A stretch of DNA of 64,000 nucleotides, from positions 620,001 through 684,000 of the forward strand of contig NZ_CP121261.1 of assembly GCF_029637605.1 (NCBI RefSeq), written 5' to 3'. The notes beneath the pieces are model-generated. The model worked only from the letters and a program-made list of their open reading frames with translations, did not search any database and was not told the DNA's origin. The position numbers were made by a program, and so were the translations under genes. Positions 1 to 64,000 of the stretch are shown here, in pieces (within the stretch, counting starts at the first letter, position 1; each line of letters starts with the position of its first letter). This DNA comes from Achromobacter spanius (GTDB lineage: Bacteria > Pseudomonadota > Gammaproteobacteria > Burkholderiales > Burkholderiaceae_B).

Positions 1-1052
1 TCAAGGACATCGCGCTGCAAACCCAGTTGCTGGCCTTGAATGCGGGCGTGGAAGCCGCCAGGGCAGGGGACGCGGGCCGCGGCTTCGCGGTGGTGGCCAG
101 TGAAGTGGGCCGCCTGGCCGAACGGGTGAACGCCGCCACCAGCGACATCGGGCGGCATACCATCGAAATGCTGGAACTGGTGGACACCACCCAACGCCAG
201 ACCGGTACCCTGCGGGAAGACGTGGATGCCTCCGGCGCGGTGCTGGACCGCACCTGCTCGGACTTCGAACGCTTCGTGCGCGATTTCGACAGCATGAACC
301 GGCAGGTCGGCGAGGTGGTGCAGGCGATTGGCGAAGTGGATGCCACCAACCACGGCATGAGCCAGGAAGTGGGGCGCATTGCCGCGCTGAGCGCCGACGT
401 GCTGGATCGCGTGGGCAGCATGTCGAACGAAATTGACCGTATCCGCCGGCAGACGGAAAGCGTGCAGGAAGTGCTGGCGGACGTGCGCACCGGCAAGACC
501 GCTTTCGACGGTCTTTGCGACACGCTGGAAAGCTTTCAGGCCGCCGCCGAGCGCCTGCTGGACGACGCCCGGCGCCGTGGCGTGGATGTGTTCGACCGCC
601 ATTACCAACGTATCGCGGGCAGTGAACCGCCGCGCTATCACACGCGCTATGACCGGGTCATTGACGAGGCGTTGACGCAGTTGCTGGACGGCGTGCTGGA
701 CGCCGTACCGGGCGGCATCTATACGCTGGTGGTCGACGCCCGGGGCTACGCGCCCGCGCACAACGGCCGGTTTTCGCACCCGCCCACGGGCGACCCGAAG
801 GTGGACATCGCGCGCTCGCGGCACAAGCGGCTCTTCGACGACCCCGTGGGCGCCCGGCTGGCCGCCAACACCGGCGCGATGCTGTTCCAGACCTATTCCC
901 GCGATACCGGCGAGATCATCAACGACATTTCGATTCCGCTGTATTTGGGGTCGGAACACTGGGGCGCGGTCCGCATCGGGCTGGACTACGTCAGCTTCCA
1001 GGCCGCGCTGGATGGCGCCGCGCCCGCCACCCTGCTGCGCAGCGCGGAATAG
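1..1052 (+). CDS. methyl-accepting chemotaxis protein, 3' part
   Basis: C-terminal part of a chemoreceptor; the reading frame is open from the first base, so the 5' end lies outside the window. The visible protein opens inside the signalling hairpin tip ([20 protein letters not shown], then [18 protein letters not shown]), which binds CheA/CheW. A helical adaptation region follows to about residue 200. The last ~130 residues form a globular domain with an RSRHKR stretch and [20 protein letters not shown], resembling the Cache-like sensory domains some receptors carry after the signalling domain. A C-terminal sensor suggests a cytoplasmic or unusually built receptor; the topology cannot be decided without the N-terminus. 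It ends 110 bp before flhB on the same strand. Confidence 0.9.
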
Positions 1053-1162
1053 CACCGCTTTCTTCCCGCTTCTTGGCTTATCGCCCAACCCCGGGCGATC
1101 CTAGAATCTCGGCGGGCGGCTCGTAATCCGAAAATCCGCGAGCCGCAACAGAACCGCAGAGC

Positions 1163-2317
1163 ATGGCTGAAGAAAGCGACCTCGAGAAATCCGAAGCAGC
1201 CTCTCCCAGGCGCCTGGAAAAGGCGCGCGAGGAGGGGCAGATTGCGCGTTCCCGAGAATTGGGCACGTTCATGATGCTGGCCGCGGGTGTCGGCATGATC
1301 TGGGCCGGCGGCAGTTCGCTGTATCAGGGTCTGAGCGGCGTGCTGCACAGCGGCCTGGCGTTCGACCAGCGCATTGTGACGGACCCGGGCGTGATGGTTG
1401 AACAGGCGGTGGTTGGCTTTGGCCACGCCCTGATGACGCTGTTGCCTATTTTCGGCGTGCTGATGGTGGTGGCCGTGTTGTCCAGCGTGTTGCTGGGCGG
1501 CATCGTGATCTCCGGCAAGCCCTTGCAGGCCAATTTTTCGAAGCTGAGCCTTTTTGCAGGCCTGAAGCGGATGTTCTCGTCGCAGACCGTGGTGGAACTG
1601 ATCAAGGCGCTGGCCAAGGCCCTGCTGGTGGGCGGCGTGGCCGTCTGGGTCATCTGGCGCTACCACGACGAGATGATGGGCCTGATGCACGTGGCGCCGT
1701 CTGCCGCGCTGATCAAGGCGCTGTCGCTGGTGGCGCTGTGCTGCGTCTTCATCGTGTCGTCCCTGCTGGTGATTGTGCTGTTGGATGTGCCCTGGCAGAT
1801 CTGGAGCCATTTGAAGAAGCTGCGCATGTCCAAGGAAGACGTGCGCCAGGAACACAAGGAAAGCGAAGGCGATCCGCATGTGAAGGCGCGCATCCGCCAG
1901 CAGCAGCGTCAGGCCGCGCGCCGCCGCATGATGTCGGAGGTGCCCAAGGCGGACGTGGTGGTGACCAACCCGACGCACTACGCCGTGGCGCTGAAGTATG
2001 ACGAGGACAAGAGCGGCGCCCCGCGCGTGATCGCCAAGGGTACGGGCCTGATCGCGGCCAAGATCCGCGAACTGGCCGCCGAGAACCGCATTCCCACATT
2101 GGAAGCGCCGCCGCTGGCGCGCGCATTGCATCAACACGTAGAGCTGGGGCAAGAAATCCCGGCCGAGCTATATACCGCGGTGGCGGAAGTGCTGGCGTGG
2201 GTCTTCCAGCTGCGTTCGTGGCGTTCAGGATGGGGGGCCGAACCGTCGGTCCCGACCAAACTGGCCGTGCCCGCAGCGCTGGACCCGCAGGCATCAACCG
2301 CAGCACAAGGAGTCTAA
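1163..2317 (+). CDS. flhB: flagellar export apparatus protein FlhB
   Basis: Substrate-specificity switch of the flagellar type III export gate in the inner membrane. It is 384 residues, normal for the family. The start is ATG followed by the typical charged opening (MAEESDLEKSEAASPRR). Four hydrophobic segments lie between about residues 30 and 215, then the cytoplasmic domain with the autocleavage motif NPTH at residues 269-272, inside VVVTNPTHYAVALKYD. Autocleavage after the Asn switches export from rod/hook to filament substrates together with FliK. It is followed after 3 bp by flhA. The last ~35 residues are an extra tail beyond the usual end. A paralogue of only its C-terminal domain is at 43650-43991. 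Confidence 0.97.
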   Translation: MAEESDLEKSEAASPRRLEKAREEGQIARSRELGTFMMLAAGVGMIWAGGSSLYQGLSGVLHSGLAFDQRIVTDPGVMVEQAVVGFGHALMTLLPIFGVLMVVAVLSSVLLGGIVISGKPLQANFSKLSLFAGLKRMFSSQTVVELIKALAKALLVGGVAVWVIWRYHDEMMGLMHVAPSAALIKALSLVALCCVFIVSSLLVIVLLDVPWQIWSHLKKLRMSKEDVRQEHKESEGDPHVKARIRQQQRQAARRRMMSEVPKADVVVTNPTHYAVALKYDEDKSGAPRVIAKGTGLIAAKIRELAAENRIPTLEAPPLARALHQHVELGQEIPAELYTAVAEVLAWVFQLRSWRSGWGAEPSVPTKLAVPAALDPQASTAAQGV

Positions 2318-2320
2318 GGA

Positions 2321-4441
2321 ATGAGCGCTTTGCTCACCATGTTGAAGAGTAGCGGGGCCGGCCATGCGCGGCTTCTGGCAGGGCCGATCCTGATCGTGAT
2401 GGTGCTGGGCATGATGGTATTGCCCCTGCCCACGTTCCTGTTGGACTTGCTGTTCACCTTCAACATTGCGCTGTCCGTGATGATCCTGCTGGTGGCCATG
2501 TTCACGCGCAAGCCGCTGGACTTCGCCGCCTTTCCGGCCGTGCTGCTGTTCGCGACCTTGCTGCGCCTGTCGCTGAACGTGGCGTCCACCCGGGTCGTGC
2601 TGCTGAACGGCCACACCGGCCCCGATGCGGCGGGCAAGGTGATCGAGGCGTTTGGCCACTTCCTGGTTGGCGGCAACTTTGCCGTGGGGATCATCGTGTT
2701 CGTGATCCTGACCATTATCAACTTCATCGTGATCACCAAGGGTGCGGGGCGTATTGCCGAAGTGGGCGCGCGTTTCACCCTGGACGCCATGCCCGGCAAG
2801 CAGATGGCGATCGACGCCGACCTGAACGCCGGCCTGATCGGCGAAGACGAAGCACGCAAGCGCCGCGCCGAAGTCTCGCAGGAATCGGACTTCTTCGGCT
2901 CGATGGACGGCGCCAGCAAGTTCGTGCGCGGCGACGCCATCGCCGGCCTGCTGATCATGGTGATCAACGTGATCGGCGGCCTGATCGTGGGCGTGGCCCA
3001 GCACGACATGTCGATGGCCGAGTCGGGCCGCGTCTACACGCTGCTGACCATCGGTGATGGCCTGGTCGCGCAGATTCCGGCGCTGGTGATCTCGACGGCC
3101 GCCGGCGTGGTGGTGTCGCGCGTGTCGACCGACCAGGACGTCGGCCAGCAGATCATGAGCCAGTTGTTCTCGAACCCGGCCGTGCTGTTCCTGACGGCGG
3201 GCATCATCGGCATCATGGGTCTGATTCCCAACATGCCGCACGTGGCTTTCCTGACGCTGGCCGGTGCGCTGGGCTGGGGCGGCTGGATGCTGCACAAGCG
3301 CCGCCTGGCCGCCGCGCAAGCCGCCGAAGAGGTGCCGCCGCAAGCGATCACGCAGGCGCAGGCCGCGGCCGCCGAGGCCAGTTGGGACGACGTGTCCATG
3401 GTGGATCAACTGGGGCTGGAAGTGGGCTACCGGCTGATTCCGCTGGTGGACCACGCCCAGAACGGCGAACTGCTGCATCGCATCCGCAGCCTGCGCAAGA
3501 AGTTCGCGCAGGACGTGGGCTTCCTGCCGCCGGTGGTGCACATACGCGACAACCTGGAACTGAAGCCGAACGATTACCGCATCCTGCTGTCGGGTGTCGA
3601 GGTGGGGCAGGGCGTGGCGATGCCGGGCCAATGGCTGGCCATCGACCCAGGAGGCGTCACGGTACAGATCAAGGGCACGCCCACCACCGACCCGGCCTTC
3701 GGCTTGCCCGCGCTGTGGATCGACGGGGGCTTGCGCGACCAGGCGCAGGTGGCGGGCTATACGGTGGTGGACGCGGGCACGGTGGTGGCCACGCACTTGA
3801 ACCATCTGATGCACCGCCACGGTTCGAACCTGTTGGGCCGCCAGGAAGTGCAGCAGTTGCTGGACCGCATCGGCCGCGACGCGCCCAAGCTGGTGGAAGA
3901 CCTGGTGCCCAAGACGCTGTCGCTGACTGCCTTGCAGAAGGTGCTGCAAGGCTTGCTGTCGGAAGAAGTGCCGATCCGCGACATGCGCACCATTATCGAT
4001 ACGCTGTCCGAGCACGGCCCGCGTCTGGCGGCGCAGGCGGCGGGCACGGGCGGTCAGCCCGACATCAACGAGCTGATCATGTTGGTGCGCCGTTCACTGG
4101 GCCGCGCGATCACGCAGCAATGGTTCCCGGGCGAGGGCGAGCTGCGGGTGATCGGGCTGGATGTGAAGCTGGAGCGCGTGCTGTCGCAGGCCATGACCAC
4201 CAGCGGCGGGCTGGAGCCTGGCCTGGCCGATACCTTGCTGCGCGAAACGCAGGCCGCCGTCGAACGCCAGGAATCGCAGGGCAATGCGCCGGTGTTGCTG
4301 GTGTCGCCGGTGCTGCGCGCGCCGCTGTCGCGCTTCTTGCGGCACCACTTGCCGCAATTGGGCGTGTTGTCGAATACGGAAATACCCGATGAACGCATGG
4401 TCCGCGTGACCGCGATGATCGGCGGGAGCAACGGGCAATGA
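2321..4441 (+). CDS. flhA: flagellar export apparatus protein FlhA
   Basis: Largest subunit of the flagellar export gate; its cytoplasmic ring docks chaperone-substrate complexes and couples export to the proton-motive force. It is 706 residues, close to the ~690-700 of the family. The N-terminal ~330 residues carry eight hydrophobic segments with the conserved cytoplasmic loop (GAGRIAEVGARFTLDAMPGK, then RRAEVSQESDFFGSMDGASK). The rest is the soluble FlhA-C domain (VGYRLIPLVD, then PEYR-like segments). It lies 3 bp after flhB and its stop codon overlaps the flhF start in an ATGA arrangement, so the three genes are translationally coupled. Confidence 0.98.
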   Translation: MSALLTMLKSSGAGHARLLAGPILIVMVLGMMVLPLPTFLLDLLFTFNIALSVMILLVAMFTRKPLDFAAFPAVLLFATLLRLSLNVASTRVVLLNGHTGPDAAGKVIEAFGHFLVGGNFAVGIIVFVILTIINFIVITKGAGRIAEVGARFTLDAMPGKQMAIDADLNAGLIGEDEARKRRAEVSQESDFFGSMDGASKFVRGDAIAGLLIMVINVIGGLIVGVAQHDMSMAESGRVYTLLTIGDGLVAQIPALVISTAAGVVVSRVSTDQDVGQQIMSQLFSNPAVLFLTAGIIGIMGLIPNMPHVAFLTLAGALGWGGWMLHKRRLAAAQAAEEVPPQAITQAQAAAAEASWDDVSMVDQLGLEVGYRLIPLVDHAQNGELLHRIRSLRKKFAQDVGFLPPVVHIRDNLELKPNDYRILLSGVEVGQGVAMPGQWLAIDPGGVTVQIKGTPTTDPAFGLPALWIDGGLRDQAQVAGYTVVDAGTVVATHLNHLMHRHGSNLLGRQEVQQLLDRIGRDAPKLVEDLVPKTLSLTALQKVLQGLLSEEVPIRDMRTIIDTLSEHGPRLAAQAAGTGGQPDINELIMLVRRSLGRAITQQWFPGEGELRVIGLDVKLERVLSQAMTTSGGLEPGLADTLLRETQAAVERQESQGNAPVLLVSPVLRAPLSRFLRHHLPQLGVLSNTEIPDERMVRVTAMIGGSNGQ

Positions 4442-7400
4442 AGATAAGCCGTTTTTTTGGGGTCAACAGCCGTGAAGTGATGCGCCAGGTGCGTCAGGTG
4501 CTGGGGCCGGACGCCTTGATCGTGTCGAACCGCAGCGTCGATGGCGGTGTGGAAGTGTTGGCCACGGTGGATGGCGCGTTTGAGGACGCGGCATCGGAAA
4601 CGCTGCAGCGGGAAGCGGCGGGGGGCGCCGCGCCTGCGGTGGATGCGCGACAACCCGCGCCGGCCAGTTCGCCCTTTGGTGGGGCGGCTGTGCAGCAGCC
4701 GATGCCTCGGCCTTCGGCGATGCCGCCGCCTGTGCATCCGGGGATGCAGCAGCCTGTGCATCCGGAGATGCAGCAACCTATGCATGCGGCGACGCCGTCG
4801 CCGATGCAGGCGCCGATGCCGCAGACCGGTTACTCGACGCCGTCGCCCGGGCAGGCGCCGATGCCGCAAACCAACTACTCGACGCCGTCGCGCTCCATCG
4901 CGGCGTACCAGTCCGCCTTTGCCTCGTCGGCAGTGCCGGAGATGGAGGCGATGCCGGAGTCGAACGGCGCCGTTGCGCCTCAGTCGGCAGCACCCCAATC
5001 CGCTGCGCCTCAACCTGCCACGTCCCAACCCGGCGCGACCCATCCATCAGCGCCTGCGTGGCCACAGCCGCTGCCCGCGCAGCAGGCACCCATGCCGCAC
5101 GCAGCCCCCGCGCAAGCGGCTGCCCCGTCCGTTGCCGCGCAGCCCGCTGCGCCGCTGACCGGCACGGCAACCCGTGTGGAACTGCCGGCCTTGCCGCCGG
5201 CCCGGCCGGCGACGCCTGCCTATGCGCCGGCCACGTCTGTGCCTGCGTCGGCAACCGCCTATGTGCCGCCTGCGTCCGCGCCTGCGTCGGCACCTGCCTA
5301 TTCGCCGGCCGCGTCCGCGCCTGCCTATGTGCCCGCTGCGTCCACGCCTGCGTTGGCTCCCGCCTATGTGCCGCCGGCCTCCGCGCTTGCTTCGGCGCCC
5401 GCCTATACACCGGTTGCTTCGGCTGCCGCGCCTGCACCGTCCATGGCCCGCATGCCGGACGCGCCGTTGCGTCAGGCGCCGCCCATGGCGCCGCCATCGT
5501 TGCCGGCGAACTCCACCGCCGGTTTGCAGGACGCCATCAGCGCCCTGCGCGGTGCGTTGGAAACGCGCATGGATGGCCTGCTGTGGGGCGGTCGCCCGGG
5601 CTCGGGCCGCGAGCCCGCCGCCGCCGCGCTGTTCCGTAGTTTGCTTGACGCCGGCTTCAGCACGAAGCTGGTTCGCACGCTGGTCGACCGCCTGCCGCAA
5701 GGCCTGTCAACGGAGGCCGCCCAGGCCTGGGCGCGCAACGAGCTGGTCACGCACCTGCCGGTGGTCCGCTCCGAAGACGAATTCCTGGCCGGTGGCGTCT
5801 ATGCCCTGGTCGGCCCCACCGGCGTGGGCAAGACCACTACCCTGGCCAAGCTGGCCGCCCGTTGCGTGGCGCGCGAAGGCCGCGACCAGGTGGCGATGCT
5901 GACGACCGACCTGTTCCGGATCGGCGCGCTTGAACAGTTGCAGATCTACGGCCGCCTGATGGGCGTGCCCGCCCATTCGGTGCGCGACGCGGGCGAGCTG
6001 CGCCGCATTCTGGCCGAACTGGGCAACCGCAAGATCGTACTGATCGACACCACTGGCATCAGCCAGCGCGACCGCCTGGTGGCGGAGCAGGCCACGATGC
6101 TGTGCAACGCCGGCAAGCCGGTGCGCCGGCTGCTGGTGCTGAATGCCGCCAGCCAGGGCGATACCCTGGATGAAGTGGCGCATGCCTACCGCAATGGCGT
6201 GGGCGAGGATGTGGCCGGTTGCATCATCACCAAGCTGGACGAAGCCACGCGCCTGGGCGCGGCGCTGGATACGGCGATCCGCCATCGCCTGCCGATTCAC
6301 TACATGTCGGTGGGGCAGAAGGTGCCGGAACACATGGAACTGGCGCGCGCCGACGTGCTGATCGACCGCGCTTTCCAGATGGTCGAACGCGCGCGTGCCT
6401 TGTACACGCCCAGCGAAGCAGACCTGGCGTCGCTGGTGCCGTCGGCCCGCGAGGCGGATGCGGTGGACCCCGCGCGCCGCCGGCAACTGCTGGCGTCCGC
6501 GATTTTGCGCCCGCAAGGCGGCTCGGCCTCGGTCGCGGCGGCACAGAATCTGGACGACACGATCGGGCTGTTGGACAACGACCCGGCCTGCGTGCAAGCG
6601 CGCGCATCCTGGCGTGAATATGTGGGTGATGGCGCGGGCGCAAGCCTGGCGGGATTGGCTGACGAGCCGCTGGCGATGGTGCGGCGGGAATTTTCGTCGG
6701 TGTGCAACCGGCACCTGCTGGCCATGCACGGCAAGGCCAGCATGAAGGGCGAGGGCTTGCCGGGTGGCGTGTTGATGGGGTCCCTGCTGATGAGCGATCG
6801 CGGCGTGGCCTTGGCGGCGCCCGCGCAGCAATTGGCGCTGGCCCACGGCATGCTGACGTCGTTTGCACCCGCGGCGCCTGGTCTGGCGGATGCCGGCCCG
6901 GCGCTGGAGGCGCGAGTGCGCTGGCTGGGCGAGCAGTTGCCGCGCCTGCCGCTGGTGCATCTGCTGGAGGCGGGTACGTCGGCGTTGTGGCAGTCGTTAA
7001 GCGGGCAGGGCGCGTCATGGGTGGCGCGCTGCCCAGGCGGCATGCGTGTGGTGCAGGATGAGTGCCCGACGAATTTGAATGCGGTTGGCAAGAGCGTGGG
7101 TTATTTGCCCGTGGGTCAGCCGGGTGATATGCCGGGGCTGGTCAGCGAGCAGGGCGGTAAGCAGGTGCCGTTGGCGCTGTGGGCGTCGGGCACGGAAATC
7201 GCCTTGCCGGGCCGTGGCGAGAATGCAGCGTTCCGTTTGGTGTGCGCGCGCTTGATTGATACGGCAAGCGGTGAAGTGGCGGGCCAGTTGTTTGGCGTGA
7301 CGAACCTGGCGGCATCACAAGCCGACGCGGCGACGGTGGCGCGATGGCTGGTGTTGCAGGATGAGGCCAAGGCAGGCTTCCGTTATATGGCGAACGCCTG

Positions 7401-7623
7401 GCAGGCATTGCCGGCGGTTGATGGTGCGCATACCTTGGCCAGGCAGTCGCTGATGGCGGGCCAACTGGGCGCGGCGTGCTGGCAGATGGCGCATTCGACG
7501 TCCGCCGAGGTGGCCCGGGGACCGTTGTCGGGAATTATGGGGTCGGAGAGAAAGCTATCGGGGAAGCTGCTGCCGGTGGCGATATTGAAGATGTTCGCGA
7601 TGTTGGAGATGGCGGCGGGGTGA
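4438..7623 (+). CDS. flhF: FlhF, SRP-type GTPase with very long linker and C-terminal extension
   Basis: Signal-recognition-particle-like GTPase that in other bacteria sets flagellar number or position. Residues 1-60 are the typical FlhF start (MKISRFFGVNSREVMRQVRQ). Residues ~65-360 are a low-complexity Ala/Pro/Gln linker with degenerate repeats of the APAYVPPAS type. Residues ~365-650 are the NG domain: Walker A GPTGVGKTT at 459-467, then TTDLFRIGALEQL, LIDTTG and the guanine-specificity segment TKLDEATRLG. The protein runs ~405 residues further to 1061 in total, with no domain I recognise (positions ~655-1061). Known FlhF proteins are usually 380-500 residues, or about 700-800 when the linker is long. 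The start overlaps the flhA stop by 4 bp. No flhG or fliA follows. Confidence 0.93.
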   Translation: MKISRFFGVNSREVMRQVRQVLGPDALIVSNRSVDGGVEVLATVDGAFEDAASETLQREAAGGAAPAVDARQPAPASSPFGGAAVQQPMPRPSAMPPPVHPGMQQPVHPEMQQPMHAATPSPMQAPMPQTGYSTPSPGQAPMPQTNYSTPSRSIAAYQSAFASSAVPEMEAMPESNGAVAPQSAAPQSAAPQPATSQPGATHPSAPAWPQPLPAQQAPMPHAAPAQAAAPSVAAQPAAPLTGTATRVELPALPPARPATPAYAPATSVPASATAYVPPASAPASAPAYSPAASAPAYVPAASTPALAPAYVPPASALASAPAYTPVASAAAPAPSMARMPDAPLRQAPPMAPPSLPANSTAGLQDAISALRGALETRMDGLLWGGRPGSGREPAAAALFRSLLDAGFSTKLVRTLVDRLPQGLSTEAAQAWARNELVTHLPVVRSEDEFLAGGVYALVGPTGVGKTTTLAKLAARCVAREGRDQVAMLTTDLFRIGALEQLQIYGRLMGVPAHSVRDAGELRRILAELGNRKIVLIDTTGISQRDRLVAEQATMLCNAGKPVRRLLVLNAASQGDTLDEVAHAYRNGVGEDVAGCIITKLDEATRLGAALDTAIRHRLPIHYMSVGQKVPEHMELARADVLIDRAFQMVERARALYTPSEADLASLVPSAREADAVDPARRRQLLASAILRPQGGSASVAAAQNLDDTIGLLDNDPACVQARASWREYVGDGAGASLAGLADEPLAMVRREFSSVCNRHLLAMHGKASMKGEGLPGGVLMGSLLMSDRGVALAAPAQQLALAHGMLTSFAPAAPGLADAGPALEARVRWLGEQLPRLPLVHLLEAGTSALWQSLSGQGASWVARCPGGMRVVQDECPTNLNAVGKSVGYLPVGQPGDMPGLVSEQGGKQVPLALWASGTEIALPGRGENAAFRLVCARLIDTASGEVAGQLFGVTNLAASQADAATVARWLVLQDEAKAGFRYMANAWQALPAVDGAHTLARQSLMAGQLGAACWQMAHSTSAEVARGPLSGIMGSERKLSGKLLPVAILKMFAMLEMAAG

Positions 7624-8013
7624 TGTAGCCATCCTGCGGGATCTGGATTTTGGGTGGTTGATGGGTTTCGCGCGTTGTGCGCTGGTGTTTTTTTGGCGGG
7701 CGTGCCGCGCTGCACCCATCCTACGGGATGCGGATTTTGGGTGGGTGGTTGATGGGTTTCGCGCGTTGGGCGCTGGTGCTTCTTTTGGCTGGTGTGCCGC
7801 GCTCCACCCATCCTACGGGATGCGGTGGTGCTTGTAGGATGGGTGGAGCGCGCGGGGGCCTTGGCTAGATCGCTGGGGCTGCATCGCGCGTAACCCATCT
7901 GGCGGTGGGCGGTGTACATCCAACCGCTGCTGATGGGTTTCGCGCGTTGGGCGGTTGTTTTTTTTGGCGGGCGTGCCGCGCTCCACCCATCCTACGGACC
8001 TATCCGTACGGAA
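7624..8013. repeat. cluster of host palindromic repeats between flhF and flgN
   Basis: This 390-bp gap has no gene. It holds at least three plus-oriented copies (about 7660-7726, 7751-7818, 7931-7997) and one inverted copy (7832-7900) of a ~67-bp repeat. Each copy opens with GATGGGTTTCGCGCG or its variant GATGGGTTACGCGCG, and closes with CGCGCTCCACCCATCCTACG. The two ends are complementary (GATGGGT with ACCCATC, CGCGCG with CGCGC), so each copy can form a long hairpin. The same family appears at 27103 and 28404-28604. It sits between the convergent 3' ends of flhF and flgN and may act as a bidirectional terminator, which is inference. Confidence 0.85.
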
Positions 8014-8496
8014 TTATCCGGCGACGATGGGTTTGCGGCTGGGGGCGCCTCGGGCGCCGCGGCCGTAGGCGTCGTATGTGACGTTGCCCTTGGCGCCGTT
8101 GATGTCGCGCAGCGCGTCCAGCGATTGCTGGGTGTAGCGCAGATGCACGTCGATCAGCGCGCCATTGCGCAGGTTGATTTCATTGGCCGACGCCGACTTG
8201 CTCAACAACGCTTGCCAGATTCCCGACAATTGCGGATGCAGCACCGCCGCCTGCTCGGTGCCGGTGTGGCCGGCGGGCAGGCCGATTTCGGCCAACAGGC
8301 CGTCGCGCGTATCGCTCAGATCCACCAACTGCTGTGCCACGCGGCCCTTGCGTTCCGTAATGGTCTGCAGCGCGCCCACATTGCCCGGCCCGACCAGGAC
8401 CTCGGTCTCTTCTTCCAGAATCGCCGAGAACTCGGTGATCAGGGCGTCTTCCTGACGCATGCAGGACTGGAGGGCGTCGACGGGGTTCATGGTCAT
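8014..8496 (-). CDS. flgN: flagella synthesis protein FlgN (export chaperone)
   Basis: Cytosolic chaperone for the hook-filament junction proteins FlgK and FlgL, which it carries to the export gate. It is 160 residues, mostly helical, slightly longer than the ~140 of enteric FlgN. The central helix has the family's ITERKGRVAQQLVDLSDTRD pattern and the C-terminal NLRNGALIDVHLRYTQQSLDAL segment that precedes the substrate-binding helix. ATG at 8496 has another ATG two codons downstream (8490), and either could be used. It lies 26 bp after flgM on the minus strand; the pairing flgM-flgN is the usual one. Confidence 0.93.
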   Translation of the reverse strand: MTMNPVDALQSCMRQEDALITEFSAILEEETEVLVGPGNVGALQTITERKGRVAQQLVDLSDTRDGLLAEIGLPAGHTGTEQAAVLHPQLSGIWQALLSKSASANEINLRNGALIDVHLRYTQQSLDALRDINGAKGNVTYDAYGRGARGAPSRKPIVAG

Positions 8497-8522
8497 GCTT
8501 CTGATCAGGCGTTGAACAAGGA

Positions 8523-8816
8523 TTACTTCAGCAGATCGCGCGCGCTGGCGATCAGGCTGTCGGCAATGCGGCCGGTGTCGATCTTCAATTGGCCGGAGGC
8601 AATCGCGGCACGGATGGCGGCCACGCGCTCGACGTTGATGTCGTTCGAGCCGTCTTGCAGGGCCAGCATCTTGCGCGACGCCGAGCTCAACGCCACTTGC
8701 GAGCTGCTTGAGCCCGTGGCGTTGCTGGCGCCATACGCCTGCGCAACGGCGGAATCCGGGCGCTGGCTGACGGCGTCGGCCGAAAGAGGCCGGTTGGAGG
8801 TCGAATTGATTTTCAA
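8523..8816 (-). CDS. flgM: anti-sigma-28 factor FlgM
   Basis: Binds FliA (sigma-28) until the hook is complete, then is exported, releasing late-gene transcription. It is 97 residues: disordered N-terminus, then the conserved sigma-binding C-terminal helices (VERVAAIRAAIASGQLKIDT, ADSLIASARDLLK). The start is a TTG codon at 8816 preceded by GGAG with 7-bp spacing. No closer ATG exists and the protein opens with the canonical MKINSTSNRP, so the TTG is probably real. A sigma-28-like promoter lies 60 bp upstream. It is transcribed with flgN. Confidence 0.94.
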   Translation of the reverse strand: MKINSTSNRPLSADAVSQRPDSAVAQAYGASNATGSSSSQVALSSASRKMLALQDGSNDINVERVAAIRAAIASGQLKIDTGRIADSLIASARDLLK

Positions 8817-8875
8817 GGTTTTCTCCGCAGGGCGTCCTGGGTCGGTTTGCGACGGATCCGCCTACTTATGTCTGA

Positions 8876-8902
8876 GTAACGACAGGGTCGGATGGAACTT
8901 TA
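8876..8902 (-). promoter_or_regulatory. sigma-28 (FliA)-type promoter of flgM
   Basis: On the minus strand the sequence reads TAAAGTTC, 11 bp, GTCGTTAC. Against the enteric FliA consensus (TAAAGTTT, 11 bp, GCCGATAA) the -35 matches 7 of 8 and the -10 matches 5 of 8, with exact spacing. It lies 60 bp upstream of the flgM start, where late-class control of flgM is expected. The aer promoter at 28712-28738 has the same CGTTA core in its -10. Confidence 0.65.
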
Positions 8903-8943
8903 GGGCAGCTTGCCCGCCGCCGCAACGCGATTTGTAACAGACC

Positions 8944-9660
8944 CTACAGTTGTATTTCCACCAAGCCCGCGTTGCGCACCACACCGCTGACCACCTGGCC
9001 GTTCGCGGTGCGGACCTGCACCCGGGCGCCGGGCGCCGCATTGTCCAGCGCCTCGCCTTCACTGCTGACCACGAAACCCTTGCCGCGCGCATTGATTCGC
9101 ACGTTGGAGCCGCGCAGCACCGTTTGGGCATTGCGTAAAGAAGAACTGCGCACCGGCTGGCCCGCGTTGATGCGGTACACGGCCGTCATGCCCTCGACCA
9201 TCTGGGGGTCGGTGATGGCGCCGGGCGGTAGCGACACCAGGTCGCCATCCCGGGGGGTAAGGTCGTCCGGTGTCAGCGCCTGGCCCGCCGCGATCAAGCG
9301 CGAAGCGACGTAATAGTACCCGGGCACGCTGACCGTGGCCTGCACATAGGTGGTCCAGGGCTTGGGCGCGCTGCACCGCACGCCCACCGTCATCCGTGAA
9401 CGCAGCCGCATGCCAGAGGGCATGAACGGGGCCATGGCGTCGCAGGGCGTCAGGTGTTCCACGCGCGGCGGGTCCACGGTAACGGCGGGCTGGCCGGGCA
9501 GGCCGGCCAATTGGTCCAGCAGATAGTCTTGCGCCGCGGTTGCGACCGCCCCGGGCGGCTGGCTGGCCACGCCTTGGGCCAGCGCGGCCCCGGAACCGGC
9601 CAGCGCCAGAACGATCAGGCCGCTTGCGCGCGCAAGGAGGAGTCGTGCGGAGATTTTCAT
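8944..9660 (-). CDS. flgA: flagella basal body P-ring formation protein FlgA
   Basis: Periplasmic chaperone that helps FlgI assemble into the P ring. It is 238 residues from the ATG at 9660. A longer frame to 9696 would need TTG and places residues before the signal peptide. N-terminal signal sequence (MKISARLLLARASGLIVLALAGSG, cleavage near ALAQG). The C-terminal SAF domain covers the last ~125 residues (VASRLIAAGQALTPDDLTPRDGDL, RNAQTVLRGSNVRI, GARVQVRTANGQVVSGVV). It is divergent from flgB, as in many flagellar clusters, with a 177-bp shared upstream region. Confidence 0.95.
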   Translation of the reverse strand: MKISARLLLARASGLIVLALAGSGAALAQGVASQPPGAVATAAQDYLLDQLAGLPGQPAVTVDPPRVEHLTPCDAMAPFMPSGMRLRSRMTVGVRCSAPKPWTTYVQATVSVPGYYYVASRLIAAGQALTPDDLTPRDGDLVSLPPGAITDPQMVEGMTAVYRINAGQPVRSSSLRNAQTVLRGSNVRINARGKGFVVSSEGEALDNAAPGARVQVRTANGQVVSGVVRNAGLVEIQL

Positions 9661-9837
9661 GATGACTGAATTGTAGGAGTCCGCGGCGCTTGGCAATACG
9701 GGAATTGGATGAGAAATGGCAGGTTATTTGGCTGATTGTGTTACGCCGCCGGCCCCTATGATTCCGTCATCCAATGGGATACCGGTGTGTTCGGCGTCCC
9801 GTGCTCTATCCGTATTGCAACGCACGAAGGCGCCACG
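9661..9837. promoter_or_regulatory. divergent flgA-flgB upstream region
   Basis: A 177-bp gap between the divergent starts of flgA and flgB must hold the promoters of both the flgA transcript and the long flgB-to-flgL operon. I see no convincing sigma-28 or sigma-54 motif. Early-class control by FlhDC with sigma-70 is the likely mode by analogy with related bacteria, but no FlhDC box can be called by eye. Confidence 0.4.
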
Positions 9838-10245
9838 ATGCTCGACAGGCTTAATGAAGATTTCCGGTTCTACCAGCAGGCTTTGGGACTGCGCGCGCAG
9901 CGCCAGGAAGTGCTGTCGTCCAACATCGCCAACGCCGACACGCCGAACTACAAGGCTCGCGACTTTGACTTCAAGACCGCGATGCAGAACGCCATGGAAG
10001 ATTCCAAGCGCCTGGCCGACACCTCGTTGACGCTGACCTCGGCACGCCACATTCCCGCCAAGGCCGTCTCGCAAGGCCCGACCGACCTGCTGTACCGCCT
10101 GCCGTACCAGCCCAGCATGGACGGCAACACGGTGGACATGGACATCGAGCGCGTGCAGTTCGCCGACAACACCTTGCACTACCAGAGCACGATGCAGATG
10201 ATCTCCGGCCGCATCCGGACGCTGCAAACCGCTATTCAGGATTGA
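9838..10245 (+). CDS. flgB: flagellar basal-body rod protein FlgB
   Basis: Proximal rod subunit in the periplasm, exported by the flagellar apparatus. It is 135 residues from the ATG at 9838, matching the family length. The open frame extends 34 codons upstream to 9736 but that part is not conserved rod sequence. N-terminal rod signature SSNIANADTPNYKARDFDFK; the C-terminal heptad helix (NTVDMDIERVQFADNTLHYQ) packs in the rod coiled-coil core. First gene of the flgBCDEFGHIJKL operon; flgC follows after 22 bp. Confidence 0.96.
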   Translation: MLDRLNEDFRFYQQALGLRAQRQEVLSSNIANADTPNYKARDFDFKTAMQNAMEDSKRLADTSLTLTSARHIPAKAVSQGPTDLLYRLPYQPSMDGNTVDMDIERVQFADNTLHYQSTMQMISGRIRTLQTAIQD

Positions 10246-10267
10246 TCCATAAAGGGAGCAACAGGCT

Positions 10268-10687
10268 ATGTCCTTGTTGAGCATTTTCGATATCGCCGGT
10301 TCCGCGCTCAGCGCGCAGTCGCAGCGCATGAACGTGTCGGCCAGCAATATGGCCAACGCCGACAGCGTCGTCGGCCCGGACGGCCAGCCGTACCGCGCCC
10401 GTCAGGTCGTGTTCCAGGTCAACCCGGCGCCCGGGCAGGCAATGGGGCAGGAGATCGGCGGCGTGCGCGTGGCCGGCGTCATCCAGGACCCGTCGCCCTT
10501 GAAGCAGGTCTACGACCCCAAGCATCCGCTGGCGGACGCCCAGGGTTACATCAGCATGCCCAACGTCGATCCGGTGGCCGAAACGGTCAACATGATCGCG
10601 GCGTCGCGGTCCTATCAAGCCAACGTCGAGGTGTTGAACACCGCCAAGTCGTTGATGCAGAAGACCCTGACCATTGGTCAATCCTAA
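10268..10687 (+). CDS. flgC: flagellar basal-body rod protein FlgC
   Basis: Proximal rod subunit, 139 residues, normal length. It has the N-terminal rod motif ([20 protein letters not shown]) and the conserved C-terminal segment with [20 protein letters not shown], which forms the paired helix of the rod domain. A good GGAG ribosome site precedes the ATG by 8 bp. It lies between flgB and flgD in the standard order. Confidence 0.97.
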
Positions 10688-10706
10688 TCCCTGACAGAGT
10701 GCATCC

Positions 10707-11408
10707 ATGACCACCGTCGATCAAAACACCAGCGCCACCGGCATGGCCCTGGCCCAAACGGGTTCCACCAGCTCCATCACGGCGCAGGGCCTGCAGGACC
10801 AGTTTCTGAAGCTGCTCACGACGCAGTTGCAGAACCAGGATCCGCTGAACCCGATGGAAAACGCCGAACTCACCTCGCAGATGGCGCAAATCGCGACGGT
10901 GGAAGGCGTCAATAACCTCAAGAACACCATGCTGGCCATCAGCGGCCAGATCGACGTGTCGCAGTCGATGAACGCCGTGGCGATGATCGGCAAGGGCGTG
11001 CTCGTTCCCGGCAACAAGATCAAGGTCGGTGTCGACGGCGACAACGCCGCCGAGCGCGTGGTCACCCCTTACGGCCTGGACTTGCAAGCCGACGCTCAGA
11101 AGGTGCAGGTGCGCATCGCCGACGCCAATGGCGCCATCGTGCGCACCATTGAAATGGGCGAACAGAAGACCGGCGTGTACACGCTGGATTGGGACGGCAA
11201 GAACGACAGCGGCGTGGTGCTGGAGCCGGGCGCGTACACCGTGTCCGTCCTGGCCACCGACGGCGACGGCAAGAAGGTCAATTCGGAAGTGCTGAGCTAC
11301 GGCCAGGTCAAGAGCGTGGCGTATTCCACCGAAGGCTTGCGTCTGGACATGGGCCTGGACGGCCAGGCCAGCATGCTGGATGTGCGTAAGGTAATCGGCG
11401 GCGCCTGA
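10707..11408 (+). CDS. flgD: flagellar hook assembly (cap) protein FlgD
   Basis: Scaffold that caps the growing hook and promotes FlgE polymerisation; discarded when the hook is complete. It is 233 residues. The N-terminal export region is followed by QFLKLLTTQLQNQDPLNPME and ELTSQMAQIATVEGVNNL, the FlgD hallmarks. The C-terminal half is the FlgD Ig/tudor-like domain with YTLDWDGKNDSGVVLEPGAY. Located 19 bp after flgC and 71 bp before flgE. Confidence 0.97.
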   Translation: MTTVDQNTSATGMALAQTGSTSSITAQGLQDQFLKLLTTQLQNQDPLNPMENAELTSQMAQIATVEGVNNLKNTMLAISGQIDVSQSMNAVAMIGKGVLVPGNKIKVGVDGDNAAERVVTPYGLDLQADAQKVQVRIADANGAIVRTIEMGEQKTGVYTLDWDGKNDSGVVLEPGAYTVSVLATDGDGKKVNSEVLSYGQVKSVAYSTEGLRLDMGLDGQASMLDVRKVIGGA

Positions 11409-11479
11409 ATCGGGCGGACATGAAACGGTGCCGGCGCACGGGCGGCGGCTTTCCTAGATAAAGATCAGCGAGAGAAAAC

Positions 11480-12946
11480 ATGGGCTTCGGACAAGGACTA
11501 AGCGGCTTGAACGCCGCATCGCAAAACCTGGACGTTATCGGCAACAACATTGCCAACTCCGGCACCGTCGGCTTCAAATCGGCCACCGCGTCGTTTGCCG
11601 ACGTCTACGCCAGCTCGCGTGTGGGCCTGGGTGTGAAAGTGGCCGCCATCAACCAGCGTTTCACGGTGGGTACCGTGCAGGGCGGCGGCGGCGAATACGA
11701 CATTGCCATCGACGGCGCCAAGGGCATGTTCCGCCTGACCGACCAAAGCGGCGCGGTCATGTATTCGCGCAACGGCGAATTCCTGGTCGACAAGAACAGC
11801 TACATCGTCAACGCCCAGGGCTACCGCCTGACGGGCTACCCGGCGGGCGCCATCGGCGCGAATCCGGTCGAACTGCAAGTGCCCACCGCCAACGTGGCGC
11901 CCGAGGCCACCACCACGGGCACCACCGTGGCCAACCTGAACGCCAACGCCAAAGTGGTGTATTTGACGGATACCGTGACCACGCCGGCCGTCAACGGCAC
12001 AGTCAACCTGGGCGGCACGGACTATGAATTCACGCGCAACGCGACGGGTGATCTGGTCTGGGCAGCCGGTGTGCCGCCCGACGCCACGTACGGCACCGCG
12101 CCGAACGAGATCGTTGTTGCCGGGGGCGTTATCACTTCGGGCGACATCACCCAGGTTCCGGGCTACGTCAACTACACCGCCGAGGTCACGGAAATCGGCC
12201 GTCCGTTCGATCCGACCATTTCCAGCAGCTACACCAACGCCTCGCCCATGACGGTGTTTGACTCCCTGGGCAACTCGCACCAGGTGATGCAGTACTTCGT
12301 CAAGCGTCCTGCCGACGCCGCGGGCAACAGCGTCTATGACGTGTACTACACGATGGACGGCCAGGCCATGGCGCCGACCACGCAGGCAGGCGGCGTGTGG
12401 GGCAACCCCCAGCAGTTCACGTTCAACAAGGCCGGCGCGATGACCAGCGCCCCGGTCGTGACGCTGAGCTTTGCCACGCCCGGCGGCGACGTGACGCCGG
12501 CCGACCCGCTCAGCATCGCCATGAACTACACCGGCACCACGCAATACGGCAGCGACTACAAGCTGGTGGCCAAGCCCGACGGCTACACCTCCGGCGAATT
12601 CAGCGGCATCAACGTGGGCGCCGACGGCAGCCTGGTGGCCAGCTACACCAACGGCGAAACGCAAGTGGTCGGCAACATCGTGCTGGCTGACTTCTCCAAC
12701 CTGCAAGGCTTGCAGCCCGTGGGCAACAACGCCTGGACCGAAACGGCCGCCTCCGGCCAGCCGATCCTGGGCCAGCCCGGCACCAACGGCATGTCCCGCG
12801 TGGTCGGTCAGGCCACCGAAGCGTCCAACGTCGACATGAGCAAGGAACTGGTCAACATGATCATTGCCCAGCGCACGTACCAGGCCAACTCGCAAACCAT
12901 CAAGACCCAGGACGAAATCATGCAAGTCCTGATGAACCTGAAGTAA
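11480..12946 (+). CDS. flgE: flagellar hook protein FlgE
   Basis: Structural subunit of the hook. It is 488 residues, longer than enteric FlgE (about 400) because of a larger variable central domain. N-terminal motif GLNAASQNLDVIGNNIANSGTVGFK is split from the C-terminal coiled segment (EASNVDMSKELVNMIIAQRT, then KTQDEIMQVLMNLK) by the exposed D1/D2 domains. The ATG is preceded by a GAGAG ribosome site. Expression is presumably from the flgB operon; I see no separate promoter in the 71-bp gap after flgD. Confidence 0.97.
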   Translation: MGFGQGLSGLNAASQNLDVIGNNIANSGTVGFKSATASFADVYASSRVGLGVKVAAINQRFTVGTVQGGGGEYDIAIDGAKGMFRLTDQSGAVMYSRNGEFLVDKNSYIVNAQGYRLTGYPAGAIGANPVELQVPTANVAPEATTTGTTVANLNANAKVVYLTDTVTTPAVNGTVNLGGTDYEFTRNATGDLVWAAGVPPDATYGTAPNEIVVAGGVITSGDITQVPGYVNYTAEVTEIGRPFDPTISSSYTNASPMTVFDSLGNSHQVMQYFVKRPADAAGNSVYDVYYTMDGQAMAPTTQAGGVWGNPQQFTFNKAGAMTSAPVVTLSFATPGGDVTPADPLSIAMNYTGTTQYGSDYKLVAKPDGYTSGEFSGINVGADGSLVASYTNGETQVVGNIVLADFSNLQGLQPVGNNAWTETAASGQPILGQPGTNGMSRVVGQATEASNVDMSKELVNMIIAQRTYQANSQTIKTQDEIMQVLMNLK

Positions 12947-12979
12947 AGCTGGCTCGCGACGACACCGACGGAATAGGCA

Positions 12980-13741
12980 ATGGACAGAATCATCTACACC
13001 GCCATGAATGGCGCAGCGCGTATCACTGAGCATCAGGCCGCGCTCTCCAACAACATGGCCAACGTGAACACGACGGGCTTTCGCGAGCAGATCGCGCTGT
13101 ACCGCTCGGTTCCGATGGCGGACGGGGTGAGTCTGCCGACGCGGGTTTCGACGGTGGCGTCCACCCCCGGCAACAGCTTCCAGATGGGCACGATGCAGAC
13201 CACGGGCCGCGACCTGGACGTGGCGCTGGCCAGTGAAAACGGCTGGATCGCCGTGCAGACCCCGCAAGGCGAGGCCTACACGCGCAACGGCAGCCTGCAA
13301 GTGGGCATCAACGGCCTGTTGCAGACTTCCCTGGGTCAGCCGGTGCTGTCGGACCAGGGCGGTCCCATCGACGTGCCCGACCAGGCCGCGCTGAGCATCA
13401 CGTCGGACGGCACCATCACCGCCATTGGCGCGGGCGACGGTCCGAACAACATCCTGAACCTGGGCCGCCTGAAGCTGGCCAACCCGAACAACGCGCAACT
13501 GGTGCATGGCGACGACGGCGTGTTCCGCATGGCGCCGGTCAATGGCCAGCCGGCGCCGCCCGTGCCCGCCGACCCCGGCCTGCGCCTGTTGTCGGGCGTG
13601 CTGGAAGGCAGCAACACCAATCCGATGAAGGCGATGGTGGGCATGATTGAAAACGCCCGCCGCTTCGAGCAGCAGATGCAGGTGATCCAGCAGTCCGACC
13701 GCAACGCCGAACGCGCCAACGGCATCCTGTCCGTCAGCTGA
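12980..13741 (+). CDS. flgF: flagellar basal-body rod protein FlgF
   Basis: Proximal rod subunit joining FlgB/FlgC to FlgG. It is 253 residues, family-typical. N-terminus DRIIYTAMNGAARITEHQAA with SNNMANVNTTGFR; C-terminus has GVLEGSNTNPMKAMVGMIEN ending in the rod helix. 33 bp after flgE and 63 bp before flgG. Homologous to FlgG next door. Confidence 0.97.
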   Translation: MDRIIYTAMNGAARITEHQAALSNNMANVNTTGFREQIALYRSVPMADGVSLPTRVSTVASTPGNSFQMGTMQTTGRDLDVALASENGWIAVQTPQGEAYTRNGSLQVGINGLLQTSLGQPVLSDQGGPIDVPDQAALSITSDGTITAIGAGDGPNNILNLGRLKLANPNNAQLVHGDDGVFRMAPVNGQPAPPVPADPGLRLLSGVLEGSNTNPMKAMVGMIENARRFEQQMQVIQQSDRNAERANGILSVS

Positions 13742-13804
13742 TTCGGCCGCTGATTCAAACAATTTTCGCGCGCGGCCGGGCCGCGCCACTAGGAGTACTT
13801 CATC

Positions 13805-14590
13805 ATGATGCGTTCACTGTGGATTGCCAAGACGGGCCTGGAAGGGCAGCAGATGTCCATGGACGTGATCTCCAATAACCTGGCCAACGTCTCCACCAAC
13901 GGGTTCAAGCGCGGCCGCGCCGTGTTCCAGGACCTGATGTACCAGACGCTGCGCCAGCCTGGCGCCCAGGTGGGCGACGCCACGCAACTGCCGTCCGGCC
14001 TGCAGCTGGGCACGGGCGCGCGCGTGGCCGCCACCGAACGCATCCACACGGATGGCAACCTGAACAACACCGGCGGCGAAATGGATATCGCCATCAACGG
14101 CCGGGGTTTCCTGCAAGTGGAACTGCCTGACGGCACCCAGGGCTACACCCGTGACGGCGCGCTGCAACGCGACCAGAACGGCCAGTTGACCACGGTGTCC
14201 GGCTACGTGATCCAGCCGCCGATGAACGTGCCGGACAACGCCTTGTCCATCTCCATCGGCAAGGACGGCATCGTGTCGGTGACGCAGCCTGGCGCGGCCG
14301 GCGTGAACGTGCAGATCGGCCAATTGCAGATCGCCACCTTCATCAACCCGACCGGCCTGCAAAGCATTGGCGAAAACCTGTATCTGGAAACGGATGCCTC
14401 CGGCCCCGCCAACCTGCTGCAGCCGGGTGTGGACGGCGCGGGTTCGATCATGCAGAACTACGTTGAAACCTCGAACGTGAACGTTGCTGAAGAACTGGTC
14501 AACATGATCACGACCCAGCGCGCTTATGAAATGAACAGCAAGGCCGTCAAGACCTCTGACGAGATGCTGGCCCGCCTGTCCCAACTGTGA
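13805..14590 (+). CDS. flgG: flagellar distal rod protein FlgG
   Basis: Distal rod subunit, 261 residues, the standard length. N-terminus [20 protein letters not shown] and [20 protein letters not shown]-terminus [20 protein letters not shown] followed by [16 protein letters not shown]. The start may be either of two adjacent ATG codons (13805 or 13808). AGGAG precedes by ~11 bp. The stop codon overlaps the flgH start (TGATG). Confidence 0.97.
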
Positions 14591-15279
14591 TGCCCATGTC
14601 TGTCCTGCGTCTGGTATTCAGTGCGGCGCTGGCGTTGCTGGCGGCCGGTTGCGCCATCATTCCGCCCGAGCCCATCGTGACCGGGCCGACGACCGCCGCG
14701 CCGCCGCCGCCGCCCATGCCCATGGCGCAGCCCACGGGCTCGATCTATCAGCCCACCACCTACGGCAACTATCCCTTGTTCGAAGACCGGCGGCCGCGCA
14801 ATGTGGGCGACATCGTCACCATCGTGCTGAACGAGCGCACCAACGCGTCCAAGAACGTCGCCACGAACACCAACCGCACCGGCTCGACCACGCTGGGCAT
14901 TGCGGCGGCGCCGTCGTTCATGGGCAGTTGGGCCAACGCCAATCTGAATACCGAGGCCAATGGCGGCAACGTCTCGCAAGGCAAGGGCGACAGCACCGCC
15001 AACAACGCCTTCACCGGCACCATCACCACCACGGTGGTGGGCGTGATGTCCAACGGCAACTTGCAGGTGGCTGGCGAGAAGCAGATCGCAATCAACCGCG
15101 GCAGCGAGTACGTACGCTTTGCCGGGGTGGTCGACCCGCGCTCCATCACCGGCACGAGCACCGTGTCGTCCACGCAAGTGGCTGACGCCCGCATTGAATA
15201 CCGCAGCAAGGGCGTCATGGACGAAGTCCAGACCATGGGCTGGCTGCAACGCTTCTTCCTGCTTGCCTCGCCGTTCTGA
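14590..15279 (+). CDS. flgH: flagellar L-ring lipoprotein FlgH
   Basis: Outer-membrane L-ring subunit around the rod. It is 229 residues from the ATG at 14590, one base overlapping the flgG stop; a second in-frame ATG at 14596 is also possible. Lipoprotein signal sequence with lipobox LAAGC. Conserved core: [60 protein letters not shown] and the end [20 protein letters not shown]. It works with FlgI, encoded just downstream. Confidence 0.97.
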
Positions 15280-15281
15280 TC

Positions 15282-16418
15282 ATGACAAAAACCACTCCGA
15301 TATCCGCCGCGCTGTCCTTGTTCGCCCGTGTGTGCGTGGCGGTGGGGCTGCTTGCCGGCGCCGGCGCGGCGCAGGCTGAAAGGCTCAAGGATCTGGCGTC
15401 GATCCAGGGCGTGCGGGGCAACCAGTTGATCGGCTACGGCCTGGTCGTGGGCCTGGACGGCAGCGGCGACCAGGTGCGCCAGACGCCCTTCACCCAGCAA
15501 AGCCTGACCAACATGCTGTCGCAACTAGGCATCACGGTGCCCGCGGGCAGCAACATGCAATTGAAGAACGTGGCGGCCGTGATGGTCACCACCACTTTGC
15601 CGGCGTTTGCCCGGCCCGGCCAGACGCTGGACGTGGTGGTGTCGTCCATGGGTAATGCCAAGAGCCTGCGTGGCGGCACCTTGCTGATGACGCCGTTGAA
15701 GGGCGCCGACAGCCAGGTCTACGCGATTGCCCAGGGCAACATCCTGGTGGGCGGCGCGGGCGCGTCGGCCGGTGGCTCCAGCGTGCAGATCAACCAATTG
15801 AACGGCGGCCGCATCAGCGCGGGCGCCATCGTCGAACGCGGCGTGCCCACCACGTTCTCGCGCGACGGCTATATCCACCTCGAACTGAACAACACCGACT
15901 TCGGCACGGCGCAGAACGTGGCGGTGGCCTTGAACCGCAAGTTCGGCCAGGGCACGGCCACCGCGCTGGACGGCCGCGTGGTGCAGGTGCGCACGCCCAT
16001 GGAGCAGTCCTCGCAGGCGCGCTTCCTGTCGCAGGTTGAAGACCTGCAGGTAACGCGCGCGCCCACGGTCGCCAAGGTCATCATCAATGCCCGCACGGGT
16101 TCGGTCGTCATGAACCGCACGGTCATGATTGAAGAAGCCGCCGTGGCGCACGGCAACCTGTCGGTCATCATCAACCGCCAGAACCAGGTGTCGCAGCCGG
16201 ACACGCCCTTCACCGAAGGGCAGACGGTGGTGGTGCCCAATACGCAGATCGAAGTGCGGCAGGACAATGGTTCGTTGCAGCGCGTGAGCACGAGCGCCAA
16301 CCTGGCTGACGTGGTCAAGGGCCTGAACGCCCTGGGCGCCACGCCGCAAGACCTGCTGGCAATTCTGCAGGCCATGAAGTCGGCGGGCGCCTTGCGTGCC
16401 GAACTGGAAATCATCTGA
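15282..16418 (+). CDS. flgI: flagellar P-ring protein FlgI
   Basis: Periplasmic P-ring subunit, 378 residues, normal length. A Sec signal sequence (residues 1-32, ending AGAAQAE) is followed by the family start [20 protein letters not shown] and [11 protein letters not shown]. Later motifs are [17 protein letters not shown] and [20 protein letters not shown]. It needs FlgA (8944-9660) as its chaperone. Two bp separate it from flgH and 5 bp from flgJ. Confidence 0.98.
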
Positions 16419-16423
16419 CGGCC

Positions 16424-17401
16424 ATGGCAATTACCCAAGACGCGGCGCGCGGCGCCACCCGGCAGGACTCGGTGTTCGACATGGGCCGCCTGTCGGACCT
16501 GAAGCGCGACGTCAAAAAAGACCCCGCCGGCACCGAGCAGCAGCGGCAGGTCGCCAAGCAGTTCGAAGCCCTGTTCCTGCAGATGATGGTCAAGCGCATG
16601 CGCGAGGCCACGCCCAAGGAAGGGCTGTTCGATTCGCAACAGACGCAGATGCTGCAGTCCATGGCGGACGAGCAATTGGCGCTGCACCTGGCGTCGCCCG
16701 GGATCGGGCTGACCCAGTCCATCCTGGCGCAGATGCAGCAAGGCAAGCCGGCGGACATGTCCGACGACGCCGTGCGCGCCATCGCCCAGGGCGGTGACCT
16801 GGATTTCCGCACGGGCGGCTCGCGCGAGGTATCTGCGCTGCTGAACGTCATGCGCAACAACCGCGCCAGCGACCGCGCGCTGGCGGCGGCCGAGGGCGCG
16901 CCCGACCACGTGGTCGACTTCGTGTCGAAGATGTCGCGCGCGGCCAACCTGGCGTCGCAGGAAAGCGGGGTGCCGGCTCGCCTGATCATGGGGCAGGCCG
17001 CCCTGGAATCGGGTTGGGGCAAGCGCGAAATCAAGCATCCGGATGGCAGCACCAGCTACAACCTGTTCGGCATCAAGGCGGGCGGCAGTTGGAAGGGCCA
17101 GGTCGTCAATGTGCTGACCACCGAATACGAAGACGGCGTCGCGAAAAAAGTGACGCAGCCGTTCCGGGCCTATGCGTCCTACGAAGAATCGTTCGCGGAT
17201 TACGCCCGCCTGATCGGCAACAGCCCGCGCTATGAAGCCGTCACGCAGGCCCGCAACGAAATCGACGCGGCCCGCAAGATCCAGGATGCCGGCTATGCGA
17301 CCGACCCGCGCTACGCGCAAAAACTGATCGGCATCATGGGCCAGTTACGTGGGGCAGCGTCCGACGTGGAAATTTCTCGTCAGATGTTGGAAGGACTCTA
17401 A
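16424..17401 (+). CDS. flgJ: FlgJ, rod cap and peptidoglycan hydrolase
   Basis: Dual-domain FlgJ: rod-assembly scaffold plus murein hydrolase that opens the cell wall for the rod. It is 325 residues. The N-terminal part (QFEALFLQMMVKRMREATP, DEQLALHLASPGIGL) is the rod-capping domain. From about residue 155 on is the glucosaminidase-type domain, with the catalytic Glu in AALESGWGKREI and YNLFGIKAGGSWKG. This two-domain form is typical of beta- and gammaproteobacteria. It is 73 bp upstream of flgK. Confidence 0.97.
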   Translation: MAITQDAARGATRQDSVFDMGRLSDLKRDVKKDPAGTEQQRQVAKQFEALFLQMMVKRMREATPKEGLFDSQQTQMLQSMADEQLALHLASPGIGLTQSILAQMQQGKPADMSDDAVRAIAQGGDLDFRTGGSREVSALLNVMRNNRASDRALAAAEGAPDHVVDFVSKMSRAANLASQESGVPARLIMGQAALESGWGKREIKHPDGSTSYNLFGIKAGGSWKGQVVNVLTTEYEDGVAKKVTQPFRAYASYEESFADYARLIGNSPRYEAVTQARNEIDAARKIQDAGYATDPRYAQKLIGIMGQLRGAASDVEISRQMLEGL

Positions 17402-17474
17402 ATTTGGACGATCTCCTGCCGTTATTGGAGTATCCAGAGATATCACCTGCGGTTACACACGGGGCATTGTTAGC

Positions 17475-19147
17475 ATGAACTTGTACAAAACAGCGCTGGG
17501 CGGGCTGAATGCCGCCCAGGCAGGCTTGGCAACCACCACCCACAACATCAACAATGCCACCACGGTGGGCTACAACCGTCAGCGCGTGCTGACGTCGACC
17601 GCCGGCGCCCAAGCCACCAGCAACGGTTACATTGGCCGCGGCGTGCAGGTTGACACCGTTGAACGCAGCTACGACAGCTTTCTGTACAAGCAGTTGGTCG
17701 GCTCGACCGGCAGCGGCGCGCAGTTGCAGACGCAGTTTGCCCAGGTGTCGCAGATCAACAACCTGTTTGCCGACCGCACCGTGGGTATCGCCCCGGGCCT
17801 GACCGACTTCTTCACCAGCATGAACACGGTCGCCAGCAAGCCGGCCGACCCGGCGGCGCGCGCCGACCTCCTGGGCAAAGCCAATAGCCTGACCACGCAG
17901 ATCCGTTCGGCCTATACCGAAATGCAGAATCAGCGTGAAGGCCTGAACACGCAGATCACCACCACGGTTGAACAGGTCAACAGCTACCTGGGCCGTATCG
18001 ACGACCTGAACACGCAAATTTCGCTGGCTTCCGGCAAAGCCGGTGGCAGCCCCCCAACGACCTGCTCGACCAACGCGACCAGGCCGTGCTGGAACTGAAC
18101 CAGCTTATCGGCATCACGACCTATCCGCAGGGCGACAAGATCAATATCTCGTTGACCAAGGGTGGCCAGTCGCTGCTGGCGGGCACCACGCTGTATCCCT
18201 TGCAGGCCGTGCCGTCGACCAAGGACGCCAGCCGCACGGTCATCGCCTACACCCTGCCGGCCGGTTCGGGCAAGACGGTGGCGGTGGAAATGGACGACAG
18301 CGAAATCACCGGCGGCACGCTGGGTGGTCTGTTGCAGTTCCGCTCGTCGTCGCTGGACCTGATGCAGAACCAACTGGGCCAGATGGCCGTTGGCCTGGCG
18401 CTGTCGTTCAACGAACAGCACACCCAAGGCCTGGACCAGAACGGCAACCCGGGCACCGATTTCTTCAGCGTCAGCTCGCCCGAGGCCGTACCGAACACCG
18501 CGAACAAGAGCAACGCGCAGATCACGGGCGAATTCACCACCCTGGGCAACATCAATGCCAAGGACTACGAGATTTCGTTCGACGGCACCAACTACCAGGT
18601 GCTGCGCATGCCGGAAGGCTCGCGTGTCTATAACGGACCCGCCACCGGCACGCCGCCCAACGCCACGCTGAACCTGGACGCCGAGATGGGCGTGACGCTG
18701 ACGATCGATGCGCCGCCCCAGGCCGGCGACAAGTGGTCGCTGTCGCCCACGCGCAATGCCGCGCGCGACATCAACGTGCTGATTACCGATCCGGAAAAGG
18801 TGGCCGCGGCTGACGCCGAGGGCGGCGACGCCAACGGCAAGAACGCGCTGAAACTGGCGCAACTGCAAAGCGCCAAGGTGTTGGGCCACGGCACCATGAG
18901 CACCACCGACATGTTCGCGCAGGTGGTGAACACGGTGGGCGTGCAGACCGCCCAGGTGAAGTCGGCCGCCACCGCGCAAGCCAACCTGATCAAGCAGACC
19001 ACCGCTGCCCAGCAGTCGGTGTCGGGTGTCAACCTGAACGAAGAATACGTCAGCCTTTCGTTGTACCAAGAGCAGTACCAGGCCAGCGCGCGCATCATCG
19101 ATGTGGCCAGCACCGTGTTCGACACGCTGCTGGGCCTGCGTGGTTAA
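17475..19147 (+). pseudogene. flgK: flgK, hook-filament junction protein HAP1, frameshifted at a C-run
   Basis: Hook-associated protein 1, needed to join filament to hook. The 5' part (17475-~18055) encodes the canonical start MNLYKTALGGLNAAQAGLAT and THNINNATTVGYNRQR. The frame then runs out of family sequence and stops at 18098. The remaining protein continues in the -1 frame from 18056 to 19147, ending in the conserved VNLNEEYVSLSLYQEQYQAS. The shift maps to six C residues at 18050-18055. Seven Cs would restore SPPNDLLDQRDQAVLELNQL and an intact 557-residue protein. As written only a ~207-residue fragment is made. It could be a real or phase-variable mutation, or a sequencing error in a homopolymer. 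Neighbours flgJ and flgL are intact. Confidence 0.92.
18050..18055 (+). other. C6 homopolymer at the flgK frameshift
   Basis: Six consecutive cytosines where the reading frame on both sides requires seven. A tract of this length is a plausible slippage site and also a common sequencing-error site. Confidence 0.85.
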
Positions 19148-19194
19148 TACGAGCGTTCTATTGTGATGACTAAAAAGAATTTCGGAGCTGCACC

Positions 19195-20454
19195 ATGCGC
19201 CTGAGCACCACGATGATGTATTCGAATGGCCTGAGCGGCATTCTGAATCAAGAGTCGGACATGAACCGCCTGGTCGAGCAGGTGGGCAGCGGCCGCAAGT
19301 TCCTGACGCCCGCGGATGATCCCTTGTCTGCCTCGCTGTCCATCGGCGTGGCGCAGACCAAGAGCATGAACAGCACGTACGGCATGAACCGCGACGCGGC
19401 GATGACCAGCCTGGGCCAGGAAAGCAATGTGCTGGATTCGATCACGACCGCCTTGCAGGACGTGCGTACCCGTGTCATCCAGGCCGGTAACGGCACCTTT
19501 GCCGACAGCGACCGCCAAGCCCTGTCGACCGCGCTGAAAAGCGCCCGCGATGCACTGCTGGGCCTGGCGAACAGCACGGACGGCAACGGCCAGTACCTGT
19601 TTTCGGGTTACCAGGGCGGTGTGGTGCCTTATTCGCAGGACACCAACGGCAAGATTGTCTACAGCGGCGCCACCGGCGAACGCACGATGCAGGTGGACCA
19701 GTCGCGCCAGTTGTCCACCAGCGACCTGGGCAGCGATATTTTCAATCGCGCCAATCCCGGTTCGCAGGCGTATGTCAGCACCGCCGCCGACGCCAACGTC
19801 GGCACCGCCCAGTACGGCACCGTGTCGGTGACCCCGGGCAGCGCCAACATCGGCAAGAATTTCCAGGTTCAGTTTGAAGCGGATCCGGCTACGGGCAACA
19901 TGGGCTACCGCGTGACGACGACGGACCCGAACGCCAACCCGCCGGTCCCGCCCGTGATCGCGCCGGCCCCGCCGGCCGCGCCTACGCCCTACACGGCGGA
20001 CTCGGCCATCGACTTCGGTGGCGTGTCGGTGGTGATCAAGGGCACGCCCGCCAACGGCGACGTGATCAACGTCGAGACCGTGCAGTCGGCGGACATGGAT
20101 ATGTTCAACACGCTGGACAGCCTGATCAAGGTGCTGGATTCGCCGATTGCCGGCGACGAAGTCGCCCTGGCCAAGCTGAATAACGAGTTGGCGACCGCCA
20201 ATAAGAAACTGGCCAGCAACTACGACAACGTCTTGACGGTCTCCGCATCGGTCGGCGCCCGCATGAACGAGCTGGAAGCGCTGGACGCGACCGGCACGGC
20301 GAAGGGCTTGAACTATTCCAAGACGCTGTCGGATCTGGAAGATTTGGACTATTACGCCGGCGCCAGCCAGCTTGCCTTGCGCCAGGTGGCGCTGCAGGCG
20401 GCGTCCGCCGCGTTCATGACGATTCAGGGATCCAGCCTGTTCAGCCGCCAATAA
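19195..20454 (+). CDS. flgL: hook-filament junction protein FlgL (HAP3)
   Basis: Second junction protein between hook and filament, flagellin-like. It is 419 residues, longer than the ~317 of enteric FlgL because of a larger central domain with a Pro/Ala-rich loop (PPVPPVIAPAPPAAPTP). N-terminal motif RLSTTMMYSNGLSGILNQES, C-terminal ALRQVALQAASAAFMTIQGS. A GGAG site lies 10 bp before the ATG. Last gene of the flgB operon, followed by a strong hairpin. Confidence 0.96.
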   Translation: MRLSTTMMYSNGLSGILNQESDMNRLVEQVGSGRKFLTPADDPLSASLSIGVAQTKSMNSTYGMNRDAAMTSLGQESNVLDSITTALQDVRTRVIQAGNGTFADSDRQALSTALKSARDALLGLANSTDGNGQYLFSGYQGGVVPYSQDTNGKIVYSGATGERTMQVDQSRQLSTSDLGSDIFNRANPGSQAYVSTAADANVGTAQYGTVSVTPGSANIGKNFQVQFEADPATGNMGYRVTTTDPNANPPVPPVIAPAPPAAPTPYTADSAIDFGGVSVVIKGTPANGDVINVETVQSADMDMFNTLDSLIKVLDSPIAGDEVALAKLNNELATANKKLASNYDNVLTVSASVGARMNELEALDATGTAKGLNYSKTLSDLEDLDYYAGASQLALRQVALQAASAAFMTIQGSSLFSRQ

Positions 20455-20500
20455 GCGGCGGGTTCCCAGGCCGCGCCTCGGCGCGGTTGTACGCCATTCT

Positions 20501-20532
20501 CGGACGCTGCCGGTCAAGGACCGGGGCGTCCG
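20501..20532 (+). terminator. hairpin downstream of flgL
   Basis: A near-perfect stem: CGGACGC, TG, CCGGT, five-base loop, ACCGG, G, GCGTCCG. It lies between flgL and the first receptor gene. The run after the stem is only weakly T-rich (TGGTTGCGTT), so it may be a Rho-assisted terminator or a processing element. A smaller CCGCGC/GCGCGG stem sits at 20471-20486. Confidence 0.5.
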
Positions 20533-20586
20533 TGGTTGCGTTCAGGGTAGGTTGTGTCGTTTCACTGCTTAACGCTCGGGTATTTC

Positions 20587-22533
20587 ATGCTTGTCAATTT
20601 GAAAGTCCGCACCTGTATCGTTCTGGTGCTCGTGCTCTTCACTGGCGCCATGTTCGTTTCGAACGGCGTGGCCTGGTTGGGGCTCAATTCCAGCAACGGA
20701 AAGCTGGAACAGGTCAATGACGCCTATTCCAATCAGGCGACCCAGTTGAATCGCGCCTATATCGCGTTCTTGCGCGGCCGGCTGTTGCTGGCGAACTCGC
20801 TGATGGATATGCAGCAGGGCAAGACGGAGCAGGCAACGTCCCAAGCCAAGCGCGCCGATACGCTTATGCAGGAAGGAAACCAGCAGCTTGACGCGTTCCG
20901 CAAGGTGCCGCGAATGGCCGGTTCCGAAGCCTTGATCGAAAAGTTGGAAACCGCGTACAGGCAGTTCGACGGCGTTTACAAGCGCCAGGCCGCGGCCTTG
21001 ACCAACCTGGCCATTCAAGAATATCTGGACCTGAACGACGACGGCGCCGCCGCCAATACCGCATTCCGTGAATCGGTATATGGCGTGCTGCAATTCCTGG
21101 ATGGGCGCACCAACGAACTTGTGGTGCAGGCCGAAGCCGACCATCGCATTTCGCGCACCGTAACGATTGCGATGCTGGCGATCACGCTTTTGCTGGCGCT
21201 GGGTTGCTGGATCTTCATCAACCGCACCGTGCTGCGTCCGCTGCACCAGGCGGGCAATCACTTCGACAAGATTTCGGGTGGTGACTTCACCGGCCGTATC
21301 GATGTGCGCAGCACCAATGAGATCGGCCAGTTGTTCGCGGCCATCAAGCGCATGCAGGAAAGCCTGACGCGCACGGTTGCAACCGTCCGCCGTGGCGTGG
21401 ACGAAATCAACGTGGGCGCGCGCGAGATTTCCGCGGGCAACACCGACTTGTCCAGCCGCACGGAACAGCAGGCGGCATCCCTTGAGGAGACCGCCGCGTC
21501 GATGGAAGAGCTGGCATCCACCGTGAAGCAGAACGCGGACAACGCGCGCCAGGCCAATCAGTTGGCCGCCAGCGCGTCGGACGTGGCCGAGCGTGGCGGT
21601 TCTGCGGTGTCGGAAGTGGTCAGCACGATGCAGGGCATTTCGGCCAGTTCGCGCAAGATCTCGGAAATCGTTTCCGTCATCGACGGCATTGCCTTCCAGA
21701 CCAACATCCTGGCGCTGAACGCGGCCGTGGAAGCGGCGCGGGCGGGCGAGCAGGGCAAGGGCTTTGCGGTGGTGGCGGGCGAAGTGCGCTCGCTGGCACA
21801 GCGCAGCGCGCAAGCGGCCAAGGAAATCAAGGGCTTGATCGAAGACTCGGTCAACAAGGTCGGCGCCGGTTCGCAGCAGGTGGAACGCGCGGGCGCGACG
21901 ATGCAGGAAATCGTGGCGTCGGTGAAGCGCGTGACGGACATCATGGGCGAGATCTCGGCGGCGTCCGAAGAGCAGTCCAGCGGTATTGACCAGGTCAACC
22001 GCGCCGTGTCGCAGATGGATGAAGTGACGCAGCAGAACGCGGCCTTGGTGGAAGAAGCGGCCGCCGCGGCGGGCTCCTTGCAAGAGCAGGCGCAGCGCCT
22101 GGCGCAAGCCGTGGCGGTGTTCAAGATCAACGCGGGCGAAGTGATTGAAGTGCCGGCGCAGCATTTGGCCAGCCAGCAAGCCGCGCCGCGTGTGCCGTCG
22201 CCGCAAACGGCGCCACGCGCGCCGTCGCCGGCCCAACATTTGGCGCATTCGGCGCAGCCGGCAGGCACGGCATCGACGTCCGCCACGGCCGCATCCCAGG
22301 CCGAGACGTCGGAGCAGGAAACCGACGAAGCACCGGCCGCACCGAAGCCCGCGCCGCGCAAGACGCAGGTGGCGCGTCCCAAGCCGGCCGCCACGGCGGC
22401 GACGGTGGTTCGCCCGCTGCGCCGTCCGGCCACGCGCGCGGACAACGCGGCCAGCAAGGCAGAGACCAAGCCGGCCGCTTCGGCAGCCAGCCGCAGGGCC
22501 GCGCCCGCCGATGATGATTGGGAGTCCTTCTGA
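20587..22533 (+). CDS. methyl-accepting chemotaxis protein (Tar-type)
   Basis: Transmembrane chemoreceptor. From the ATG at 20587 it has 648 residues (the frame extends 11 codons upstream but lacks a better start). TM1 is about residues 10-32, then a ~155-residue periplasmic four-helix-type domain, TM2 about 189-209, and HAMP to ~265 ([20 protein letters not shown]). The signalling domain contains the invariant tip [21 protein letters not shown] Pro/Ala/Lys-rich linker of ~130 residues ends in DDDWESF, matching the aromatic pentapeptide (xWxxF) that tethers CheR/CheB. The ligand cannot be told. Its signalling half is nearly identical to those at 22644 and 25181. Confidence 0.95.
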
Positions 22534-22643
22534 CGAATCCCGCGTCAGTGCATTGAACAGGCAGTCGATTACAAACAGTACCCCCCCTTTACGGACCGCC
22601 GGCCATCGCGCGCCATCGGGACGACTACCGGAACTATTGGAAA

Positions 22644-24542
22644 ATGTTCAGCAATCTGAAGGTGCGTACGGGCTTGATGCTCGCTCAGTTGGCAGTCGCC
22701 CTGGCCGCACTGGTTGCAATTGGTTTGGGCTGGAACAGCATGCGTGCCAGCGCCGTGACGATCAACACGCTCGACTCGCTGAGCGTGCAGCAGAGCAACC
22801 TGATCAAGGATGCCTACACGCAGATGCTGCGCGCGACGATTCGCGCCGACATTGCCGCCGCGCAGCGCGCGACCGGTGACGCCAATGGCGCGGCTGACAA
22901 CGCGCGCACGGTGCAGCAATTGATCGGCGACGCGAAGAAGAAGATGGACGCCTTCAAGGCCATTCCGAAGATGACGGAAACGGGCAAGGCCTCCGAAGGC
23001 CAACTGATCGCGTCGTTCAACGGCTTTTCCGATGCGTTGCAGTCGATGATGGGCGCCTTGGACAAGGGCGACGCCGCCACCTACCTGACCTTGAAGAACA
23101 CCAAGGCGGGCGCGGCCAGTGGTGCGTTCTTCAAGGAACTGTCTGCCTTCGCCGACAACATCAGCACCTACAGCGCGCAGCAGGTGCAAACCGCGCGCGC
23201 CGAGTCGACGATGATGGCCTACGTGTATCTGGGCCTGGCCGCGTTGATCGTGGCCGTGTCCCTGGCGGCTTTCCTGTTCATGAACCGCGTCGTGCTGCGC
23301 CCCTTGCGCGCCGTCAGCGACAGCTTTGACAAGATCGCGGCCGGTGACCTGACCGTGCGCGTGGAAGCCTCGTCAACGAACGAAATCGGCCACCTGATGG
23401 CTGCCGTGAAGCGCATGCAGGAAAGCCTGACGCGCACGGTGGCGGCGGTGCGCCGTGGCGTGGACGAGATCAACGTGGGTTCGCGTGAAATCTCCGCGGG
23501 CAATACCGACCTGTCCAGCCGCACGGAACAGCAGGCGGCATCCCTTGAGGAGACCGCCGCGTCGATGGAAGAGCTGGCCTCTACCGTGAAGCAGAACGCC
23601 GACAACGCGCGCCAGGCCAATCAGTTGGCCGCCAGCGCATCGGACGTGGCCGAGCGCGGCGGTTCGGCGGTGTCAGAAGTGGTCAATACCATGCACGACA
23701 TTTCGGCCAGCTCGCGCAAGATCTCGGAAATCGTTTCCGTCATCGACGGCATTGCGTTCCAGACCAACATCCTGGCGCTGAACGCGGCCGTGGAAGCAGC
23801 GCGGGCGGGCGAGCAGGGCAAGGGCTTTGCGGTGGTGGCGGGCGAAGTGCGCTCGCTGGCACAGCGCAGCGCGCAAGCGGCCAAGGAGATCAAGGGCTTG
23901 ATCGAAGACTCGGTCAACAAGGTCGGCGCCGGTTCGCAGCAGGTGGAACGCGCGGGCGCGACGATGCAGGAGATTGTGGCGTCGGTGAAGCGCGTGACGG
24001 ACATCATGGGCGAGATCTCGGCGGCGTCCGATGAGCAGTCCAGCGGTATTGACCAGGTCAACCGCGCCGTGTCGCAGATGGATGAGGTGACGCAGCAGAA
24101 CGCGGCACTGGTGGAAGAAGCGGCGGCCGCGGCGGGTTCGCTGCAAGAGCAGGCGGAACGCCTGGTGCAAGCCGTGGCGGTGTTCAAGATCAACGCGGGC
24201 GAAGTGATTGAAGTGCCGGCGCGCCAGTTGGCGCAGCCTGCCCAACCGCAGCGCGCGCCGCGGGTTGCCGCGCCGGCTCCGGCCAGGGCCCAGGCCGATA
24301 CGCCTGCCGAAGCGCCTGCGCGCTCGGCGCCTGCCCGCTCGGCGCATGCCCGCTCGGCGCAAGCCGCCCGCTTGACCCACGCCGCGCGTGCCAAGCCAGA
24401 TGCCGCCGCCGAGGGCGCAAGCGCCGCGCGTCCGTTGCGCCGTCCGGCGCCGCGTCCGGCAGCACCGGCGGGCGAGGCCAAGCCGGCGCCCGCGGCAAGC
24501 CGCCGACAAGCACCGTCCGACGATGATTGGGAATCTTTTTGA
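22644..24542 (+). CDS. methyl-accepting chemotaxis protein (Tar-type)
   Basis: Chemoreceptor of 632 residues, same architecture as its upstream neighbour. TM1 ~10-30; periplasmic domain to ~188; TM2 ~190-213; HAMP (MNRVVLRPLRAVSDSFDKIA); signalling domain with [20 protein letters not shown]; long Ala/Pro/Arg-rich linker; and C-terminal DDDWESF tether. The periplasmic part differs from the first copy (MRASAVTINTLDSLSVQQSN), so a different ligand is likely, while the signalling half is almost identical at DNA level. It starts 110 bp after the previous stop; a C7 run sits in that gap, outside any gene. Confidence 0.95.
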   Translation: MFSNLKVRTGLMLAQLAVALAALVAIGLGWNSMRASAVTINTLDSLSVQQSNLIKDAYTQMLRATIRADIAAAQRATGDANGAADNARTVQQLIGDAKKKMDAFKAIPKMTETGKASEGQLIASFNGFSDALQSMMGALDKGDAATYLTLKNTKAGAASGAFFKELSAFADNISTYSAQQVQTARAESTMMAYVYLGLAALIVAVSLAAFLFMNRVVLRPLRAVSDSFDKIAAGDLTVRVEASSTNEIGHLMAAVKRMQESLTRTVAAVRRGVDEINVGSREISAGNTDLSSRTEQQAASLEETAASMEELASTVKQNADNARQANQLAASASDVAERGGSAVSEVVNTMHDISASSRKISEIVSVIDGIAFQTNILALNAAVEAARAGEQGKGFAVVAGEVRSLAQRSAQAAKEIKGLIEDSVNKVGAGSQQVERAGATMQEIVASVKRVTDIMGEISAASDEQSSGIDQVNRAVSQMDEVTQQNAALVEEAAAAAGSLQEQAERLVQAVAVFKINAGEVIEVPARQLAQPAQPQRAPRVAAPAPARAQADTPAEAPARSAPARSAHARSAQAARLTHAARAKPDAAAEGASAARPLRRPAPRPAAPAGEAKPAPAASRRQAPSDDDWESF

Positions 24543-24571
24543 TGCCGGCACCGCTGGCGTACAGGTAGGGT

Positions 24572-25042
24572 ATGCGAGGCTATAGACATCTTCTGGCGGC
24601 CGCCGCCATCGCGTTGTTGCTTGGCGGCTGCGCGGCTACGGGCCATAACTTCGACCCGGGCAAACTGGGTACGCTGACCCCTGGCCAGACGACGCTGGAA
24701 GAAGCCGCGCGGGCGCTGACCGCGCCACCCGACAAGATTTACCGACAGACCGACGGCTCACAGTTGGCGCTTTGGTCGCACAAGATCACGTTTATCACCG
24801 ACGGGCTGTACAGCCGCAAGGAAGCGCTGCTGCAGTTCGGCCCGGACGGCCGCTTGATGCGGCTGGTTGATAGCACCAATATTCTGCTGGAACCTTGGGA
24901 ACGCCAGAAGTTGCTGGGTCCCGCGCCCATGCCTGACGCGCGTCAGGATTGGCCGCCGCCCGTGGCGGAACCCGAGGTGCAAATTATCTACATACCCGGT
25001 CCGGGAGAGCCGGCCGGGTTGGCTCCGCAGGGTAAGCAGTAG
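24572..25042 (+). CDS. small outer-membrane-type lipoprotein, BamE/SmpA-like
   Basis: Predicted lipoprotein of 156 residues. Signal sequence with lipobox LLGGC (residues ~13-22), followed by a short domain in which GTLTPGQTTLEEAARALTAP recalls the helical start of the BamE/SmpA fold. A Pro-rich tail (WPPPVAEPEVQIIYIPGPGE) ends it. The function is unknown. It is embedded between receptor genes on the same strand, 29 bp after the second receptor, so it may be co-transcribed with them. No cysteine other than the lipobox one suggests a special role. Confidence 0.8.
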   Translation: MRGYRHLLAAAAIALLLGGCAATGHNFDPGKLGTLTPGQTTLEEAARALTAPPDKIYRQTDGSQLALWSHKITFITDGLYSRKEALLQFGPDGRLMRLVDSTNILLEPWERQKLLGPAPMPDARQDWPPPVAEPEVQIIYIPGPGEPAGLAPQGKQ

Positions 25043-25064
25043 GGCTGGGTAGCCCGGCAGATAG

Positions 25065-25086
25065 CATTGCGGCGCGCGCCGCAATG
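25065..25086. repeat. 22-bp perfect palindrome
   Basis: A perfect 22-bp palindrome with half-site CATTGCGGCGC lies between the lipoprotein gene and the next receptor gene. It directly follows a second hairpin (GGGCT, loop, AGCCC at 25042-25055). No T-run follows, so it is not a classic terminator. Confidence 0.6.
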
Positions 25087-25180
25087 TACGTCGCCTTGAA
25101 TGTACCCGCCATGTAACAGGGCGTGTCGGCAAGGTGGTTTTTCATTTGGTCAGAGCAGTTCCTGAGGGATGGGGAAAAAT

Positions 25181-26908
25181 ATGGAAGCGAGTCTCGAATC
25201 CGGCGCAAAGGCCGGCAAAAGCAGGAAAAAGGCCGCGCGCGCGCCCAAGGTAAAACGCAAGCTGCGGCTGCGTGACGCCCGCGTCGGTACGATGCTGCTG
25301 TGGGTGATGGCGTTTTTCGCGATCCTGATCGCGGCGGTGGGCGGCCTGGCCGCATTTTTCCTGCAGCACAATTACGAGTCCATCCGCGAAGTGAACGCGC
25401 TGACCGAGCGCGCCAAGCAGGTCGAGACGATCAACACCGACATGCTGCGCGCCCGCGTGAGCCTGATGGTGGCGGCGCGCCACCTGCAGGAATCCGGCTG
25501 GGGCAGCGGTGAGAACTCGGCCCGCGACGCGGCCGCCGCGCTGAAGGCCGCCACGGACCTGCTGACGGGCGTGCGCAGCCGTTTCTCGGACTTCCAGAAG
25601 AACATGCTTCAGGACGACACCGGCCGCCAACTGTCGATGAACCTGGTGCGCCGTTATCGCTCCTACATCGACGACGGTGTGGACACGATGGTGGAAGCCT
25701 TGCGCAGCGAAGACTATTCGACGTTCTATATGGTGAACAACGAATACGGTACGCCGCGCAGCGCCGCCTTCATCGCGGCGATCGACGACTTCAGCAAGTA
25801 CATCGGCGACCAGCAGCAAGCCACCATTGATCAAGCCGAAGCCAACTTCAACCGCGCCATGGTGGCCGTGGCCGTTGCGGTGGGCCTGGCCCTGCTGTTG
25901 ATGGTTTTCTGCCGCATCTTGTTCGGCCGCCTGGTTGTGCGCCCGCTGGTGGAAGCCGGCCAGCACTTCGACAAGATCGCCGCTGGCGACTTGACGAGCC
26001 GTGTGGAAGTGAAGTCGCACAACGAAATCGGCCAACTGATGGCGGCCGTCAAGCGCATGCAGGAAAGCCTGACGCGCACGGTGACGACGGTGCGTCGTGG
26101 CGTGGACGAGATCACCGTGGGTTCGCGTGAAATCGCAGCCGGCAACACGGACCTGTCCAGCCGTACCGAAGAGCAGGCGGCTTCCCTTGAGGAAACCGCT
26201 GCGTCGATGGAAGAACTGGCGTCCACCGTGAAGCAGAACGCCGACAACGCGCGCCAGGCCAATCAGTTGGCGGCCAGCGCGTCGGACGTGGCCGAGCGCG
26301 GCGGTTCGGCGGTGTCGGAAGTGGTCAGCACGATGCAGGGCATTTCGGCCAGCTCGCGCAAGATCTCGGAAATCGTTTCCGTCATCGACGGCATTGCGTT
26401 CCAGACCAACATCCTGGCGCTGAACGCGGCCGTGGAAGCGGCGCGGGCGGGCGAGCAGGGCAAGGGCTTTGCGGTGGTGGCGGGCGAAGTGCGCTCGTTG
26501 GCACAGCGCAGCGCGCAGGCCGCCAAGGAAATCAAGGGCTTGATCGAAGACTCGGTCAACAAGGTTGGCGCGGGTTCGCAGCAGGTGGAACGCGCGGGCG
26601 CGACGATGCAGGAAATCGTGGCGTCGGTGAAGCGCGTGACGGACATCATGGGCGAAATCTCGGCGGCGTCCGAAGAGCAGTCCAGCGGTATTGATCAAGT
26701 CAACCGCGCCGTGTCGCAGATGGACGAAGTGACGCAGCAGAACGCGGCCTTGGTGGAAGAAGCGGCCGCCGCGGCCGGCTCGTTGCAGGATCAAGCCCAC
26801 CGCCTGGCCGAAGCCGTGGCGGTGTTCAAGATCAACGCCGGCGAAGTGATTGAAGTGCCCGCGCATCAACTGAGCGGCTACGCGTCCCCGACGCTGACGC
26901 AAGGTTGA
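25181..26908 (+). CDS. methyl-accepting chemotaxis protein without C-terminal tether
   Basis: Third receptor of the group, 575 residues from ATG 25181. I prefer this start because GGGGA lies 6 bp upstream; the ATG at 25169 has its purine run directly abutting it. A basic cytoplasmic N-terminus ([20 protein letters not shown]) precedes TM1 (~35-62). A periplasmic domain, TM2 (~226-248), HAMP and the standard signalling domain follow. Unlike the two upstream copies it ends shortly after the signalling helices ([14 protein letters not shown]), without the Pro/Ala linker and xWxxF tether. It probably depends on other receptors for efficient methylation, which is inference. Confidence 0.94.
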
Positions 26909-27102
26909 TAGGCAAGACCGCCGGGGGAAACCCCGGCGGGACGCGACGGTGCAATGCCGTTGTTGTGGATGCGGCAACGCAATGCCGTTGATGATGCGAC
27001 GCCGTTGATGCGATGGCGGACCGTATTCCATGCCGGTGCCGTATTGGGTTGTGATGATGGCACGTAATCCTTATCCCGGCCCGCCACACCGCAACCTTCG
27101 TC
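26909..27102. other. non-coding gap between receptor gene and repeat/IS
   Basis: About 190 bp with no gene. The first part holds a small inverted pair just after the stop (CCGCCGGGG / CCCCGGCGGG around 26921-26940), a candidate terminator stem for the receptor gene. A degenerate GCAATGCCGTTG-type direct repeat follows at about 26951-27010. Confidence 0.45.
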
Positions 27103-27166
27103 TGATGGGTTACGCGCGTTTGACGTTTGTTTGCGCGGGGTGGACGGTGCGCGCTCCACCCATCCT
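27103..27166 (+). repeat. host palindromic repeat, interrupted by the IS110 element
   Basis: Same repeat family as at 7624-8013: begins CTGATGGGTTACGCGCG and reaches CGCTCCACCCATCCT, where it stops being repeat sequence. In intact copies (for example ending 28604) the next bases are ACG. Those bases reappear at 28371, after the insertion element. Confidence 0.85.
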
Positions 27167-27180
27167 TGTATGTTTTCATA

Positions 27181-27345
27181 GCACTTACCGATCTTGCTTC
27201 GGGGGTGCTGGGGATCGGGACGCACCCATCCATCAGCCGTCACCAGCGGACTGACGTCGGTAGATATCCCACCCCGCCCAAATACGTCGATTAAGAATCT
27301 AGCGGCCGTGACCGCCGATTGATCGCAAGGTAACGAATCGGGCGT
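27181..27345 (+). ncRNA. predicted IS110 bridge RNA (seekRNA)
   Basis: Non-coding left end of the element. A 5' stem-loop (GCAC 27181 with GTGC 27205) precedes the target loop. That loop is closed by GGGAT (27211) with ATCCC (27266), with left guide CACCCATCC (27223-27231), an inner hairpin CAGCCG/CGGACTG (27234-27253) and right guide GTAG (27260-27263). The donor loop is closed by CGATT (27288) with AATCG (27336), with left guide AGAATCT (27294-27300), inner hairpin GCGG/CCGC (27302-27315) and right guide CAAG (27326-27329). The left guides equal the target left flank and the element's right-end sequence. The right guides are complementary to CTAC and CTTG across the cores. Exact transcript ends are estimates. 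Confidence 0.78.
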
Positions 27346-27387
27346 GGCTTCCCCAGCAGACACAACGCTATCGCAGGGAGTCTAGAG

Positions 27388-28365
27388 ATGCAAACGTCTC
27401 AATCTTTCTTTGGTGTGGATGTGGGGAAATCCGAGGTTGTTGTGGCGATGCACGGGGCGGCCAAGCCGTTGACCCGAGCCGTCAAAAACTCAACGACTGG
27501 CTTGGAAAAATGGTTGCAAACGCTGCCGTCCGGAAGCGTTCTTGCCATGGAGTCCACCGGTGGCTACGAGCGCCTGTTGGCCGACCTGGCATATGAGCGT
27601 GGACTGCGCGTCTATGTGCTGAACCCCAAGGCCTTGCACCATTACGCCAAGTCGCAGGCTCAACGGGGCAAGACCGACCGACTCGACGCTGTCATGATTG
27701 CGCGTTACGTGGCGCTCGAGCACGAGCGGTTGCATAGCTACGAACCTTGCCCGGAGCACATCGAGCGCCTGAGTCAGATCCAACGCTTACGCAAGGTGGC
27801 GGTCACGACGCGCACGAGGCTGCGCCTGTCCAGCGATCGGCACAAACACGTGGGCTCGCAAGCTCAGGTCCAGCAAGCGTTGGATGCCTTGGCGCAGTTG
27901 GCAGATGCTCTTGAGCGCGAAATGCTCGATCAGATCGCTGCCGAACCCGCCTTGACCGACGACTTCAACTTAATCACCAGCATTACCGGCGTGGGAAAGC
28001 TGACTGGGGCCGCACTGGTGACGGCCTTCGCCCGCATCCCGTTCGCCTCCTCGGACGCAGTGGTGGCCTACGCGGGGCTGGACCCCAGGCCCAAGGAGTC
28101 TGGCGCCTACAAAGGCCTGCGTAAACTCAGCAAGCAAGGCGATGCGGCCCTGAGAAGCCTTGCCTACAACGCGGCATCCTCAGCAAGCCGAACAGCTGCC
28201 TTCAAACCCCTCTACGCAGCGTTACGAGCCAAGGGCTGGGCCTCAACGCAGGCATTAAACATCATCGCCAGAAAACTCCTACGCATCGCCTTCGGCGTAT
28301 GGAAATCGCGCAAACCCTTCGATGTAAACCTCTTTATGGTCAGCCAAGCTTGCGCCAAACCATAG
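27388..28365 (+). CDS. IS110-family transposase (DEDD recombinase)
   Basis: Bridge-RNA-guided recombinase that moves the element. It is 325 residues. The N-terminal RuvC-like DEDD domain has D11 (FFGVDVGKSE), E55 (MESTGGYE), D97 and D100 (GKTDRLDA). A helical middle is followed by the C-terminal Transposase_20 domain with GVGKLTGAALVTAF and AYAGLDPRPKESG, where Ser238 is the likely nucleophile. Nothing is missing, so it should be active. The ATG at 27388 follows an AGGGAG site at spacing 8. Its 3' end reaches to within 3 bp of the element's right end. Confidence 0.95.
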   Translation: MQTSQSFFGVDVGKSEVVVAMHGAAKPLTRAVKNSTTGLEKWLQTLPSGSVLAMESTGGYERLLADLAYERGLRVYVLNPKALHHYAKSQAQRGKTDRLDAVMIARYVALEHERLHSYEPCPEHIERLSQIQRLRKVAVTTRTRLRLSSDRHKHVGSQAQVQQALDALAQLADALEREMLDQIAAEPALTDDFNLITSITGVGKLTGAALVTAFARIPFASSDAVVAYAGLDPRPKESGAYKGLRKLSKQGDAALRSLAYNAASSASRTAAFKPLYAALRAKGWASTQALNIIARKLLRIAFGVWKSRKPFDVNLFMVSQACAKP

Positions 28366-28370
28366 AATCT

Positions 28371-28711
28371 ACGTGTGTCGTTGTCGCAGAAGTGATGACG
28401 GCTCGTAGGATGGGTGAAGCGCGTACGGCTGTGGGCCAGAACAAGGCTTCCGATCGCGCGTAACCCATCGGACGGTGCGGCGGTTCTTAACCGGTGCCGT
28501 GGTTCTTAACCGGATCCGCCACAACGCCACGTTCGTCTGATGGGTTACGCGCGTTTGGCGCTTGTTTTCGCGGGGCGGACGGTGCGCGCTTCACCCATCC
28601 TACGGCCACCACCGGCCACCACCGGCCACCACCGGCCACCACCGGCCACCACCGGCCACCACCGGCCACGGACATCGTGCGAATCGCGTCAAGCACCGAT
28701 TAATACGCACG
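28371..28711. repeat. right half of the invaded repeat, further host repeats and a 10-bp tandem array
   Basis: No gene. The sequence resumes the interrupted repeat at 28371 (ACG). An inverted copy follows at about 28404-28471 (CGTAGGATGGGTGAAGCGCG to GCGCGTAACCCATC), then a plus copy at about 28538-28604 closely similar to the one at 27103. Between them is a short duplicated stretch (GTGCCGTGGTTCTTAACCGG-like, twice around 28480-28512). A tandem array follows at 28602-28670. Confidence 0.8.
28602..28670 (+). repeat. 10-bp tandem repeat, about 7 copies
   Basis: Unit ACCGGCCACC in about seven head-to-tail copies, the first and last with one mismatch. It begins exactly at the TACGG end of the host repeat at 28538-28604. 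Ten is not a multiple of three and no gene spans it. Confidence 0.9.
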
Positions 28712-28738
28712 TTAAGTTTTCATTAAAAATACCGTTAA
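28712..28738 (+). promoter_or_regulatory. sigma-28 (FliA)-type promoter of aer
   Basis: TTAAGTTT, 11 bp, ACCGTTAA. Against TAAAGTTT, 11 bp, GCCGATAA it matches 7 of 8 and 6 of 8 with exact spacing. Lies about 170 bp before the aer start, leaving a leader of roughly 160 nt in which I see no recognised riboregulator. Confidence 0.75.
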
Positions 28739-28907
28739 TAACAATAACGCCTGGAAGAGGGCGGTGAACTGGGTTTGATGGCTGGATAGCGCGTGAGGGC
28801 GCGCCGGCCAGACGAACCGGGCGGGGTCAGGTCGATGCGGGGCGCAACGTCCCGGTTTGCTCGCTGCTATTCATTCGCTGCTCTATTGATGTCACTGGAG
28901 ACTAGCT

Positions 28908-30503
28908 GTGCGCGTGAACCTACCCATCACTGATGTGGAAACCAAGCTGCGCGAAGATCAATACCTGATCTCGCGAACCGACACCAAGGGCCGCATCGTT
29001 TATGCGAACCCGGCGTTCGTTGACGTCAGCGGCTTTACCCGCGAAGAACTCATCGGCAAGCCGCACAACATCGTGCGCCATCCCGACATGCCGCCCGAGG
29101 CCTACGAAGATCTGTGGGAAACCTTGGAAGCCGGCGAATCGTGGCTGGGCCTGGTCAAGAATCGTCGCAAGGACGGTGGCTACTACTGGGTGCTGGCCAA
29201 TGCCACGCCCATCGTTGAAAACGGCGAAGTCGTCGCCTATTCCTCGGTGCGGGTGCGGCCTTCCGAAGACCAGATCGAAATGGCCGAAGAACTCTATGCG
29301 CGCATGCGCGAAGGCTCGGCGCGCGGCATCCGCATCAAGCGCGGACGGCCGGTGCGGGCCGGCTGGCGGCGTGGCCTGGACGTGGTGGCGTTTCCGTTCA
29401 AGCGCAGCGTGCGCAGCCAGATGTTCCGCCATGCCCTGGTGTCCGCCGGCATCGTCGCGGGCGCGGGCGCCTATGGCTTGCACGCCAATTGGGACAGCCT
29501 GGGCACCTGGGGTGCCAGCCTGGGATGCGGCGCCATCGCGCTGGGCGTGATCGCCATCTTCGGCATGGGCTGGAGCCTGTCGCGGTCTCTGCTGGACCCG
29601 ATGCTGGACGCCGCCAACATGGCGCGCCAGGTTGCCGCCGGCAACCTCACCACGCAGATCATCGCGGACTCGGATGACGAAGTGGGTAGCCTGAAGTTCT
29701 CGCTGGAAGTCATGCGCAAGAGCCTCATCGGCATTGCCCAGGACGTCTATCGCGGTATCGAAGGCACCACCCATGCAGCCGTGCACATCGCGCGGGGCAA
29801 CCAGGAACTGGCCGGCCGCACGGAAGGCCAGGCGTCGTCCTTGCAGCAAACCGCCGCCAGCATGGAGCAACTGACCTCCACCGTGCGCCAGAACGCGGAC
29901 AACGCCCGGCAGGCTAACCAGTTGGCCGCCAGCAGCATGGACGTGGCGCGGCGCGGTGGCGTGGCCGTGGGGCAGGTGGTCGACACCATGCACGGCATCT
30001 CGGCCAGCTCGCGCAAGATCGCCGACATCGTCAGCATCATCGAAGGCATCGCGTTCCAGACCAACATCCTGGCGCTCAACGCGGCGGTGGAAGCGGCCCG
30101 CGCCGGCGAAACCGGCAAGGGCTTTGCGGTGGTGGCGGGCGAAGTGCGCAGCCTGGCGCAGAAAAGCGCGCAGGCGGCCAAGGAGATCAAGGGCTTGATC
30201 GAGGATTCCGTGGACCGCGTGTCGGAAGGCTCGGCGCAAGCGGAGCAGGCGGGCGCAACGATGGAAGAAATCGTGGCGGCCGTGCATCGGGTCACCGACA
30301 TCATCGGTGAAATTTCGCAAGCGTCCCAAGAGCAGTCCAGCGGTATCGAGCAAGTGGATACGGCGGTGTCGCAGATGGACGTGATGACCGTGCAGAATAC
30401 GGCGCTGGTGCAGGAACTGGGCGGCGCGGTGATGCAGTTGGGCACGCAATCCGGTGCGCTGCGCGAGACGATTCGCGTGTTCCGGCTTACCGGTCAACCC
30501 TGA
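28908..30503 (+). CDS. aer: aerotaxis receptor Aer (PAS-domain chemoreceptor)
   Basis: Energy/redox sensor that signals to the chemotaxis machinery. It is 531 residues, starting at GTG 28908 with GGAG 7 bp upstream. N-terminal FAD-binding-type PAS domain, about residues 10-125 ([57 protein letters not shown]). Two closely spaced membrane segments lie about 173-225, then a HAMP-like stretch and the signalling domain with [20 protein letters not shown]. No C-terminal CheR tether, as in E. coli Aer. Preceded by a sigma-28-like promoter and followed by a strong terminator. Confidence 0.95.
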
Positions 30504-30553
30504 GCTGATTCGCAAGCGTCCCACGGACGCGACATCCTGAGCTTGTGCGCGTC

Positions 30554-30590
30554 AAGCCCCTCCCGGTCGATTTTTCGGGGAGGGGCTTTT
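30554..30590 (+). terminator. Rho-independent terminator of aer
   Basis: Stem AAGCCCCTCCC / GGGAGGGGCTT (11 bp) with a 13-base loop, followed by TTTT. The A-run on the other side is short, so it serves mainly the plus strand. Confidence 0.85.
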
Positions 30591-30610
30591 CAATTGGTCA
30601 ATGGCCGAGG

Positions 30611-30652
30611 GCCAGTAGCCAGTAGCCATTAGCCATTAGCCATTAGCCATCC
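30611..30652. repeat. 7-bp tandem repeat, 6 copies
   Basis: Unit GCCATTA with GCCAGTA variants, six copies in a row, in the short gap between the convergent aer and fliR genes. Non-coding. Confidence 0.85.
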
Positions 30653-30674
30653 ACGATAGGCTTGACCCTTTTCC

Positions 30675-31463
30675 CTACCGCCCCGCCAACGCATCCACCA
30701 CCCGGCTCATCGCTTCCAGGCCAGACTCAAACAAGTTTTCCAGGAACGGCCCTGAGTGCGGCAGCACTACCGTCAGCACCACTACGCCGATGATGAGCGT
30801 GACGGGAAAGCCCACCGAGAACACGGAAAGTTGCTGCGCGGCGCGGTTCAGGATGCCCATGGCCAGGTTGATGGTCAGCAGCGCGCAGATCAGCGGCAGC
30901 GCCAGCAGCAGGCCCGAGACGAACACGGTCTTGCCCCATTCAACCACCACGCCCCAGCCGTTCTGATGCAGTTGGATCATGGCCACGGGCAAGGTGTCGA
31001 AGGACCGCACCAGGGCGGCCAGCACAAGCAGGTGGCCGTCCAGCGCCAGGAACGTCAGCATCGCCACCATGTTGAACAGGCGCGACAGCACGGCGGTGTT
31101 GGCGCCGGCGCTGGGGTCGAAGAACGAGGCAAACGACAAGCCCATCTGCAGGCCGACGAATTCGCCGGCCGTCTGCACGGCGGCAAAAACGATGCGCATC
31201 GTGAAGCCCATGGCGATGCCGATCAGCACCTGCTGCATCACCATCCACAGGCCCGCGTAAGAGCCGGGCGCAATGGGCGGCATGGGGTCCAGCGCAGGGC
31301 TGACCGCCACGGCCAGCACGAACGACAGGCCCACCTTGACCTTCACGGGGACGGCGGATTCAGAGAACAGCGGGGCGGTGCCAACCAGCGCCAGGATACG
31401 CACGAACGGCCAGAGAAACTGGCCGATCCAGCCGTTGAGCTGTTCGAGCGTGAAGGCGATCAT
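30675..31463 (-). CDS. fliR: flagellar export protein FliR
   Basis: Membrane component of the export gate, forming the pore complex with FliP and FliQ. It is 262 residues with about six hydrophobic segments. Typical start (FTLEQLNGWIGQFLWPFVRI), conserved GEFVGLQMGLSFASFFDPSA in the middle, and GFPVTLIIGVVVLTVVLPHS near the end. Last gene of the long minus-strand fliF-to-fliR series, 34 bp after fliQ. Confidence 0.97.
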   Translation of the reverse strand: MIAFTLEQLNGWIGQFLWPFVRILALVGTAPLFSESAVPVKVKVGLSFVLAVAVSPALDPMPPIAPGSYAGLWMVMQQVLIGIAMGFTMRIVFAAVQTAGEFVGLQMGLSFASFFDPSAGANTAVLSRLFNMVAMLTFLALDGHLLVLAALVRSFDTLPVAMIQLHQNGWGVVVEWGKTVFVSGLLLALPLICALLTINLAMGILNRAAQQLSVFSVGFPVTLIIGVVVLTVVLPHSGPFLENLFESGLEAMSRVVDALAGR

Positions 31464-31497
31464 AAGAAGACGTCCGGGGCCGGGCGGCGCGGGCCGC

Positions 31498-31767
31498 TCA
31501 GGACACCAGCATGGGGATCTGGCCGATCAGTTGCCGGATGTAGTCGACCATGACGCCGATGAGCCAAGGGCCCAGCAGCACCAGCACGCCGCACATGGCC
31601 AGCAGCTTCGGAATGAACGACAGCGTCATTTCGTTGATCTGCGTGGCGGCCTGGAAGATGCTGATGACCAGACCCACCACCAGCACCACCAGCAGCAGCG
31701 GGCCTGCCATCGCCAGGACGATCTTCATCGCCTGGTAGGCCATGGTCATGACGGTTTCAGCGGTCAT
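31498..31767 (-). CDS. fliQ: flagellar export protein FliQ
   Basis: Small export-gate subunit of 89 residues with two hydrophobic hairpin helices (GPLLLVVLVVGLVISIFQAA, and KLLAMCGVLVLLGPWLIGVM). Begins MTAETVMTMAYQAMKIVLAM. The family length is 89, an exact match. Lies 16 bp after fliP and before fliR. Confidence 0.97.
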   Translation of the reverse strand: MTAETVMTMAYQAMKIVLAMAGPLLLVVLVVGLVISIFQAATQINEMTLSFIPKLLAMCGVLVLLGPWLIGVMVDYIRQLIGQIPMLVS

Positions 31768-31783
31768 GGCGATTGCTCCGGCG

Positions 31784-32575
31784 TTATTGGTAGAAGCTCT
31801 GGGCCAGGGAACCCATCAGCAGGTTCCAGCCGTCGGCCAGCACGAACAGCATCAGCTTGAACGGCAGCGCCACGGTCACGGGCGGCACCATCATCATGCC
31901 CAGCGCCATCAGCACGCTGGCCACGACCAGGTCGATGATCAGGAACGGAATGAAGATGGTGAAGCCGATCTGGAACGCGGTCTTCAATTCGCTGGTGATG
32001 AAGGCGGGCACCAGGATGCGCAAGGGCACCTGCGACGGGTCTTCCAGCGCGGGCTGCTTGGCCAGGTTCGCGAACAGCGCCAGATCGTTCTCGCGCGTCT
32101 GGTGCAGCATGAACGTACGTAGCGGTCCGGCGGCGCGTTCGACCGCGGTCTCGAACTGGATCGACCCTTCGGACAAGGGTTTGTAGGCGTCGGCGTAGAT
32201 CTTGTCGAACACCGGCGACATCGTATAGAAGGTCAGGAACAGCGCCAGCCCGATCAGCACGTGGTTGGGCGGCGACATCGCGGTGCCCATGGCGCTGCGC
32301 AACAGGCCCAGCACGATGATGATGCGGGTAAAGCCCGTCATCATCAGCAGGGCGGCCGGCAGGAACGACAGCGACGTCATCAGCAGCATGGTCTGCATGC
32401 TGAGCGAGTACGTCTCGGAGCCGTTGGGGCCGGGGGTGGCGGTCAGGGCGGGCAGCGTGGCCTGGGCGACGACTCCGGCCGGAAAAAATGCCAGGCCCAG
32501 CACCGCGGCGGCCGCCAGCATGGGCAGGGCGCGCGGACGGGCGGGCAGGAGTGTCGTGCGAGAGAGAAAGCTCAT
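31784..32575 (-). CDS. fliP: flagellar export protein FliP
   Basis: Core pore-forming subunit of the export gate (five copies per gate). It is 263 residues with a cleavable signal sequence (cleavage near VVAQA, residue ~38). Conserved motifs [36 protein letters not shown] segment ([20 protein letters not shown]), [20 protein letters not shown] and [20 protein letters not shown]. Normal length and complete. fliO lies 27 bp upstream. Confidence 0.98.
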
Positions 32576-32602
32576 GGGTGTCGCAAAGATGCGCGTGTCG
32601 CG

Positions 32603-32926
32603 CTAGCGGCGCTTGAGCGCCTGGCCCAGCTTGGCCGCGAAGGCCGCGGCGGGCAAGGGCGAACCCTCCGGCATCTGGCCGGCGGGCAGGGTGTGCAGGG
32701 TAGTGAGCTGGTTCGGGCCTACGCCCACCACCAGCCAGGTGTTGTCGATTTCGACGACGACGATGCTTTGGCGCGCGCCGACGGGCAGGCTCGCGACCTG
32801 CTTGAGCAGGTTGCCGCCGCCGCGCTGGGTCAGGCCGGCCCGCCGCGCCAGCCAGGCCGAAGCCAGGATGGCGGCCACCACCAGCACCAGGCCGATGACG
32901 ACACGCAGCAGGGCGGATTCTGTCAT
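32603..32926 (-). CDS. fliO: flagellar export accessory protein FliO
   Basis: Small membrane protein that helps FliP oligomerise. It is 107 residues: one N-terminal membrane helix (LLRVVIGLVLVVAAILASAW), then a short cytoplasmic domain with VASLPVGARQSIVVVEI and WLVVGVGPNQLTTLHTLPAG, the family pattern. Twelve bp after fliN, ahead of fliP. Confidence 0.95.
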   Translation of the reverse strand: MTESALLRVVIGLVLVVAAILASAWLARRAGLTQRGGGNLLKQVASLPVGARQSIVVVEIDNTWLVVGVGPNQLTTLHTLPAGQMPEGSPLPAAAFAAKLGQALKRR

Positions 32927-32938
32927 GGCGCCCGACTG

Positions 32939-33508
32939 CTAGCGGCGGTTGTTCAAGCGGTTGATCCGCTCGGACGGGGTGATGATGTCGGTCAGGCGGA
33001 TGCCGTACTTGTCTTCGACGACCACGACTTCGCCTTGGGCGATGAGGTAGCCGTTGACGAAGATGTCCATCGGTTCGCCGGCCAGGCCGTCCAGCTCAAC
33101 CACGGAACCCTGGCCCAGTTGGAGCAGGTTCTTGATGGTCAGGCGGGTGCGTCCCAGTTCAACCGTCAGCTGGACGGGCACGTCCATGATCAGGTCGATG
33201 TCGTTGCCGGAGCCGCTCGTCGCGCCAGCCAGCGGCTTGAACACCGACTGCGCCGCCGATTGCGCGGCGGGAGCAGCGGCGGCCGTTGCCGCGGCGGCCG
33301 GTGCCGCGGGAGCCGCCGGCGCCGGGGCAGGCGCCGGGGCCTCGGGCGGCGTGGAGGCGGTTTGTTCAGCCATCGCGGCCGCCCAGTCGTCCTGCGGCTT
33401 GAGGCCGTCGGCTTGGGTGGGCGGATTGGCGCGGGATTGTTCGGCGAGCGCGTCGGCCCAGTCGTCGGCCGGGGACGAGCCGGTGCCAGGCTCGTTCTTG
33501 TCAGTCAT
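32939..33508 (-). CDS. fliN: flagellar motor switch protein FliN
   Basis: C-ring subunit. It is 189 residues; the extra length relative to ~137 in enteric FliN is an Ala/Pro-rich N-terminal region (residues ~50-95, PAPAPAAPAAPAAAATAAA). The conserved C-terminal SpoA domain is residues ~105-185 (DVPVQLTVELGRTRLTIKNL, GSVVELDGLAGEPMDIFVNG, EVVVVEDKYGIRLTDIITPS). The start overlaps the fliM stop by 8 bp. Confidence 0.97.
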   Translation of the reverse strand: MTDKNEPGTGSSPADDWADALAEQSRANPPTQADGLKPQDDWAAAMAEQTASTPPEAPAPAPAPAAPAAPAAAATAAAAPAAQSAAQSVFKPLAGATSGSGNDIDLIMDVPVQLTVELGRTRLTIKNLLQLGQGSVVELDGLAGEPMDIFVNGYLIAQGEVVVVEDKYGIRLTDIITPSERINRLNNRR

Positions 33509-34508
33509 GGTCGGGGGCCTCGTTTGAATCGGTATCGTAGGTAAACATGTTCTGTACGCGAAGCGCGTACTGGCCGTTGAAAACGCCGTAGCCGCATTCC
33601 ATCAGCGGCACGCCATCCACATGGGCAATGACGGTCTGGGGCACGTCCACGGGAAGGACGTCGCCCACCTTCAAATTCATCAGCTCGCGGATCGACGACG
33701 GGATGCGCGCGAATTCCGCGACCACGTCGATGTCGGCGCTGCGCACCTGGCGCGACAACTGCTGCGACCAGCGCTGGTCAACCTCTTCCATCGTGGTTTC
33801 TTGCAGCGGCCGCGTCAGCAGATCGCGCACCGGCTCGATCATGGAGTAGGGCAGGCAGATGTTCAGGTCGCCGCCGGTCGCGCCGAATTCGATGTGGAAC
33901 GAGGTGACGACCACCACTTCATTGTTGCCGGTGATGCTGGCGAACTTGGTGTGCATCTCCGAGCGCACATACTCGAATTCGATGGGATAGACGGGGTCCC
34001 AGGACTTGCCGTAGCTTTCCAGCGTCAGGTTCAGCAGGCGCCGGATGATGCGTTGTTCGGTCGTGGTGAAGTCCCGGCCTTCGACGCGCGTGTGGTAGCG
34101 GCCATCGCCGCCGAACAGGCTGTCGATGACCAGGAACACCAGGTTCGGGTCATAGGTGAACAGCGCCGTGCCGCGCAGAGGCTTCATCTGAATCATGTTC
34201 AGATTACTGGGCACGGGCAGGTTGCGTTCAAAGTCCGCGTACTTCTGGATCTTGATCGAGCCGACGGTGATGTCGGCGCTGCGGCGCATGAAGTTCAACA
34301 GCACGTTGCGCATGTGGCGCGCAAAACGCTCGTTGATGAGCTCCAGCGTCTGCATGCGGCGGCGCACGACCCGCTCGGGCGAGCTCAGGTCGTAGGCGCG
34401 CGCGCCATCGTTGGGGTTCGCGGCCGCTGATTTGCTATCGCTCTCGCCGGTGACGCCGGCTAGCAGCGCATCGACTTCGTCCTGCGAAAGGAATGCCTCG
34501 TAGGCCAT
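33501..34508 (-). CDS. fliM: flagellar motor switch protein FliM
   Basis: C-ring protein that binds phosphorylated CheY and sets rotation direction. It is 335 residues. The N-terminal CheY-binding peptide is FLSQDEVDALLAG. The middle domain is residues ~55-230 (FARHMRNVLLNFMRRSADIT, ALFTYDPNLVFLVIDSLFGG), then the C-terminal SpoA domain (PSSIRELMNLKVGDVLPVDV). Two bp separate its start from the fliL stop. Confidence 0.98.
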   Translation of the reverse strand: MAYEAFLSQDEVDALLAGVTGESDSKSAAANPNDGARAYDLSSPERVVRRRMQTLELINERFARHMRNVLLNFMRRSADITVGSIKIQKYADFERNLPVPSNLNMIQMKPLRGTALFTYDPNLVFLVIDSLFGGDGRYHTRVEGRDFTTTEQRIIRRLLNLTLESYGKSWDPVYPIEFEYVRSEMHTKFASITGNNEVVVVTSFHIEFGATGGDLNICLPYSMIEPVRDLLTRPLQETTMEEVDQRWSQQLSRQVRSADIDVVAEFARIPSSIRELMNLKVGDVLPVDVPQTVIAHVDGVPLMECGYGVFNGQYALRVQNMFTYDTDSNEAPDHD

Positions 34509-34510
34509 GC

Positions 34511-35125
34511 TTATTGCACCACGAACGCCGTGAACAGTACGTCGGTGACATACTGGCCGTCAGGCAGGGGCGAGAACGGCTGGTTGACCGCGGTCTTGAT
34601 CGCGTTGGCCATTTCGGTCTTGCCTTGCTGCGTCTGCACGCCGGTGGGCGATTGCGCGGACAGCACCATCAGGATGCGGCTGCGCACTTCAGGCATGTAC
34701 TTTTCAAGGCGGGTACGGGTCTGCTCGTCGCTGACGCGCAGGGTCAGGCCCACATGCATGATGCGTTCGGTTTCCGCGTTTTGCAGCGTGACGGTGAATG
34801 CTTCGATCGGGACGAAGATCGGGGCGGGCACCGCGATGGGGCCGGCGGGCGGCGCCACAAACGTGGTCGGCGTGGCTTGGGGGCCCTGGCCGGGCTGACC
34901 GGGCTGACCCGGTTGGCCGGGCTGGCCGCCGGGCACCTGGCCCACGCCCAATTGCACGGGCGCGCCGGCTTGCGGTTGCTGCAGGCGTTGGGTGATGAAC
35001 CAGGTTGCGCCCGCACTGCCGGCGGCAACAAGGAGCAAGACCAACAGGCCCAGCAGCAGACGAAGTATGCCGCCGCCGGATTTCTTTGCGCCCGACGGCG
35101 CGGTTATGGGTTTGGTAGTCGCCAT
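34511..35125 (-). CDS. fliL: flagellar basal body-associated protein FliL
   Basis: Single-pass inner-membrane protein at the stator ring. It is 204 residues. The membrane helix is about 22-45 (LRLLLGLLVLLLVAAGSAGA). A Pro/Gly/Gln-rich linker contains tandem GQPGQPGQPGQPGQ. The conserved periplasmic domain (FVPIEAFTVTLQNAETERIM, LEKYMPEVRSRILMVLSAQS) has the usual end PDGQYVTDVLFTAFVVQ. The linker repeat makes it longer than enteric FliL (~155). First gene of the fliLMNOPQR group, 170 bp from fliK. Confidence 0.96.
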   Translation of the reverse strand: MATTKPITAPSGAKKSGGGILRLLLGLLVLLLVAAGSAGATWFITQRLQQPQAGAPVQLGVGQVPGGQPGQPGQPGQPGQGPQATPTTFVAPPAGPIAVPAPIFVPIEAFTVTLQNAETERIMHVGLTLRVSDEQTRTRLEKYMPEVRSRILMVLSAQSPTGVQTQQGKTEMANAIKTAVNQPFSPLPDGQYVTDVLFTAFVVQ

Positions 35126-35295
35126 CTCGGTTTCGATGCGTATTGAGCCGCTGGTGAAAACGGATTCTTAGTGGATGAAAGCATTCTGCCCCAAACTACG
35201 CCTCGGCTTGGAGGCGAAAAACAGGGCGAAAGCCGCGTATCTCAAGCTATTGCTGCACTGCCCGCGTCCGTTGCCGGGCGCGGGCCGCGCATTTG
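35126..35295. promoter_or_regulatory. fliK-fliL gap, possible fliL promoter
   Basis: A 170-bp gap inside the otherwise tightly packed minus-strand flagellar series. It contains a CCCGCG/CGCGGG stem (35261-35284) on the fliK side. A separate promoter for fliLMNOPQR is plausible, but no sequence fits a consensus well enough to name. Confidence 0.35.
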
Positions 35296-36687
35296 TCACG
35301 CAAAGGTGTCGACCAGAGCGTTGGCGTTGCGCGACGCCGTCGTGGTGGGGGTAGCAATGTCGGTCGATGCATCGGCAAGGGCCGATCCGTTGCCCGATTG
35401 ACGCTGCGAGCCGCCGTTGCCTTGCTGTTGCGCGAATTCCTGTTGCGCGGACTGTTCGCCCACGCTGGTCTGGCCCAGCGAAATGCCGGCTTGCGCCAAG
35501 GCTTGCTGCAATTGCGGCATCGCGGTTTCGATGGCCTGGCGCACGGAAGCATGCGCTGAGACGAACGAGGCGCTGGCCACGCCGTCGGCGATGTTCAGGC
35601 TGACGCGCAGCGGGCCCAGGTCGGGCGGATCCAGCCGCAGTTCGGCGGTCTGCATGCCCTGGCGCGCGTTGGTGCTCATCATCACCACTTGCTGACCCAG
35701 TTCAGTGCCCCAATGCGTGCCGCCGACCGGGGTGGCAACCTGCATCACGAGCGGCACGGCGGGTGGAGCGAAGGCCGATTGATTCACGACGGGCGCGGCC
35801 TGGCGTTGGGTGGCGGCGGCGATTGCCTGCGCCAGATGGTCCTGCGCCGTGGCGCCATGCGGTGCCTGGAATTGCTGGGTGGTGGCGGTCAGGGCGGCCA
35901 ACACGTCTTCTTCGGAGTGCGCGGGCAAGGTCGTGGTGCCGGGCTCGGCGTCGGTCTTGGTTTCGCGCGCAACGCGGGGCAGCGGCAGTTCGGCGGCGGC
36001 ACGCGGTGCTTCGGCCTTGACGGCCGGCTGGGCGGTCGGCGCGGCGGCAACGACCGGGGCTGCGGCGCTGCCTGGCTTGACGGCGGCGGTCAGGACCGGC
36101 TGCGCAACCTGCGCGTCGCGTGCCGCGATCGCGGCGGCGGCTTCGGCTTGCGCGGCGGTCACGGCGACCGGCGTGCGGGCGGTGGCGGGGGCAGCAACGT
36201 CGGCCGCGTTCAGCGCGGCGGTCAACACGGCGGCGCCGCTGCCGAGTGCCGCGGCGGCGGCTTCTGCGCTGCCGCGCGCCATCTGTACTTGCTCGGCGGC
36301 CTGCGCCGCGAGTTCAAGCGTTTGCTGCGGCAGGGCGGGTGCGGACGGCTGCGCGGCGGCGACCGCCAGCGCGCCGGCCTCGGCGGACGCCGCGGTGTTC
36401 ACGGCGTCGTTGATGGCGCCGGCGGCGGCGTCTTCAGCCTTGCTGGCAGGGTCGGTGCCGGCGTCGGCGGTCTTGCCGGGTGTCTTGCCGGGTGTCTGGG
36501 CTGGCGTCTTGGCGCCATCGTTTGCCGGACGCGAATCGGCCGACGGCTTCGGACGTTGCTGAGCCAGCACGTCCGAGAAGCTCGGGCCTTTCTTGTTCGC
36601 GGGTGCGGGCTTGTTGGCGCCCAACGCGTCGGCGATGGACGTTTTCGCAACAGGCGCGATAGTCGGCAAGGGCAGGGGAGCGGTCAT
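35296..36687 (-). CDS. fliK: flagellar hook-length control protein FliK
   Basis: Secreted molecular ruler that tells FlhB to switch when the hook is long enough. It is 463 residues. The first ~310 residues are a low-complexity Ala/Pro region (ruler), and the conserved C-terminal Flg_hook domain is about 325-425 (LGQQVVMMSTNARQGMQTAE, LRLDPPDLGPLRVSLNIADG, ASFVSAHASVRQAIETAMPQ). A Gln-rich, then Gly/Ser/Gln tail follows. Located 38 bp after fliJ. A second FliK-like gene is at 43991-45343. Confidence 0.96.
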   Translation of the reverse strand: MTAPLPLPTIAPVAKTSIADALGANKPAPANKKGPSFSDVLAQQRPKPSADSRPANDGAKTPAQTPGKTPGKTADAGTDPASKAEDAAAGAINDAVNTAASAEAGALAVAAAQPSAPALPQQTLELAAQAAEQVQMARGSAEAAAAALGSGAAVLTAALNAADVAAPATARTPVAVTAAQAEAAAAIAARDAQVAQPVLTAAVKPGSAAAPVVAAAPTAQPAVKAEAPRAAAELPLPRVARETKTDAEPGTTTLPAHSEEDVLAALTATTQQFQAPHGATAQDHLAQAIAAATQRQAAPVVNQSAFAPPAVPLVMQVATPVGGTHWGTELGQQVVMMSTNARQGMQTAELRLDPPDLGPLRVSLNIADGVASASFVSAHASVRQAIETAMPQLQQALAQAGISLGQTSVGEQSAQQEFAQQQGNGGSQRQSGNGSALADASTDIATPTTTASRNANALVDTFA

Positions 36688-36725
36688 CTTGGGCTTCCTG
36701 TTAGGTGCAGCTTTATAGGTGCTGC

Positions 36726-37175
36726 TTAATGCATCCCGGCCTGGCGCTGGACCAGGCGGGCGGAATATTCATCATTGGCGCGCTGTTCGCGGCGCGATTC
36801 CACGACGGCTTGCGCGCGCATCTCGCGCTGCGCCAGGGCGTCGTAGGAACTGAGCTTGCGCTTTTCCTGCTGCCAGTACTGGCGGCCCTTGGCCAGGTTG
36901 TCGTCCGCCTGGCGCAGCACGGCTTGCTGCTGGCCGATGGCGTCATCCAAGGTGCCGATGAAGCGCTGGTAGTTGTGGCAATCGCTGGCTGACATGCCGG
37001 TCGTCATGGCTTGCTGCAAACGCTCCAGATAGTCCTGGCGGTAATCGTTCAGCATGCCAAGCTGGCGCTCGGCATTGGTGCGCTCGGTGCTAAGCCGGCC
37101 CAGCAGGCGCGCGGCTTCATCCGTGCTTTCCTTGGCCAGGTTGATCAACATGTCCAAGGGCAATTGGCTAGGCAT
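36726..37175 (-). CDS. fliJ: flagellar export protein FliJ
   Basis: Coiled-coil rod in the export ATPase complex, also an escort protein for chaperones. It is 149 residues, almost wholly helical with heptads ([40 protein letters not shown]). The length matches the family (~147). The start overlaps the fliI stop by 8 bp, so translation is coupled. Confidence 0.95.
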
Positions 37176-38667
37176 AGGTATCCCTTAACTCGAAACTGGC
37201 GCGCAACTGGTTGACGGCGTCGTCGTAACCGATGTTTTCGCCGATGTCTTGCTGCAAGTAGGCTTCCAGGCGCGGATAGCGCGCGATGGCTTCGTCCAGC
37301 TGCGGATCGTTGCCGGCCGCATAGGCGCCCACGGCGATCAGGTCGCGGTTGCGCTGGTAGCGCGACAGGTTCTGCTTGAAGCGGCGCACGATGGAGAACT
37401 GCTGCGGCGTGATCAGCGAGGTCATCGCGCGCGAAATCGATGCTTCGATATCGATGGCGGGGTAGTGCCCGGCTTCGGCCAGATGGCGCGACAGCACCAC
37501 GTGGCCGTCCAGGATGGCGCGCGCCGAGTCGGCGATCGGGTCTTGCTGATCGTCGCCTTCGGCCAGCACCGTATAGAACGCGGTGATGGAACCGGCCTTG
37601 CCCGACGGGCCCGGCGCACCCATGCCGGCGCGTTCCACCAGCATTGGCAGCTTGGCGAACACCGACGGCGGGTAGCCCTTGGTGGCGGGCGGTTCGCCGA
37701 TGGCCAGCGCGATTTCACGTTGCGCCATGGCGAAACGGGTCAGCGAATCCATGATCAGCAGCACGTCTTGGCCCTGGTCGCGGAAATGCTCGGCCAGGCG
37801 GGTGGCGTAGGCCGCGCCCTGCAGGCGCAGCAACGCGGACACGTCGGCGGGCGCCGCCACGACTACCGAGCGGGCCAGACCTTCGGGGCCCAGGTTGTGT
37901 TCGATAAATTCCTTGACTTCGCGGCCACGTTCACCGATCAGGCCCACGACGATCACATCGGCCTTGGTGTAGCGGGCCATCATGCCCAGCAGCACGGATT
38001 TACCCACGCCGGAGCCGGCGAACAGGCCCATGCGCTGGCCTCGACCCACGGTCAAGAGGCCGTTGATGGCGCGCACGCCCGTGTCCAGCACGGTGTCGAT
38101 CGGGGCGCGCGACAAGGGGTTGATGGGCTGCGCGGACAGTGGCGCCAACTCGGCGCCCGTCAAGGGGCCCAAGCCATCCAGCGGGCGGCCGGCGCCGTCC
38201 AGCACACGGCCCAGCAGCGCGTTGCCCACGGGCAGGTGGCGGCCCAGTTGGGGCTTGGCGTTGCCATTCAATTCGGCCTTGCGCGGCAGCGGGATCGCGC
38301 GTTGCACGGGCGGTTCGCCGGGCACGACGCGCGCGCCGGGCGGCAGGCCGGAAATGTCGGCCTGCGGCATCAGGTACAGCGTGTGGCCGTCAAAACCCAC
38401 CACTTCGGCGTCGGCCCAGTGGTCATGGCCGCGCGCGATTTCGATGCGGGCGGCGGCGCCCACGGGCAGGCGCAGGCCGGTGGCGTGCAGCACCAGGCCG
38501 GTGGCACGCGTGATCTTGCCGCTGACCAGCCAGGGGTCGGTGGACGCCGCGCGGATCGAGCCGATCTGCAACTGCGTCTGCCAGCGTTCCAGCACCGGCA
38601 CGGTGGCGGCAGGCGTGGCGGGCGCGGCCGTCAGGCCGGGTTGTGCCGGAGACGGATTGCCGCTCAC
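37168..38667 (-). CDS. fliI: flagellum-specific ATPase FliI
   Basis: Cytoplasmic hexameric ATPase that powers or primes flagellar export, related to F1-beta. It is 499 residues from the GTG at 38667, which forms a GTGA overlap with the fliH stop and has GGGAGG at 8 bp. A longer frame to 38772 overlaps fliH by >100 bp and is not needed. Walker A GSGVGKS near residue 217; Walker [12 protein letters not shown]; motif [18 protein letters not shown]. The first ~50 residues before the conserved LERWQTQL start are an extra Pro/Ala-rich leader, perhaps the FliH-binding part. Confidence 0.97.
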
Positions 38668-39407
38668 GCCGGATCCTCCCAGGACACGTTGCGGCCCAGC
38701 GAGGCCGCGACGCGGCGCCAGCGCGTTTGGAGCGTGGCGTCGATGTCGCCAAAAGGCGTCTCGGCGCGGCAACCGCCGCGCGCGATGGATTCATCGGCCA
38801 GCACGCGCCAATGGCCTTCCTTGAGTTCGTCGGCCAGGTGCAGGCGGATCAGTTCGATGTCGTCGGGGTTGGCCCACAAGCGCATCTGGCCATTGGTCGA
38901 CGGGTTGATGTGCAGCACGTCGCGCACGGCCGCGGCCACGGCCTCGGGTTGTTCGGACAGGGTGGTGCGCACGACCTGCTGCGCAATGTCCAGTGCCAGC
39001 GTCAGCAGGCTCTGGCCCATTTTTTCTTCCAGCGCGCCTACCGACGCGGCGCAAGCCTGCACCAGCGCATGCAGGCGCTGCGCTTCTTGGGCGCCTTGCT
39101 CGCGCGCCTGCGTCAGGCCTTCGGCGTAGCCGGCTTCACGGCCCGCGGCGTAGCCCGCTTCGTGGCCGGCCTGCTGGCCGGCTTCCACGCCGGCCGCATG
39201 GCCTTGCGCGTAACCGTCCTCGCGTCCTTCGGCCATGGCCTGGGCGCGCAGCTGCGCCATCACCACGGCGGGATCGGGGCCCGGGTCGGGTTCCGGCTCG
39301 GGCTCCACCTCGACGGTCTCCGGCTCGTCGAACGACAGCATCTGCCAGCGCCGCCAGGCGGCACTGCGCGAGATGAGCGTCGTCGTGCCGTTGTCCGCTT
39401 CAGACAT
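38664..39407 (-). CDS. fliH: flagellar assembly protein FliH
   Basis: Regulator/stator of the FliI ATPase, docking it to the C ring. It is 247 residues from the ATG at 39407, overlapping the fliG stop by 8 bp. The open frame upstream is antisense to the fliG coding pattern and not used. The N-terminus has [10 protein letters not shown]. The middle shows the GxxxG-type glycine-repeat helix of the family ([40 protein letters not shown]). The C-terminal domain follows ([20 protein letters not shown]). Both ends overlap neighbouring genes. Confidence 0.95.
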
Positions 39408-40410
39408 ACGCGTCGTCTCCGGAGTTGCCCAGCACGATCTGGCCGCTTTCGGCCAGGCGACGGGCGATCTGCAGAATCTTCTTCTGTTCGGCTTCGACCT
39501 TCGACATGCGGATCGGGCCCTGGGCTTCCAGGTCCTCGCGCAGCATTTCGGCGGCGCGGCTGGACATGTTGCGCAGGAACTTGGCGCGCAGCTCTTCCTG
39601 GGCGCCCTTGAGCGCGACCATGAGCGTGTCGTTGTCGATTTCCTTGAGGATGAGCTGGATGGCGCGGTCTTCGACGTCGAGCAGGTTGTCGAACACGAAC
39701 ATCTCGTCGATGATCTTCTGCGCCAGGTCGTTGTCGCGTTCGCGCAGGCTGGCCACAACGGTTTCCTCGTCCGAGGAATTCATCATGTTCAGGATCTCGG
39801 CCGCGGTGCGCACGCCGCCCATCTTGCTGCGCTTGGCGCCTTGGCCGGCCAGCACGGAGTTCAGCACTTCGGTCAGCTCGGACAGGGCAGCGGGCTGCAC
39901 GCCGCCGAACGTCGCGATGCGCAGCATGACGTCATTGCGCAGGCGGTCGGTCAACAGTGCCAGCACACCGGCGGCGCGGTCGCGCTCCAGGTGCACCAGG
40001 ATCGTCGCGATGATCTGCGGGTGTTCGTCGCCGATCAGCTCGGCCACGGTGTTGGGGTCCAGCCAGTTCAGCGCGTCGATGCCGCTGCCACCGTCGCCGG
40101 CTTCCAGAATGTCTTCGATCAGGCCGGCCGCGCGGTCGCTGCCCAGCGCCTTGGTCAGCACGCTGCGGATGTAATCGTCCGAACCCAGCGTGACGGCCAT
40201 GAACTGGTCGGCTTCCTGGCGGAATTCTTCCAGCACCACGGCCACGTCGTTGCGCGTGACCTGCTTAAGGCTGGCCATCGCGCCACCCACCTGCTGCACT
40301 TCACGGGCGCTCAGGTACTTGAAGACTTCGGCCGCGGCGTCCTCGCCCAGCGACATCATCAGGACGGCGCTGCGCGTCATGCCGTCCATCGGAGTGGAAT
40401 CATTTTTCAT
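39400..40410 (-). CDS. fliG: flagellar motor switch protein FliG
   Basis: Rotor protein that contacts the stator; three ARM-like domains. It is 336 residues, family length. Contains the EHPQ motif of the middle domain (GDEHPQIIATILVHLERDRA), the MM/MG switch region (AAEILNMMNSSDEE) and the C-terminal torque helix with charged residues (RDNDLAQKIIDEMFVFDNLL, LKGAQEELRAKFLRNMSSRA). Its start overlaps the fliF stop by 11 bp, as is common because FliF's tail and FliG interact. Confidence 0.98.
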   Translation of the reverse strand: MKNDSTPMDGMTRSAVLMMSLGEDAAAEVFKYLSAREVQQVGGAMASLKQVTRNDVAVVLEEFRQEADQFMAVTLGSDDYIRSVLTKALGSDRAAGLIEDILEAGDGGSGIDALNWLDPNTVAELIGDEHPQIIATILVHLERDRAAGVLALLTDRLRNDVMLRIATFGGVQPAALSELTEVLNSVLAGQGAKRSKMGGVRTAAEILNMMNSSDEETVVASLRERDNDLAQKIIDEMFVFDNLLDVEDRAIQLILKEIDNDTLMVALKGAQEELRAKFLRNMSSRAAEMLREDLEAQGPIRMSKVEAEQKKILQIARRLAESGQIVLGNSGDDAYV

Positions 40411-42079
40411 CTTTGCTCATCCAGGTGCGCAGAACCATCGCGACGGCGCGCGGGTCCTTGTTGGCCATCGTGCGGGCGCGTTCCAGGTTGTCTTCGTAAC
40501 GGTTGACTTCCTTGGCGCGGGCCACGTCCTGGGCCTCGCGAACCGCTTCCTGGCGCTCGGCTTCAGCCATTTCCGGATCCACCGGCGGGTACAGGTATTC
40601 GGTGACCGAGCGGCGTACCTTGCGGTACAGCCACAGGGCAAGCACCAGACCCACCAGCCACGCAAGAATGGTCTTGAACAGGGCGATCATTTCCGGGTCG
40701 CGCCACATCGGCAGCGGCGGCGGGCCATCGTTGAACTGACTGTTGACCAGGTTCAGCGAGTCGCCACGCGTTTCGGAATAGCCCATGGCTTCACGAACCA
40801 GGTTGGTCAGCTTGTTCAGTTCTTCGGGCGGCAGGGCCTGCGGCTCGCCGTCCTTGTCGCGCACGTAATTCACCACCACGGCGACCGACAGGCGCTTGAC
40901 GTTGCCCACCGGCTGCTTGATGTGGCTGATGGTGCGGTCCACTTCATAGTTGGTGGTGGCGTCGCGGCGCTCGTTCAGGTTGGCGGTGGCCGCCTGGGTG
41001 CCGGTCTGCTGTTGTTGCTGTTGTTGTTGCTGCTGTTGCTGTTGTTGCTGGGCATTGGCCGGCGGCTGCGGCGGCTGCGCGGGCGGGTTCACCAGCGGGG
41101 CCTGCGCGTTGGGCGGCGCCTGGTTGGACAGCGCGCCGGGCACGCCTTGCGCGGGGTTCACGCCGCGCTGCGTGGAATCGCTGGTTTGCTGGCTGCGCAC
41201 GGCGGCCTGGCCAGGTTCCTGGTTCGGGCGGTAGACCTCGGAGGTTTCTTCGCGGCGGGCGAAGTCGACGTCGGCGCTGGCCTGAGCGTGGACGTTGCCC
41301 GGGCCGACCAGCGGGTTCAGGATGGTCAGGATGCGTTCGACGGTGCGCTGTTCCACTTCGCGTACAAAGCGCATCTGGTCGGCGTCCATGCCGCGGCCTT
41401 CGCCCAGCGGGGCCGACAACAGCCGGCCATTCTGGTCCACGATGGACACGTTTTCGGCGGGCAGTTCTGGCACGCTGGAGGCCACCAGCCAGGAAATTGC
41501 CGACACTTGCGCGTCGCTCAGGCTGCGGCCGGGGTACACGTTCAGCAGCACCGAGGCCGTGGGCGCCTGGCGTTCGCGCACGAACAGCGACTGGCGCGGC
41601 ATGGCCAGGTGGACGCGGGCGTGCTGCACCGTGTTCATGGCTTCGATCGAACGAGCCAGCTCGCCTTCCAGGCCGCGCTGGTAGTTGATCTGTTCCGAGA
41701 ATTGGCTGGCGCCGAAACGGGCGTTGTCCATCAGCTCGAAGCCGACGGAGCCGCCGCGCGGCAGGCCTTGCGAGGCCAACTGCAAGCGGGCGTCGTAGAC
41801 GCGGTCCGCCGGCACCAGCAGCGCGGTGCCGTTTTCGTTGTAGCGGTAGGGCACGTTCATGGAACCCAGGGCCGTCACGATGGCGCCGCCGTCGCGGTCA
41901 TCCAGGTTCGAGAACAGCACCTTGTACTGGGGTTCGCTGCTCCACATCACCGTGGCGACGATCAGCGCGATGACGGCGGCGGCTGCGCCAAGCAGGATGG
42001 GCTTGGGCAGTGCGCGGACCTTTTCCAGCACAGGGAACTTCGCCAGCAGCGACGAGCTCAGAGTGGCCTGCTGATTCAT
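40400..42079 (-). CDS. fliF: flagellar MS-ring protein FliF
   Basis: MS-ring subunit, foundation of the basal body in the inner membrane. It is 559 residues. TM1 ~30-48; ring-building motifs (FELMDNARFGASQFSEQINY, QRGLEGELARSIEAMNTVQH, ARVHLAMPRQSLFVRER); TM2 ~450-470; a C-terminal FliG-binding tail. The large periplasmic insert between the RBM3 halves holds an uninterrupted run of 15 glutamines (codons at 41006-41050) flanked by Pro/Ala-rich sequence. Reads opposite to fliE. Confidence 0.97.
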   Translation of the reverse strand: MNQQATLSSSLLAKFPVLEKVRALPKPILLGAAAAVIALIVATVMWSSEPQYKVLFSNLDDRDGGAIVTALGSMNVPYRYNENGTALLVPADRVYDARLQLASQGLPRGGSVGFELMDNARFGASQFSEQINYQRGLEGELARSIEAMNTVQHARVHLAMPRQSLFVRERQAPTASVLLNVYPGRSLSDAQVSAISWLVASSVPELPAENVSIVDQNGRLLSAPLGEGRGMDADQMRFVREVEQRTVERILTILNPLVGPGNVHAQASADVDFARREETSEVYRPNQEPGQAAVRSQQTSDSTQRGVNPAQGVPGALSNQAPPNAQAPLVNPPAQPPQPPANAQQQQQQQQQQQQQQQTGTQAATANLNERRDATTNYEVDRTISHIKQPVGNVKRLSVAVVVNYVRDKDGEPQALPPEELNKLTNLVREAMGYSETRGDSLNLVNSQFNDGPPPLPMWRDPEMIALFKTILAWLVGLVLALWLYRKVRRSVTEYLYPPVDPEMAEAERQEAVREAQDVARAKEVNRYEDNLERARTMANKDPRAVAMVLRTWMSKDEK

Positions 42080-42399
42080 CGATGGCTCCCGCTGGCTACG
42101 CGGCGCAAGGAAAAAGTCTTCATGTCTTGGTAGGGCAGATTACACATGCAACGTGCTTCTGGTCTGGGGAGAGCCTGGATTATTGCCGTTGGGTCCACAA
42201 TCCCAATCGATGAAAACAGCAGGTTTTTGGCGTTACTTATCCTCTATGTCGATAGAAGGGCAAGCGATGCGGCCCCGGTTGGCGGCATTCAAGGAAATGT
42301 CGGGTTTTTTGGCGGTTTTTAGCGGCTATGGGCGCGCGCGATCGGCGTTACGCTCTGCGGCAACATTGGCGATATGCCCAACCAGCAAGGAATCAGGTA
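42080..42399. promoter_or_regulatory. divergent fliF-fliE upstream region
   Basis: A 320-bp gene-free stretch between the divergent starts of fliF and fliE. It must hold the promoters of both the fliF-to-fliR series and fliE. Less GC-rich than its flanks, with T-runs around 42302-42320. I see no clear sigma-28 or sigma-54 motif, so early-class (FlhDC-type) control is likely by analogy. Confidence 0.45.
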
Positions 42400-42732
42400 A
42401 TGGCTGTATCAGGCTTGAACGGCATCGAAAGCATGCTCCAGCAGATGCGCACCGTCGTGAGCAAGGCGGAAACCGGCAATCTCGCCGCGGGGGAATCGGT
42501 CGGCCAGCCCGACGGTTTCGCCGCCGAGTTGCAGCGCTCGATCCGCCGCGTGACGGCGGCCCAGAACGCCTCGTCGGCGCAGGCGAGGGCCTTTGAGATG
42601 GGTGCGCCCGATCTTGCGCTGAACGATGTGATCATCGACATGCAGAAAGCCAGCCTTGGCTTTCAGACAGCGGTGCAGGTGCGCAACAAGCTGGTTGCCG
42701 CCTACAAGGAAATATCGTCGATGGCCGTGTAA
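42400..42732 (+). CDS. fliE: flagellar hook-basal body complex protein FliE
   Basis: Junction between MS ring and proximal rod, and first export substrate. It is 110 residues from ATG 42400 (AGGAA 9 bp upstream). The frame extends 24 codons upstream but the family start [18 protein letters not shown] fixes it. The C-terminal rod-like helices end in [20 protein letters not shown] and [13 protein letters not shown], the most conserved part. Single gene, followed by its own terminator. Confidence 0.96.
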
Positions 42733-42745
42733 GCGCGTCGATCTG

Positions 42746-42780
42746 AAAAAGGCCTTTCCATTGATTGGAAAGGCCTTTTT
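42746..42780. terminator. Rho-independent terminator after fliE, possibly bidirectional
   Basis: AAAAAGGCCTTTCCA, short loop, TGGAAAGGCCTTTTT: a 15-bp perfect stem-plus-tract, with A-run on one side and T-run on the other. It can end both the fliE transcript and the convergent minus-strand transcript ending at 42823. Confidence 0.9.
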
Positions 42781-42822
42781 GCATTGGTGCTTTGCTTTTT
42801 TTTCTTCGCGGGTGGTTTTGTC

Positions 42823-43626
42823 TTAATTGCGCTGCGCGCCTTTCTCCAGCCGCCACACCACTTTCTGTAGCCAGTTTTCCTGGCGCGCATCCAGGTTCAA
42901 GAACACGGCGCCGACGTGGCTCATCGGCGGTTCGCCGGTCAGCGACACGTGCCGGGGCGCGGCGTCGTCAGGGCTGTCGGGCTGTATCATCGGCTGCCCG
43001 GAAATGGGGTAGATATTGCGCACTTCCAGCTTGGCGCTAAGCGTACCCAGTTCGCCAAAATCCAACTGCACGTCTTCCATCACCGTGCCGCGCTCCGGCA
43101 AGGCGGGCACGGCAAGCGCGGCCCGCAGGCCCACGCCATCCACCGAAATATCGCGCACCGTGAACTGAAAAGGCTTGGTCTTGGGATCGGGTTGCCAACG
43201 GGCTTGGCATTGGCCGGCGCCCGTGGCGAGCGAGGCGCGAAACATCTTGCGCCGCTGGATGCGGGCCAGACGATCGGGGAAGGGCGACATCAGCGCCGCG
43301 CTGCCGTCGTCGAAATGGATGACTTCGGGGCGCTGCACGCGAAAGCGGATCTGCACGCCGCCATAGGCGGTGGCGTGAAAATGGAACGTTGTGCCGCTTA
43401 ACAGGCCCATGTTGTCGGACTGCTCGAAGTCAGCGCCGGCGTAGTCGCGCGGCCGCCAGAAGAACTGGCGCGTTTGCTTGTCGGCGCCCAGCACCAGCAC
43501 CGCCATTTCACGGTCGGCGGCGTCGCGCACCAGGATGTGGCTGTCGGGGTGCGTCAGCTCGAAGAGGGCGGAACGCATGTCTTCCGGCCGGGTCAGCAGG
43601 AATTCCGGGTCGCTGGCATCCAACAC
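42823..43626 (-). CDS. ycgR: flagellar brake protein YcgR (PilZ domain)
   Basis: Cyclic-di-GMP-dependent brake that slows the flagellar motor. It is 267 residues, starting at GTG 43626. The N-terminal YcgR domain is residues ~15-125. The C-terminal PilZ domain carries the c-di-GMP-binding motifs: an arginine patch (RIQRRKMFR) and DISVDGVGL, followed by IGCxF-type beta strands (MEDVQLDFGELGTLSAKLEV). It faces the fliE terminator and is the last gene of the flaG-to-ycgR series. Confidence 0.92.
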   Translation of the reverse strand: MLDASDPEFLLTRPEDMRSALFELTHPDSHILVRDAADREMAVLVLGADKQTRQFFWRPRDYAGADFEQSDNMGLLSGTTFHFHATAYGGVQIRFRVQRPEVIHFDDGSAALMSPFPDRLARIQRRKMFRASLATGAGQCQARWQPDPKTKPFQFTVRDISVDGVGLRAALAVPALPERGTVMEDVQLDFGELGTLSAKLEVRNIYPISGQPMIQPDSPDDAAPRHVSLTGEPPMSHVGAVFLNLDARQENWLQKVVWRLEKGAQRN

Positions 43627-43649
43627 GATGGTGGTCCTTAGAGAGTGAG

Positions 43650-43991
43650 TCAGGCGGGCGGCGCCGCTTGGGGAAGCTCGCGCGATTCCAGGCGATAAAG
43701 CCAGGCCAGCAATTCTGCCACTGCTACGTACAGTTGGGGAGGAATATGTGCATCCAGGTCCACCTGCATGAGCAGGCCGACCAATTCACGCGATTCGTGC
43801 ACATACAGGCCATTCTCTTCGGCGGCGCGCACGATGGTGTCGGCCAGTTGCCCGTAGCCCTTGGCCACGACGCGCGGCGCGCCGTCCTTGTCGTCATAGG
43901 AAATGGCTACGGCGGCATTGCGGTTGGCGTTGGGGCCATCGCTTGGGGCGACGTTCAGGCCGCCGCCCTGGGAATTGGGGGTATTGCTCAT
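43650..43991 (-). CDS. FlhB C-terminal-domain paralogue without cleavage motif
   Basis: Small protein (113 residues) similar only to the cytoplasmic tail of FlhB (EscU/YscU/FlhB family). It shares AVAISYDDKDGAPRVVAKGY with FlhB's AVALKYDEDKSGAPRVIAKG. It also keeps DLDAHIPPQLYVAVAELLAWLYRLES, which FlhB has in similar form. The NPTH autocleavage site is absent: the aligned position reads ANRN. Comparable FlhB-like fragments (FlhX, YlqH) in other bacteria can stand in for the cleaved FlhB tail. Its start overlaps the stop of the upstream FliK-like gene (TGATG), so the two are translationally coupled. Confidence 0.9.
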   Translation of the reverse strand: MSNTPNSQGGGLNVAPSDGPNANRNAAVAISYDDKDGAPRVVAKGYGQLADTIVRAAEENGLYVHESRELVGLLMQVDLDAHIPPQLYVAVAELLAWLYRLESRELPQAAPPA

Positions 43992-45343
43992 CAGAAATCA
44001 GTCGGGATGACGGGGCGCGGTTCCGTCACGCTGACCGCCAGATTGCTTAAGGTCAGGCCCGCGGCCAAAAGGCGCGAGCGCAGTTGGTCGGAGGCATCAT
44101 TGATCTCGGCCGCGGCCAGCGGCGCGACCAACTGCAATACGATCTGGTCGCCCGCCAGATTCAGCCGTGCATCCACCAGCCCCAGGCGGGGCAGGTCGAG
44201 CTTGAGCCGGGTGGCCCAGGTGGGCGTGGCCGAATCGGGGTCGCCGCCGTAGGGGTCGCGTTCCACTTCCCATTCCATCGGCGTGCCGGGCCAGGCTTCG
44301 CCTTGCCAGGCCAGGGATTGGTTGGCCAGCACGTCCAGCTGCTGGCGCACCAGCACGGTCAGGTCCTGGTGTATGCCGGTCACGGGCGTGCCGGGCGCGG
44401 GTGAGCCGCTGCCCGACGTGGCCTCGGCACCGCCACCGGTACGCGCGGTGCTTGATGTGTCCGAACGGCTGCGCGCCGCCGTGGCGTTTTGCTGGGCGGT
44501 GTCGCGGCTCATCCTGGCCTGCGGCTCTTCCTGCAGCGCGGCCGGGTTGGTGCGGCCGAACACCATGTCGGTCAAATGTGATTCATAGAACAAGCCGCTG
44601 GTCTGCAGGGCTTGGCGCAGCGCCTGGCCCAAGAGGCGGGCGGACGGGCCGCCCGCCGCCAGCGAGGCATGGGCCGCGGCGTCGGCGCCGCGTGCCGCAT
44701 GGGCATCGGCCTGGCCGGCGGGCCGCGTCAGCTTCGCGGCAGCGGCGGCATCCGCGCTGGTCGTGGCGGTTGCGGCTGCGGTGGCGGTGGTTGGTGCGAC
44801 GGGCAAGGCGGGGGCCGGGGGCTGCCCAGCGCCGGCGGCTTGACCGGGCGGCATGGGTTGGCCCGCGCCGGGCGTGGGCTGCGGCGAGGCTTGCGCGGGA
44901 GCTTGCCCGGCGGCTTGCCCGGCCGCGCCGCCATTGGCGTTCCAGAGCGGCGCGCGCCCCTGGACGGCGGGTGCGGCTTCGGGGAACTGGGCCAGCAAGG
45001 CAAGAATTGTCCGGGCGGTGGTGCCCAGCGTGGTCGGGGCGGATGCGGTGGTGTCGCTGCTGGTGACCAGCCCGCGCGCGGCCAGCGCCAGCGCGGCCGC
45101 CGTCTTGGCGTCGACAACGGCATTCTGGCGGTCGCCTCGGGCGCCGCCAGTTTGTATGCCTTGCCGGGGATCGCGGGTGGAACCGTCCGACGACCCGGGC
45201 TTTTCCGGGCCCCCGGGTTGGCTGACGGCGTCTGGCCGTGCGCCCGACACCTGATTGGCGTTCGCGGCGGACATCGTCGTGCCAAGCACGGCGTCCAACC
45301 GCTGCACCAGGACGTTACCGAGTGCGGCGGGACCGACGCTCAT
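43991..45343 (-). CDS. second FliK-like hook-length control protein
   Basis: 450 residues. The first ~290 residues are a low-complexity Ala/Pro/Gln region (AAGQAAGQAPAQASPQPTPG). The conserved C-terminal part has QQLDVLANQSLAWQGEAWPG, ATRLKLDLPRLGLVDARLNL, AGDQIVLQLVAPLAAAEIND and RSRLLAAGLTLSNLAVSV. This matches the FliK C-terminal (Flg_hook) fold, though it differs clearly from FliK at 35296. Overlaps fliT by 4 bp upstream and the FlhB-tail paralogue by 1 bp downstream, forming a unit. Its exact role is not known to me; a partner of the FlhB-like protein is the obvious guess. Confidence 0.8.
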   Translation of the reverse strand: MSVGPAALGNVLVQRLDAVLGTTMSAANANQVSGARPDAVSQPGGPEKPGSSDGSTRDPRQGIQTGGARGDRQNAVVDAKTAAALALAARGLVTSSDTTASAPTTLGTTARTILALLAQFPEAAPAVQGRAPLWNANGGAAGQAAGQAPAQASPQPTPGAGQPMPPGQAAGAGQPPAPALPVAPTTATAAATATTSADAAAAAKLTRPAGQADAHAARGADAAAHASLAAGGPSARLLGQALRQALQTSGLFYESHLTDMVFGRTNPAALQEEPQARMSRDTAQQNATAARSRSDTSSTARTGGGAEATSGSGSPAPGTPVTGIHQDLTVLVRQQLDVLANQSLAWQGEAWPGTPMEWEVERDPYGGDPDSATPTWATRLKLDLPRLGLVDARLNLAGDQIVLQLVAPLAAAEINDASDQLRSRLLAAGLTLSNLAVSVTEPRPVIPTDF

Positions 45344-45741
45344 TCTTCAGGCGCCTGATATCCGTAGGCCGACAGCAGCGTCTGCTGGCGCTTCATGCGT
45401 CCCAGCAGCTCGCCCAGGCGGGCCAGTTGCGGGATAGCCAGCTCGCGCGTCAGCGCATCGTTTTCCAGAATCCGCACGAGCAGGTCGTACTTCATGGCGC
45501 GGCCGGCTTCGTCCAGCGGCTCCTTTTGTTCGGTCTGGCGCAGGAGCTCTACACGCTCGCAATATTGCTGGCCATGGACCATGGCCAAGTCCCAGTCGCC
45601 TGCCTTGGCGGCGGTCAGCATTTCGCCCGTGATGAAAGCGATCTCCTGGTAGTGTTCCAGGATGGCGGGCAGGGACTGGGTCAGGGACGTCATGGAAATC
45701 TCGGGCGTTCTCAGGCTGGCTAAGGGCATGGTTCGGGCCAT
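45340..45741 (-). CDS. fliT: flagellar protein FliT (FliD chaperone)
   Basis: Small helical chaperone for the cap protein FliD; in enterics it also inhibits FlhDC. It is 133 residues from the ATG at 45741, which overlaps the fliS stop codon (TAATG) and has GGAG 5 bp upstream. The alternative ATG 45693 gives 117 residues beginning MTSLTQSLPAILEHYQ and may equally be the start. Helices with EMLTAAKAGDWDLAMVHGQQ and LGELLGRMKRQQTLLSAYGY match the family. Third gene of fliD-fliS-fliT. Confidence 0.9.
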   Translation of the reverse strand: MARTMPLASLRTPEISMTSLTQSLPAILEHYQEIAFITGEMLTAAKAGDWDLAMVHGQQYCERVELLRQTEQKEPLDEAGRAMKYDLLVRILENDALTRELAIPQLARLGELLGRMKRQQTLLSAYGYQAPEE

Positions 45742-46169
45742 TACGGCTCCATGCCGCCAGCCGGCCGGTCGATGGAAGTCTGCCAAGCTTCGGCCAGATC
45801 GGCCAGCAGCCGGTCGGCAATATCAAGCTGCTCGACATCCGCCTTCAGGTTCGCTGTCAGCAGCGTACGGATGATGTAGTCGTAAAGCAGGGCGAGGTTG
45901 GCGGCGATGTCGCCGCCGGCCTCCATGTTCAGCCCCGTTTTCAGGCCTTCATCGACAATCTTGATCGCTTTCGAGATGGCCGCGCCGCGTTCAGCGATGC
46001 GGCCTTCGTTCAAATGGATGCGCGCCTGCCCGATGGCCGCCCGCGCTCCCAGATAAAGCAGGGTGATCAGCCGCTCCGGGCTTGCGCCCAGGACTTGCGT
46101 TTCCAGGCCGATATCGGCGTAGGAACGAACAGAATAAGACCCTGAGGGCCGTCGGGCGGCATACGTCAT
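45741..46169 (-). CDS. fliS: flagellar export chaperone FliS
   Basis: Chaperone that binds the flagellin C-terminus. It is 142 residues, family-typical. Near the N-terminus YADIGLETQVLGASPERLIT is followed by LLYLGARAAIGQARIHLNEG, then ISKAIKIVDEGLKTGLNMEAGGD, and the conserved ANLALLYDYIIRTLLTANLK. Twenty-four bp after fliD on the minus strand. Confidence 0.96.
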   Translation of the reverse strand: MTYAARRPSGSYSVRSYADIGLETQVLGASPERLITLLYLGARAAIGQARIHLNEGRIAERGAAISKAIKIVDEGLKTGLNMEAGGDIAANLALLYDYIIRTLLTANLKADVEQLDIADRLLADLAEAWQTSIDRPAGGMEP

Positions 46170-46193
46170 TTAATGCATCTTCTATTAAATTGA

Positions 46194-47582
46194 TTACGAG
46201 TTGGACTTGTTCATGGCCTCAAACTGCTGGGTCAGATAGCTGCCCGTACTTTGCATCTGCATGTAGAAGGTGTCCAGCGCAACGAACTGCGTGCGCATCC
46301 GCTCAATTTCAGCATCGCTCGATGCCTTGGCGCGCGCCTGCTGCGCGGTCAACGCGGTGATCGACTTGGCCAAGCCGTCCTGGCGCGTCTTCAACGAGCC
46401 GGTCGAACCCAGCACATCCTTGAGCGCGGCGTCGATGTTCTTCGCCAGGCCATTTTCGCCCGTCAACAGCTTGGTGACGTCGGCGGGGTTCTCGGTCAGG
46501 GCCTTGGTGAGCTTGGTCGTGTCCAGCTTCAGTTCGCGGGCGGTGGCATCGGTGGTGATACCCAGATCGGCCAGCGAGCGCAGCGTGCCGTCGCCCAGCA
46601 CGCCTTGCAAGGCGCCGGACAGGGCCGACTGGATTGAGCGCGTGGTGCCGTCGCCCGTCAGCGGCTGGTTGGTGGCCGCCGAGGCGTCGAACGCGGTCAG
46701 GTTCTTGATCGTGGTTTGCAGCGTCTTGTACTTGGTGACGAAGTCCTGCACCGCCTTGCTGGCCACCGAGGTATCGGCTTCCAGTTTCAGGGTGATGGGC
46801 TTGTCGGTTTCGGTCTTTTCGGCCAGGTTCAGCGTAATGCCGTCGATGGCGGTCGAAATGTTGTTCGAACCGCTCTTGACCGTGATGCCGTTGATGATGA
46901 CTTCGGCGTCCTGCCCGGCGGTGGAGGTCATGCCGGAGGTCACGCCGTTGGCATCCGTGCTGAACGTCAGAATGTCTTTCAGCGATTGGTCGCCGTTGAC
47001 GGTAATGGACTTCACCGATGCTTCCGTGCCGGTTTCGCGAGAGGTCAGCATCAGATAGTTGTTGCCATTGCCGTCGTTGATGACGGTGGCGCGCAGGCCG
47101 GTCTTGTCGTCGGCGTTGATGGCCTTGACGATGCCGTTCAAGGACGTATCGTCCTTCAAATCAACCGTGCGCTTGGTGCCGTCGGCCAGTTCGATTTCGA
47201 AGGTGCCGGTCGTGCCGTTCTTGGCGGTGCGGTCAGCCACGGCTGACGATTGCAGGCTTTGCGCCCGCGCCAGGTTCTTCACTTCGATGGTGTATTCGCC
47301 GGCAACCGCGCCTTCGGCGGCCACCGTGGCCGTCAGGGCGGAACCGCCGGTGACGCTGCCCTTGATGGCAGCCATCGTTTCAGTCTTGCCCAACACGGCG
47401 GCCGACGACTGCAGGGCTTCCAACGCGCTTTGAAGCTGCGAGTAAGCGTCGATACGGGTTTGATAGCTTTCGGCGCGGGTCGTGTAGACCGAAAGCTTTT
47501 TCGTCTCGGCGTCTTGCAGGTCCGACAGGATCTTTTCCAGCGGCAAGCCGGACACGGACCCAAGGTTGGTGATAGAAGCCAT
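46194..47582 (-). CDS. fliD: flagellar filament cap protein FliD (HAP2)
   Basis: Pentameric cap at the filament tip that folds flagellin subunits. It is 462 residues, normal. N-terminus SITNLGSVSGLPLEKILSDL; internal TLNLAEKTETDKPITLKLEA and VQDFVTKYKTLQTTIKNLTA; C-terminus coiled coil with ERMRTQFVALDTFYMQMQST ending GSYLTQQFEAMNKS. A GGAAGGAAAT site is near the start. Follows flaG by 143 bp. Confidence 0.97.
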   Translation of the reverse strand: MASITNLGSVSGLPLEKILSDLQDAETKKLSVYTTRAESYQTRIDAYSQLQSALEALQSSAAVLGKTETMAAIKGSVTGGSALTATVAAEGAVAGEYTIEVKNLARAQSLQSSAVADRTAKNGTTGTFEIELADGTKRTVDLKDDTSLNGIVKAINADDKTGLRATVINDGNGNNYLMLTSRETGTEASVKSITVNGDQSLKDILTFSTDANGVTSGMTSTAGQDAEVIINGITVKSGSNNISTAIDGITLNLAEKTETDKPITLKLEADTSVASKAVQDFVTKYKTLQTTIKNLTAFDASAATNQPLTGDGTTRSIQSALSGALQGVLGDGTLRSLADLGITTDATARELKLDTTKLTKALTENPADVTKLLTGENGLAKNIDAALKDVLGSTGSLKTRQDGLAKSITALTAQQARAKASSDAEIERMRTQFVALDTFYMQMQSTGSYLTQQFEAMNKSNS

Positions 47583-47691
47583 GTGATTTCCTTCCTAGCG
47601 AAGCGATTCTGACAAAAATAGGGTGCCGGCGATTGGCCGGGTAAGGGCATAAGGCGGGCCTAATTCGGGGTTTCCCTCACGCATAGGCGCC

Positions 47692-47715
47692 AAAACAGTT
47701 GAAGAACACTGTTTT
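47692..47715. promoter_or_regulatory. AT-rich inverted repeat between flaG and fliD
   Basis: AAAACAGT, 8 bp, ACTGTTTT: an 8-bp perfect inverted repeat in the flaG-fliD gap. It is 10 bp after the flaG stop. It could be the stem of a weak terminator/processing site for flaG or a protein-binding site; the sequence does not decide. Confidence 0.5.
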
Positions 47716-47725
47716 AAGGGTCAGG

Positions 47726-48103
47726 TCATGCTGTGGTTTTAATGCCGTTGCCTTGCATGTTCACGATCATTTTGGCGATTTTGAGTACCGTTTCGCTGGG
47801 GATCGTGCGAATGACGTCGCCCGACTCCGCATCCACGACCGACACCACCACCTGATGCACATTCGGATCGATTTCGAACTGCAATTGGGTCGACCACGCC
47901 TTCATCTGGTCGTTGATTTCGTCCAGCGCCTTGTCCAACGGCAGCTTCTGCGAATCTGATTGATCCGACGTGGCGCTGTCGGAGGCGTCGCTGTTGGTCG
48001 CGGCTGCGGCCGGCGTCACATTCACGGCCGGTTCGGCCAAGATGGGCGCCTGCACGGGCGCAGCGGGCGCGAACGTAGCGGGGGCTAGGGGGGTTACGGC
48101 CAT
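47726..48103 (-). CDS. flaG: FlaG family flagellar protein
   Basis: Small protein upstream of fliD, associated with filament length or flagellin modification in other bacteria; its biochemical role is unclear. It is 125 residues from ATG 48103 (GGAG 5 bp upstream; the GTG at 48109 is also in frame). The N-terminal half is low complexity (APATFAPAAPVQAPILAEPA); the conserved C-terminal half is LDEINDQMKAWSTQLQFEID, VHQVVVSVVDAESGDVIRTI and PSETVLKIAKMIVNM. No flagellin gene precedes it here. Confidence 0.93.
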   Translation of the reverse strand: MAVTPLAPATFAPAAPVQAPILAEPAVNVTPAAAATNSDASDSATSDQSDSQKLPLDKALDEINDQMKAWSTQLQFEIDPNVHQVVVSVVDAESGDVIRTIPSETVLKIAKMIVNMQGNGIKTTA

Positions 48104-48245
48104 GATCACTCCAGCGGCGATAAGGGCGTCTCGGAGGAACGCGCTGTTTTCAGGGTATTCTCAGCTACGATAACGGCAGGCCCGCAGGGAACTTTAGCCC
48201 CCGGCGAGGCAGGTGTTTCACGTGCTAATCAGTTTGGATCGGGCA

Positions 48246-48983
48246 ATGAGTGTCAAGACGGCGCTGCGAGTCATCGAAATCATCGAAACCTTTGCCCGCG
48301 AAAAACGCGCGCTGCCCTTGTCGGAGCTGGCCCGCTTGCTGGATGTGCCGGTGTCCAGTTGCCTGGCGCTGATCCGCACGCTGACTGGCCTGGGTTACCT
48401 GTATGAAACCGGTCGGCGCCAGGGCTACTACCCCACCGGCCGCCTGTTGGCCATGGCCCAGCGCATCGCGCGTGCCGACCCCGTTTTGGACCGCGTCTAC
48501 CCCAGCCTGGCCGAATTGCGGGACGCTACCCGCGAAACCGTCGTGTTCGCCAAGCTGACGCAAGACGGGCGCGTGGTCTATCTTGATGTGCTGGATTCCC
48601 CACATACCATCCGATACGCGCCGGTTGCCGGCGAGTTCAAAGACGTACACGCCAATTCGCTGGGAAAGGCGCTGGTGTCGCTGATGGACGCACCCTTGCG
48701 CCAGAGCTTGCTGTCCGACATGCCGATGACGCGCTACAACGAGCGCACGCTGGTCACGCCGCAAGCGCTGGAAGACGACCTGCAACGGTCGCGCCAGCGC
48801 GGCTGGTTCATGAACAGCGGGGAATCGATCGCCGACGTGGGCGCCATCGCCTGGCCCGTCACCTTGTCGGGCGAGCACTATGCGATTTCGGTGGGCGGCC
48901 CGATCTACCGGATCGAGCCGCAGCAAGAGGCCTATGCGCGCATCTTGCGGGCGGCGTGCACCGCCCTGGAACAGCAGGCCTGA
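48246..48983 (+). CDS. IclR-family transcriptional regulator
   Basis: DNA-binding regulator of catabolic genes. It is 245 residues from ATG 48246. An upstream GTG at 48213 is in frame, but MSVKTALRVIEIIETFAREK is the usual IclR start. N-terminal winged helix, residues ~5-65 (LPLSELARLLDVPVSSCLAL, IRTLTGLGYLYETG). C-terminal effector-binding domain with LRDATRETVVFAKLTQDGRV, NSLGKALVSLMD and GWFMNSGESIADVGAIAWPV. It converges on the minus-strand catabolic operon 49047-52416 and may control it; the distance and orientation do not prove this. Confidence 0.93.
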   Translation: MSVKTALRVIEIIETFAREKRALPLSELARLLDVPVSSCLALIRTLTGLGYLYETGRRQGYYPTGRLLAMAQRIARADPVLDRVYPSLAELRDATRETVVFAKLTQDGRVVYLDVLDSPHTIRYAPVAGEFKDVHANSLGKALVSLMDAPLRQSLLSDMPMTRYNERTLVTPQALEDDLQRSRQRGWFMNSGESIADVGAIAWPVTLSGEHYAISVGGPIYRIEPQQEAYARILRAACTALEQQA

Positions 48984-49046
48984 ACATGGCGCGGGCGCGG
49001 GCCTGCGTCGGCCTGCATCGCCGAGCATCGCGCCCGGCGCGCGTCT

Positions 49047-50213
49047 TCAGTACGACTTCGGCAGGCCCAGCACCTTTTCCGCGATAAAGCACATGATCAA
49101 CTGCGGGCTGACGGGTGCGATGCGCGGAATGAAGCTTTCGCGCAGCAGCCGTTCCACGTGGTATTCCTTGGCGTAGCCCATGCCGCCCAGCGTCATCACG
49201 GCCGTTTGGCAGGCGTTGTAGCCGGCTTCGGCCGCCAGGTACTTTGCCGTGTTGGCATACGGGCCGCAGGGCAGGCCGGCGTCGTACAGGCTGGCGGCCT
49301 TGAACACCATCAGGTCGGCGGCTTCCAACTGCATCCAGGCTTGCGCCAGGGGATGCTGGATACCCTGGTTCTGGCCGATGGGGCGGCCGAACACGGTGCG
49401 TTCCCCGGCGTATTTCACGGCGCGGTCCAGCGCGGCGCGGCCGATGCCCACGGCTTCCGCCGCGATCAGGATGCGTTCGGGGTTCAACCCGTGCAGGATG
49501 TATTCAAAGCCGCGGCCTTCTTCGCCGATGCGGTCGGCCACCGGAATGCGCAAGCCATCAATGAACAGCATGTTCGAGTCCACGGCCTTGCGACCCATTT
49601 TCTCGATTTCGCGGACCTCGATTTTTTCGCGGTCCAGATCGGTATAGAACAGGGACAGGCCCTGGGTGGGCTTGTCCACCTCGGACAGCGGGGTGGTGCG
49701 CGCCAGCAGCAGCATTTTGGTCGCGACTTGCGCCGTCGATATCCAGATCTTGCGGCCATGCACCACGTATTCGTCGCCTTGGCGCACTGCACGGGTCGAC
49801 AGCTTGGTGGTGTCCAGGCCCGCATCGGGTTCGGTCACGGCAAAGCAGGCCTTCTCGCGGCCGGCGATCAGCGGCTCCAGCCAGCGGCCGCGCTGTTCGT
49901 CGGTGCCGAACACCACCACGGGGTTCAGGCCAAAGATGTTCATGTGCACGGCGGATGCGCCGGTAAAACCCGCGCCGGACGCGGCGATGGTCTGCATCAT
50001 CAGCGCCGCTTCGGTCATGCCCAGGCCCGCGCCGCCATATTCCGGGGGCATCGCAATGCCCAGCCAGCCGTCGCGGGCCAGGTCGGCGTGCAGCGGCTCG
50101 GGAAAACCGCCTTCGCGGTCGCGTTCCAGCCAGTATTCGTCGGGGTAGCGGTCGCAGATGCGTGAAACGGCGTCGCGCAGCGCCAACTGCTCAGGGGTGA
50201 AGGCAAAGTCCAT
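49047..50213 (-). CDS. acyl-CoA dehydrogenase family protein
   Basis: FAD-dependent oxidation of an acyl-CoA thioester at the alpha-beta bond. It is 388 residues from ATG 50213, which overlaps the CoA-transferase stop by 1 bp. Family segments: FTPEQLALRDAVSRICDRYP, MPPEYGGAGLGMTEAALMMQ, CFAVTEPDAGLDTTKLSTRA (FAD/substrate loop), VHGRKIWISTAQVATKMLLL, and LGGMGYAKEYHVERLLRESF near the end. The substrate is unknown. The final PRIAPVSPQLIMCFIAEKVL is the standard C-terminus. Last gene of the operon. Confidence 0.94.
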   Translation of the reverse strand: MDFAFTPEQLALRDAVSRICDRYPDEYWLERDREGGFPEPLHADLARDGWLGIAMPPEYGGAGLGMTEAALMMQTIAASGAGFTGASAVHMNIFGLNPVVVFGTDEQRGRWLEPLIAGREKACFAVTEPDAGLDTTKLSTRAVRQGDEYVVHGRKIWISTAQVATKMLLLARTTPLSEVDKPTQGLSLFYTDLDREKIEVREIEKMGRKAVDSNMLFIDGLRIPVADRIGEEGRGFEYILHGLNPERILIAAEAVGIGRAALDRAVKYAGERTVFGRPIGQNQGIQHPLAQAWMQLEAADLMVFKAASLYDAGLPCGPYANTAKYLAAEAGYNACQTAVMTLGGMGYAKEYHVERLLRESFIPRIAPVSPQLIMCFIAEKVLGLPKSY

Positions 50214-51445
50214 CAGTGGTTTCCATCCTGGGTAATGCCACGGGCGACCAGCGCGTCGATCCGGGCGTCGTCGTAGCCAGCTTGCGCCAGCACTTCGCGG
50301 CTGTGCTCGCCAAGCCGGGGGGCGGGCCGGCGCAGGGACGTGGGCGTGCCTTGGTACTGGCCCAACGGCGCTGGGGTGCGCAGGGCGCCTTCGCTGGGGT
50401 GATCCACGTGGCGGATGAAGTCGGTGGCGACCAAGTGCTCGTCCACCAGCAGGTCGTCCACCGTGTAGAGCTGCGACGCGGGAATGTCCGCGCGGGCCAG
50501 GGCGTCCAGCCACTCCTGCGTGGGGCGGGTGCGGATCACGTCCGCCACGTAGGCGTAGACCTCACCGATATGCGCGGCCCGCGCGCCGTGCGTGCAAAAG
50601 CGCGGATCTTCGGCCAATTCGGGCTGGCCTATCAGATTGAAGAAATTGCGCCAGTGCTTGTCGTTGTAGATCAGCAGGCAAAGGTAGCCATCGGCCGTTG
50701 CGTAGGGCCGGCGGTGGGGCGCCAGCAGGCGGGCGTAGCCGGTCGGGCCCATGGGCGGCTCAAACGTCGCGCCGCCCAGGTGATCGCCCAGCACCAGGTG
50801 GGCCATGCCTTCGAACATGGGGATTTCCACCTGTTGGCCGCGTCCCGACGTCTTGGCGTGCAGCACGGCCGACACCAGGGCAATGGCCACGTGCAGGCCC
50901 ACCGCCCGGTCGGCCAGCGTCAGCGGCGCGTAGCGGGGCACGTCGCCGCTTTGCTGGGCCGACAGCGCGGCGATGCCCGTCTGCCCCTGGATCAGGTCGT
51001 CGTAGGCGGGCCGGCCGGCGTACGGCCCGGCCTCGCCAAACCCGTAGGCGCCCAGGTAGACGATGCGCGGGTTGCGCGCCGCCACGGTGTCGTACGACAA
51101 GCCCAGCCTGGCCATGGCCTGGGGCCGGATGTTGTAGAGCAGGGCGTCGCAGCTTTCGGCCAGCTTCAGGCATGCCTCCAGCCCTTCTGGCGTCTTCAGA
51201 TCCAGCACGATGGACCGCTTGTTGCGGTTCAGGTGCAGGTACAGGTGGCCCATGCCGGGATTGCGCATGGGCCCCACGGCCCGCATGTTGTCGCCGGCGG
51301 GCGACTCCACCTTGATCACATCGGCGCCCAGGTCCGCCAGGGTCTGCGTGGCGTAGGGACCCATGACGACTGAACTCAGGTCCAGGATGCGCACGCCGGT
51401 CAGCGGGCCGGCCGGCGGGGCATCAGGGGCGGGGGGTAAGGTCAT
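50213..51445 (-). CDS. CaiB/BaiF-family (class III) CoA-transferase
   Basis: Transfers CoA between carboxylic acids via an aspartyl intermediate. It is 410 residues from ATG 51445 (overlaps the binding-protein stop by 4 bp, ATGA). Motifs: GPLTGVRILDLSSVVMGPYA, TLADLGADVIKVESPAGDNM, NRNKRSIVLDLKTPEG, and the active-site region GRPAYDDLIQGQTGIAALSA. The C-terminal domain has TPAPLGQYQGTPTSLRRPAP. Coupled with an acyl-CoA dehydrogenase it suggests activation then oxidation of an organic acid taken up with the help of the upstream binding protein. Confidence 0.95.
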   Translation of the reverse strand: MTLPPAPDAPPAGPLTGVRILDLSSVVMGPYATQTLADLGADVIKVESPAGDNMRAVGPMRNPGMGHLYLHLNRNKRSIVLDLKTPEGLEACLKLAESCDALLYNIRPQAMARLGLSYDTVAARNPRIVYLGAYGFGEAGPYAGRPAYDDLIQGQTGIAALSAQQSGDVPRYAPLTLADRAVGLHVAIALVSAVLHAKTSGRGQQVEIPMFEGMAHLVLGDHLGGATFEPPMGPTGYARLLAPHRRPYATADGYLCLLIYNDKHWRNFFNLIGQPELAEDPRFCTHGARAAHIGEVYAYVADVIRTRPTQEWLDALARADIPASQLYTVDDLLVDEHLVATDFIRHVDHPSEGALRTPAPLGQYQGTPTSLRRPAPRLGEHSREVLAQAGYDDARIDALVARGITQDGNH

Positions 51446-52416
51446 TGCTGTTCGATTCCTGCATCTTTGATCAGCTTGCCCCACAGCGTGCGCTGCTCGC
51501 TGACGAACTGCGCGAAGGCTTCGGGAGTGCTGGAAAAGGCGTCAAAACCCAGGCCCGCCAGGCGCTTCTTGACCTCGGGCTTGGCCACCACCTGGTTGAT
51601 GGCGGCATTCAGTTTCGCCACCACTTCCGGCGGCAGGCCGGCCGGGCCGAAATAACCGTTCCAGGAATTCAGGTCAAAGTCCTTCACGCCGGCCTCGGCC
51701 ATCGAGGGCAGGTCGGGCACGATGACGCTGCGTTCGGCGGTGGACACGGCCAGGGCGCGCAGTTGGCCCGACTGCACAAAGGGCAGGCCGGAAGCCAGGT
51801 CGGTAAACATGAAGTCCACCTGGCCGCCGACCACATCGGTCAAACCTTGCGGAGTGCCTTTGTAGGGAATGTGCAGCAGGTCGATGCCGGCGCGGTTGGC
51901 CAGCGTGGCGCCCGCGACGATGCCCGTGCTGTTGCCGCTGGCATAGGTGATGCGGCCCGGGTTTTTCTTGGCGTCGGCCACCAGTTCGCCGACGTTCTTC
52001 CAGGGGCGTTTCGGGTTCACGACCAGGATGAAGGGCAGGTTGCCGCCGCGCGCGATCGGGGTGAAATCCTTGACCGGGTCATACGGCACGTTCTTCATCA
52101 GCCAGGGGGCGGCCGAGTGCGACGTATTGGTGGTGACGAAGAGCGTGTAGCCGTCGGGCTTGGCTCGGGCCACATAGTTGGCCGCGATAGTGGCGTTGGC
52201 GCCCGGCTTGTTTTCCACGACGATCTGCTGGCCCAGGATGGCCGACAGTTCAGATCCGAATATCCGGCCGACCGCATCGGTGCCCGAGCCGGCCGGGAAG
52301 GGCACGATCAGGGTGATGGGCTTGTTGGGGTAGTCGGACGCCGCCTGGGCGACGGGGGCGGCCATCAAGGTCGCGCCGCTGATCAGGGCGGCGCTTAGCA
52401 AACGGAAAGGGTGCAT
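51442..52416 (-). CDS. Bug-family (TctC-like) periplasmic substrate-binding protein
   Basis: Periplasmic solute-binding protein of the tripartite tricarboxylate transporter family, a family greatly expanded in Bordetella and Achromobacter. It is 324 residues. Signal sequence residues 1-25 (SGATLMAAPVAQA). Typical core: YPNKPITLIVPFPAGSGTDA, VGRIFGSELSAILGQQIVVE, NKPGANATIAANYVARAKPD, GYTLFVTTNTSHS. No transporter membrane genes are nearby, usual for Bug proteins. GGAG lies 8 bp before the ATG. The ligand is unknown. Confidence 0.94.
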   Translation of the reverse strand: MHPFRLLSAALISGATLMAAPVAQAASDYPNKPITLIVPFPAGSGTDAVGRIFGSELSAILGQQIVVENKPGANATIAANYVARAKPDGYTLFVTTNTSHSAAPWLMKNVPYDPVKDFTPIARGGNLPFILVVNPKRPWKNVGELVADAKKNPGRITYASGNSTGIVAGATLANRAGIDLLHIPYKGTPQGLTDVVGGQVDFMFTDLASGLPFVQSGQLRALAVSTAERSVIVPDLPSMAEAGVKDFDLNSWNGYFGPAGLPPEVVAKLNAAINQVVAKPEVKKRLAGLGFDAFSSTPEAFAQFVSEQRTLWGKLIKDAGIEQQ

Positions 52417-52484
52417 GGGGTTGTCTCCAGTTTTATAGGGAATTCAGGCGCGGCTCTGCGTCCGCTGCCTGTTGCCGCCGGGTG

Positions 52485-52907
52485 TCAGGCGGCGGGCGGT
52501 GGCGCCGGAAAGTCCCGGATCACGCGATCGGGGGATTCTTCATACGGGGGGGTATAGATCACCAGCAGCCTGGCGGGCTCGTCGCTGGTCACGGTAAAAA
52601 CGTGGGGCACGTCGGGCGGGAAGTAACAGCAGTCGCCCGCCACCATGTCGGCCGATTCGTCCTGCACCTGCGCGCGCGCGGTACCCGACAGCAGGTAGCA
52701 GACCTGCTCGATGCCCGGATGCGCGTGCGGCAGCGCGCCCTGGCCTTTTTCAATCACGCCCAGCAGCACTTCGACGCCGCGCGAGCCCACGGTATCCGGC
52801 CCGATCAGGCGGCGGTTCAGGGTGCCGGTGTGATTGGCGGGGTGGTAGCCGGGCACCTCGGCTTCGCGGACCAGCCAGCTAGGGGTTTTTGCTTGCGTCA
52901 TGTTCAT
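52485..52907 (-). CDS. cupin-domain protein
   Basis: Small beta-barrel protein, 140 residues (138 if the second ATG at 52901 is used). Cupin motif 1 is around GALPHAHPGIEQVCYLLSG (His, His, Glu metal ligands) and motif 2 around DCCYFPPDVPHVFTVTSDEP (His ligand). It probably binds a metal, but whether it is an enzyme is unknown. 68 bp upstream of the binding-protein gene, so likely the first gene of the operon. Preceded by an 11-bp inverted repeat that may be its operator. Confidence 0.9.
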   Translation of the reverse strand: MNMTQAKTPSWLVREAEVPGYHPANHTGTLNRRLIGPDTVGSRGVEVLLGVIEKGQGALPHAHPGIEQVCYLLSGTARAQVQDESADMVAGDCCYFPPDVPHVFTVTSDEPARLLVIYTPPYEESPDRVIRDFPAPPPAA

Positions 52908-52916
52908 CCGTCTAAA

Positions 52917-52950
52917 TTCTCATACGTAAATTCATTTTCACGTATGAGAA
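52917..52950. promoter_or_regulatory. 11-bp inverted repeat upstream of the cupin operon
   Basis: TTCTCATACGT, 12 bp, ACGTATGAGAA: a perfect 11-bp inverted repeat immediately before the cupin gene start, in the divergent gap toward folC. Its size and place fit an operator for a dimeric regulator; the regulator is not identified, although the IclR gene at 48246 is a candidate. Confidence 0.6.
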
Positions 52951-53064
52951 AAACATCGGCAAGCGATTTTTCGGGCGGGATACTGTGTCGCGCTCTAGGG
53001 GATTAGGGAAAACACCGTGCGCGGACTGCTAAAATCCGGCGCTGATCTTCTTTCACGGCCCGCC

Positions 53065-54375
53065 ATGTCTTCCGTTTGTCCGCCTGACGCCTCCGCCACC
53101 CTGTCTGATTGGTTGCAGTATCTGGAATCCATCCACGCCACGGCAATCGACATGGGCCTGGACCGCGTGCGCGAAGTGGCCGCGCGCATGGGGCTTGAGC
53201 TGTCGGGCGTGAAGTTCGTTGTGGGCGGCACCAACGGCAAGGGTTCCACCTGTGCCATGCTGGAAGCCATGTTGCTGGCGGCCGGCTACAAGGTGGGGCT
53301 GTATACGTCGCCGCACCTGATCGACTTCAACGAGCGCGCCCGCGTCAACGGCGAGATCGCCTCGGACGGCGACCTGATCGCCCAGTTTCAGGCTGTCGAG
53401 GCGGCGCGCGGCGAGGTCTCGCTGACGTACTTCGAATTCACCACGCTGGCCATCCTGCGCCTGTTTTCGCAAACGCGCCTGGATGCAATCGTGCTGGAAG
53501 TGGGCCTGGGCGGCCGCCTGGACGCCGTCAACATCGTCGATGCCGATTGCGCCATCGTCACCAGTGTTGACCTTGACCACACCGACTGGCTGGGCGATAC
53601 CCGCGAGAAAATCGGCTTCGAAAAAGCCCACATCTATCGCGCCGGCCGGCCCGCCATCTGCAGCGACCCGGTTCCGCCGCAATCGCTGTTGGACTACGTG
53701 GAAAAAATCGGCGCCGACCTCTGGCTGTTCGGGCGCGACTACAACTATTCCGGTGACCGCCAGCAGTGGGCGTATGGCGGGCGCGAACAGCGCCGCAGCG
53801 CGCTGGCCTATCCGGCGCTGCGCGGCGCCAACCAATTGTTGAATGCGTCGGCCGCGCTGGCCGCGCTGGAATCCGTGCGCGACCGTTTGCCGGTGCAACA
53901 GCAGGCCGTGCGCCTGGGGCTGCTGCAGGCGTCGTTGCCGGGCCGTTTCCAGATCCTGCCGGGCCAGCCCGCGGTGATTCTGGACGTGGCGCACAATCCG
54001 CATGCCGCCGCCGTGCTGGCGCAGAACCTGGACAACATGGGGTTCCATCCGTACACCCACGCGGTATTCGGCATGCTGAACGACAAGGACCTCGCCGGGG
54101 TGGTGGCCAAGCTGGGCACCCGCATCGACCACTGGTATTGCGCGGGCCTGCCCGGGCCGCGCGGCATGTCGGGCCAGGCGCTGGCCGAGAAGGTCGCCGC
54201 CGCTTTGCCGCCATCGCCCGCGGGGGCTGAAAGCCCCAGCATCGCCGCCTTCGAAAATCCCGCCCAGGCCTATGCCGCGGCGCGCGAACGGGCGGTCGAG
54301 AATGATAGAATCGTCGTGTTTGGGTCGTTTCTCACCGTGGCCTCGGTTTTGCAGGCACTGGGTCGCAAGGCATAG
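53065..54375 (+). CDS. folC: bifunctional dihydrofolate/folylpolyglutamate synthase
   Basis: Adds glutamate to dihydropteroate and to folates. It is 436 residues from ATG 53065; a GTG at 53017 would add 16 residues lacking conservation. P-loop GGTNGKGSTCAMLEAM near residue 54, then TSPHLIDFNERARVNG, the substrate loop FEFTTLAILRLFSQTRLDAI, GLGGRLDAVNIVDADCAIVT and SVDLDHTDWLGDTREKIGFE, and the C-terminal domain start VILDVAHNPHAA. First of folC-SPOR-cvpA-purF, a conserved cluster. Confidence 0.97.
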   Translation: MSSVCPPDASATLSDWLQYLESIHATAIDMGLDRVREVAARMGLELSGVKFVVGGTNGKGSTCAMLEAMLLAAGYKVGLYTSPHLIDFNERARVNGEIASDGDLIAQFQAVEAARGEVSLTYFEFTTLAILRLFSQTRLDAIVLEVGLGGRLDAVNIVDADCAIVTSVDLDHTDWLGDTREKIGFEKAHIYRAGRPAICSDPVPPQSLLDYVEKIGADLWLFGRDYNYSGDRQQWAYGGREQRRSALAYPALRGANQLLNASAALAALESVRDRLPVQQQAVRLGLLQASLPGRFQILPGQPAVILDVAHNPHAAAVLAQNLDNMGFHPYTHAVFGMLNDKDLAGVVAKLGTRIDHWYCAGLPGPRGMSGQALAEKVAAALPPSPAGAESPSIAAFENPAQAYAAARERAVENDRIVVFGSFLTVASVLQALGRKA

Positions 54376-54429
54376 GCAAAAACGGGTCATGGCGGCCCGC
54401 CGCCACATTGCCGCAAGGAATTCTCTTCC

Positions 54430-55269
54430 ATGGGTTTTTTCAATCGCAAAGATCCTGCCGACCAGGCGCAGTCCTCTAAACGGGCGGCAGTGCCTAGCGA
54501 GGTTCAGGCTGCGGAGCTGCGCGGTCGCGCGCGGCGCAGGTTGGCAGGCGCCGTCGCCTTGGTGCTGGCGGCAGTCATCATTCTGCCCATGGTGCTTGAT
54601 TCGCAGCCCGTGCCGGTTGCCGACAACATTCCCATCCGCGTGCCAGACCGCAACACCCCGTTCCAACCCCAGGTAAGCGACCCGCAAGCCGGCGCCAGCG
54701 CGTCGGCCCCGGCGGTTGCCGCCGACGGCACCACGCCCGCGGATTCTTCCGTGCCGACGCCGCCGCCCGTGACCGCCACGCCGTCCACCCCGCCCACGGC
54801 TTCCGCGCCGCCCGAGTCCGCAGCCCCGCACACGACCACCGTGCAGGTGACGCCGCCGCTCGTGGCGCCCAAGCCTGAAGCCAAGCCCAAGCCCGAAGCC
54901 AAGCCCGAGGCGAAGCCCGAAGCCAAGCCGGCTCCCAAGCCCGACACGCGCTCCGACGACGGTGCGCGCGCCTTGGCATTGCTGGAAGGACGGGCCGCGC
55001 CGGCCGCGGCACCGGCACCCAAGCCTGCCGCCAAGGGCAATTTCGTCTTGCAGATCGCGGCCTACACCACGTCGGAAGACGCCCAGTCGCGCCGCGCCAA
55101 GCTGCATCAGGCCGGCGTGACCAACGCATTTGTGGAACAAGCCACCATCAGTGGCAAACAGCAGTACCGTCTGCGTGTGGGGCCGTTCCCCTCGCGCGAG
55201 GCGGCGCAGGCGGCCCAGGCGCGATTGCGCACCTTGGGCTATGACAATGGTTTTATTGCCGCCCAATAG
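54430..55269 (+). CDS. SPOR-domain membrane protein (DedD-like)
   Basis: Bitopic inner-membrane protein with a peptidoglycan-binding SPOR domain, probably recruited to the division septum. It is 279 residues. Cytoplasmic start; membrane helix ~37-57 (GAVALVLAAVIILPMVLDSQ); long Pro/Ala/Lys-rich linker including a tandem KPEAKPEAKPEAKP stretch; SPOR domain ~202-279 (FVLQIAAYTTSEDAQSRRAK, YRLRVGPFPSREAAQAAQAR). Sits where dedD sits in the E. coli folC-dedD-cvpA-purF cluster. Its stop overlaps the cvpA start by one base. Confidence 0.9.
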   Translation: MGFFNRKDPADQAQSSKRAAVPSEVQAAELRGRARRRLAGAVALVLAAVIILPMVLDSQPVPVADNIPIRVPDRNTPFQPQVSDPQAGASASAPAVAADGTTPADSSVPTPPPVTATPSTPPTASAPPESAAPHTTTVQVTPPLVAPKPEAKPKPEAKPEAKPEAKPAPKPDTRSDDGARALALLEGRAAPAAAPAPKPAAKGNFVLQIAAYTTSEDAQSRRAKLHQAGVTNAFVEQATISGKQQYRLRVGPFPSREAAQAAQARLRTLGYDNGFIAAQ

Positions 55270-55757
55270 TGACCGGCTTCGACTTCGTCGTGCTGGCCAT
55301 CCTGGCGGTCTCGGGTGTGCTGGGCCTGGTGCGCGGCCTGCTCAAAGAGGTGCTGTCGCTGGTCGCCTATCTGCTGGCTTTCGTGGCCGCGATATGGTGG
55401 GGCCCCACGGTATATACGTGGCTTGAGCCCTATATTGAAACGACGCTGCTGCGCATGGGAGTCTCATACGCCGTGGTGTTCATCCTAGTGCTGCTCGGTG
55501 TGGGTTTGGTCAACATGACGCTAGCCGCCTTGATCCGCAGTACCGGACTCAGCCCCGCCGATCACGGCCTGGGCGGTATGTTCGGGCTGGCCCGTGGTCT
55601 TGTGATCGTGCTGGCCTTGGTGGCCGCTGCCGGCTATACGCCGTTGCCCCAAGAGCCGTGGTGGAAGGACGCCATGTTTTCGCATTCGGCCATCGAGGCC
55701 ATCAAACATATCAAAACGTGGCTGCCGCCGTCTTTGGCGACTTGGCTGCCGTATTGA
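55269..55757 (+). CDS. cvpA: CvpA family membrane protein
   Basis: Inner-membrane protein of unclear biochemical role (named for colicin V production). It is 162 residues starting at GTG 55269, overlapping the previous stop. Four hydrophobic segments (VVLAILAVSGVLGLVRGLLK, VLSLVAYLLAFVAAIWW, YAVVFILVLLGVGLVNMTLA, LARGLVIVLALVAAAGYTPL). Directly upstream of purF, as in E. coli. Confidence 0.93.
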   Translation: MTGFDFVVLAILAVSGVLGLVRGLLKEVLSLVAYLLAFVAAIWWGPTVYTWLEPYIETTLLRMGVSYAVVFILVLLGVGLVNMTLAALIRSTGLSPADHGLGGMFGLARGLVIVLALVAAAGYTPLPQEPWWKDAMFSHSAIEAIKHIKTWLPPSLATWLPY

Positions 55758-55787
55758 TTAGCTTCAAATCAACCAGGAAATCTCACC

Positions 55788-57308
55788 ATGTGTGGAATCG
55801 TAGGGGTCATCGGGCGCGGGCCGGTCAACCAGCTGCTCTATGACAGCTTGCTGCTGTTGCAGCATCGCGGGCAGGACGCCGCGGGCATCGCGACGTCGCA
55901 AGGCAACCAATTCAATATGTACAAGGCTCACGGCCTGGTGCGCGACGTCTTCCGTACGCGCAACATGCGTTCGTTGCCCGGTACGTCCGGCGTCGGCCAG
56001 GTCCGCTACCCCACCGCGGGCTCCAGCGCCAGCGAGGAAGAGGCCCAGCCGTTCTACGTCAACGCCCCGTTCGGCATCATGTTTGCCCACAACGGCAACC
56101 TGACCAACTGGCGTGAACTGCGTGAATCGCTGTACCGCGTCGACCGCCGCCACATCAACACGAATTCCGATTCCGAAGTGCTGCTGAACGTGCTGGCCCA
56201 CGAACTGCAATCGTCGGCCAACGGGGTGTCGCTGGATGACGACGCGATCTTCCGCGCGGTGTCGGCGCTGCACAAGCGCGTGCGCGGCGCCTATGCCGTG
56301 GTGGCCCAGATTTCCGGTTACGGCCTGCTGGCGTTCCGCGACCCGAACGGTATCCGCCCCTTGTGTATCGGCCGCATGGAAACCGACGAAGGCGTTGAGT
56401 GGATGGTGGCCTCGGAGTCGGTGGCGCTGGAAGGCAGCGGCTTTGTCTTCGTGCGCGACGTCGAACCCGGCGAAGCCGTATTCGTCGACCTGGACGGCCG
56501 CTTCGTCAGCCGCCAGTGCGCCGACAACCCGCAACTGGTGCCGTGTATTTTCGAATACGTGTACTTCGCGCGTCCGGATTCGCTGATCGACGGCGTGTCG
56601 GTCTACGACGCCCGCCTGCGCATGGGCGAATACCTGGCCGACAAGGTCGCGCGCAACATGCGCCTGGGCGACATCGACGTCGTCATGCCGATCCCGGATT
56701 CCTCGCGTCCCGCCGCCATGCAGTTGGCTGCCCGCCTGAACCTGGACTACCGCGAAGGGCTCATCAAGAACCGCTACGTGGGCCGCACCTTCATCATGCC
56801 GGGCCAGGCCGTGCGCCGTAAGTCCGTGCGCCAGAAGCTCAATGCCATCGGCATGGAGTTCAAGGGCAAGAACGTGCTGCTGGTCGATGACTCCATCGTG
56901 CGTGGCACCACCAGCCGCGAAATCGTCGACATGGCGCGCGCCGCCGGCGCCAACAAGGTGTACTTCGCATCCGCCGCGCCGCCGGTCCGTTTCCCGAACG
57001 TGTACGGCATCGACATGCCCACGCAATCGGAACTGATCGCCACGGGCCGCAGCGACGAAGAAATCGCCCGCGCCATTGGCGCCGATTCGCTGATCTACCA
57101 AGATCTGTCTGACATGCAGCAATCGGTGCGTGACCTGAACCCCAAGATGACCCGCTTCGAGGCTTCGTGCTTTGATGGCGAATACATCACGGGCGACATC
57201 ACCGCTGAATACCTGGCCCGCCTGGGCCAGTCGCGCGCTGAACCCGGCCAGGACGAAGGCGCAAGCGGCCTGCAATTCAACATGGGCTACGCCGCCAACG
57301 ACGCCTGA
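55788..57308 (+). CDS. purF: amidophosphoribosyltransferase
   Basis: First committed step of purine synthesis: PRPP plus glutamine to phosphoribosylamine. It is 506 residues, normal. Begins MCGIVGVIG, so Cys2 becomes the N-terminal nucleophile of the glutamine-amidotransferase domain; [11 protein letters not shown] and [14 protein letters not shown] follow. The phosphoribosyltransferase domain has [17 protein letters not shown] and the PRPP loop [20 protein letters not shown] (residues ~364-383). Ends with a strong terminator. Confidence 0.98.
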
Positions 57309-57331
57309 CCCTCCAGGGCAGGGGCTTCAAC

Positions 57332-57368
57332 AAAAATGCCGTTCACGCGAGTGAACGGCATTTTTTTC
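57332..57368. terminator. bidirectional terminator between purF and dld
   Basis: AAAAATGCCGTTCACGC / GAGTGAACGGCATTTTT: a stem of about 13 bp flanked by an A-run and a T-run, between convergent purF and dld. It can serve both. Confidence 0.92.
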
Positions 57369-57392
57369 TGCACGCCCGCTTTGCTGATGGCG

Positions 57393-59195
57393 CTATCTTG
57401 TCCCCTGGGCGGCTTCGGCTTCGGCTTCGGCTTCGGCATCGGCATCGGTATTGAGGCCGTAGGCGGCCGGCATGCCTTGTTGCCCGCAGCACGCGCCCCA
57501 GTTCAGCAGCTTCGAGGTGTGCCCGATGCCTGGGTTGAACGTGTTGGTGGGGTCCAGTTCCCGATAGAACGCGGTCAGCGCCGGCTTGGCGACATACAAG
57601 TGCCCCACGTTGTGCTCGGCCGGATATTCCGCCTGCCGCGCGTCCAGCAATGCCCACATGCGATGCTCCATCGCGACCGGGTCGACGCCCTTGCGCACGA
57701 TGTAGTCCTGGTGAAACACGTGGCAGAAGAAATGCCCGTAATACAGCTTGTGCACAATGTCGCGTTCCATGTCGGCCGGCAGGGTCTCGACCCATTCCCG
57801 GTCGTTGCGGCGCAAGGCGATGTCCAGTGGCACGATATCCTGCACCGTTGCGCGATGCGTGTCGCGATAGCGAATTGCCGCGCCCGCGATGGCAAAGCGA
57901 TGCAGGAACGCCTTGCGTCCTTCCTCGGCGTTGCATTCAAAGAATGCCGCATCCGCGCGCCCCGCGAAGTGCTGCGTCAAAAAGGCGCGCGTAGCCTCGA
58001 CCGTATCGTTGGACACGCGCAGCAACAGGTGGTGTTCGTAGCGGTCGCGGTAGTCGCGCATGCGGCGCGGCAGATGATTCGGCAGCAGCGACACAAGGGC
58101 CTGTATCGCGCGGTCCACCAAGCCCGGCAGACCCAGCCGTTCCGCCATGCCGTCCAGCCGGCTCTTGATGGCAAAAGCCTTGGGCACGCGCGCGGTGCCC
58201 AGTTTGTCGATCAGCAGAAACACGTCTTTGCCGTAGCGCGCGCCGATATCGAAGGCGTCGCGATGGATGTATTCGCCCGCGATTGGCAGCCGTGGAAGAT
58301 TGGCCAGCAGTTCGCGGCGCACGGCGGTCAGGTCGTCGGGCAGCTTGCTGGCGATATAAAACACTGTGCTGGGTTCGCGCTCGAACGTGTCCAGCCGCAC
58401 CGCGAAGAGGCAGACGCGGCCGGCCGAGCCGGAGGCTTCGTGCAGACGCGAGGGGTCCGCATTGAAGCGCGCCGGCGTGGGGGCATCGATCTGACGCACA
58501 TGGTCGGCATAGTTCGGGTCCGACGCCGCGCCCACGTCATCCCGGATATCGCCGGGGCCATAGTCGCAGGCCTGCAAACGGGTCAGGATCTCTTCGGGCG
58601 TCCGGCCCAGGTCGATGCCCAGATGGTTGACCAGGCTAAGCGAGCCACCTTCGTCCACGCGCGCGTATAGCGCCAGTTCGGTGTACGCCGGGCCACGCCG
58701 CAGCAGGGCGCCACCCGAGTTATTGCACACGCCGCCCAGCACCGACGCCCCGATGCAGGACGACCCGATCACCGAATGCGGCTCGCGACCCAGCGGCGCC
58801 AGCGTCTGCTCCAGCCGGTCCAGCGTGGCGCCCGGCAGGCACACCACCTGTTTCCCGTCGCGGATCACTTGCACACCCGGAATGCGCAGCGTGCTGATCA
58901 GCACGATTTCGCGGTCGTACTGATCGCCATCGGGCGTGGACCCGCCAGTCAGGCCGGTATTGGCCGCCTGCATGATGACGATGCGGCCCGATTGCACCAC
59001 GGCTTGCAGCACACGCCACTGCTCCAGCAAGGTGCCCGGGCGCACCACGGCAAGCACACGGCCTTCGCCCGTACGGTGGCCGCGACGAAAGCGGCGCGTG
59101 GCCGCATCGCCGGTCAGCACATGCGCGTTGCCGACAACGTCGCGCAATTGGGTCAGCAGCTGGATGCCAGTGTCGGGGGCGGAGGGGGGCGTCAT
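57393..59195 (-). CDS. dld: quinone-dependent D-lactate dehydrogenase
   Basis: Membrane-associated FAD enzyme oxidising D-lactate to pyruvate with electrons to quinone. It is 600 residues. FAD-binding N-domain (VRPGTLLEQWRVLQAVVQSG, MQAANTGLTGGSTPDGDQYD, SSCIGASVLGGVCNNSGGAL). The C-terminal Dld membrane-binding domain contains HFFCHVFHQDYIVRKGVDPV and AEYPAEHNVGHLYVAKPALT, and the end GIGHTSKLLNWGACC is conserved. The last ~15 residues are an Asp/Ala/Glu tail encoded by a 6-bp repeat (see findings). Overlaps the upstream regulator by 4 bp, so it is controlled with it. Confidence 0.96.
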   Translation of the reverse strand: MTPPSAPDTGIQLLTQLRDVVGNAHVLTGDAATRRFRRGHRTGEGRVLAVVRPGTLLEQWRVLQAVVQSGRIVIMQAANTGLTGGSTPDGDQYDREIVLISTLRIPGVQVIRDGKQVVCLPGATLDRLEQTLAPLGREPHSVIGSSCIGASVLGGVCNNSGGALLRRGPAYTELALYARVDEGGSLSLVNHLGIDLGRTPEEILTRLQACDYGPGDIRDDVGAASDPNYADHVRQIDAPTPARFNADPSRLHEASGSAGRVCLFAVRLDTFEREPSTVFYIASKLPDDLTAVRRELLANLPRLPIAGEYIHRDAFDIGARYGKDVFLLIDKLGTARVPKAFAIKSRLDGMAERLGLPGLVDRAIQALVSLLPNHLPRRMRDYRDRYEHHLLLRVSNDTVEATRAFLTQHFAGRADAAFFECNAEEGRKAFLHRFAIAGAAIRYRDTHRATVQDIVPLDIALRRNDREWVETLPADMERDIVHKLYYGHFFCHVFHQDYIVRKGVDPVAMEHRMWALLDARQAEYPAEHNVGHLYVAKPALTAFYRELDPTNTFNPGIGHTSKLLNWGACCGQQGMPAAYGLNTDADAEAEAEAEAAQGTR

Positions 59196-59959
59196 GGTCG
59201 GGGCGAGGGTGGGGTCGAGGAGGGCAGGCGGGTGGCGCGGTCGCGGCGGGCGGCGTCTTCGTCCATTTTGACGAGCGTGGCGCGGATGTAGTCCAGGTGC
59301 TGGTCGATGACGGCGCGCGCCTGGTCGGGGTCGCCATCCAGGATGCTTTGCATCAGCGCCTGATGTTGATGCGTCAGCTTGTCTTGCGAGGCCGGACTGT
59401 CCTGGATGACCATGATGCGGCGGTTTTGAGCCACGGTGGACAGCATCAGGTCGAACAGCCCGCGCATCACTTGCAGCAGCACGAGGTTGTGCGAGGCTTC
59501 GGCGATGGCCAGGTGAAACTGCGCGTCGGCGTGGGCCGAGAGTTCGGCATTGCCGCGTTGCTGGTAGTCGATCATCTGATCGAAGCAGCGCTGTATCTTG
59601 GCCTTGTCCGCATCGGTGGCGCGCTGCGCCGCGTAGCTGGCGGTGCTGGTTTCCAGCGCGCAGCGCGTTTCCAGCACGTCATAGCGGTACTGCGGATCGT
59701 GCTGCATCAGCGCGGCCAACGGCGACATCGATTCCTGAGGCCATTGGTGCGCGTCGGCGGCCAGAAACGTGCCGGCGCCGACGCGGCTGATCAGGATGCC
59801 GTGGCTGGACAGCTTTTGAATGGCTTCACGCAAGGCGGTGCGTGACACGCCCAGGCTTTGCGCCAAGCCGCGTTCGGCCGGCAGCCTTCCACCCGGCGGG
59901 ATGCCGTGGGCCTGGATCAGGGATAACAGCTTTTCAGCGACTTGGTCTGACAAACGCAT
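59192..59959 (-). CDS. FadR-subfamily GntR regulator (LldR/PdhR-like)
   Basis: Ligand-responsive DNA-binding protein, probably the lactate or pyruvate sensor of the dld operon. It is 255 residues from ATG 59959; the frame extends to 60013 but MRLSDQVAEKLLSLIQAHGI is the usual start. The winged helix is residues ~5-70 (GRLPAERGLAQSLGVSRTAL, REAIQKLSSHGILISRVGAG). The C-terminal FCD domain (ETRCALETSTASYAAQRATD, DAQFHLAIAEASHNLVLLQV) has metal-binding histidines. Overlaps dld by 4 bp (ATGA). Two copies of the family operator lie upstream. Confidence 0.93.
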   Translation of the reverse strand: MRLSDQVAEKLLSLIQAHGIPPGGRLPAERGLAQSLGVSRTALREAIQKLSSHGILISRVGAGTFLAADAHQWPQESMSPLAALMQHDPQYRYDVLETRCALETSTASYAAQRATDADKAKIQRCFDQMIDYQQRGNAELSAHADAQFHLAIAEASHNLVLLQVMRGLFDLMLSTVAQNRRIMVIQDSPASQDKLTHQHQALMQSILDGDPDQARAVIDQHLDYIRATLVKMDEDAARRDRATRLPSSTPPSPRP

Positions 59960-59964
59960 GGGAT

Positions 59965-59979
59965 ATTGGTACGACCAAT
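59965..59979. promoter_or_regulatory. operator palindrome 1 (PdhR/LldR type)
   Basis: ATTGGTACGACCAAT, perfect 6-bp half-sites with a 3-bp centre, directly before the regulator start (59959). Matches the known PdhR/LldR-type pattern ATTGGTnnnACCAAT. Probably used for autoregulation of the regulator-dld operon. Confidence 0.82.
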
Positions 59980-60094
59980 TTTTCCGTCCAATTCGGGCGG
60001 CAGCGCTTGCCAATCAGGCGCCGGGGGCAATGATACCCAAGAATCGCCAATGGACTCGCCATCGCGCTCGTTAAATCGCGCGATTTTCAAGAAA

Positions 60095-60109
60095 ATTGGT
60101 ATGACCAAT
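60095..60109. promoter_or_regulatory. operator palindrome 2 (PdhR/LldR type)
   Basis: ATTGGTATGACCAAT, same half-sites as operator 1 with one change in the central base triplet. Lies 130 bp from it, centre to centre. Two matching sites at this distance suggest looping, as known for LldR in E. coli. Confidence 0.82.
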
Positions 60110-60138
60110 GTGTCGAGCGTGGGTGAGCAGCCCGACCT

Positions 60139-60660
60139 TCAGGCAGCCGGTGCCCACAGGGTTTCGCGCGTCGCTTCCAGATGCGTCAGGTAGAGCCGCA
60201 GGTCGAATTCATACTGGTGATAGTGCGGTTCCATGCGCAGGCACAGGTTGTAGAAGGCCTTGTTGTGGTCCTTCTCTTTCAAGTGCGCCAATTCGTGCAC
60301 GGTGATCATCTTCAGGAATTCGGCCGGCACGGTCTTGAACAGCGTCGCCACCCGGATCTCGTGCTTGGCGCGCAGCTTGCCGCCCTGCACGCGCGAAATG
60401 TAGGTGTGCTGGCCCAGTGCATGCTGAATGACATGGATCTTGCTGTCGTAGGCAACTTTATTGATCAGGTCGCCATTGCGCAGATAGGTGTTCTTCAGGT
60501 CAGTCACGTACTGGTATAGCGCGCGGTCCGTGCGGACATCGTGCGGGCCGTCCGGATAACGCGACAGCAGGGCGGCGCCCAGCTTGCCGCGCTCAAGCAG
60601 CGTTTGGGCCTGGGCGAGCAGGGGCTCCGGATAGCCGGTCAGGTATTTCAGGGTAGTCAC
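60139..60660 (-). CDS. YgjP-like M48-type metallopeptidase
   Basis: Predicted zinc peptidase of the YgjP/DUF45 family, 173 residues, starting at GTG 60660. The zinc-binding motif is HELAH in LKMITVHELAHLKEKDHNKA, with the following Glu/His-containing FYNLCLRMEPHYHQYEFDLR. Family segments YDSKIHVIQHALGQHTYISR and GKLRAKHEIRVATLFKTVP. Substrate unknown. It shares the gap with the lactate operators but runs in the same direction, so its transcript ends close upstream of that operon. Confidence 0.88.
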   Translation of the reverse strand: MTTLKYLTGYPEPLLAQAQTLLERGKLGAALLSRYPDGPHDVRTDRALYQYVTDLKNTYLRNGDLINKVAYDSKIHVIQHALGQHTYISRVQGGKLRAKHEIRVATLFKTVPAEFLKMITVHELAHLKEKDHNKAFYNLCLRMEPHYHQYEFDLRLYLTHLEATRETLWAPAA

Positions 60661-60747
60661 AGCTGGGAAAATACTTCCACGCGGCCGCGCCGGCTTAGGG
60701 GGCGCGCAACCGGCGCGGTGTTGTCAGGCGTGTGTCGGCGTTTGGAT

Positions 60748-61230
60748 TCAGGCTCGGGCGCGGCCGAAGACGGCAGGCAGCGCCATGAAGAACAAGACCA
60801 CGAAAAGCGCCAGGCTCCACAAAGCGTATTCGATGCCCAGCACCGGCACCTTGGCGTCCATGCAGGTCGCGAAAATGCCGAACAGCCACGGCACATTGCC
60901 TTCCAGGCCGATGCCGGTCATGAAGCGGTCGGCAAACGTCTGGTCGCACGACAGCATGTTGGCCGCCACGGTGTATTGGTACCAGGCCGCCACCACGCCG
61001 GACAGCGACAACAGCGCCGCCAGCGCGGCGGCGATGCGGGTCAACGCCCGGCCACCGCCAAAGCCGCCAATCAGGGCCACCACGCCAATCACCAGATAGA
61101 TCAAGCGTTGCAGCACGCACCACGCGCAGGGTGGCATGTCGAAAACGTGTTGGGAAATCAAGGCCGCGCCAACGGCGCCGAAGGAAAACAGGGCAATCAG
61201 GCGAAGCAGGCGTTCAGAGCGGGTAGTCAT
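60748..61230 (-). CDS. dsbB: disulfide bond formation protein DsbB
   Basis: Inner-membrane quinone reductase that re-oxidises DsbA. It is 160 residues with four membrane helices. Redox pair 1 is CAWC (C35, C38) in FDMPPCAWCVLQRLIYLV; pair 2 is C95 and C123 (ANMLSCDQTF, GIFATCMDAK). Length and cysteines match the family. Isolated gene, 50 bp from the marC-type gene. Confidence 0.96.
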   Translation of the reverse strand: MTTRSERLLRLIALFSFGAVGAALISQHVFDMPPCAWCVLQRLIYLVIGVVALIGGFGGGRALTRIAAALAALLSLSGVVAAWYQYTVAANMLSCDQTFADRFMTGIGLEGNVPWLFGIFATCMDAKVPVLGIEYALWSLALFVVLFFMALPAVFGRARA

Positions 61231-61280
61231 TTTTTATCTATTCTTGAGATTGAGCGATGCGGGCGCGGCCCGGCCAACGC

Positions 61281-61994
61281 TTAGGCCTTGGGAACCGGAA
61301 TTGGTTGCATCACTTGCGTCAACAACCCCAGCATCAGGTCGCGCGCGCCTTCCCAGAAGATCTGCACGCCCAGGCACAGCATGATGAACGCGGACAGCCG
61401 CATGAACACCGCCGTGCCGTTGTCGCCCAGGCGATGCAGCATCTGGGCGGCAAAGCGCAGGCAGACGTAAAGGGTCAGGGACACCGCGATAATGCCGGGA
61501 ATGGAGCCGCCCAGCCGCACCAGGCTCAGCACGTGGTTCTGGTCGCGCAAGGACACGCCTACGGTGATGGCGGCGGCGATGGAGCCGGGGCCGCAACTGA
61601 TGGGAAACGTCAGCGGGTAGAAGGCGCGCGCCTTCGCCATTTCAGGCGTGAACGATTCGGCCATGCGCGCCACGCGCTCGGTGTCGGCGTCGGGCGAATT
61701 CACCAGCCGCCAGGCGCTGGCAATCACCAGCATGCCGCCGCCGACGCGCACGATCGACAAGGAAATGCCGAAGAAGCTGAGCAGCACGTTGCCGGCCACC
61801 ATGGCCACGATCAGCATCAGGCAGACATTGACCGCCACCCGTTTGGCCAGCACCACGCGTGTGGCCGACGAGGCGCCTTCGGTCAGCGACAGGAAAATCG
61901 GCGCAATGGCGGGCGGGTTCAGGAAGGGCAGCAGCGTGGCCAGCGCGAAAAAGAAGCTGCCACCGAAGACGCGCAGATAGTCGTTGAGCTGCAT
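61281..61994 (-). CDS. MarC-family integral membrane protein
   Basis: Six-helix membrane protein of unknown function (not a proven multidrug exporter despite the name). It is 237 residues from ATG 61994; the frame runs to 62105 but the part before MQLNDYLRVFGGSFFFALAT is not conserved and overlaps a tandem repeat. Segments ATLLPFLNPPAIAPIFLSLT, LIVAMVAGNVLLSFFGISLS, GGGMLVIASAWRLVNSPDAD and FYPLTFPISCGPGSIAAAIT are typical. Confidence 0.93.
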   Translation of the reverse strand: MQLNDYLRVFGGSFFFALATLLPFLNPPAIAPIFLSLTEGASSATRVVLAKRVAVNVCLMLIVAMVAGNVLLSFFGISLSIVRVGGGMLVIASAWRLVNSPDADTERVARMAESFTPEMAKARAFYPLTFPISCGPGSIAAAITVGVSLRDQNHVLSLVRLGGSIPGIIAVSLTLYVCLRFAAQMLHRLGDNGTAVFMRLSAFIMLCLGVQIFWEGARDLMLGLLTQVMQPIPVPKA

Positions 61995-62058
61995 GGGAGC
62001 GGGGATCGCCTGGCCGAAAAACGGGATTGTATGCGGATCCGGCAGGGGTTGGCGATCT

Positions 62059-62151
62059 GATCGGACGGCCCGATCAGGGACCCCTTGATCAAGCGACCCG
62101 ATCAAGCGACCCGATCAAGCGACCCGATCAGGCCGCCCGATCAGGCTACCC
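62059..62151. repeat. 13-bp tandem repeat at the glnD 3' end, 7 copies
   Basis: Unit GATCAAGCGACCC. Three perfect copies (62087-62125), two diverged copies before them (62059-62084) and two after (62126-62151). The last copies overlap the glnD stop codon (62141-62143), which lies inside a repeat unit. The 13-bp unit is not a multiple of three. Confidence 0.9.
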
Positions 62152-64000
62152 GCTGTTGCGCCTCGTCGCCTGCCAGCGCGTCGAGGATGTCGCGTTCGAA
62201 CTGCATCTGGATGCGGGGTCGCGCCAGCGCCGAGCCATCCACGATGAACACGTCTTCCACGCGGTCGCCCAGCGTCATGATCTTGGCCATCAGCAGGTTT
62301 ATCTCGTGCTGGGCGAATACGCGCGCCAGGGCGTGCAGCAGGCCGGGGCGGTCGGTGGCGGTAACGGACAACCGCCACGACGTGCTGCGCTCGTCCGGCT
62401 GCAGCTCGGCTTGCGGCATGACCGGGAACACGCGCGACACACGCGATTGCCGGTTACGGCCGTAGTAGCCGCCACGGCTGGGCTGCGCCTGGGCGGCGGC
62501 GTGCGGATCTTTCAGGCGTTCCGCCAGTTCGTGTTCCACCAGCGTCGCCTGGGCGCGCAGGTCGCTGGCGCCCTCGGGCAGCAGCACGATAAAGCTGTCC
62601 AGCGCCCAACCATGCCGCGTGGTGTGGATGCGCGCGTCTTGAATCGACAGGTTCTTGGCGTCGAAGTAGCCACAGATGGCCACGAACAGGTCCGGCGCAT
62701 CGCGCGTGTAGACCATGATCTGCAGGCCTTCGCCTTGCTCGGTGGGACGCGCCTTGACCACCGCCTGGGCCGGCGCCACCTGGTGGTACAGGTGGCGCGT
62801 GTGCCAGGCGATGTCCGAGGCGTCGTGGCGCAGGAAGTAGGCCACGTCCAACTGGTTCCAGAAGGCTTCGCGCGCGTCGTCGCGCAGGCCGGCCCGGCGC
62901 GTCAGTCGGGCCGCTTCTTCCTTGCGCTCGGTCAGTACCGTGTGGGCGTCCGCATGGGCGCCGCCCAGCGCGGCCAGGGTCAGTTTGTACAGGTCTTCCA
63001 GCAGCTTGCCCTTCCAGGCGTTCCAGACCTTGGGGCTGGTCCCTCGGATGTCGGCCACCGTCAGCAGGTAGAGCGCCGTCAGATGGCGTTCGTCCTTCAC
63101 CGTGGCGGCGAAATCCTGCACGACGGCCGGGTCGGACAGGTCGCGCTTTTGCGCCACCGCCGACATCAGCAAGTGCTGGCGCACCAGGAATTCCACCAGC
63201 TTGGCGTCTTCGGGATCCATGCCGTGGTCTTGCGCGAACTTGCGCACTTCGCGGGCGCCGAGTTCGGAGTGGTCGCCGCCGCGGCCCTTGGCAATGTCGT
63301 GAAACAGCGCCGCCACGTACAGCAACCAGTGCCGGTCCAGGCCCGCAATCAATTGGCTGGCCAGCGGGTATTCCTGGGCGTGCTCGGGCATGGTGAAGCG
63401 GCGCAGGTTGCGCACCACCGCCAGCGTGTGCTGGTCCACCGTGTACGCGTGAAACAGGTCGTGCTGCATCTGGCCCACGATGCGGCGGAACACCGGCAGG
63501 TAGCGGGGCAGGATGTTCAGCATGGTCATGCGTCGCAGTTCGTGCACGATGCCGCGCGGCTGCTGCAGGATCTGCAAGAACAGCTTGCGGTTGACCGGGT
63601 TGCGGCGGAACTGCGCGTCGATACGATGGCGCGAATGCCAGATGGCGCGCAGCGTGCGCGCCGACATGCCGGTGAGTTCGGGGTGTTGCTGCATCACCAG
63701 GAAGGCGCGCAGCAGCAGGGTGGGGTTGCGTTCGAAACCGTCGTCGCGAATGATGTCCAGGCGGTCGCGCAGGTTGCGAAAATCGTCGTCGATGTCGCGC
63801 GCGTCGCTATCGGGGCGCGGGAACAGCCGCTCTTCGATGTTCTGCACCAGGATGCCGTTCAACTGCGTCACCAGGCGCGCGGCCCAGTAATAGCGCTGCA
63901 TCAGCAGTTCGCTGCCCCTCCGCGTGGCGGTGGCGTGGATGCCATAGACTTCGGCCAGCGCCGGCTGCAAATCGAACAGCACGCGGTCTTCGCGGCGGTT
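62141..64000 (-). CDS. glnD: bifunctional uridylyltransferase/uridylyl-removing enzyme GlnD, C-terminal part
   Basis: Nitrogen-status sensor that uridylylates PII proteins. The gene runs off the right edge, so its N-terminal nucleotidyltransferase start is missing; about 619 residues are visible. The frame stays open to the last base (NRREDRVLFDLQPALAEVYG). A nucleotidyltransferase-associated helical part is followed by the HD hydrolase domain (LYVAALFHDIAKGRGGDHSE), then two ACT domains (LFVAICGYFDAKNLSIQDAR, LSVTATDRPGLLHALARVFA). The stop codon sits in a 13-bp tandem repeat. Confidence 0.96.
   Translation of the reverse strand, partial: NRREDRVLFDLQPALAEVYGIHATATRRGSELLMQRYYWAARLVTQLNGILVQNIEERLFPRPDSDARDIDDDFRNLRDRLDIIRDDGFERNPTLLLRAFLVMQQHPELTGMSARTLRAIWHSRHRIDAQFRRNPVNRKLFLQILQQPRGIVHELRRMTMLNILPRYLPVFRRIVGQMQHDLFHAYTVDQHTLAVVRNLRRFTMPEHAQEYPLASQLIAGLDRHWLLYVAALFHDIAKGRGGDHSELGAREVRKFAQDHGMDPEDAKLVEFLVRQHLLMSAVAQKRDLSDPAVVQDFAATVKDERHLTALYLLTVADIRGTSPKVWNAWKGKLLEDLYKLTLAALGGAHADAHTVLTERKEEAARLTRRAGLRDDAREAFWNQLDVAYFLRHDASDIAWHTRHLYHQVAPAQAVVKARPTEQGEGLQIMVYTRDAPDLFVAICGYFDAKNLSIQDARIHTTRHGWALDSFIVLLPEGASDLRAQATLVEHELAERLKDPHAAAQAQPSRGGYYGRNRQSRVSRVFPVMPQAELQPDERSTSWRLSVTATDRPGLLHALARVFAQHEINLLMAKIMTLGDRVEDVFIVDGSALARPRIQMQFERDILDALAGDEAQQRVA

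Follow-up and report, generated by a model that had tools for sequence, protein, structure and literature searches.

The window, i.e., the whole 64,000-nucleotide stretch of Achromobacter spanius DNA analysed here, carries a 1,202-bp element that is almost certainly an IS110-group insertion sequence, in which a bridge RNA from the left end guides insertion in a single orientation at the tags of REP-like repeats, as in IS621. This reading draws on the element boundaries, the core, the guides, the repeated use of one site, the change of guides together with their targets and the conserved catalytic residues, all read from the sequence, and adds the element, with good support, to a kind already known, the IS110 bridge RNAs aimed at REPs like that of IS621. 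We found no report in the literature on an IS110 bridge RNA or a REP target in Achromobacter; ISfinder lay outside this search, and the element may already be named. The features are listed in Table 1. The element and its REPs are flanked by two open frames (25169-26908 and 28908-30503), whose translations, read by eye, resemble methyl-accepting chemotaxis proteins.

Table 1. Positions in the window of the element, its target, its gene and the parts of its RNA.
Feature	Positions	Strand	Remarks
Left part of REP-like target palindrome	27104-27164	+	GATGGGT (27104-27110) ... CACCCATC (27157-27164)
CT core, left copy	27165-27166	+	only CT is common to both ends; empty sites beside 3 of 4 copies
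IS110-group element body	27167-28368	+	left end TGTATG..., right end ...CATAGAAT; 4 genome copies
Candidate -10 box TATGTT	27169-27174	+	of a promoter that would be complete only with the ends joined in the excised circle; -35-like TTGCGC at 28350-28355, spacer 17
5' stem-loop	27180-27209	+	helices 1 and 2; 6 of 8 pairs changed on both sides; only 61.8% and 67.2% of cells paired
Bridge RNA core	27207-27357	+	sole window match of the held-out covariance model
Possible outer helix closing both loops, GCTGGGGA / TCCCCAGC	27207-27214 (5' side), 27350-27357 (3' side)	+	RNAalifold; helix 3, 92.7% of cells paired
Target-binding loop, basal stem GGGA/TCCC	27217-27270	+	helix 4, 86.8% of cells paired
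Left target guide (LTG) CACCCATCC	27223-27231	+	equals host 27157-27165
Target-loop hairpin	27234-27253	+	helix 5, 92.1% of cells paired; 4 of 6 pairs changed on both sides
Right target guide (RTG) GTAG	27260-27263	+	reverse complement of CTAC 28369-28372
Donor-binding loop, basal stem CGT/ACG	27285-27335	+	helix 7, 98.2% of cells paired
Left donor guide (LDG) AGAATCT	27294-27300	+	equals right end + core, 28364-28370
Donor-loop hairpin	27302-27315	+	helix 8, 96.1% of cells paired
Right donor guide (RDG) CAAG	27326-27329	+	reverse complement of CTTG 27165-27168
IS110 recombinase, 325 aa	27388-28365	+	PF01548, PF02371; D11, E55, D97, D100, S238
CT core, right copy, with AC the right half-site CTAC of the REP tag	28369-28372	+	core 28369-28370

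The element lies between two CT cores and has the long non-coding left end (221 nt 5' of the gene) and the short right end (3 nt from stop codon to core) that mark IS110 elements. Its own genome, a single contig of 6,474,880 bases, holds four copies that are identical over 1,193 compared bases. All four are inserted at CACCCATC-CT-AC, in the same orientation on the repeat and with exact ends at the CT core; their outer flanks differ and their junctions are alike. This repeated use of one site by 4/4 copies, in which 2 bp of core and nothing longer is duplicated, is typical of the IS110 group. Three of the copies (L002, L003 and L004) have an uninterrupted repeat unit next to them in which the empty site can be seen. 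Comparison of an empty with a filled site, CACCCATCCTACGGACG versus CACCCATCC-TTGTATG...AGAAT-CTACGGACG, leaves only CT common to both ends. Around the element junction there is a short subterminal inverted repeat, CATA / TATG, which fits a described ATA/TAT pattern (PMC11208160).

Judged by its sequence, the target is an abundant REP-like repeat, a palindrome of fixed spacing followed by a CTAC tag, with the insertion point between the 3' arm of the palindrome and the tag. The word CACCCATCCTACG occurs 309 times in the genome (173 + 136) compared with 0 for the reversed control, and GATGGGT is found 52-54 nt upstream of it in 33 of 34 distinct contexts (the window plus the first 30 listed genome places), compared with 0/34 for the control word TGGGTAG. 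Palindromes tagged with GTAG are a recognised REP class (PMC3733652; a word search of its main text did not return Achromobacter), and the use of REPs by IS110 elements has been known at least since 2006 (PMC1525189). Further REP copies occur in the window in both orientations, clustered at 7713-7996 and 28404-28604, and a perfect tandem array of CGGCCACCAC (6.7 units, 28603-28669) directly follows an intact copy; elsewhere in the genome REPs form regularly spaced tandem arrays, for example at G000 1373771-1374208. A REP-propagating Y1 transposase (RAYT) was considered as a partner of the repeat and was not supported. The genome has one Y1_Tnp gene of the REP-associated type (L088, G000:C1:3600283-3600621), none of four REP words was found in its 3,339-bp locus, and among 17 genomes searched such a gene was present in five, G037 (266 REP sites) and G031 not being among them.

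The original prediction, made from the letters of the window, was a complete bridge RNA with four guides matching the host sequence and the element ends. Direct reading finds all four matches in place at the predicted host and end positions (Table 1). The prediction also held that the four matches were hard to explain by chance, which is true of the set: the LTG 9-mer arose in 62 and the LDG 7-mer in 148 of 20,000 dinucleotide shuffles of the 221-nt left end, and all four guides in order in none. The two 4-nt matches (RTG and RDG) are unremarkable alone; the RTG becomes convincing because it occupies a homologous position and changes with its target in other lineages. In IS621 the core takes part in all four pairings (PMC11208160). 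Here the RTG, LDG and RDG include the core and the LTG only its first base; the second core base is mismatched by the LTG in 14 of 18 left ends, the window element included (A at 27232), and matched by T in four. We have taken the rule stated for IS621 as a detail of that element and not as a criterion of the family.

The guides were read at homologous columns of an alignment of 19 left ends, and one representative of each of 11 lineages entered a test of whether guides and targets change together, in which true and 200,000 shuffled pairings were scored in the same registers (close relatives L048, L051, L050, L052, L077, L080 and L087 were omitted, as was L073, which has no left flank). LTG-target matches over nine positions summed to 85, compared with 79 in the best shuffled pairing, and RTG-target matches over seven positions to 60, compared with 57; 0/200,000 shuffles reached either value. 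With the core left out, the RTG sum was 38 versus 35. The comparison of guides with target sites that had been suggested along with the prediction thus came out in its favour, and the two target guides separately show the change with targets in relatives that is expected of a bridge RNA. Individual left ends illustrate this: L075 carries the LTG AATGTCCGC for its own target AATGTCCGC-T, L076 carries GTTAGCGGC for GTTAGCGGC-T, and in L084 (TTCCCTGGC) and L087 (TTCCTTGGC) each guide matches its own one-base-different target. On the other side of the core, the RTG complements of L087, L086 and L085 are their own targets (CTCATCG, CTCCCAC and CTCGGCT, respectively). The LTG rows of L054 (6/9), L085 (5/9) and L086 (4/9) are poor, as is the RTG row of L082 (3/7), and the RTG of the window element matches at 4/7, i.e., CTAC only. 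As tabulated, the LDG differs where the right end differs (GAAC in L053 and L073, GGATCT in L085, GGAA in L082), with core mismatches in L053, L073 and L082. The RDG CAAG is invariant in 19/19 left ends, and covariation therefore cannot test it; GCAAG is also found in the IS621 copy. Guide-target covariation has already been described on a large scale in IS110 elements (PMC11208160), and natural re-aiming between related elements for IS1111 types (PMC11187229).

The gene product gave matches above cut-off to both IS110 Pfam domains and scored 178.9 bits against NF033542, 'IS110 family RNA-guided transposase' (cut-off 140); the match to NF052498 (TIGR-Tas) was weak, 33.8 bits, under the cut-off of 100. 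Only two solved structures matched at E <= 0.001, the IS621 and ISCro4 transposases. In an alignment with the IS621 copy, 94 of 313 positions are identical (30.0%), and D11, E55, D97, D100, S238 and G239 stand at the catalytic places listed for IS621 (PMC11208158), giving the DEDD motif and the catalytic serine that, along with RuvC-like and Tnp domains, characterise an IS110 recombinase. The Piv invertases have also been placed in the IS110 family (PMC1525189); unlike Piv and TIGR-Tas, the window protein sits in a mobile element with ends, a core and copies.

We then turned to the RNA. A covariance model (R1) built from 17 left ends of other lineages, with the window element held out, gave a single match in the 64-kb window (110.1 bits, E 8.4e-20, E-values being rough), and a model of sequence only found the same place (27208-27357), so that the covariance search proposed with the original prediction does find the RNA in the left end. 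R1 did not match the IS621 RNA (L097) at E <= 1, an Rfam search of 26500-29000 matched no family, and folding of the single sequence was no better than that of shuffles (z 0.49). Comparison across the alignment gave a structure of 36 pairs, with the 5' stem-loop and the two loops, each with left and right guides to target or donor, that a bridge RNA should have. Its cells are paired at 83.1%, compared with 73.8% in shuffles, 22 of the 36 pairs changed on both sides versus 13.0, and the covariation score is 0.255 versus 0.115; none of 500 shuffles, which ignore relatedness, reached these values, and slid versions of the structure were at most 51.5% paired. Support is strongest for the hairpins of the target and donor loops and for the stems CGT/ACG and GGGA/TCCC. 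The alignment lends less to the 5' stem-loop and to the outer pairs of the donor loop (63.8% of cells paired).

The bridge-RNA plan first drawn for this left end keeps its IS110 recombinase, its left-end RNA and its four guides, and loses the basal stems as drawn for the two loops. For the target loop, the proposed GGGAT/ATCCC (75.5% of cells paired) represents one way of setting a G-rich against a C-rich segment, and the comparison puts these in a different register. The donor-loop stem CGATT/AATCG is not conserved, its two parts being paired in 49.1% and 48.0% of cells. Together the two stems are paired in 63.1% of cells versus 61.3% in shuffles, a value that 42 of 500 shuffles reach; no measure was clearly above shuffles, and these stems were replaced.

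The possible outer helix, which is among those that covary, was drawn by RNAalifold run without constraint and joins the two RNA ends. At one of its pairs (columns 55-235), eight sequences have U-A, five have C-G and five are unpaired. Its highest pair probability is 0.92 in the window element, above 0.75 in 12 of 19 left ends and at most 0.05 in six (L080 ends before the 3' side). It competes with a local GGGG/CCCC pairing that would extend the target-loop stem, is paired in 89.5% of cells with hardly any covariation, and dominates in single folds of 2/19 left ends. A tentative proposal, which we hold to be rather less than probable, is that the RNAs of this clade constitute a structural subclass, in which a helix GCYGGGGU/ACCCCRGC would join the RNA ends, clasp both loops on one closing stem and compete with the basal stem of the target loop, making a closed/open switch possible; the left guide would leave the second core base unpaired, and the lineage would have been naturally re-aimed at the REP CTAC tag, the same right half-site as that of IS621.

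Circle formation, the promoter, transcription and strand exchange are modelled on IS621, in which an RNA of ~177 nt comes from the left end and a promoter forms at the joined ends (PMC11208160). An excised circle would join the right end to the left end, creating both the completed promoter and the donor site AGAAT-CT-TGTATG. In the RNA, the target loop (LTG CACCCATCC, RTG GUAG) would pair with the REP-like palindrome end CACCCATC-CT-AC and the donor loop (LDG AGAAUCU, RDG CAAG) with the circle junction. Strand exchange by the DEDD/serine recombinase would follow at the CT core, leading to insertion in one orientation with only CT left at both ends. Among 18 elements with their ends joined, 15 have their best sigma-70-like pair of boxes at the homologous place, with a spacing of 17. 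The window element is among the other three: its homologous -35/-10 pair has 7/12 consensus bases and another, probably spurious, pair has 8/12. Its -35-like box is poor, which counts against the proposed scheme.

Because REPs are palindromes that some transposases could recognise directly (PMC1525189), the recombinase alone might read the repeat, and the guide matches would then be chance or REP remnants, CACCCATCC in the RNA being conceivably a captured REP piece. Against this, relatives aimed at different sites have different guides at the homologous place in the RNA, for the left and the right of the core alike, and in two such lineages the exact target is not an abundant repeat. The change of guides with targets strongly disfavours recognition by protein alone, which we regard as highly improbable. 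Nor do we give much credit to the idea that the four copies were spread by recombination between REPs, attractive as it may be with such an abundant repeat and with further intact units adjoining three copies: the flanks outside the repeat differ, the ends lie exactly at the CT core in 4/4 copies, and the same precision of ends recurs in two other genomes and in other lineages. The chance that it accounts for the copies is very slight.

Another alternative is that the RNA acts in target choice only, as a short seekRNA with the target loop alone, the donor-loop matches being unused. The IS110-type element ISEc21 has a 74-nt seekRNA with target matches, and a still shorter region was enough for movement (PMC11187229); moreover, the LDG and RDG hardly vary, so that covariation says little about donor guides. 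Against this, the donor loop has conserved, partly covarying stems of its own (helices 7 and 8), the donor loop of IS621 is known to work (PMC11208160) and the same GCAAG precedes the IS621 gene, and the LDG does differ in the four lineages with differing right ends, though with mismatches. A role in target choice only is thus unlikely, and a bridge RNA that addresses both target and donor is the explanation we retain.

The likeness to IS621 of E. coli (structures 8wt6 and others) extends from the IS110 group, the left-end RNA with four guides and the D/E/D/D/S catalytic residues to the CT core, the left end TGTAT, an RTG GTAG on the CTAC tag of a REP and an RDG GCAAG. The two elements differ in protein sequence (30% identity), in LTG and REP, and in an RNA that is outside the reach of R1; by eye, the target loop of IS621 stands on its own, longer stem, whereas the window element has a short stem and the possible shared outer helix, and the IS621 LTG pairs with the second core base, a pair that the window element lacks. 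The IS621 copy L097, read by eye, is inserted at TTATCAGGC-CT-TGTAT, and its left end has ATCGGGCCT, GTAG in the target loop and GCAAG before the gene, in agreement with the IS621 guide positions in PMC11208158. The three REP query sequences in PMC11208160 end in CCTAC or CCTACG, so that each element lands at the CTAC tag of a REP, and the two REPs are different. Relatives at 74-78% identity (L040/L049 and L059, right end only) are also at CTAC, and more distant ones are at CTCG, CTTT, CTGA and others; since these distant relatives lack CTAC, the GTAG of the window element may be convergent with that of IS621.

Other members of the family were set beside the element by description only. ISPpu9, ISPpu10, ISPa11 and ISRm19 are likewise IS110-family elements inserted in host REPs (PMC1525189), in other hosts and other REPs. 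ISEc21 shares an RNA upstream of the gene that matches both target strands in the same order; its account deals with matching to the target by a short RNA and by a long one, and with no donor guides in the parts consulted (PMC11187229).

With this element, all guides of an IS110 clade that is well separated from IS621 have been assigned and the assignment independently checked. It also shows an element in another genus on an IS621-type landing place, the CTAC tag at a REP end. The ten other lineages, with different guides and targets, are a ready orthologue set for programmable recombination and a natural record of guide and target changing together. For specialists, the interest lies in this clean set of re-aimed relatives and in the possible clasp helix.

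Searches for related copies returned matches in 9 of 268 genomes of the family (E <= 1e-40), in 7 of 399 of the order and in 4 of 369 of the class (both E <= 1e-55), the own genome being included each time. Neither plasmids (protein search with an E limit of 1e-50; DNA search with the left end) nor phages (DNA search) or viral contigs gave relatives. Elements 97-98% identical are present in two sister genomes, G037 with five full copies and G031 with one; G031 corresponds to Achromobacter sp. UMC46, L039 and L048 having identical junction flanks. All six full copies are at CACCCATC-CT-AC, bringing the lineage to 10/10 full copies in three genomes, so the expectation that other copies would sit at matching sites held in the own genome (4/4) and in its sisters (6/6).

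The own genome has 309 exact REP sites, G037 has 266 and G031 has 3, and six genomes that carry other lineages have none. A strict link between the number of REPs and the presence of the element is weakened by G031, which has a full copy with only three exact sites. Nor do the sites of two other lineages, B and C, support the idea that the target is an abundant host repeat in every lineage. Each of nine genomes has 1-8 occurrences of the B-lineage site GTCATCCTCGTY, 31 in all compared with one for the reversed control, which is above control but far below the REP counts in the hundreds. In five of nine genomes the C-lineage site TCNTGAACTCGC does not exceed its control; in its host G056 the counts are 9 versus 5. 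By eye, another hairpin-bearing sequence, GCGGTCCGG...CCGGAC, lies beside the B-lineage copies L051, L056, L061, L065, L070, L072 and L050, and is absent beside L057 of the same lineage.

G031 also holds internally deleted versions of ~632 bp, namely L042 (1339-1970), L043 (1340-1970) and L044/L045 (1401-2033), as well as L041, which is cut by the contig end. They have two deletions in common (element positions 165-650 and 750-841) and keep the left end as far as the right donor guide CAAG, the right end and gene fragments only. From their sequence they are possible non-autonomous, MITE-like bridge-RNA elements. L044/L045 have one altered base in the left target guide. Some deleted versions are at flanks other than CACCCATC-CT-AC, and the similar flanks of some suggest spread with a larger repeat. 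Two of the deleted copies count against the proposed scheme. L043 is preceded by right-end sequence and not by the target motif, its left junction (L043:1332-1345) reading CATAGAAT-CT-TGTATG, so that the two kinds of end abut as they would in a circle or in two elements in tandem. L046 (L046:1320-1778), which has the first of the two deletions only and ends at element position 924, follows GTAACCCAT-CT (ACCCAT-CT), one base short of the guide match; its flank resembles the other REP arm, and the site is possibly off-target or rearranged.
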